Source of the DNA: a virus
DNA length: 24,348 nt
IMG/VR virus record: IMGVR_UViG_3300020020_000155
Location: 1 to 24,348 of that record
Direction: 5' to 3' (one strand)
Position 1 is the stretch's first letter. Each line of letters starts with the position of its first letter. The translations under genes were made by a program, and so were the position numbers. The notes under the pieces were generated by a model that did no database searches, had not been told where the DNA came from, and worked only from the letters and a program-made list of their open reading frames with translations. Shown here one piece after another: positions 1 through 24,348 of this stretch.

Positions 1-1451
1 TGACCTGTTTCTATAGCCCACAGTGCAAATGAAGCAGCTACCAGGGGGGAGATATCAATATGACCCCTCCTGTCAAATGCCCATCTTTCTCCTACTGCTC
101 TCTTGCTGGCACCTGTCACAGCATCATTCAGCCTGTAGTCATTCTGATGAGCAATACGCTTACTCATGACTGCATCAAAGAACATTGCAGCAGCGTTAGT
201 GACTTCTCTGGCTGCAATAGGTATTACCGTTAGGTTCCTGGCTTCAAGGGCTGGGATGAGGCTTGCTGCTGGTCCCCCTGAGTCTAGAACTAGTGGGCAT
301 CCCCAGCGTTCACAGACTTCAGAGCATCTGTCTAGAACCCAGTCTAATCCTTCTCTACCGTCTACTAGCTCCAGGGCTATGTAGGAGTCAACTGCACCAG
401 CAGCCACCAGGCTGGCTCTCTGACGTTCAGGGTTAATGTCTAATGCCAGCACTACGTCATAGGGCATGATTACGTCTCCCCTATGAGCGTCATGCCACCT
501 GTCTGCTGGGATGAGTTGCGCTTCAGACTTTGGCACCCTGAAGCACAGATACTCTCTCATGAACTGGTCTAGTCTCATGGTCTGGGCTTCCATCCTCAGG
601 AACTCTAGGGTGATACCGTCTGGTAGTTCTAGGGTGGGCATTACGTCTAGCCAGGTGGATTCAGCCAGGGGGTCTGCTCCTGGGGTCATAGACCACTCAT
701 GCCAGCAGCGTTTAGCCTCAGGGTCTGTTAGAGACTCCTGGCCTAACTCCTGAAGCCTGTTGAGTAGTTCTGAGTCCTCATCTCCAGCATTGCTGATTAC
801 GATGAACTGAGACCCCCAGCAGAGTGAAGCCCCATCTCTCTGAGCCATGGTGGGGCGTAGCACTTGAAGCAGCCAGAGGGGGTGGGCTAAAGCCTCATCC
901 ACTATGGCTAGGTCTAGCGTTAACCCTCTGGCACCTGTCTTGTTAGGTGTCACTGGTCGGTATTTGGAGCCGTTAGCAAACGTAACACACTCTCTACCTG
1001 TGCTGAGAGTTACCTTCTTAATCATCTGCCTGTATGGGGATGCCTCAATAATCTCTATGTGTTCTTGCCACTTCTGGACTGCCACAGTTCTGCTCTGAGC
1101 CGTATAGGCCACTTCTTGACTTCTGAAGTAGTCCAGTCCCACTCTTTCAGCTATGTCAGGTCTGCTGGGTAGCAGGCACTGTGCCAGGATTCTGGCTACA
1201 GACCAGGCAGTCTTACCAGACTGCCTACCTACTAAAGCACCTACATACTGATGATGAAGCCTTAGGGCTGACATACCTTCAGCTTCAGAGTTTCTGGGGG
1301 TCAGTTCCAGGGAAACATCTGAGACCAGTTCTTGCCAGGGGTAGAAGTTGAAGCCCAGTTCTGAACCTATCTCAGCTACATAGTCCCCCATAGTGGGACG
1401 TTCCTGATTACGCTCAGTCCCAAACCTAGGAGCAGGTGCTGTTCTTACCAT
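1..1451 (-). CDS. terL: Phage terminase large subunit (3' end outside window)
   Basis: This is the DNA-packaging motor, which cuts concatemeric DNA and pumps it into the prohead by ATP hydrolysis. Reading the - strand from ATG at 1451 gives 483 residues without a stop to the window edge, so only a few C-terminal residues are probably missing (the family is about 480-550). The ATPase domain shows Walker A GRQSGKT at residues 75-81 and Walker B LAIVDEA at 181-187. The nuclease domain shows acidic residues in LALDIN (D338) and LVLDSGG (D390), with D460 or D467 as third-acid candidates. The N-terminal stretch with PRFGT and FYPWQ is typical of actinophage TerL. The start overlaps the HNH stop by 7 bases, which supports translational coupling. 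The frame is open upstream to 1622 but contains no other ATG. Its orientation is opposite to the portal gene, which is unusual. Confidence 0.95.
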   Translation of the reverse strand, partial: MVRTAPAPRFGTERNQERPTMGDYVAEIGSELGFNFYPWQELVSDVSLELTPRNSEAEGMSALRLHHQYVGALVGRQSGKTAWSVARILAQCLLPSRPDIAERVGLDYFRSQEVAYTAQSRTVAVQKWQEHIEIIEASPYRQMIKKVTLSTGRECVTFANGSKYRPVTPNKTGARGLTLDLAIVDEALAHPLWLLQVLRPTMAQRDGASLCWGSQFIVISNAGDEDSELLNRLQELGQESLTDPEAKRCWHEWSMTPGADPLAESTWLDVMPTLELPDGITLEFLRMEAQTMRLDQFMREYLCFRVPKSEAQLIPADRWHDAHRGDVIMPYDVVLALDINPERQRASLVAAGAVDSYIALELVDGREGLDWVLDRCSEVCERWGCPLVLDSGGPAASLIPALEARNLTVIPIAAREVTNAAAMFFDAVMSKRIAHQNDYRLNDAVTGASKRAVGERWAFDRRGHIDISPLVAASFALWAIETG

Positions 1452-1720
1452 GTTCTTGATGGGGGTGGTAGGTGCTTCTGGTGCCTGAGTTGACCCCTCT
1501 GTCTGGAACTGTGGAAGGGACACTGTGCCCAGAACTGGCCATCCCACAGAGCAGGGTCTGGGACCATGCAGAGTGGTGGCTGATGGTCTGGTATCGTGCC
1601 TCTGTTGCGACACCTTCCAGCATCATCAGAAACCCAGCATTGAACATAGTTCTCAGCTAAGAACTTCTTTGCTTCTTTGAAAGCCCTAGCAGCGTAAGCG
1701 ATACTGTTCTTTCCTGACAT
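1445..1720 (-). CDS. Small HNH-type endonuclease, probable packaging partner
   Basis: This 91-residue protein has an HNH-like zinc nuclease core. Residues VQCW (26-29) and RC (36-37) supply a first cysteine pair, IPDHQPPL carries the catalytic-type His, and AQCPFHSSRQRG supplies a second Cys/His set. The helix AARAFKEAKKFLAEN before the core is also typical. HNH proteins beside TerL in HK97-like phages assist cos or headful cleavage; that role is inferred here from adjacency. No Shine-Dalgarno sequence precedes ATG 1720. The frame stays open upstream to about 1784 without ATG, GTG or TTG, so a non-standard or leaderless start is possible. The central Asn of the motif is not evident, so activity is uncertain. 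No separate small terminase is seen. Confidence 0.7.
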   Translation of the reverse strand: MSGKNSIAYAARAFKEAKKFLAENYVQCWVSDDAGRCRNRGTIPDHQPPLCMVPDPALWDGQFWAQCPFHSSRQRGQLRHQKHLPPPSRTW

Positions 1721-1777
1721 AGTGCCAGGTAACCATACCTGTACCTCTTTCGCAAACAGTGGTAGCCTTGCCTTCTG
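1721..1777. promoter_or_regulatory. Short divergent intergenic region
   Basis: Only 57 bases separate the - strand HNH start from the + strand portal start, so both operons must be driven from here or from inside coding sequence. Neither start has a clear ribosome binding site. On the - strand a weak TATGGT (4 of 6 to the -10 consensus) lies 11 bases before the HNH ATG. No convincing -35 or + strand promoter can be seen. Confidence 0.3.
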
Positions 1778-3064
1778 ATGGCAGAAGGCTCAGAACTAGT
1801 CATTATCAGGGACTTTAGAAGCAGGGCTATCCCCAGGGATGATGTGCCTAACCCTAATGAACCTATTGGTTCAGTGGGTCCTAATGTCCCCCAGGGCTAT
1901 GGTGATACTCATGTGCAGTACCCTGTAGGCAAGTTAGAAGCCTCTGGATACTGGCCAGAAGTGCAAGCCTGGCAGGGGTGGCCTACAGGCTGGGAGACCC
2001 CCCTCTGGGATGGCACTACTGCTGGCCAGCAGGTTTCCACCCTGGGTACCTGTATTGATCTGAACACTAGAGAGCTAGCTAGCTTCCCTATCTATGGCAT
2101 GAAAGGGGTTCAGGTAGTCAAACTTCCAGAGTGGAGTAATAACCCTGAGCCTGAAATCTATGCTGACTGGACTGAAGCAGCTAAGCAGGTATTCAATACG
2201 CTCCAGGGTTCTGGTGAAGCCATTCTCTGGGCCACTGGTAGGTATGGGCTGAACAATGATGGAGCCGTAGCCAGATGGGTGGTTCTTCACCCTGGCTGGG
2301 TCAACATTGAGAAAGTCAATGGGGAGATTACCTATGAGCTTGCTGGGGAGAAGCTGAACAGGGAAGATGTATGCCATATCAAGTATCAGTCTATGCCTAT
2401 GAACCTGAGGGGTATTGGTCCCCTTGAATGGGCTGGCAGGAACCTCATCAGTGCTGCTGCTCTAGAGCAGTCAGTCACTAACCTGGCTACCAGGGGTGGC
2501 ATCCCCTGGGGAGTTATCAAGCACCCCAGGCACCTGAACCAGAAAGAAGCCACAGACCTTCAGAATGGGTGGGTAGCTGCTGCTGGTAGACGTAATGGGG
2601 CACCTGCTGTTCTCAGTGGGGGTATTGAACTTCAAGCCTTGACCATCTCCCCTAAAGAGATGGCCATGATTGAAATGAGAATCTTTGATGAGAGCAGAAT
2701 CGCTGCTGCTCTAGGGGTTCCCCCCTATCTGGTGGGACTCCCCCACCCTGAAGGTGGGCTGGTTTACGCAAACGTAAACAGTATCTTTGATTACCACTGG
2801 AGAGCCACCCTTAGACCCTTAGCCCATACTGTTGCTAGTGCTATGAGCAACTGGCTTCTTCCCAGAGGCTCTGTGCTGGAGTTTAACAGAGATGAATACG
2901 TCAGACCTGCCCAGTATGAACGTGCGCAAACCTATGAGATTCTGAACAGGATTAGGGATGCTCATGATAATCCTGTTCTGACTGTGGATGAAATCAGGAT
3001 GGCTGAGAGACTGATTCCTAACGTAGCCCTAGAAGCTGATGAGATTATTGGAGCCTTGAAGTGA
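1778..3064 (+). CDS. Portal protein, HK97 family
   Basis: The portal forms the dodecameric ring at the capsid vertex through which DNA enters and leaves, and to which terminase and connector proteins bind. The protein has 428 residues, usual for HK97/phage_portal members. Supporting stretches are the core DLNTRELASFPIY, the clip and stem region around HIKYQSMPMNLRGIGPLEWA, and the conserved helical segment ESRIAAALGVPPYLVGL followed by RATLRPLAHTVASAM. The first 50 residues are low-complexity. The ATG at 1778 has no obvious Shine-Dalgarno sequence, but an in-frame TAG at 1763 limits extension and the next internal Met is over 100 residues in. The TGA stop overlaps the GTG start of the protease gene. 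Confidence 0.93.
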   Translation: MAEGSELVIIRDFRSRAIPRDDVPNPNEPIGSVGPNVPQGYGDTHVQYPVGKLEASGYWPEVQAWQGWPTGWETPLWDGTTAGQQVSTLGTCIDLNTRELASFPIYGMKGVQVVKLPEWSNNPEPEIYADWTEAAKQVFNTLQGSGEAILWATGRYGLNNDGAVARWVVLHPGWVNIEKVNGEITYELAGEKLNREDVCHIKYQSMPMNLRGIGPLEWAGRNLISAAALEQSVTNLATRGGIPWGVIKHPRHLNQKEATDLQNGWVAAAGRRNGAPAVLSGGIELQALTISPKEMAMIEMRIFDESRIAAALGVPPYLVGLPHPEGGLVYANVNSIFDYHWRATLRPLAHTVASAMSNWLLPRGSVLEFNRDEYVRPAQYERAQTYEILNRIRDAHDNPVLTVDEIRMAERLIPNVALEADEIIGALK

Positions 3065-3657
3065 CCATCATTGATATCTCTAGGTTCATAGGTTCTGACA
3101 GACTCCACCTGAGAGATGATGGCAGGACTATTGAAGGCTGCATAGTCCCATATGGTGAAGTGGCAGAAGTGGTGGAGAGAGACCCTGAGACAGGAGAACT
3201 GACCAGGTATCAAGAACAGTTCTTGAAGGGTTCCTGTGCCAGGATGGCTCAGGGGGTTCATCGCAGGGGTAACGCTGCTTTCATCAAGCTGGTTCTAGAC
3301 CATGATGATAAGTCCTTTGATGCCTGGGTAGGTCATGCTCTGAGTCTCACCAGTGAAGAAGATGGGGCTTATGCCAGCTTCAGACTCTATGAGGGGAATG
3401 ACCTGGCTAAGGTCAGGTCAATGCTGCAAGAGTCCCACACTGGGCTAAGCATCAACTTTGGAGACGTTAGGCCACCTAAGCTGATTGATGGGGTAGTCAG
3501 CAGGGTTCAGGTTGCTATAGATCATGTAGCAGCTACCCCAGTGCCTACCTACGCTGGGGCAGGTATCACCAGCATGAGAAGTGCTGATGGCACCCAGCTT
3601 GAAGGCACCCCTCATCTCAATGACGTAAGAGCATTCCTGGCACAGTTCCAGAAGTGA
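3061..3657 (+). CDS. HK97-type prohead maturation protease
   Basis: This 198-residue serine protease of the HK97 prohead (U35) family would cleave the scaffold and capsid N-terminus after assembly. The catalytic His is likely H81 in LVLDHDD and the catalytic Ser S130 in HTGLSINF, matching the family pattern of a His followed about 50 residues later by GLS-hydrophobic-x-F. The opening lines IEGCIVPYGEVAEV and the C-terminal ATPVPTYAGAGI also fit the fold. The gene starts with GTG at 3061, sharing four bases (GTGA) with the portal stop. The capsid protein it should process is 3.5 kb downstream, separated by lysis and fibre-like genes. Confidence 0.88.
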   Translation: MTIIDISRFIGSDRLHLRDDGRTIEGCIVPYGEVAEVVERDPETGELTRYQEQFLKGSCARMAQGVHRRGNAAFIKLVLDHDDKSFDAWVGHALSLTSEEDGAYASFRLYEGNDLAKVRSMLQESHTGLSINFGDVRPPKLIDGVVSRVQVAIDHVAATPVPTYAGAGITSMRSADGTQLEGTPHLNDVRAFLAQFQK

Positions 3658-3730
3658 GACTCTAAGTGTAAGGCTGACCTACCGCTAGGTATCGTCGCCG
3701 GCTGACCTTCAAGCGTAAGGAGTACCTATC
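3658..3730 (+). other. Intergenic stretch with nested repeats and locally high CpG
   Basis: This 73-base gap holds GGCTGACCT twice (3672-3680 and 3700-3708), AAGYGTAAGG twice (3664-3673 and 3711-3720), a small hairpin ACCTA-CCGC-TAGGT (3677-3690) and a GCCGGC palindrome (3697-3702). It has five CpG, dense for this sequence. The second AAGYGTAAGG supplies the strong ribosome site (AAGGAG) of the next small gene. It may be a regulatory or RNA element; no function is assigned. Confidence 0.45.
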
Positions 3731-3820
3731 ATGACTGAAGTGCAAGGATGGTTTCTAGTAGTTGAAGTGGGCGTTATCGCTCTCAGCTACCTGGCAGGGT
3801 TTCTGAAGGGCAGACCATAA
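3731..3820 (+). CDS. 29-residue single-span membrane peptide
   Basis: A very short gene encodes MTEVQGWFLVVEVGVIALSY and a further nine residues ending in KGRP. Residues 7-25 form one hydrophobic membrane span, and the positive C-terminus suggests an N-out, C-in topology. It has a good ribosome site, AAGGAG ending 9 bases before ATG. Its stop TAA abuts the GTG of the next gene. It sits two genes before the amidase, so a holin-type or lysis-accessory role is possible, but one short span alone does not prove this. Confidence 0.6.
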   Translation: MTEVQGWFLVVEVGVIALSYLAGFLKGRP

Positions 3821-4033
3821 GTGTCAGACTTTGGGGACTTTGACCCAGATGATGCTCTAGACACTGAGCCACCAGACCTAGAGCAGGTAGCTAGGAAGCT
3901 GCACAGGTATCGTCAAGATGATGAACCTGGGGTGCCTGCCTGGGAGGCTCTGAGCCAGCCTGAGAGGACCATGCTGCTAGCCAGGGTCATGAGGCTTCTA
4001 GCCTGGCTCCAGAGGCAAGGGGGACTACGCTAA
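3821..4033 (+). CDS. Small acidic conserved phage protein of unknown function
   Basis: The gene encodes 70 residues. The N-terminal half is acidic (MSDFGDFDPDDALDTEPPD) and the C-terminal half is an amphipathic helix ending LLAWLQRQGGLR. I recall similar short proteins near structural or lysis genes of actinophages but cannot assign a function. GTG at 3821 starts directly after the preceding TAA, and its own TAA shares one base with the amidase ATG (TAATG), so the three genes look translationally coupled. Confidence 0.65.
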   Translation: MSDFGDFDPDDALDTEPPDLEQVARKLHRYRQDDEPGVPAWEALSQPERTMLLARVMRLLAWLQRQGGLR

Positions 4034-4971
4034 TGGGCATTTATCTCACCTGGCTGGCTGACGTACTCAGAGAAGCTGGGTTAACGGTAGTTGAGACTGA
4101 TGGCTGGGAAACCAGAGCCAGAAGCAGTGGGGGATTCCCTGAAACCCCTCTAGGGATTCAGTGGCATCATACAGCATCACAGACCACCCCCCAGAATGAC
4201 GTTAACTATCAGATCAATGCTGATGATGCTCCTATTGGGAACATGACCCTGATGAGAGATGGTTCAGTGTGGCTGATTGCTGCTGGTGCTGCTAACACTG
4301 CTGGCAAGGGAGGACCCTTGACCCTGAGCAGGGGAACCATCCCACTGGATTCAGCGAACACTAGAACAGTAGCCATGGAAGTGGCTAACAATGGGGTAGG
4401 GGAGAAGTGGCCAGAAGTTCAGGTAAATGCTTACTTTACTTGCAGTAATGCCATTAACAAGAGATTGGGTAATCTTCCTTCTGACGTATTCACTCATGCT
4501 ATCGGTACAGGTAATGGGTGGACTGATAGGAAGATTGACCCTGCCACTGCTGCTGCTGTTCAGGGTCCCTGGAAACCCAGGAGTGTGTCTGGGTCAGGCA
4601 CCTGGTCACTGGATGACATTAGGGCAGAGTGCATGGCCAGGGCAGGTCAACAGGTGCCACCCACTACCCCCACTCCCCAGCCACCAGAACCCACCCCAGT
4701 ACCACCTAAGCCCTTCCCACCAGAACCCACCCCTGAACCACCTTCACAGAATGAGGATGAAATGCTAGTAGTAGCTCTAGACAAGAATGGAACTGCCTGG
4801 GTAGGTAATGGGGTAAAGCGTATTGGTATCCCTAATGAAGATACCTTCCTGAGATATCAACTGGTTTGGGGTACTAGGTTTGTGAATGTCTCAGGTCAGC
4901 CAGTCAAGAACTGGGGAGATGTTGGAGCAGCAGTAGATTCCCACACTCTGAATGCCCTAGGAGCAGAGTAA
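4033..4971 (+). CDS. Endolysin: N-acetylmuramoyl-L-alanine amidase with C-terminal accessory domain
   Basis: The protein (312 residues) should cleave the lactoyl-alanine amide bond of peptidoglycan to release progeny. Residues about 38-175 form an Amidase_2/PGRP domain: the WHHTAS motif gives His 45/46, VAMEVANNG gives Glu 116, THAIGTG gives His 155, and DRKIDP gives Lys 167 and Asp 169, the expected zinc and catalytic set. A proline-rich linker (about 209-237) leads to a C-terminal domain of about 70 residues, probably a wall-binding or fibre-like module, not recognised. No signal peptide is visible, so export would need a holin. The position between protease and capsid is atypical for a lysin. 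Confidence 0.9.
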   Translation: MGIYLTWLADVLREAGLTVVETDGWETRARSSGGFPETPLGIQWHHTASQTTPQNDVNYQINADDAPIGNMTLMRDGSVWLIAAGAANTAGKGGPLTLSRGTIPLDSANTRTVAMEVANNGVGEKWPEVQVNAYFTCSNAINKRLGNLPSDVFTHAIGTGNGWTDRKIDPATAAAVQGPWKPRSVSGSGTWSLDDIRAECMARAGQQVPPTTPTPQPPEPTPVPPKPFPPEPTPEPPSQNEDEMLVVALDKNGTAWVGNGVKRIGIPNEDTFLRYQLVWGTRFVNVSGQPVKNWGDVGAAVDSHTLNALGAE

Positions 4972-4973
4972 TC

Positions 4974-5837
4974 ATGACTGTTCCTAGTGTGACCCCAGGG
5001 GGTGAGATTGAAGCTGATTGGGGTAACGCTGTTGCCACTGAACTGAATGGGGTTACTGCCACTGCTGCTGGGAAGGTCAGCAAGAGTGGTGACACTATGA
5101 CAGGGAACCTTCAGATCAATGATGGGGGTCTGAAGCTGAATGGTACTGGTTACCAGGCTAGGACTATAGAGCTTCAGAATGCTGGTATTCGTCAGATAGA
5201 TATAATGGAGAATACTGAGGGTGGGTACTTTGCTATCCGTAGGTTCACTGCTGATGGTACTGCTGTTGTAGCTAGAATAGAGATTACCCCTAATGGCAAT
5301 ATCTCACTCTTTGACAGTACCAGAGTATTGGTGCCACCTATCAATGGTATCCAGCAACCTGCTCAGGTAACTGCCTACAATCCTACTACTGGTCAACTGG
5401 CTATAGGTGGGCATGAGATTGGTGATACAGGTCTACGCAACATTACTAACCTGCTGGCTGCTGGCTGGGATACGCAGTATGGTCAGCAGCTAACCCTTAG
5501 ACGTAGTGGCAATACTGTTTATCTGGGTGGCGATATCAATACAGGTGCTACCCCTGCTAACAGCTTCTTGACGTTACCTCTGGGGTTCTTTCCTATGGCA
5601 GTACCTAGCTCATTTGAAGTAGGGTTCATGCTCAGGTCTGAGATGGATGAAGCTAAAGCACAGTGGTATAGGGTGGTTCATTACTCTGGTGAGATTATCC
5701 CAGTGTGGCAACCTATGGCACCCCAAACCCCCTACTGTAGGTTTCATGCTACCTGGCTGACTAATCAAGCCTGGCCTACTAGCCTCCCTGGAGTAGTTAT
5801 GGCTGCTACTCAGGCTGATGAAGGGGAGTCAGAGTAA
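4974..5837 (+). CDS. Fibre-like protein A (receptor-binding candidate)
   Basis: This 287-residue protein begins with a segment typical of tail-fibre shafts, including VSKSGDTMTGNLQINDGG, then carries a C-terminal head unit. The head unit opens NPTTGQLAIGGHEIGDTG, continues AAGW and LRRSGNTVYLGGDI, and has a LPLGFFP strand and WPTSLPG near the end. The same unit recurs in the next two genes and, in looser form, in the gene at 14666. The ATG lies two bases after the amidase stop. A role in host attachment is inferred from fibre-type motifs; a head-decorating fibre is an alternative, since the gene is in the head module. Confidence 0.7.
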   Translation: MTVPSVTPGGEIEADWGNAVATELNGVTATAAGKVSKSGDTMTGNLQINDGGLKLNGTGYQARTIELQNAGIRQIDIMENTEGGYFAIRRFTADGTAVVARIEITPNGNISLFDSTRVLVPPINGIQQPAQVTAYNPTTGQLAIGGHEIGDTGLRNITNLLAAGWDTQYGQQLTLRRSGNTVYLGGDINTGATPANSFLTLPLGFFPMAVPSSFEVGFMLRSEMDEAKAQWYRVVHYSGEIIPVWQPMAPQTPYCRFHATWLTNQAWPTSLPGVVMAATQADEGESE

Positions 5838-6343
5838 TGGTTATAGGTAACTTAGGTCAATACACTACCCCTAGCTATATGGCTGACCCCACTACAGGCA
5901 GGCTGGCTATAGGTGGTAAAGAGATTGGGAGTACCGGTACTCGGGATATCGCTGCACTGTTACAGCCCGGCTGGATTGCTATAGCTGGAAATCTCATGCT
6001 AAGACGTAGTGGAGATACTGTGTTCTTAGGTGGTGATATGAACACAGGGCCTACCCCTAGCGCAAATATAGTGGTTCTTCCATATGGGTTTAGGCCCATT
6101 ACTATTCTGCATCAGGTCTGTATTTCCTTCATTCTTGCTGCTGCTGGTATGGAGCAGCATAAGAACCAGCTTTATCAGATTAGTAATGATGGGCTGGTTA
6201 CCCATATGTTTGCACCCATGGCACCTAATACCCAGTACGTTAGATTTGGGGTTACCTTTATGACTGCTGACCCCTGGCCTACCACCCTGCCTGGTTCCCT
6301 TATGGCTGCTGCTAAGCCTGCTGATGAAGAAGAAGAAGCATGA
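5837..6343 (+). CDS. Fibre-like protein B, paralogue of A lacking the shaft
   Basis: The 168 residues consist almost wholly of the head unit seen in protein A: DPTTGRLAIGGKEIGSTG, then PGW, LRRSGDTVFLGGDM, LPYGFRP and WPTTLPG, ending in an acidic EEEEA tail. The ATG at 5837 shares one base with the stop of A. With no shaft of its own it probably assembles with A or C. The DNA coding for its N-terminus is almost identical to that of C (5870-5906 against 6370-6406), showing recent tandem duplication or gene conversion. Function inferred only. Confidence 0.7.
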   Translation: MVIGNLGQYTTPSYMADPTTGRLAIGGKEIGSTGTRDIAALLQPGWIAIAGNLMLRRSGDTVFLGGDMNTGPTPSANIVVLPYGFRPITILHQVCISFILAAAGMEQHKNQLYQISNDGLVTHMFAPMAPNTQYVRFGVTFMTADPWPTTLPGSLMAAAKPADEEEEA

Positions 6344-6406
6344 TAGGGAACCTGGATGCGAACACTGCTCCTAGTTATGTGGCTGACCCCACTACAGGCA
6401 GGCTGG
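5870..6406 (+). repeat. 37-bp direct repeat in fibre genes B and C
   Basis: Positions 5870-5906 and 6370-6406, 500 bases apart, differ at only two of 37 bases. Both encode SY-x-ADPTTGRL. The identity at synonymous sites is above what the flanking protein similarity would need. Confidence 0.85.
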
Positions 6407-6813
6407 TGATAGCTGGCCAGGAGATGGGTGATACTGGCTGGAGAAATGTTTCTGCTGATGCTCTGAATGGGTGGGTACCTAATGGTACCTTTCCTATGGT
6501 CATTAAACGTCTAGGTAAGATGGTTCTAATGCGTGCCACTTATCTTGAATCTACTGGTGCTACTAGTTCTACGCTCTATACTGCACCCCTGGGGTTTAGA
6601 CCCCAGCCAAACTACTGGAATAATCTGGGTATCTTTCTTCGTACTGATGGGGTGGTATGTACCGCTAATACTTCAGGAGAAGCTAACGTTATTCTGTATC
6701 ATTCAGGTCAGATGGCTAGTTCTAGTCAATGGTTCCTATCTATTGACTGGCCTACTAATGACCCCTGGCCTACTAGCCTCCCTGGCACTATCTTTACTAG
6801 CCCAGGTCAGTAG
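6340..6813 (+). CDS. Fibre-like protein C, third tandem paralogue
   Basis: The 157 residues repeat the same unit: DPTTGRLVIAGQEMGDTGWRNV, NGWVPNG, a degenerate VIKRLGKMVLMRA strand in place of LRRSG-T-V-LGG, APLGFRP and WPTSLPG. The start ATGA overlaps the stop of B. It ends with a TAG at 6811-6813, after which the same frame stays open for 77 codons that encode a membrane segment (see 6814-7047). Divergence between the three units is greatest after the shared N-terminus, as expected for diversifying receptor-binding heads. Confidence 0.68.
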   Translation: MIGNLDANTAPSYVADPTTGRLVIAGQEMGDTGWRNVSADALNGWVPNGTFPMVIKRLGKMVLMRATYLESTGATSSTLYTAPLGFRPQPNYWNNLGIFLRTDGVVCTANTSGEANVILYHSGQMASSSQWFLSIDWPTNDPWPTSLPGTIFTSPGQ

Positions 6814-7047
6814 AACAGTGAACCTGCCATCAATACTGAGGCAATCACCCTAGTCTCATCCTTTGCTCTGGGTTTCACTTTAGGGATTCTCACTACGCTC
6901 AGGCTTCTGAATCTGACCTTTAGTGCCAGCAGAAAGACTCTGAGAAAGCAGGAGAAGAAACCACCCCTTGACCCTGCTGGCTCAGGTGGGCTACCCTCCC
7001 AGGTGACGATAGAAGCACCCAGCCCAGATGAGAACCAGCACCCCTGA
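6814..7047 (+). other. Open frame for a membrane segment without a start codon; possible TAG read-through extension
   Basis: Directly in frame after the TAG of fibre gene C, 77 codons remain open to a TGA at 7045-7047. They encode a hydrophobic span (ITLVSSFALGFTLGILTTL), then a basic stretch (SRKTLRKQEKK), then a Pro/acidic tail, the usual shape of a small phage membrane protein or holin. The frame contains no ATG, GTG or TTG before or within the span. Translation could come from read-through of the amber codon, giving a membrane-anchored form of C, from a rare start such as ATC at 6829, or the gene may be a start-less remnant. Confidence 0.5.
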
Positions 7048-7135
7048 ACCATTCAGGCACCCTGGAACCATCTGAATGAACTGCACCCTTCTCCCTAGTC
7101 AGGAACCTATTACTCCTAGACAAAGGTAGAGAAAC

Positions 7136-8380
7136 ATGGCTGTTGATGCTCTTGTGCAGCGGTTCATCAGTGAGAGAGACCAGAAGGTAGCTCTCATTGA
7201 GAACCTTGCTTCAGTGGCAGAAGATGAAGGCAGAGACCTTTATGAGACTGACCTAGAAACCATTCAGAATGCCAGGAGCCGTATTGTGGCTCTTGATAGC
7301 CAGATTGAGAAGGTGGGTGCAGACCTAGAGATGGCTGACTCTGTGAAGGCAAGACTTTCACGCCTTGACCCCACAGTAGTCTCCAGGGACTTTCAGTACC
7401 GTAGTGCTGGGGAATACGTTTGGGATATGCTGCACCAGCAGCAGCCTGAGGCTTCAGCCAGAATGCAGAAGTTTCACCGTAGGGCTGCTGAGCACCTGGG
7501 CCTAGATAAGGCTAATACCATCCCTACTGCTGGTGGCTTCAATGGGCTGGTAGTTGCCAGCACTTCAGGTGCCATCCTTGACCCCAGCCCTTCTGGCAGA
7601 CCCCTGTTCAGTGCACTGGGAGTTAACCCAGTGACTAGTTCCACCTTCATGAGACCCAGGATTGTTGATGCAAACTTCTCAACTGGGGTAGCTGCTCAGG
7701 GGATGGAGAAGTCTGAACTGGTTAGCAAGACCTGGGATATCATTGCTGAGCCAGTCCAGATGACTGTCTATGGTGGCTATATCAATGTCTCTGAACTTCT
7801 CATTGATATGATTAGTTCAAGTCTTGATATGGTCGTCACCCATATGAACAGAAGGCTTGAAGCCCTGTCTGAAGCAGCAGTAGTTACAGAGATTGCTAAG
7901 ACTACTGAGACTGTTGCAGTGGTTGACGGTAACGTTATGGCTGCTATTGGGGATGCTGCTGCACTTGTGTTTGCGAACACTGGTCAGCTTCCCACCTGGC
8001 TTGCCATGGGTCCTGAAGGCTGGGGTGCACTGGTGGGTTTGACAGACCTGGCAGGTAGGCCACTGTTCCCAGCAGTGGGACCAGCTAACGCCCTGGGCAC
8101 AGGTGGAGTGAATGAGTTCACTATGACTGTGGCAGGACTCAGAGCCGTAGTTACTGCTGGTATCACAGATACCACCCTGTATATGGGTAACAGATACGGT
8201 ATTGAAGTGTATGAGCGTAGGCACCCAGTTATGCAAGCCCTTGAACCTGCTGTGTTTGGTAGGCAAGTTGCTGTGGCTACCAGCCTGGGGTTCTATAGCC
8301 CTATCACTGCTGAAGCTGGCCCTGCTGACGTTCCACCTGCTGAGCGTAATGGAGTGGTCAAGATTACAGGACTGACCTGA
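7136..8380 (+). CDS. Major capsid protein, HK97 fold
   Basis: The 414-residue protein builds the icosahedral shell. Residues 1 to about 105 form a charged coiled-coil-like delta or scaffold region (DLETIQNARSRIVALDSQIEKV). The shell domain follows, with PTAGGFNGLVVAS, FMRPRIV, a P-domain helix SSSLDMVVTHMNRRLEALSEAA, and an A-domain with WGALVGLTDLAGRPLFP and TTLYMGNRYGIEVYE near the end. These match the phage_capsid family in order and spacing. The ribosome site is weak (AAAGG about 9 bases before ATG). The 88 bases upstream (7048-7135) hold no gene; a weak ATTCAG/CTGAAT inverted repeat lies there. Confidence 0.93.
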   Translation: MAVDALVQRFISERDQKVALIENLASVAEDEGRDLYETDLETIQNARSRIVALDSQIEKVGADLEMADSVKARLSRLDPTVVSRDFQYRSAGEYVWDMLHQQQPEASARMQKFHRRAAEHLGLDKANTIPTAGGFNGLVVASTSGAILDPSPSGRPLFSALGVNPVTSSTFMRPRIVDANFSTGVAAQGMEKSELVSKTWDIIAEPVQMTVYGGYINVSELLIDMISSSLDMVVTHMNRRLEALSEAAVVTEIAKTTETVAVVDGNVMAAIGDAAALVFANTGQLPTWLAMGPEGWGALVGLTDLAGRPLFPAVGPANALGTGGVNEFTMTVAGLRAVVTAGITDTTLYMGNRYGIEVYERRHPVMQALEPAVFGRQVAVATSLGFYSPITAEAGPADVPPAERNGVVKITGLT

Positions 8381-8383
8381 GCA

Positions 8384-8782
8384 ATGAGCGTATTCACAGA
8401 CCCCTACCAGGATAGCTACCCCCCCACTCTGTGGGGTGGGGGTCCTGCCTCAACAGTGTCAGGGATTACCCCTGCCACTGCTGTAGTGGGTGCTGCTGGG
8501 TTTACTCTCACTGTCAATGGGTCAGGTTTCACCAGTGGTTCTCAGGTCTCCTTTGATGGAGACCCTAGAACTACTACCCTGGTCAGCCCCACCAGGGTTA
8601 CTGCTCCTATTGCCACCATTACAGGGGTGGCAAGAACAGTTCAAGTCACTGTTTCAACTGGTGGCAGTAGCCCATTCACTATCACTGCTGTTGCAGAAGA
8701 TGAACCAGAGCAGACAGGGAAGAAGGCAAAGAAGAAGCCTGAACCTGAGCTAGCTGAAATCAACCAGGAGCCTTCAGAGTGA
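8384..8782 (+). CDS. Ig-fold (IPT/TIG-like) head protein, probable capsid decoration
   Basis: The 132 residues start with an aromatic/proline segment, then one IPT/TIG-like beta-sandwich (about 24-100: SGITPATAVVGAAGFTLTVN, GSGFTSGSQVSFDG, and TVQVTVSTGGSSPFTIT). A lysine- and glutamate-rich tail follows, with KKAKKKPEPEL. Single Ig-like domains encoded right after the capsid gene usually decorate the shell or bind surface sugars. The ATG lies three bases after the capsid stop. The C-terminal charge pattern suggests a flexible tail. Function is inferred from fold and position. Confidence 0.7.
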   Translation: MSVFTDPYQDSYPPTLWGGGPASTVSGITPATAVVGAAGFTLTVNGSGFTSGSQVSFDGDPRTTTLVSPTRVTAPIATITGVARTVQVTVSTGGSSPFTITAVAEDEPEQTGKKAKKKPEPELAEINQEPSE

Positions 8783-8796
8783 ACCTTCCTGGTGCC

Positions 8797-8834
8797 TGCT
8801 GGGGGGTGGGGTTCCATCTCCCTACCCCCCAGCA
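8797..8834 (+). terminator. Strong G/C hairpin after the decoration gene
   Basis: Arms 8797-8811 and 8820-8834 pair over 15 bp with one G-U pair and an 8-base loop. The left arm contains six consecutive G. No U-run follows, so this may be a partial terminator or an mRNA-stabilising or processing stem that sets high capsid against lower connector expression. Confidence 0.6.
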
Positions 8835-8844
8835 CCCCTACTCC

Positions 8845-8882
8845 CCTCTGGGAGGCTTCTGGGTGCCTCTGGGAGGCTTCTG
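8845..8882 (+). repeat. 17-bp direct repeat carrying a duplicated ribosome site
   Basis: CCTCTGGGAGGCTTCTG occurs at 8845-8861 and 8866-8882. The second copy places GGGAGG about 6 bases before the ATG at 8883; the first copy is a spare 21 bases further up. Confidence 0.8.
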
Positions 8883-9206
8883 ATGGCCTATACCACCCCT
8901 GCCCTGCTGGCCACCCAGATTGGCTATCGGGATCTGAATAACCCCAGGCTTCAGCAGGTCTGTGATGCAGCCACAGAACAGATCAATGACTGGATAGGCA
9001 GAACCTCTGACCTAGACCCAGTGCCAGCCACACTAGCTGAAGTAGCTCTGAGCCTAAGTATTGATATCTGGAAGCAGCCAGATGCTACCTTCGGAATCAT
9101 GGGTATGTCTGAGACAGGACCTGTGAGAGTTGCCAGAGACCTGGTGGCTAGATATGACAGTTTACTGATTCCCTTCTACGCTCCTGAAGCCTGGGGAGTA
9201 GCGTGA
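8883..9206 (+). CDS. Head-tail connector (adaptor) protein
   Basis: The 107 residues are mainly helical (ALLATQIGYRDLNNPRLQQVCDAATEQINDWIG), the pattern of gp6/gp15-like adaptors that dock on the portal. It is the first gene after the capsid block, the usual place for an adaptor. The start is set by GGGAGG in the repeat just upstream. Its TGA overlaps the GTG of the next gene by four bases. The assignment rests on helix pattern, size and position. Confidence 0.65.
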   Translation: MAYTTPALLATQIGYRDLNNPRLQQVCDAATEQINDWIGRTSDLDPVPATLAEVALSLSIDIWKQPDATFGIMGMSETGPVRVARDLVARYDSLLIPFYAPEAWGVA

Positions 9207-9571
9207 AGCTGAGCCTGGCTAGAGAAGAACTGGCAACTATCTGTGTCGCTACCCTCCCTATTGAGTGGGGGGTAGTTGACCACCTGCCAGACTCTGTAGC
9301 CCCACCCATGGTACTGGTTGCCTGGGGTGACCCCTGGATGAAGCCTAGTACCCTCTGTATCTATGAAGCCACTATGGAACTGATGCTTATTGCTCAGAGG
9401 ATTGAACCAGGTGGCAAGCTAGAGACCCTTGAAGAAGGAGTAAGCCTATTACTCCCTGCTCTTAAGGGAACTGACTTCACCCTGATTGATACTACTGCTC
9501 CTTATCCTGTGCAGATAGGTGGAGTGGATTACCTAGCCTGTTCCATCAACCTGACATATGACCTAGAATAA
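9203..9571 (+). CDS. Tail terminator-like protein
   Basis: The 122-residue protein has the pattern seen in siphophage tail terminators: PPMVLVAWGDPWMKPSTLC near the middle, then MELMLIAQRIEPGGKLETLEEGVSLLLPAL. These proteins cap the tail tube and join it to the head. GTG at 9203 overlaps the previous stop (GTGA). It directly precedes the major tail protein, as expected. A separate head-closure gene is not seen between adaptor and this gene. Confidence 0.62.
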   Translation: MKLSLAREELATICVATLPIEWGVVDHLPDSVAPPMVLVAWGDPWMKPSTLCIYEATMELMLIAQRIEPGGKLETLEEGVSLLLPALKGTDFTLIDTTAPYPVQIGGVDYLACSINLTYDLE

Positions 9572-9582
9572 GGAGAACCAGA

Positions 9583-10107
9583 ATGGCTGCTAAGCCCATC
9601 AAACTTCAAGACCCCTGGATTACCCTGGGAGTAGATGACCCAGTAGGCCCACCCATTACAGTGGCTGCTGACCTGACCTGCTTTAGCTCAGGCATCCATC
9701 TCATTCCTGAGGAAGATGATGCAGCAGCTACCTTCTGCGACCCTCTGGGGTTTGCCTGGGTGCTGACCATTGACCTGAAGATGAGCCTAGGCCCTGACTC
9801 ACTTGATGAAGCCCTGACTTCAGTAGGGGGACCAGGTACAGTGGTACCGTTTGAGTTTGCCTACCGTAATGAACCTGCTTCTGCTACTAATCCACACTGG
9901 ACAGGAGAAGTTAGGCTGGTGGCTTACGCTATTGTTGATGCTGGAATCAATGAGGTTACAGAGATTAACCTAGAGATGGACGTTATTGGGGATATTGTCA
10001 GGGATGATGGTGGGGCACTTACTGTTCTGGGTGCTAATGGTTCTCATACTCATGCCAGCAAGACTGCTAAGCCAGCTAAGAACACTAAGGAGCCGGTAGC
10101 TGCATGA
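9583..10107 (+). CDS. Major tail protein
   Basis: The 174-residue beta-rich protein should polymerise into the tail tube. Position between a tail terminator and the G/G-T chaperone pair is diagnostic. Sequence features include DLTCFSSGIHLIPEEDDAAATFCDPLG, a central strand FAWVLTIDLKMSLG, FEFAYRNEPASATNPHWTGE and MDVIGDIVRD, as in actinophage tube proteins. A lysine/alanine-rich tail (SKTAKPAKNTKEPVAA) follows. The ribosome site AAGGAGA lies 7 bases before ATG. The stop overlaps the next ATG (ATGA). Confidence 0.82.
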   Translation: MAAKPIKLQDPWITLGVDDPVGPPITVAADLTCFSSGIHLIPEEDDAAATFCDPLGFAWVLTIDLKMSLGPDSLDEALTSVGGPGTVVPFEFAYRNEPASATNPHWTGEVRLVAYAIVDAGINEVTEINLEMDVIGDIVRDDGGALTVLGANGSHTHASKTAKPAKNTKEPVAA

Positions 10108-10376
10108 CTGCCTTTGATGACTTAACCCTGGGTGAAGTTGAGATGATGACCACTGAGGCTCTAGGTGGAAAGTCAATCTCTGAAGCTGACCCACTCATGC
10201 TGAGTGGTGCAGTTATGTGGATTACTGAGCTTAAGGCTAATCCTACATTACCCTGGGATGAGTTTAAGGCTAGGGTGAAGATGAGTGAGATTAAGACATT
10301 CTCTGAGACCAATATGTCTGAGAATGGGGATGATGAGGCAAACCCTCCACTAGCTCTGCCAGAGCAGCAGAGCTAA
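10104..10376 (+). CDS. Tail assembly chaperone, upstream product (G-type)
   Basis: This 90-residue acidic, helical protein lies between the major tail and tape measure genes, where siphophages encode the chaperone that coats the tape measure. Residues such as LTLGEVEMMTTEALGGKSI and LPWDEFKARVKMSEI fit the family. A fraction of ribosomes should shift -1 near its 3' end to make a longer product (see 10337-10522). It starts with ATG overlapping the tail protein stop. Confidence 0.75.
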   Translation: MTAFDDLTLGEVEMMTTEALGGKSISEADPLMLSGAVMWITELKANPTLPWDEFKARVKMSEIKTFSETNMSENGDDEANPPLALPEQQS

Positions 10377-10522
10377 AGGATAAGGCTTATTTCTGGCACT
10401 ACTGGAGACTGACCCCTACAGAATACCGTCTGCTTACAGTAGCTGAGCATAACGCTATGGTAGAAGTCATGAAGGATGATGCCAGGGCTAAGCGTAAAGC
10501 TGCTAGCAGGGGTAGACGATAA
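10337..10522 (+). CDS. Tail assembly chaperone extension (T part), made by -1 frameshift
   Basis: The -1 frame is open from 10337 to TAA at 10520-10522 and has no start codon of its own early enough. It encodes AELKDKAYFWHYWRLTPTEY and then a basic tail ending KRKAASRGRR, the classic T-domain pattern (WHYWRLTP-x-EY). Shifting at 10340-10346 joins it to the upstream product, giving a fusion of about 139 residues. T domains bridge chaperone, tape measure and tube protein. The TAA shares one base with the next ATG. Confidence 0.78.
   Translation, partial: GKPSTSSARAAELKDKAYFWHYWRLTPTEYRLLTVAEHNAMVEVMKDDARAKRKAASRGRR
10340..10346 (+). promoter_or_regulatory. -1 programmed frameshift slippery heptamer A AAC CCT
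   Basis: The heptamer AAACCCT is in register with the G frame (codons AAC, CCT) and fits X XXY YYZ; after slipping the tRNAs would face AAA and CCC. It lies just after the last stop of the T frame (TGA 10334-10336) and 28 bases before the G stop. No other canonical heptamer was found in the overlap. Confidence 0.7.
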
Positions 10523-10977
10523 TGGCCAGGTCTGGAACCCAGAGAGATACTGTAGCTGAGATTAAAGGGCTGAACCAGCTTCTGAAGGTACTGAGCAAGA
10601 TTCCCAAAGAGCTTCAGAATGAGGTTAGGGATGCCAGCCAGGAGATAGCTGGAGACCTGGTAGCAGGTGCCCAGAGAGCCGCTAGTACCCCCCTTCAGAA
10701 TCTTGCTGCTAGTGGGCTGAAGGCTAAGAGAGACAGGGTGCCTGTTGTAAGGGTGCCTAAGACTCTGGCTAGACCTGGGGTTAAGTTTACAGATATCTTC
10801 TATGGTGCTGAGTTTGGTGGGGGTGCTAGGCCCACTACCCAGCAGTTCCTACCCCACAGAGGTAAGCAGGGTTACTTCCTCTACCCCACTGCTAGAAGCC
10901 AGGCTAGAGCCAATACTGAGAAGTGGGCTGATGCTGTAGATAAGGCTTTCAAAGACTGGGATTATAAGGCAAGATGA
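10522..10977 (+). CDS. HK97 gp10-like minor tail / tail completion protein
   Basis: The 151-residue protein opens with a helix AEIKGLNQLLKVLSKIPKEL, contains a long helical stretch with EVRDASQEIAGDLVAGAQRAA, and then EFGGGARPTTQQFLPHRG with GYFLYPTARS, the pattern of HK97-gp10-type proteins that act at the neck or tail end. Such genes normally lie before the major tail gene; here it follows the chaperone. ATG overlaps the preceding stop by one base. Function is assigned from pattern, with moderate certainty. Confidence 0.55.
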   Translation: MARSGTQRDTVAEIKGLNQLLKVLSKIPKELQNEVRDASQEIAGDLVAGAQRAASTPLQNLAASGLKAKRDRVPVVRVPKTLARPGVKFTDIFYGAEFGGGARPTTQQFLPHRGKQGYFLYPTARSQARANTEKWADAVDKAFKDWDYKAR

Positions 10978-10980
10978 CCC

Positions 10981-12792
10981 ATGGCTGACAGAGAGTTTCT
11001 TCTTAAGATTGTTGGGGATGTTAGCCAGGCTCAGAAGTCTATAGGCACCCTGGAGAAGGATGTTTCAGGCTTCAAGTCTACTGCTGGCAACATAGGCAAG
11101 GCTGTTGTAGGTGCTGTAGCTGTTGACCAGATTGTAGGTGCTGGCAAGGCTGTTGTAGGTGCTGCATCAGATCAAGAGCAGGCTCTAGGTGCCTTACGTT
11201 CTGTCTATGGTGACTATGCCACAGATATGGAGAAGTTTGGCGATACCACTGCTGAAGCATTAGGTATCAGTAAGGCAGAGTTCAGCCAGTTAGCTGCTAT
11301 CACTGGGTCTCAGTTGAAGAATGCTGGGGTACCCATGGATGAGGTAGCCAGCAGCACCCAGGCTATGGCTGAAAGGGCTGCTGACCTGGCTGCAATGTAT
11401 GGGGGTACTGTTCCTGAAGCCATGGCTGCTATGAGCAGTGCGCTTAAAGGGGAGATGGACCCCATGGAGAAGTACGCAGTTACCATGAAGGCTTCCAGCA
11501 TTGAAGCTAAAGCCATTGAGATGGGCCTAACTGATGCTGAAGGTAAGGTAACTGATTACGGTAAAGCCATGGCTACTCAGGCTCTCATCATGGAGCAGAG
11601 TTCTGATGCTGCTGGTACCTTTGCTAAAGAGTCAGGCACCCTGGCTGGCCAGCAAGCCATCATGAGTGCACAGATGAAGGATACTCAGGCTCAGATAGGC
11701 AACATGCTTATGCCTACCATCATCAAACTGTCTAAAGTTCTGATGGAGTTGATTACCTTTGTCAAGAACAATAGTTCCTGGCTGTTTCCTCTGGCTGCTG
11801 GCATCATGGGGGTAGTCCTAGCAGTGAAAGCCTGGCAGGTTGCTCAGGCTGCATGGGGGGTGGCTACCAAAGTCGCTACTGCTGCTCAGTGGCTGTTCAA
11901 TGCTGCTATGGCTGCTAACCCCATTGTGCTAATCATCATTGCTGTGGCTGCTCTTGCTGCTGGTTTCGTTCTCCTATACATGAAGGTGGACTGGTTCAGG
12001 GAGGCAGTAGATAAGGCAGTAGGAGCAATCCTGAAAGCCTTTGAATGGCTCTATGACTGGATTAAGAAGAACTGGCCACTGCTCCTATCTATTCTGGCTG
12101 GCCCATTTGGCATAGCTGCTTATACCATTATCAAGAACTGGGATAAGATATCTGGGTTCTTCAGAGACCTGCCAGGCAAGATAGCTGGGTGGCTCTCTAG
12201 TATCGTCGCAAAGATTACAGGACCTTTCAGCAGTGCCAAAGATACGGTACTGACCACCCTGGGGAATATCGGTAACTGGTTCAGAGACCTACCAGGCAGA
12301 GTGGGTGGCTGGTTTGCTACCCTGGCCTACAAAGTCACCAGCCCATTCAATACAGCTAAAGCTAATGTTATGACTGCATTGAATAGTATTCAGGACTGGT
12401 TCAGGGGGTTCCCTGGCAGGGTGGTGGGGTTCTTCAGCAACCTGGCAAACATCATCAAGGCACCCTATGTCTCTGCTTTCAATGCAATCAAGAGACTCTG
12501 GAACAGTACGGTAGGTGGCTTCAGCTTCAAAGTCCCTAGCTGGGTGCCTGGGATGGGTGGCAAGGGGTGGAGCATTCCTAAGATGGCTGCTGGGGGTATT
12601 GTCACCAGACCCACTATTGCTCTCATAGGTGAAGCTGGTCCTGAAGCAGTGGTACCACTCAGCAAGGGTGGTGGGCTGGGTGGTACAACCATCATCAATG
12701 TCTATGCCTTGACTGCTTCTGCTGAAGTAGGCAGGAAGGTTTATGAGGCTCTGAAGGAGTATGAGCGTACCTCTGGCAAGGCTGTTGCCTAA
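10981..12792 (+). CDS. Tape measure protein
   Basis: This 603-residue protein sets tail length and probably forms the DNA channel at infection. It starts with an alpha-helical region (DVSQAQKSIGTLEKDVSGF) and a PhageMin_Tail-like core (MDEVASSTQAMAERAADLAAM). Hydrophobic spans lie at about 267-285, 313-335 and 365-383. Three 40-residue repeats follow, each opening with FRDLPG or FRGFPG (393, 433, 473). The C-terminal AAGGIVTRPTIALIGEAGPE with AVVPL is typical. At about 0.15 nm per residue the tail would be near 90 nm, short for a siphovirus. Its TAA overlaps the next ATG. Confidence 0.93.
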   Translation: MADREFLLKIVGDVSQAQKSIGTLEKDVSGFKSTAGNIGKAVVGAVAVDQIVGAGKAVVGAASDQEQALGALRSVYGDYATDMEKFGDTTAEALGISKAEFSQLAAITGSQLKNAGVPMDEVASSTQAMAERAADLAAMYGGTVPEAMAAMSSALKGEMDPMEKYAVTMKASSIEAKAIEMGLTDAEGKVTDYGKAMATQALIMEQSSDAAGTFAKESGTLAGQQAIMSAQMKDTQAQIGNMLMPTIIKLSKVLMELITFVKNNSSWLFPLAAGIMGVVLAVKAWQVAQAAWGVATKVATAAQWLFNAAMAANPIVLIIIAVAALAAGFVLLYMKVDWFREAVDKAVGAILKAFEWLYDWIKKNWPLLLSILAGPFGIAAYTIIKNWDKISGFFRDLPGKIAGWLSSIVAKITGPFSSAKDTVLTTLGNIGNWFRDLPGRVGGWFATLAYKVTSPFNTAKANVMTALNSIQDWFRGFPGRVVGFFSNLANIIKAPYVSAFNAIKRLWNSTVGGFSFKVPSWVPGMGGKGWSIPKMAAGGIVTRPTIALIGEAGPEAVVPLSKGGGLGGTTIINVYALTASAEVGRKVYEALKEYERTSGKAVA

Positions 12793-14669
12793 TGCCCACC
12801 AGTATCAGAGACTGGCAGAAACATGGGGTAACCCTGAAGGTGGAACTAGCCACTTCAGGCAGTCTCATTGTAGGTAGCAACGAAACTAAGATACCGTTTA
12901 ACACTGGTGGCTCTTACGGTGCACCAGTGGGATGGAGAACAGGTGAGTTAAATACTGCTGATTATGAGCCATACCCTGGCAGTGAAAGTATGCACAATCA
13001 CACTACTAGTGGTGGGCTTTATTCAACATCTTCTAAAGGTGTAGCTCTTACTAGTAGGTGGGGTGGTATTTGGTCTAATCCTACCTGGGTCTGGCCAGTG
13101 ACCCCTGGTCATAGATACCAGGTGGGTGCTCAGGTCAGACAGATGGCTGGGAAGGCTCTTACTGTCAGACGTATTCTAGTTCAGGTTGCTGCTTCTCCTG
13201 CTGGTCCCTGGGTTCATTACATAAACCCTAGTCTGGTTTGGTTAGGTACTGAATGGGAAGATGTTTCCTACACTGGTCCTGCTATGCCTGCTGGCATGAC
13301 AGTAGCCAGGATTCTCCTTCTAGGTGCTAATCCTCCTGCTGCTACTTTGACTGAGTGGGGGTTACAGTGGCAGAACCTCTACCTCAGAGAGATGGACCTA
13401 GAGACCCCCCCATTAACCTGGGTAGATATTACCTGTGACGTTCAGGCTATGAACGTCAGATATGGCAGGGAGAGATTCACTAACAGGTATGACGTATCCA
13501 CAATGCAACTGGATATGTTGAATACCTCAGGCAAATACACTTACCATGAGAACCACCCTCTGAACCTGGCACCAGGTAGGCAGGTGAGAGTTACCGCTAC
13601 CTATGAAGGCATAGAGTACCCTCTGGCATTCCATGTTATTGACTCTTTGACTGATGGCTACTCCATGGATGGTCATGTGGTCTCTAGGTGGTCTCTGACT
13701 GACCCCACTGCAATCCTGTCTAATAAGACTGTTGCCAGTAGCCAGCTTCCTCCAGGGTCACAGAAGGGGGGTGGCAGAATCAATGCAGTGTTAGACCAGA
13801 TTGGCTACCTTCCCAGGCTCATTGATGAAGGTAACTTCTTCATGAGAAATATTGAAGCTAGCGGTAGAAGTCTCAGGGATGAAGCTGGGGTAACTGCTGA
13901 CTCTGAGGGGGGTAACTTCTTTGCCGACAGAGAGGGTAACTGTGTCTACAAAGATAGGGACTGGAACGCTGAAGATAGCAACCTGAACACTGTTACTGCT
14001 GACCTGGTAGGCCAGCCACACTGGGGGGATATGCCCCAGGTGGATGAAATACCTACTGACCCAGATGCACCCCTCATCTGCATCAATGAGCTACAGACTA
14101 GCTGGTCTCTAGATAGAGTAGTCAATATTGTGTCTCTGGCTAACGCAGGTGGCACTGCTCAGGAGTATGTTAATGAAGCATCCATGAAGCAGTATGGTCC
14201 CTTCACCTATCAGAGGCATGACTTTGTAAATAGCACCAGTGGATATATCCTAGACCAGAGAGCAGCAGACATTATGACTGGGTACTCTGACCCAGTTCTG
14301 AGGGTTAACAGTGTGGCCTACGCCCCAGGGGTCTCAGGAGCCTGGGACTGGACACTAGCTGCATTCCTCAACTGGATGGTAAGAGTATGGTACTCTCACC
14401 CTACTGAGGATTGGGGGTATGCAGTCTGTGTTCATATCCAGAGCATTGAACACAGGATAAGCCCTAAGGATTGGCTGACCACTCTGGTAGTTGATCTGCC
14501 TGCTTCCTTCAGAGAGCTTGAATGGTCAGATCATGGCTGGGATATGGATGAGTGGGATGCAACCTACTGGGACCAGACAGATGTAGAAGATTACGCTAAG
14601 TGGTCTAGTGATTATTATTGGTCTGACCCCCTGTCATTGTGGGGTCCCAGGCAAGGAGTCCCAGTGTGA
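12792..14669 (+). CDS. Large minor tail protein with N-terminal carbohydrate-binding-like region
   Basis: The 625-residue protein follows the tape measure, where distal tail and baseplate proteins are encoded. Residues 1-30 resemble a tail-protein N-terminus (IRDWQKHGVTLKVEL). Residues about 30-200 form an inserted-looking beta-rich region rich in Trp, Gly and Ser (VTPGHRYQVGAQVRQ, TEWGLQWQNLYL), similar in pattern to CBM4/9-type sugar-binding modules. From about 215 a distal-tail-like domain begins (VDITCDVQAMNVRYGRERFTN). The Trp/Asp-rich C-terminus (WSDHGWDMDEWDATYWDQTD) is striking. Role in adsorption is inferred. Confidence 0.75.
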   Translation: MPTSIRDWQKHGVTLKVELATSGSLIVGSNETKIPFNTGGSYGAPVGWRTGELNTADYEPYPGSESMHNHTTSGGLYSTSSKGVALTSRWGGIWSNPTWVWPVTPGHRYQVGAQVRQMAGKALTVRRILVQVAASPAGPWVHYINPSLVWLGTEWEDVSYTGPAMPAGMTVARILLLGANPPAATLTEWGLQWQNLYLREMDLETPPLTWVDITCDVQAMNVRYGRERFTNRYDVSTMQLDMLNTSGKYTYHENHPLNLAPGRQVRVTATYEGIEYPLAFHVIDSLTDGYSMDGHVVSRWSLTDPTAILSNKTVASSQLPPGSQKGGGRINAVLDQIGYLPRLIDEGNFFMRNIEASGRSLRDEAGVTADSEGGNFFADREGNCVYKDRDWNAEDSNLNTVTADLVGQPHWGDMPQVDEIPTDPDAPLICINELQTSWSLDRVVNIVSLANAGGTAQEYVNEASMKQYGPFTYQRHDFVNSTSGYILDQRAADIMTGYSDPVLRVNSVAYAPGVSGAWDWTLAAFLNWMVRVWYSHPTEDWGYAVCVHIQSIEHRISPKDWLTTLVVDLPASFRELEWSDHGWDMDEWDATYWDQTDVEDYAKWSSDYYWSDPLSLWGPRQGVPV

Positions 14670-15052
14670 GTATCCCAGTACCAGTAACCAGAACTAAGAT
14701 AGCTACTGCCACCTGGGGAGTGCCTATCACTAATGAAGTCAACAGGCTGACTACCTACACTACCCCCACCCCCTGGACAGGGGTAACCTTCCAGAATGGC
14801 TGGGTGAACTATGGGGGGTATCAAGCTGCTCAGTATCGTAAGATAGGCGACATTGTATATCTCAGGGGGGTTATCGGTAACGGTACTGGAGTTGCCTTTA
14901 CCCTGCCAGTAGGATTCAGACCACCCTTTACAGTTCAGAAGAATGCGGTAGGGACAGTTAGCACAATGGACATTAACCCCACTGGTACCGCTTACCTGAC
15001 AGGTGGCACTAACGCTGCTGCTGTTATTGACTTTCAGTTCTCCACTATCTAA
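14666..15052 (+). CDS. Tail fibre head-domain protein (fourth fibre-like paralogue)
   Basis: The 128-residue protein has TWGVPITNEVNRLTTYT at the N-terminus and the same C-terminal fold as the fibre-like proteins at 4974-6813: NGWVNYGG, YRKIGDIVYLRGVI and LPVGFRP. I chose GTG at 14666 because AAGGAG lies 7 bases upstream and the codon overlaps the previous TGA; GTG at 14639 would add nine residues without a ribosome site. It probably forms part of the adsorption apparatus with the minor tail protein. Confidence 0.7.
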   Translation: MSIPVPVTRTKIATATWGVPITNEVNRLTTYTTPTPWTGVTFQNGWVNYGGYQAAQYRKIGDIVYLRGVIGNGTGVAFTLPVGFRPPFTVQKNAVGTVSTMDINPTGTAYLTGGTNAAAVIDFQFSTI

Positions 15053-15069
15053 CAAAGGAAAGAAACATC

Positions 15070-15351
15070 ATGGCATATTCAGACGTAGCCCTACTCAGTT
15101 CAGATAATGACTTCATTGCAAGGACCAGAGCAGCAGCAGCCCAGGAGGGAGAAGCAGACCCAGTGCAGTGGTCTAATGCCTTCATCTGGCAGATGGCTGG
15201 TTCTCCTGGGTTTGGCGATAAGTACGCTTCTGCTCTGGCTGCTGAAGTTCCCAGACCTGGGAATGACCAGAGCGTTATCAGTGACCCAGAGATTCTGTCA
15301 GCCATTCAGGCAATCAGAACCCCAGTGACCCAGACTGCTAAGAAGTCCTGA
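15070..15351 (+). CDS. Conserved late phage protein of unknown function
   Basis: The 93 residues include AYSDVALLSSDNDFIARTRA, then PVQWSNAFIWQMAGSPGF and NDQSVISDPEILSAIQAI, a pattern I recognise from proteins near the end of tail modules in actinophages. It lacks membrane spans and cysteines. A good ribosome site (AAAGGAAAG) precedes ATG. It is the last gene of the late + strand operon; palindromes and a bidirectional terminator follow. It may be structural or an assembly factor. Confidence 0.7.
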   Translation: MAYSDVALLSSDNDFIARTRAAAAQEGEADPVQWSNAFIWQMAGSPGFGDKYASALAAEVPRPGNDQSVISDPEILSAIQAIRTPVTQTAKKS

Positions 15352-15379
15352 GTTTGACACTGCTTCCAGCCCAGGTGCC

Positions 15380-15492
15380 CTGAGAGGTACCTAGAAGGCT
15401 CTCAGAGGGGAGTAAGGCTGTTCTGGGGCTACCAGGCACCCAGGGTGCTGTAGGTGGCTCCTGAGCTAGCTGGTGGGTTACCCTGGGGTAAC
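15380..15492. promoter_or_regulatory. Three inverted repeats at the end of the late operon
   Basis: CTGAGAG/CTCTCAG (15380-15386 with 15399-15405), GCACCC-A-GGGTGC (15436-15448) and GTTACCC-TG-GGGTAAC (15477-15492) lie in the gap 15352-15518, which holds no gene. The two tight palindromes look like operator-type sites; the first could form a weak terminator stem. Function unknown. Confidence 0.4.
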
Positions 15493-15518
15493 TTGCTTCA
15501 ACATCATCCCTGAAATAC

Positions 15519-15552
15519 AAGAACCCCCCAGGCTTTCACCTGGGGGGTTCTT
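15519..15552. terminator. Bidirectional terminator, copy 1
   Basis: A perfect 14-bp stem (15519-15532 with 15539-15552) with a six-base loop; the top arm is AAGAACCCCCCAGG. Pyrimidine-rich TTCTTCTTTG follows on the + strand and TTCTTGTATTTC on the - strand. It ends both the late + operon and the - strand gene at 15561. Confidence 0.88.
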
Positions 15553-15560
15553 CTTTGCCT

Positions 15561-15821
15561 TCACTCTGGCTGGGAATCCCTAGCCATCTGGGCTATGCAC
15601 TGAGAGCAGGCTTTATGGTGGCTGGTAGTTACATGCTGGCAGGTGGCTGGCTGAGTCCTGGCTGCTTCCTCATTGAGTCTGGTAGCGTACCTTTCTGCTG
15701 CTGGGTACTGCTTAAACCTCTTGACTGTCTTTCCAGTCTCATCCTTCACAGCTACTATGCCTGAGATATTCAACTTGATAGCAGTGTAGTTCTTCTGGCT
15801 GGGGCTGGGGTTCTGGGTCAT
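15561..15821 (-). CDS. Small Cys/His protein in a moron-like cassette
   Basis: The 86 residues have a basic N-terminal half (NISGIVAVKDETGKTVKRFK, then a helix PAAERYATRLNEEAA) and a zinc-knuckle-like end, C-QHVTTSHHKAC-SQC. It is not recognised. No Shine-Dalgarno sequence precedes ATG 15821, but a promoter -10 (TATAGT) ends 8 bases before it, so the mRNA is probably leaderless. The terminator at 15519-15552 follows its stop. Opposite orientation to the flanking late and early operons, with its own promoter and terminator, is the definition of a phage moron gene. Confidence 0.65.
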   Translation of the reverse strand: MTQNPSPSQKNYTAIKLNISGIVAVKDETGKTVKRFKQYPAAERYATRLNEEAARTQPATCQHVTTSHHKACSQCIAQMARDSQPE

Positions 15822-15829
15822 GCAGTCAG

Positions 15830-15856
15830 ACTATAGGAACTGCCTGAGGGTTTCAA
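15830..15856 (-). promoter_or_regulatory. Promoter for the 15561-15821 gene
   Basis: On the - strand, -35 TTGAAA (15851-15856) and -10 TATAGT (15830-15835) are 15 bases apart, 8 bases before the ATG. The block upstream, TTTCAGGGATG (15860-15870), is repeated before the next cassette, which has the same spacing. The 15-base spacer is short for sigma-70. Confidence 0.6.
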
Positions 15857-15874
15857 CCTCATCCCTGAAACAGA

Positions 15875-15906
15875 AGAACCCCCCAGGTGAAAGCCTGGGG
15901 GGTTCT
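15875..15906. terminator. Terminator, copy 2
   Basis: A perfect 13-bp stem, 15875-15887 with 15894-15906, near-identical to copy 1 but with the loop inverted (TGAAAG against CTTTCA). On the - strand it is followed by TTCTGTTTC. It closes the 15918-16094 gene. Confidence 0.88.
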
Positions 15907-15917
15907 GGTGGGGCTGG

Positions 15918-16094
15918 TCACCTGATTGGCTCTGGGCCTACTACACACTCTGCGGAGTGGTGCCAGGTCTCAATAGTCCTGGTAGTGGGCTGGGGCAGGA
16001 TACGCTCCAAAGAGCCACAGAACTGGCAAACCTTCTCACCTACCAGTTCCTTCGTCTTGTAGTTGTAGTGGATGCTGCTGGGGTGGCTGTTCAT
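15918..16094 (-). CDS. Small zinc-knuckle protein in a moron-like cassette
   Basis: The 58 residues contain CQFCG (about 23-27) and HHSAEC (about 45-50), a likely single zinc site, in a basic, tyrosine-containing context (SIHYNYKTKELVGEKV). I chose ATG at 16094 because a -10 box (TATACT) ends 7 bases before it, giving a leaderless mRNA; a TTG at 16115 would add seven residues but overlaps the promoter. Its own terminator is copy 2. Family not recognised; similar CxxC microproteins are common in actinophages. Confidence 0.65.
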   Translation of the reverse strand: MNSHPSSIHYNYKTKELVGEKVCQFCGSLERILPQPTTRTIETWHHSAECVVGPEPIR

Positions 16095-16101
16095 GGTGAC
16101 T

Positions 16102-16128
16102 AGTATAACCCTCAATCCTCAGGTTCAT
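16102..16128 (-). promoter_or_regulatory. Promoter for the 15918-16094 gene
   Basis: On the - strand, -35-like ATGAAC (16123-16128) and -10 TATACT (16102-16107) have a 15-base spacer, ending 7 bases before ATG. TTTCAGGGATG (16132-16142) lies just upstream, as in the neighbouring cassette. The shared layout supports both calls. Confidence 0.58.
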
Positions 16129-16159
16129 TCCCATCCCTGAAAGAATCTTCAGAAACAGA

Positions 16160-16191
16160 AGAACCCCCCAGACCTAAGCCTGGGGGGTTCT
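16160..16191. terminator. Terminator, copy 3
   Basis: A 12-bp stem, 16160-16171 with 16180-16191, with the same AGAACCCCCCAG arm as copies 1 and 2 and an eight-base loop. On the - strand TTCTGTTTCTG follows. It closes the 16218-16562 gene. Confidence 0.87.
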
Positions 16192-16217
16192 AGGTTTCCC
16201 TGGGTGGGAACTGGGAC

Positions 16218-16562
16218 TCAGCTAGCAGCAGCCTTCTTGCCAGCAGCAGCCTGCTCCTTGACTGAGCCAAAGATACGGTAACGCTTATTCGGCACAACAG
16301 GCACAGAGTCAATCTGGTAGACCCTGGTAGCCCCATCAGCAGCGTTCAGTTCCTTAGCGATAGTCCGGAAGCTGGTCAGCCTGCTGATGGAGTGTGCCCC
16401 ATCCTCATCCTTGCTGGCCAGTTCAAACTCTGCACCAGGGGTCAGCTTAGCCAGCCAGGCTTCATAGGCTGGGCGTACAGGTGCCCTGCCACCCCTGGGG
16501 GGGGATACTGGGCGTTCCTTGATCGGAACTGGTGCACCCAGGTCAAGTGTGGTTTCTGCCAT
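16218..16562 (-). CDS. Conserved phage protein of unknown function (114 residues)
   Basis: The N-terminus is proline- and arginine-rich (PIKERPVSPPRGGRAPVRP). The core reads YEAWLAKLTPGAEFELASKD with RVYQIDSVPVVPNKRYRIFG, and a lysine/alanine tail KEQAAAGKKAAAS follows, which suggests nucleic-acid contact. The pattern recalls a widespread actinophage family without known function. The ribosome site GAAGGAG ends 8 bases before ATG, unlike its leaderless neighbours. It has nine CpG in 345 bases, several times the local density, which hints at a different history. Terminator copy 3 follows the stop. Confidence 0.72.
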   Translation of the reverse strand: MAETTLDLGAPVPIKERPVSPPRGGRAPVRPAYEAWLAKLTPGAEFELASKDEDGAHSISRLTSFRTIAKELNAADGATRVYQIDSVPVVPNKRYRIFGSVKEQAAAGKKAAAS

Positions 16563-16642
16563 GATGTTTCTCCTTCAGAGAGTGAGTTGATGCCTTACAG
16601 GGGTCTAGGTCTAGCAGTTCAGAATCAGGATTGCAACTATCT

Positions 16643-16852
16643 TCAGAAACATTCTGTAGGGCTGTAGGCATCAGGGGAGACCCAGAGAGGTTCTAGACCA
16701 CCCTGAACCCTGGTGCTGTTCACGCTAGTTATGCAGTCCTGGCAGATGGGTTCCCTGACCCCCTCTACCGTATGGGAAGGGACTAGCTCAGGATTGAAGG
16801 CAAACACCTTCCAGCAGAGCAGGCATTCCCCATAGACCATCATGTAACCCAT
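16643..16852 (-). CDS. Two-CxxC zinc-ribbon phage protein
   Basis: The protein of about 69 residues has CLLCWKVFAFNPELVPSH and PICQDCI, two CxxC knuckles forming a probable treble-clef or ribbon zinc site, then RVQGGLEPLWVSPDAYSP. I recognise this as a common actinophage small-protein pattern of unknown function, possibly a nucleic-acid or nuclease accessory. I prefer ATG at 16852, which has AAAGG 7 bases upstream; ATG at 16867 adds five residues but has no ribosome site. It is the first gene of the - strand block. Confidence 0.7.
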   Translation of the reverse strand: MGYMMVYGECLLCWKVFAFNPELVPSHTVEGVREPICQDCITSVNSTRVQGGLEPLWVSPDAYSPTECF

Positions 16853-16969
16853 CTCAGTCCCTTTCATCTGGCAGGGCTGGTAGTGTAGTTCCCACCTATG
16901 AACTGCTGCAACTGGGGGACCCCTCTAGGCCATCTACCAGGGCTTACGCAGAAACCTAGTTCACAGTCC

Positions 16970-16999
16970 TTGACACAGGTAGACCCCCTGAGCCAAAGT
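16970..16999 (+). promoter_or_regulatory. Candidate early promoter
   Basis: A consensus -35 TTGACA (16970-16975) is followed after 18 bases by CAAAGT (16994-16999, 3 of 6 to the -10), 11 bases before the first early ATG. It lies in the 158-base divergent gap between the - strand block and the early operon; no other gene is seen in that gap. Confidence 0.4.
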
Positions 17000-17010
17000 A
17001 GGGACCCACT

Positions 17011-17217
17011 ATGACCACTAAACCTCCTGGGGTGGTCCCTATCTCTGACCTAGAGTCAGTAGCTCAGGCTGCTCAGAGGTATGGATACACTTCACCAACA
17101 TTCATTTACAGACTAATACGTCAAGACAGGTTACCAGCCTGGGAAGTAGCAGGGAGACTAGTAGTGCTGAAGTCTGACGTAGACAAACTCCTACCCCTGA
17201 AGAAGCCAGCAGCATGA
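17011..17217 (+). CDS. Excisionase-like helix-turn-helix DNA-binding protein
   Basis: The 68 residues fit a MerR/excisionase-type winged helix: DLESVAQAAQRYGYTSPTFIYRLIRQDRLPAWEVAGRLVVLKSDVDKLL. The order, recognition helix (SPTFIYRLIRQ) then wing (AWEVAGRLVVL) then DVDK, is typical. As first gene of the early operon, facing a divergent - strand block, it may regulate this switch region. No integrase is present in the window, so an excision role is unsupported. Its TGA overlaps the RusA ATG (ATGA). Confidence 0.8.
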   Translation: MTTKPPGVVPISDLESVAQAAQRYGYTSPTFIYRLIRQDRLPAWEVAGRLVVLKSDVDKLLPLKKPAA

Positions 17218-17729
17218 GTGGGGTAACCTTTCATGTTGATGGCATCCCAGTGCCTAAAGGGTCGCTGGTCAGAATGCCTAATGGAGCCATGTTGCCAGCA
17301 GGAGGCAAAGAAAGCCGCATCAGAGCTTCAACATGGAGAGAAGATGTTAGGTCTGAAGCCAGAGCCGCTATGGGGGATGATGACTTACTGAGGGGTGCCC
17401 TGAGGGTCATGATTGATGTAACCCTGCCATACCCAAAGAGCAGTATTAGAAAGTACCAGTATGGCTGGTGGCCAGATATCAAGAAGCCTGACGTAGACAA
17501 ACTGGCCAGAGGGGTTCTAGACCACCTGACAGGAATAGTCTGGGTAGATGATGCTCAGGTAATCAATCTGGCTATCAGTAAGTGGTATGCCTGGGATGAC
17601 AGACCTGGTGCCGATATCGTGATAGATGAAGTGCCTGAGGAAACCCTGAGGCAGATGGCTGGTACTCAGTCACTGGTTAGAGCCATGTTGAAGATGAAGA
17701 TTGATGAGATGAAGGATGGCCATGAATAA
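17214..17729 (+). CDS. rusA: RusA-family Holliday junction resolvase
   Basis: RusA enzymes cut four-way junctions made during phage recombination and replication. The 171-residue protein carries the signature KPDVDKLARG (91-100; Asp 93 and Asp 95) and LTGIVWVDDAQV (105-116; Asp 112 and Asp 113), the metal-binding acidic set, after the N-terminal strand TFHVDGIPVPKGSLVR. A C-terminal helix of about 30 residues (SLVRAMLKMKIDEMKDG) is extra to the core. ATG overlaps the stop of the HTH gene, and its 3' end overlaps the next gene. Confidence 0.9.
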   Translation: MSGVTFHVDGIPVPKGSLVRMPNGAMLPAGGKESRIRASTWREDVRSEARAAMGDDDLLRGALRVMIDVTLPYPKSSIRKYQYGWWPDIKKPDVDKLARGVLDHLTGIVWVDDAQVINLAISKWYAWDDRPGADIVIDEVPEETLRQMAGTQSLVRAMLKMKIDEMKDGHE

Positions 17730-17934
17730 ATGCTCTGTAGATGGATGCCCTAAGCCAGTCAGGGCTAGAGGGTGGTGCTGGTCTCACTACATGAACCAGA
17801 GAAGTCAAGGCAATGTTCTTCCCAGACCTGTGAACACTGGACCTTACTGTCTTTGCCATCTTCCTAACCCCAGGCATCTGGGTGGGTTTGATGCATGGCA
17901 ATGTGATAACTGTGGAAAGAAGCTGCTGAGATGA
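17722..17934 (+). CDS. Small zinc-binding protein (two Cys/His sites)
   Basis: The 70 residues show CSVDGCPKPVRARGWCWSHY, a C-x4-C...C-x2-H knuckle well known in phage and plasmid small proteins, then CLCHLP and CDNCGKK as a second knuckle. I chose ATG at 17722, with AAGGA about 6 bases upstream, over ATG at 17716, which would have its ribosome site touching the start. It overlaps the RusA stop by eight bases. A role in binding nucleic acid is plausible but unproven. Confidence 0.75.
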   Translation: MNKCSVDGCPKPVRARGWCWSHYMNQRSQGNVLPRPVNTGPYCLCHLPNPRHLGGFDAWQCDNCGKKLLR

Positions 17935-18065
17935 AGGATGATGTTAACTTCATCATGGAGTGTTCTACCTGTGGAGAATCCTGGGACCTAGATAAGGACC
18001 CTTCTACCTGTATCTGCATGACTGATTCAGGCTGGCATACCATAGTGGAGTTTGAAGATGAATGA
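17931..18065 (+). CDS. 44-residue CxxC microprotein
   Basis: The short gene encodes MKDDVNFIMECSTCGESWDL and continues to CICM and WHTIVEFEDE. The pairs CSTC and CIC could hold one zinc. It overlaps the preceding gene (ATGA) and the following gene's start, so it is embedded in a coupled operon; this context and the cysteine pattern argue that it is real. No function is known. Confidence 0.65.
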   Translation: MKDDVNFIMECSTCGESWDLDKDPSTCICMTDSGWHTIVEFEDE

Positions 18066-19743
18066 GAACCTGCTATATGACCCAGCCCTAAACCCCCCAG
18101 GTAGGGCAGACTTCAGAAGGGTGGGTAAAGGCATCCCCCTAGTCAAGGACCCTGAGACTGGGAAGATGGTTAGAAGGAGAAGGAGCAGCAGCGTAGGGAA
18201 GGTGCTGGATGATGAAAGCAACCTGACTGACTGGAAACTTAGAACTGTTCTAGTGGGTGCTGCTCAGTTGCCTGAAGTCCTAGCGGTAATCTCCACCCTT
18301 GACCCTGAGAGAGATAAGAAGGTTATCAGGGACTATGTTGAGGAATGCGTTCAGGCAGGCAAGGGTAACAAGCGTAGGGTTCAGGGTCAGGCAGTGCATA
18401 GCATGTTTGACCATGTTGATCTAGAGCATGACTGGGAACCAGCACCCCAGTTCAAGGCTGCTGTTCAGGCATATGTAGATATGTTGGAACTGTATGGCCT
18501 AGAGCCTGTAGACGTAGAAGTCCAGTGCGTGAATGACCAGCATGGTCTAGCAGGCACAATGGACAGAAGGTATAGAACTACCAGACAGTTGATTGCTCCT
18601 GATGGTCAGATTATCCCGATAGGTTCAATCCTGGTGGGTGACACTAAGACAGGTCTGAGCCTTGAATACGCTGCTGGCACCTACGCTACTCAGATTGCTG
18701 CTTATGTGGATTCTGTCAGATATGACGTTCTCACAGATGAACGCATCCCCTTTGACCCACCCACCTACCCAGACTGGGCACTAGTGGTTCATGCAGTGCC
18801 TGAAGCAGCAACCTGCCAACTGTATTGGGTAGACGTTCAGCAAGGCAGGTTAGGACTCCAGCTAGCTCAGCAGGTCTATGAGTGGAGAAGGCAGAAAGGT
18901 GGGCTGCTCTCCCCAGCGGTAGCAGCCCTGAGACTGGCACCAGAACCCCCCACAGAGCCTCAGGAGCCGTCTGAGCCTGCCCAGGGCACCCCAGCCACCC
19001 CAGCAGTCCCAGGGGTTCTCACAGACCTAGAGGACATTGAAGCAACCATGCTTCGTATTGAAGTGAAAGAGTGGCTGAGAACCAGAGTGGGGTTCATCAA
19101 AGAGCATTCAGACGTAGCCCTACAACATCTGGCTAGGAAGTGGCCAGAAGGAGTGCCAGGGCTGAAAGCAGACGTTCACACTAATGAGCAACTGGTAGCC
19201 ATTGATGCTGTTATCAGGATGATAGAGACTGAATACTCTCTGACCTTCCCTGAGCCTGACCCTAGGGAACTGGCTACCAGAACTTCTAGGGATAGGCACC
19301 CTTCCTCCCAGGCTAGGGAACACTCCGATAGGTGGGCTAAGCCTGAAGCATCAGACCCCACCCCCTCTGACCAGATTGAATCTCTGAAAGATTCTCTGGT
19401 AGACCACCCCAGGAATGAACTTCTCAGGCAGTGGACTTCAGCAGCAGTGCTGGGGTCAATAGGCCAGCCAGCCTATGACAGGTACGCCCTGGTTACTGCT
19501 CTCAGTGAGTTTGGCAAGCTGGGTCCTGAGTTTACAGATGAGCAAGTAACAGAACTACTCATAGGCACACTGAATGCCATGGGTTACCCAGGTGGGCTGG
19601 CAGACCTGGGCAGAATCAAACCAGAAGAAGCACCAGCCATCATGAGTGCTGTATTTGCGCTACATGCTGGCACAGCTATGCTCCTGTTTGATATGGATGA
19701 TAGGCCAGTAGTCAGATTCAACATACAAGAAAGTAAGGGGTAA
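18058..19743 (+). CDS. PD-(D/E)XK nuclease (Cas4/RecB-like) with a long C-terminal region
   Basis: The 561-residue protein has a Cas4/RecB-type exonuclease core in its first 320 residues: GQAVHSMFD (His 114), VEVQ (Glu 154), GTMDR (Asp 169) and VGDTKTG (Asp 195, Lys 197), the catalytic order of the superfamily, then an IAAYVDSVRYD helix. A Pro-rich linker (about 305-330) leads to about 230 residues of helices without a recognised domain. I chose ATG 18058, with GGAG 7 bases upstream, rather than TTG 18052. Beside RusA and an OB-fold-like gene, it probably processes DNA ends for recombination or replication. Confidence 0.82.
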   Translation: MNENLLYDPALNPPGRADFRRVGKGIPLVKDPETGKMVRRRRSSSVGKVLDDESNLTDWKLRTVLVGAAQLPEVLAVISTLDPERDKKVIRDYVEECVQAGKGNKRRVQGQAVHSMFDHVDLEHDWEPAPQFKAAVQAYVDMLELYGLEPVDVEVQCVNDQHGLAGTMDRRYRTTRQLIAPDGQIIPIGSILVGDTKTGLSLEYAAGTYATQIAAYVDSVRYDVLTDERIPFDPPTYPDWALVVHAVPEAATCQLYWVDVQQGRLGLQLAQQVYEWRRQKGGLLSPAVAALRLAPEPPTEPQEPSEPAQGTPATPAVPGVLTDLEDIEATMLRIEVKEWLRTRVGFIKEHSDVALQHLARKWPEGVPGLKADVHTNEQLVAIDAVIRMIETEYSLTFPEPDPRELATRTSRDRHPSSQAREHSDRWAKPEASDPTPSDQIESLKDSLVDHPRNELLRQWTSAAVLGSIGQPAYDRYALVTALSEFGKLGPEFTDEQVTELLIGTLNAMGYPGGLADLGRIKPEEAPAIMSAVFALHAGTAMLLFDMDDRPVVRFNIQESKG

Positions 19744-19749
19744 CAGGCA

Positions 19750-20220
19750 ATGTCACTAGATGAGGTTAATGACTTCTTGATGGGTCAGGGTGCTAAATCC
19801 TTCCCATTTGACAAAGTGGGAGACCAGGTAACTGGGGAGATTGTTGATGCCAGTAAGCAGCAGCAAACCAACATGGAAGATGGCAAGCCAGCTTTCTGGG
19901 ATGACGGTAACCCTAAGATGATGGTAGTGGTGACCCTTCAAACAGACCTGAAGGATGATGAGGATGATGATGGTAAGCGTACCGTCTACCTCAGAGGGGG
20001 TAACCCCCAGGTAGCTGAAGGCAAAGGAACCAGCAGCCTGAAGGCTGTTCAAGAAGCCATCAAGAAGTCTGGTTCAAAGAAGGGTATTGAGATGGGTGCC
20101 ACCCTGTCTCTGGGCTGGACAGGGAATGCAGTCAAGAAGGGTGGGCTGAACCCAGCTAAGTTGTATTCAGCAGCCTTCAAGCCAGCAGAACTGAACGTAG
20201 ACATTGAAGAACTGTTCTGA
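19750..20220 (+). CDS. Conserved OB-fold-like phage protein, possible ssDNA-binding factor
   Basis: The 156 residues begin LDEVNDFLMGQGAKSFPFDK, then VGDQVTGEIVD, KPAFWDDGNPKMMVVVTLQTD, an acidic loop DDEDDDGKRTVYLRGG, and a strand TLSLGWTG with a closing basic KKGGLNPAKLYSA. This is a frequent actinophage pattern whose beta-barrel layout suggests an OB fold. Position next to a RecB-like nuclease supports a single-strand-binding role, but the family is not characterised to my knowledge. A weak ribosome site (AAGGGG) precedes ATG. Confidence 0.65.
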   Translation: MSLDEVNDFLMGQGAKSFPFDKVGDQVTGEIVDASKQQQTNMEDGKPAFWDDGNPKMMVVVTLQTDLKDDEDDDGKRTVYLRGGNPQVAEGKGTSSLKAVQEAIKKSGSKKGIEMGATLSLGWTGNAVKKGGLNPAKLYSAAFKPAELNVDIEELF

Positions 20221-20223
20221 GCC

Positions 20224-20679
20224 ATGGCTGATGACTTTGGAAAGCCAAAGAAGATAGGTAAGCAAACACTGGTAGATATCACCAAACCCATGCACTTTAC
20301 TGTAGATGAGGTAGACCGTTCTGCTCATCAATGTGACCCCTGGGCCTGTGTCTTTGCTAATGCCATGAACAGGTACCCTCATATTACTGAGGCTCAGGTA
20401 GGAGCATCAAGGGTCAGGTTCAAGTATAAGGGTATCCCCATGAGGGGGTTTCTAACTGTCAATATGCAGAAGATGATTCAGGCATATGACAGAGATAACC
20501 AGATCATGCCTGCTGGCATAGTCATTGATGTTGTGCCACCCCCAGTTTCCTTACGTCTCCCTGTTGGTAACCCTGCTAGCAAGATATCAAAGAAGAACAG
20601 GAAGAAGTCAGGGAAGCCAGCCAGGATTCAGCCTCATGCTCCTAGCACAAGAAACATCTTTGTGAAGCCACCAGAATGA
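20224..20679 (+). CDS. Conserved early phage protein of unknown function
   Basis: The 151 residues include IGKQTLVDITKPMHFTVDEV, then AHQCDPWACVFANAMNRYP, RVRFKYKGIPMRGFLTV, and a very basic tail SKISKKNRKKSGKPARIQP. The pattern of an N-terminal beta part, a Cys-containing helix and a basic tail is familiar from actinophage early regions, and the tail suggests nucleic-acid binding. No catalytic motif is seen. The ATG lies three bases after the upstream stop; its own TGA overlaps the next ATG. Confidence 0.65.
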   Translation: MADDFGKPKKIGKQTLVDITKPMHFTVDEVDRSAHQCDPWACVFANAMNRYPHITEAQVGASRVRFKYKGIPMRGFLTVNMQKMIQAYDRDNQIMPAGIVIDVVPPPVSLRLPVGNPASKISKKNRKKSGKPARIQPHAPSTRNIFVKPPE

Positions 20680-21164
20680 CTGACCTGTCAGTAGCTAAGA
20701 GAGACCTACTAGAACAGGAAGTGATTATAGAACGTCACTTAGAGGGTTTCGTTCAGGTAGGCATAGCTCTCAGCAAGATAAGAGACCAGAGGCTTTATAA
20801 GGTGGATGGGTTCAAGTCATTTGAAACCTACTGCCGTGAACGCTGGAAGATGAGCAGGAGTTACGCTGATAAGCAGATCAAGGCTGCTCATCATGTTCTA
20901 GAAACTGAGGACGATCGTCCTCAGAATATTACTAGAACTGAGTGGGCAGTCAGGAACCATCTAGCAGCCATCAGACCTGCTCCTGTAGATGTGGCACCTG
21001 AAGTCAGAAAGCACCTAGAAGAACATACGGCAGAACCTGAAGTGATTTACATAGATCATGAGCAGGACAGATGTGATGTTCTCATGCAAGAGTTAGCAGC
21101 AAACCCACGCTTAGCCATTCTGGTGCATAAAGCACTTATGAAGTGGTATGCCTTGAATACATGA
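20676..21164 (+). CDS. Helical early protein resembling phage/plasmid DNA-binding factors
   Basis: The 162-residue protein carries GFVQVGIALSKIRDQRLYKV and FKSFETYCRERWKMSRSYAD followed by KQIKAAHHVL, a motif common to actinobacterial phage and plasmid proteins with a predicted helix-turn-helix (W-x-MSRSYADKQI). The remainder is helical. It may bind DNA in replication or regulation; homologues are mostly unstudied. ATGA overlaps the preceding gene. CpG occurs in a local cluster GACGATCGTC (20910-20919), a 10-bp palindrome within the gene. Confidence 0.62.
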   Translation: MTDLSVAKRDLLEQEVIIERHLEGFVQVGIALSKIRDQRLYKVDGFKSFETYCRERWKMSRSYADKQIKAAHHVLETEDDRPQNITRTEWAVRNHLAAIRPAPVDVAPEVRKHLEEHTAEPEVIYIDHEQDRCDVLMQELAANPRLAILVHKALMKWYALNT

Positions 21165-21175
21165 AAGGAGAAGTA

Positions 21176-21436
21176 ATGGCATCAACTCATAGAGTTATCT
21201 TCTTCTATGAAGCGGTAGAAGGACCCATCAGGGGTGGGGCTTCAAAGAAGAAAGAAGCCCTAGAGGCACCCTCTGAAGCTGACCTGCCCTATGAGGACTT
21301 TCTAGACCTAGCAGACTATATAACTACCTGGGGTCAGAACCAGTGGGCTAACGACCATGGCACCCAGTCTGACCATCAGCAGCTACTACTATTCATTAAC
21401 GCTGCTCTCAGACTCTGGGATGGGAAAGAGAAGTAA
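21176..21436 (+). CDS. Small acidic hypothetical protein
   Basis: The 86 residues start MASTHRVIFFYEAVEGP, with a lysine cluster GGASKKKEAL and an acidic-aromatic C-terminal half (YEDFLDLADYITTWG) ending in a helix. I chose ATG 21176 because AAAGGAG ends 5 bases upstream; GTG at 21143 would extend into the previous gene without a ribosome site. No family recognised. It lies between two DNA-associated genes in the early operon. Confidence 0.65.
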   Translation: MASTHRVIFFYEAVEGPIRGGASKKKEALEAPSEADLPYEDFLDLADYITTWGQNQWANDHGTQSDHQQLLLFINAALRLWDGKEK

Positions 21437-21486
21437 TGAGGATTCCCTGGGTGGGCCTAATCATCTTCTGGCATGAACCTCAATGA
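21436..21486 (+). CDS. Possible 16-residue hydrophobic peptide
   Basis: ATG at 21436 overlaps the preceding stop (TAATG) and reads MRIPWVGLIIFWHEPQ to a TGA inside the next gene. It may couple translation to the zinc protein, whose own ATG at 21473 has no ribosome site. It could equally be chance. Confidence 0.25.
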   Translation: MRIPWVGLIIFWHEPQ

Positions 21487-21964
21487 GGTATGTGCCTTCT
21501 GTCCTGAGCTAGCAGTAAGACTCCTGGGAACCCAGGGATACTGCCAGGAATGCCTAGATACGTTCCTAGAACCCCTCAGGCAGAAGGTACGTCAGAAGTA
21601 TGGGGATGTTAGGGCACTGATAAAGCATGAGGCTTCAGGCTGGCACCTAGAGTGCCAAATCTGTGGGGCCACCTGGGTAGGAGATGAGGGGGAACCCTGC
21701 TCCTGGTGCCTAGAGGGTTATCAGAGGCTCAGAGAGCAGCGTAGAACAGACCTGCTCCACCCCCACTGGCTCAGAACCTCTGTAGGCCATCCCACCTATG
21801 ACCTGCTGGATGAAGTCACCCAGGCTGTATGGAACAGAACCAGGGGTCAAACCAGGGAACCTCAGAGCATACAAGAATGGCAGAAGCAGATAGCCCAGGC
21901 TGAAGCTGAAGGTTTCATAACTCATGAAGAAGCAGATAGGACTCTGAGCAGATATGGCTTCTAG
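21473..21964 (+). CDS. Double zinc-finger protein before the replication ATPase
   Basis: The 163 residues hold two zinc sites: CAFC and CQEC (about 7-27), then CQICGATW and CSWC (about 62-80). The rest is helical and basic. Zinc fingers just before a RepA-like ATPase suggest a primase- or loader-like DNA-binding role, but no primase catalytic motif is seen. The ATG lacks a clear ribosome site and may rely on coupling to upstream translation. Its stop TAG lies 11 bases inside the ATPase gene. Confidence 0.65.
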   Translation: MNLNEVCAFCPELAVRLLGTQGYCQECLDTFLEPLRQKVRQKYGDVRALIKHEASGWHLECQICGATWVGDEGEPCSWCLEGYQRLREQRRTDLLHPHWLRTSVGHPTYDLLDEVTQAVWNRTRGQTREPQSIQEWQKQIAQAEAEGFITHEEADRTLSRYGF

Positions 21965-22922
21965 CAGGGATGCTTATGAAGAAGAACTAAGAAGGCTCTC
22001 TGCTGCTGCTAGTGAGTTTGCCAAACCCCAGACTAAGTATGAGGCTCTGGATTGGGTAGCCCTGATGAACAGGCTGGGTCATGATGTTGATTGGCTAGTA
22101 GAAGATATCTGGCCAGAGCTTAGGCATATCCATATTCATGCTCAGAGGAAAGCTGGAAAGTCGCTGATCAGTCTGTGGCTGGCTGTTCACCTAGCGATAG
22201 GTAAAGACCCATTCACAGGAGCCGCAATGACCCCTAAGGTAGTTGCCTACTATGACTTTGAAATGACTGAAGATGATATCAGAGAGAGGCTAGAGGATAT
22301 GCATATAGCTCCTGAGAGCCTAGAGAACCTTCATTACTACCTTCATCAGCCAGTTCCACCCCTTGACACTGAAGCAGGGGGTAGGGCACTGCTAGAGCAG
22401 GCAGTAGCCATGGGAGAACAGGTAATCTTCATTGACACTATGAGCAGGGTGGTTCAGGGAGATGAGAACAGTTCTGATACCTATATCAACTTCTACAGGT
22501 TCACAGGTCAGCCCTTGAAGTCTGCTGGTATAGCAATGTGCAGACTAGATCATGAGGGGTATCAAGAAGGCAGGTCTAGGGGTTCATCTGCTAAGGGAGA
22601 TGACGTAGATATTATCTGGCAGTTGAAGGTTCAAGATGATGGAATCCAGTTCATCAGGAAGGCTTCTAGGGTCTCCTGGGTGGCTGAGATAGTCAATATC
22701 ACTAAGGTTGATGACCCCCACCTGAGCTACAGCAGGGGTGCATTAAGCTGGCCAGAAGGCACTAAGGAGAAGGCTAAGGAGCTTGATGCTGCTGATGTAC
22801 CCCCAGAAGCAGGCAGGCATATCGCTACCAGAATGCTGAAGGCTGCTGGGTTTAGCCCAGGAAGAACAGTCACTTTGAATGCTGCTCTTAAGTACCGTAG
22901 GCAACAGGTACCCTGGCCATGA
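21954..22922 (+). CDS. RepA/RecA-type replicative ATPase (DnaB-like helicase family)
   Basis: The 322-residue protein matches the AAA_25/RepA branch of the RecA fold. It has a Walker A AQRKAGKS (63-70; Ala replaces the first Gly, as is tolerated in this branch), DFEM (101-104; catalytic Glu 103), Walker B VIFIDT (157-162), LDHEG (198-202), and RGSSAKGDDVDIIWQL (209-224), the hexamer/DNA-loop signature. The last 80 residues look like a small winged C-terminal domain. The protein probably unwinds or opens DNA at replication. The GAACAGG repeat cluster immediately downstream supports an origin-linked role. Confidence 0.83.
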   Translation: MASSRDAYEEELRRLSAAASEFAKPQTKYEALDWVALMNRLGHDVDWLVEDIWPELRHIHIHAQRKAGKSLISLWLAVHLAIGKDPFTGAAMTPKVVAYYDFEMTEDDIRERLEDMHIAPESLENLHYYLHQPVPPLDTEAGGRALLEQAVAMGEQVIFIDTMSRVVQGDENSSDTYINFYRFTGQPLKSAGIAMCRLDHEGYQEGRSRGSSAKGDDVDIIWQLKVQDDGIQFIRKASRVSWVAEIVNITKVDDPHLSYSRGALSWPEGTKEKAKELDAADVPPEAGRHIATRMLKAAGFSPGRTVTLNAALKYRRQQVPWP

Positions 22923-22940
22923 AACTTGAACTTTCAGGCA

Positions 22941-23104
22941 GAACAGGTTTCTGCATAACCCCTGGTAGATGGCCGGAACAGGTCAGACCAGCCTCTAGGC
23001 TAAGAACAGGTACCCAGAACAGGGGTAGCCACAGACCCTCTGACCAGGGAGAACAGGTCTCAGGAACAGGTGAGAACAGGTGCCCCAGGTCTATGGGAAC
23101 AGGG
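22941..23104. repeat. Iteron-like cluster of eight GAACAGG repeats, candidate replication origin
   Basis: GAACAGGT starts at 22941, 22976, 23004, 23051, 23064 and 23074; GAACAGGG starts at 23017 and 23097. All eight are in the same orientation in 164 bases, directly after the RepA-like ATPase stop. Start-to-start spacings are 35, 28, 13, 34, 13, 10 and 23 bases. The stretch 22923-23176 has no convincing gene. Directly repeated protein-binding sites beside an initiator or helicase gene are typical of theta origins; a regulator-binding array is the alternative. Confidence 0.62.
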
Positions 23105-23136
23105 GGGGGGTGTGTATGAAAGGAACACCCCCCTGG
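23100..23136. terminator. G-run hairpin after the iteron cluster
   Basis: A run of nine G followed by TGT (23102-23113) pairs with ACACCCCCC (23125-23133) over 9 bp, with flanking CA/TG able to pair around a three-G bulge; the loop is 11 bases. No U-run follows. It could be a terminator, replication-fork element or G-rich strand structure. Confidence 0.45.
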
Positions 23137-23176
23137 TCCAGACCCCCTCAGAACCACCCAGAAAGGAGTAACCAGC

Positions 23177-23347
23177 ATGACTGCATTAGTCTTAACATTA
23201 GTTCTGGCAGGTTTCGTTCTCATCATTCTGGCAGAGTGGATTAGAACCATTCTGGTACAGCAGTCTGAGCATGATGAGCAAACTTCTAGAATACGTTTAC
23301 TTAAGGAGTTGGATAAGCATGAACGAAACCATACCTCAGAGCCGTAG
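23177..23347 (+). CDS. 56-residue single-span membrane protein
   Basis: The gene encodes an N-terminal span (residues 2-20, TALVLTLVLAGFVLIILAE) and a charged cytoplasmic-type tail with RIRLLKELDKHERN. AAAGGAG ends 8 bases before ATG, a strong ribosome site, and the gene starts a new coupled run after the iteron region. No family is recognised. It could be a membrane-targeted host-takeover or superinfection factor; this is inference from location and shape only. Confidence 0.65.
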   Translation: MTALVLTLVLAGFVLIILAEWIRTILVQQSEHDEQTSRIRLLKELDKHERNHTSEP

Positions 23348-23582
23348 AGTAACCTGCTCCTTCTGCCAGACTGTCATAGACAGTAATGGTTCAGGCACCT
23401 GGCAAGTAGTTAAAGGCTGGTGCCCTATCAAGCGTTACTCAGGGAATAAGGGAGGCACCAATAACGTCAGCCTTGCTCAGAGGTTTCATACCTTTGCCTG
23501 TAGTGACTGCATCAGTAAGCTAAAGGCAGGCATACCAGTAGGCCAGCAAGAACTACCCTTCTTCAACATGGAGAATGAATGA
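23319..23582 (+). CDS. Zinc-binding early protein (CSFC ... CSDC)
   Basis: The 87 residues hold CSFC (about 13-16) and ACSDC (about 64-68), a pair of knuckles likely to bind zinc, with a basic middle stretch (WCPIKRYSGNKGG). I chose ATG 23319, which has AAGGAG 10 bases upstream; ATG at 23271 would add 16 residues overlapping the previous gene deeply. It overlaps the end of the membrane protein gene by 29 bases and the next gene by ATGA. Function unknown. Confidence 0.68.
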   Translation: MNETIPQSRRVTCSFCQTVIDSNGSGTWQVVKGWCPIKRYSGNKGGTNNVSLAQRFHTFACSDCISKLKAGIPVGQQELPFFNMENE

Positions 23583-23872
23583 TGAATGATGAAGTAGGTA
23601 TCAGATGTATCAACATGGCCAGAGACTCAGTTCTGAAAGCCCCAGAAGGTCAATGGCTTAAGAGCTATGACCCTGAAGCCTTCAGAGGTAGAGGTTCTGC
23701 TGAGTGGACTAATGATGTTAACCAGGCAATGAGATTCCCCAGCACCATTGAAGCTATGAGGTACTGGCAACAGATACCCAGGACTAGACCCCTCAGAGAA
23801 GATGGCAAACCAAACAGACCCCTAACTGCCTTCAGTGTAGAACTGCTGGCTATACCTCAGGAGCAATCATGA
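23579..23872 (+). CDS. Conserved phage protein of unknown function
   Basis: The 97 residues show a compact alpha/beta pattern: GQWLKSYDPEAFRGRGSAEW, NQAMRFPSTIEAMRYWQQIP and REDGKPNRPLTAFSVELLA. This pattern recurs in actinophage early regions as small hypothetical proteins. ATG starts at the previous stop; a second ATG one codon later is equally possible. The TGA overlaps the next ATG. No catalytic residues are evident. Confidence 0.68.
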   Translation: MMNDEVGIRCINMARDSVLKAPEGQWLKSYDPEAFRGRGSAEWTNDVNQAMRFPSTIEAMRYWQQIPRTRPLREDGKPNRPLTAFSVELLAIPQEQS

Positions 23873-24045
23873 CCATTAACCTAGACAGGTACAGGACTGA
23901 CCAGGAAGCAACTAAGACAGTCTCACTACACTGCTCAGACTGTGAAAGGATTATAGGCACCTGGCATATGAGGGGTGCCTGGCCTATCGTAGTGGAGCAG
24001 CGTAAGTATGAACATGCTGAACGTATCCATGGGGAACAGGCATGA
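23869..24045 (+). CDS. 58-residue CxxC microprotein
   Basis: The gene reads MTINLDRYRTDQEATKTVSL and then HCSDCERIIGTWHM, ending ERIHGEQA. The CSDC pair and nearby His residues could hold a zinc. ATGA overlaps join it to genes on both sides. It is too short for functional assignment; the coupling and codon pattern support that it is translated. Confidence 0.62.
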   Translation: MTINLDRYRTDQEATKTVSLHCSDCERIIGTWHMRGAWPIVVEQRKYEHAERIHGEQA

Positions 24046-24269
24046 GTCTCATTCAGTGGTATGATATAGACCCCCAGAATGCAGCAGACCTAGACCTATC
24101 AGTCAGGCTAGATATATCGGCTCCATTGAATGAGATGGGTGAACGCTGCTGCTGGCCATGGGACCCCCAGCAGTTAGCAGGGTATCCCTTAGGCCAGTAT
24201 CACTGTCCCTACTGTGGAGCCATGGTTGTGGCTGGGGTACCTCATCTTGATTATGGGGAACAGGCATGA
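24029..24269 (+). repeat. 17-bp repeat at two consecutive gene junctions
   Basis: ATGGGGAACAGGCATGA occurs at 24029-24045 and 24253-24269. Each copy encodes GEQA, the stop and the next start, and contains the GAACAGG core of the iteron cluster. Confidence 0.75.
24042..24269 (+). CDS. Zinc-ribbon microprotein
   Basis: The 75 residues contain CCWPWDP, then YHCPYCGAMVVAG, a C-C...CxxC zinc ribbon of a type often seen in actinophage small proteins. It ends YGEQA, as the preceding protein ends HGEQA, owing to a shared DNA repeat. It starts and ends with four-base ATGA overlaps. Function unknown; nucleic-acid or protein binding is possible. Confidence 0.66.
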   Translation: MSLIQWYDIDPQNAADLDLSVRLDISAPLNEMGERCCWPWDPQQLAGYPLGQYHCPYCGAMVVAGVPHLDYGEQA

Positions 24270-24348
24270 ATATAAGCAGCACCACTAAACGCAATATGGT
24301 TCTAGCCTTCATCATCGGACTACTCATAGGCATAGCAATACTCCTAGG
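24266..24348 (+). CDS. Membrane protein, N-terminal part only (runs off window)
   Basis: ATG at 24266 overlaps the preceding TGA. The 27 visible residues read MNISSTTKRNMVLAFIIGLL followed by more hydrophobic residues: a basic N-terminus and a membrane span from about residue 11, with no stop before the window ends. Its length and identity cannot be judged. Confidence 0.55.
   Translation, partial: MNISSTTKRNMVLAFIIGLLIGIAILL

Follow-up and report, generated by a model that had tools for sequence, protein, structure and literature searches.

The helicases SaPI Rep and SCCmec Cch2 belong to AAA+/SF3-like families. For both, short origin iterons have been described directly downstream of the helicase's own gene, where they are read by its C-terminal domain (PMC7581432). 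The locus analyzed here, which lies in a 24,348-base IMG/VR virus record taken in full (hereafter the window; probably a fragment), resembles SaPI Rep in that its iterons are located directly downstream of the helicase gene; however, the window enzyme is of the RecA-fold RepA type by Pfam, PDB profile, and fold, and thus falls outside the SaPI Rep family, and iteron binding is only predicted here. In phage lambda, the gene of the replication protein O itself contains the origin repeats. The same location, within the gene of the cognate replisome organiser, is known for the origin repeats of the lactococcal phages TP901-1 and Tuc2009 (PMC8965321). Streptomyces relatives of the window similarly carry repeats inside the replication gene; however, in TP901-1, Tuc2009, and lambda the initiator gene is separate from the helicase gene, whereas here the repeats are situated in or after the helicase gene itself, and outside it in this phage.

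RSF1010 (IncQ), whose oriV is an iteron-type origin, encodes a RepA helicase of the same family and fold as the window enzyme. Its origin is melted by a separate protein, RepC (PMC8965321), whereas no RepC-like gene is seen in the window. Among phage replication proteins that recognize an eight-base word, the NrS-1 primase-polymerase recognizes TTTGGTTA on a single-stranded template (PMC8718748); the window helicase gene, in contrast, has no primase domain, and two of its relatives, L130 and L133 (L-numbers denote relative loci), have Prim-Pol N-termini. The origin of plasmid pRN1 is located 3' of the replication gene and requires a stem-loop rather than iterons (PMC4234260). The window shares with pRN1 a cis element with a stem-loop just downstream of the replication gene, but the helicase classes differ, as does the reliance of pRN1 on the stem-loop. 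In the open-access literature searched, we found no account of a RepA-type phage helicase with such an array.

Repeat array and helicase gene of the window

The motif scan of the window confirmed that GAACAGG occurs eight times within 164 bases (Table 1), always on the plus strand, as the earlier note had described; six copies are followed by T and two (23017 and 23097) by G, and the repeat unit is nearer nine bases long, with the consensus RGAACAGGT. The claim that this density exceeds chance also holds, as a 7-mer with eight copies in the 254-base stretch was obtained in 1 of 2000 dinucleotide shuffles. The whole record contains 21 copies on both strands versus 4.27 expected from shuffles; those outside the array (10 on the plus and three on the minus strand) are scattered, with at most two per 254 bases. 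The density of the array is therefore unique in the record, and a similar cluster elsewhere, which had been named as an argument against an origin at this point, is absent. Helical phase is not strictly kept among the window copies. The array has a GC content of 56% and contains no AT-rich opening region, the nearest AT-rich 40-mer (23271-23310) being 167 bases beyond it. The skew rises steadily along the record, which ends 1.2 kb past the array. An identical 17-mer, ATGGGGAACAGGCATGA, which contains GAACAGG, is found at two consecutive gene junctions (24029-24045 and 24253-24269).

The G-run hairpin reported to bound the array on the right is indeed present, with 11 of 12 positions paired between its arms (23096-23107 and 23128-23139), of which the left contains an iteron and the right a one-mismatch inverted iteron; however, it is only slightly more stable than shuffled sequences (z about -1.5). 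A 66-codon ORF (22919-23119) spans the array and overlaps the helicase stop codon by ATGA. It was rejected as a gene, having little frame contrast in codon usage and no relative in the relative loci. An RNA element at the array was likewise rejected, as the fold is no better than that of shuffles, and no terminator was detected on the plus strand of the array region. Elsewhere in the window, three near-identical GC-rich hairpins, GAACCCCCCAG..CTGGGGGGTTC, occupy a gene-poor region between the tail and early genes (about 15480-16190).

The gene preceding the array, previously described as encoding a RepA-like ATPase, specifies, as judged from both its sequence and its predicted fold, a replicative helicase of the RepA type. 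Its product, a RecA-fold ATPase with the conserved motifs present, matches PF13481 (AAA_25) with an E value of 1.2e-18, a profile built from 39 relatives matches RSF1010 RepA (1g8y, 2e-8), and the predicted structure (pLDDT 89) retrieves RepA crystal structures first, with RSF1010 RepA as the best match (E 4e-12). Annotated phage relatives include the DNA helicase of Streptomyces phage mu1/6 (34%) and the "replicative DNA helicase, repA" of Streptococcus phage Javan535 (28%). The C-terminal three-helix domain is predicted with a mean pLDDT of 92 and is kept in nearly all relatives; the fold search returned no significant PDB match for it, including none to DNA-binding structures. The N-terminus, on the other hand, is exchangeable among relatives while the array stays: besides the Prim-Pol types mentioned above, there is a PriCT_2 domain in Javan535 and a DnaB N-terminal domain in the tested Streptomyces and Nonomuraea types. 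The L129 helicase contains a fused zinc-ribbon-like stretch with a weak resemblance to the window gene 21473-21964 (37% over 27 residues).

When the window genes were checked against the relative loci, the helicase was the only gene found beside all arrays; relatives of the exonuclease were present in 19 loci, those of the phrog_1911 protein in 14, and those of the downstream zinc genes in none. The large terminase gene (3-1613) runs on the minus strand, unlike the portal gene and nearly all others, which run on the plus strand. Megablast against the phage collection revealed no DNA-level relatives of the record, and single-protein scans revealed no close relatives.

Table 1. Coordinates of the array, the adjoining hairpin, and neighboring genes in the window.
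Feature	Position	Strand	Basis or remark
Phage exonuclease	18052-19743	+	upstream neighbor common to close relatives
phrog_1911 protein	19750-20220	+	upstream neighbor common to close relatives
Zinc-ribbon protein, possible accessory	21473-21964	+	overlaps helicase start; CxxC..WV..GE.C..C stretch, weak match to L129 fusion
RepA-type (AAA_25, RecA-fold) replicative helicase	21954-22922	+	Pfam, profile, predicted fold
C-terminal three-helix domain of helicase, candidate iteron-binding domain	22743-22919	+	predicted structure
Degenerate copy GCAACAGGT	22901-22909	+	one mismatch; in last codons of helicase gene
Array of eight direct iterons, RGAACAGGT	22941-23104	+	motif count, shuffles
Iteron 1 AGAACAGGT	22940-22948	+	GAACAGG from 22941
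Iteron 2 GGAACAGGT	22975-22983	+	GAACAGG from 22976
Iteron 3 AGAACAGGT	23003-23011	+	GAACAGG from 23004
Iteron 4 AGAACAGGG	23016-23024	+	GAACAGG from 23017
Iteron 5 AGAACAGGT	23050-23058	+	GAACAGG from 23051
Iteron 6 GGAACAGGT	23063-23071	+	GAACAGG from 23064
Iteron 7 AGAACAGGT	23073-23081	+	GAACAGG from 23074
Iteron 8 GGAACAGGG	23096-23104	+	GAACAGG from 23097; doubles as left hairpin arm
G-run hairpin closing array (GGAACAGGGGGG / CCCCCCTGGTCC)	23096-23139		pairing, shuffles

Repeat arrays in relative loci

The first set of relatives was obtained with a two-sequence helicase alignment, which yielded 79 viral and 24 genome loci; 101 loci, including the window and Javan535, were grouped into 69 clusters. 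Each locus was scored along its whole length for the most repeated 7-mer on both strands per 250-base interval. The strongest interval lay at the 3' end of the helicase gene in 40 of the 69 clusters (11 ties; 3.9 expected) and, in a second set collected with window-like helicases, in 26 of the 37 clusters outside the first set (6 ties; 3.3 expected), although relatedness among the clusters means that they do not represent independent trials. The counts are, if anything, low, because arrays of low complexity, for example those of L145 and L149 with their GGGGAGGT-type runs, were masked by the entropy filter. Three loci (L144, L146, and L150) retain the helicase with no array detected.

The arrays are placed within the 3' part of the helicase gene, across its stop codon, or just after it. 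In Streptomyces prophages they mostly fall in the final third of the gene, where each of the three reading frames and either orientation is represented among the copies; the L133 array straddles the stop codon, and those of the window, L200, L202, L227, and L228 follow it. The 400 non-coding bases that follow repA in Javan535 are densely filled with CAGGGACA, which occurs in either orientation. In 34 of the 69 clusters, the repeats in the last 450 coding bases were equalled by at most two of 200 synonymous shuffles. Of the 120 matches from an independent scan with AAACCNCAGGTCARAC, seven fall in the gene of a RepA-type helicase, each 247-283 bases ahead of the gene's end, while the others appear to be chance. 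A permissive search of viral contigs for three copies of GAACAGG returned 120 rows, many of them possibly chance, and a DNA-level comparison of the L200 array with phages found nothing.

The repeat words differ between clusters, so inheritance of a single sequence does not by itself account for the arrays; yet the words form a series around a GGNACAGGT / GGGAAC core. Next to RGAACAGGT of the window, this series includes GGGGACAGGT in L154, AGGACAGGT in L228, GGTACAGGT in L200, GCAGACAGGT in L133, GGGCAGGT in mu1/6, GGGGAACC/GGGGAACGT in Streptomyces prophages, and the Javan535 word given above; the types seen among prophage helicases include GGGAACC and GGGAACGT. The window's word GGAACAG also serves as the repeat in L227 and L199, at a helicase identity of 29-30%. 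In relatives, copies are typically separated by 10-13, 21-25, 32-33, or 44-45 bases; these gap sizes conform to helical spacing.

A CGGGACGCG array closes the helicase gene in the L131-L143 clade, and several members of this clade have DnaA boxes, up to 12 of them, about 400 bases further downstream. For instance, in L142 a stretch of about 300 bases, +418 to +714 relative to the stop codon (L142:7574-7950), contains 12 exact DnaA boxes (TTATCCACA/TTGTCCACA). This group constitutes an oriC-like cluster in a virus, and the ORF between it and the helicase gene is HNH endonuclease-like by eye.

Candidate initiators and alternative explanations

We propose that the array is most probably the iteron cluster of the phage replication origin, situated at the end of the replicative helicase gene. 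This reading is based on more than 60 distant relatives that carry an equivalent cluster, with a word of their own, at the end of the same gene. The conserved position of the array, together with the DnaA boxes in one clade, is as an origin predicts, rather than chance or a coding artefact. The earlier proposal of an iteron origin beside a replicative ATPase thus gains support, as more than 100 relative clusters were compared and most of them have an array, with a different but related word, at this position, the origin function being putative and judged from sequence comparison. An initiator would bind the RGAACAGGT copies cooperatively, open the DNA nearby, and load the ring helicase.

The initiator is somewhat more probably the helicase itself, acting via its C-terminal three-helix domain, than any other protein; a separate small phage protein is a doubtful candidate, and a host protein appears rather unlikely in this role. 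When the ATPase core is allowed for, iteron similarity between loci shows a partial correlation of 0.31 with C-terminal domain identity (reached by none of 500 permutations) versus 0.14 in the converse comparison for the core. Since linkage and shared ancestry could account for part of this covariation, and given the result of the fold search, we regard the C-terminal domain as a lead for the iteron reader. The earlier note had offered either the zinc proteins or the ATPase as binding partners. The evidence leans to the helicase as the predicted partner, because it is the only gene always present and its C-terminal domain is conserved, whereas among the zinc proteins only the one encoded just upstream shows any link, through its weak L129 match.

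Recognition of the origin by DnaA, or by another host or unlinked initiator, instead of the phage helicase is an unlikely variant of the origin reading. It would fit the clusters of DnaA boxes close to the L131-L143 arrays and the single box, TTATCCACA, in which the L133 array ends; however, GAACAGG is not a DnaA box, no excess of such boxes was detected in the window, and the words diversify with the helicase C-terminal domain, whereas a host site would stay fixed. As DnaA boxes accompany many but not all iteron-type origins, their lack of enrichment in the window does not decide on the origin reading itself. Repeated short sites are also typical of phage regulators, and the array is flanked by plus-strand genes, both consistent with repressor or activator operators or stoperators of the early operon that lie near the helicase only through a shared operon. 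Such a regulatory array is improbable given that no promoter-like site was found in 22700-23400, that most Streptomyces prophages have the array inside the helicase gene, that no regulator gene is common to the loci, and that the DnaA boxes of one clade point to replication.

A centromere-like site for prophage partition appears very improbable, even though direct-repeat parS sites are known near rep genes in extrachromosomal mycobacteriophages (PMC7157519) and the window protein 20676-21164 weakly resembles an NCBIfam replication/partitioning family, with a score below the cut-off: many relatives are situated on bacterial chromosome contigs, and no counterpart of this protein was found in the relative loci, whereas the arrays persist. 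We assign the lowest probability, close to negligible, to a functionless by-product of coding, arising from compositional bias or from linker repeats of low complexity. The array does encode a proline/glycine-rich linker in many relatives, and GAACAGG is somewhat frequent on the plus strand of this phage; but the window array lies after the stop codon, and the signal in relatives, with copies in three frames and both orientations, is destroyed by synonymous shuffling.

Returning to the preferred reading of the array as an iteron origin, we tentatively suggest that it may exemplify a widespread class of origins in actinobacterial-type phages: a ring helicase of the RepA type would read, via its C-terminal domain, iterons located at or just beyond the end of its own gene, and domain and iterons would co-diversify. 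A repeat cluster at the 3' end of a RepA-type helicase gene provides a sequence rule with which the likely origin can be sought across a large set of phages and of Streptomyces prophages. It also raises the testable question of whether a ring helicase with a RecA fold can itself recognize the origin, for which dozens of natural helicase-iteron pairs are offered for comparison.

Hairpins and a second conserved element

Perfect hairpins with a C4/G4 run occur at 1.43 per kb near the helicase stop codon versus 0.14 elsewhere in the loci, an approximately 10-fold difference. In L200, L201, and L227, both hairpin arms contain iterons and the folds are much more stable than those of shuffles, whereas the window hairpin is weaker. 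The hairpin probably belongs to the origin, contributing to strand opening or priming, which is the least certain step of the proposed mechanism.

CAGGTCANAC is characteristic of an element, AAACC(G/C)CAGGTCARAC, that is conserved in Streptomyces and Nonomuraea arrays. The window has one copy of CAGGTCANAC in the array (22979), which we rejected as a representative of this element and attribute to chance, because there is a second copy at 13131 and none of the 37 second-set clusters, which were collected with closer relatives of the window, has it. Among the relatives, 36 occurrences are near the helicase stop codon versus six elsewhere. The element is located inside the helicase gene in L149, L152, L155, L158, L160-L165, L172-L192, and others, and after it in L198, L200, and L227; it sits in two reading frames or in non-coding DNA, and is possibly a second protein site or an initiation point.
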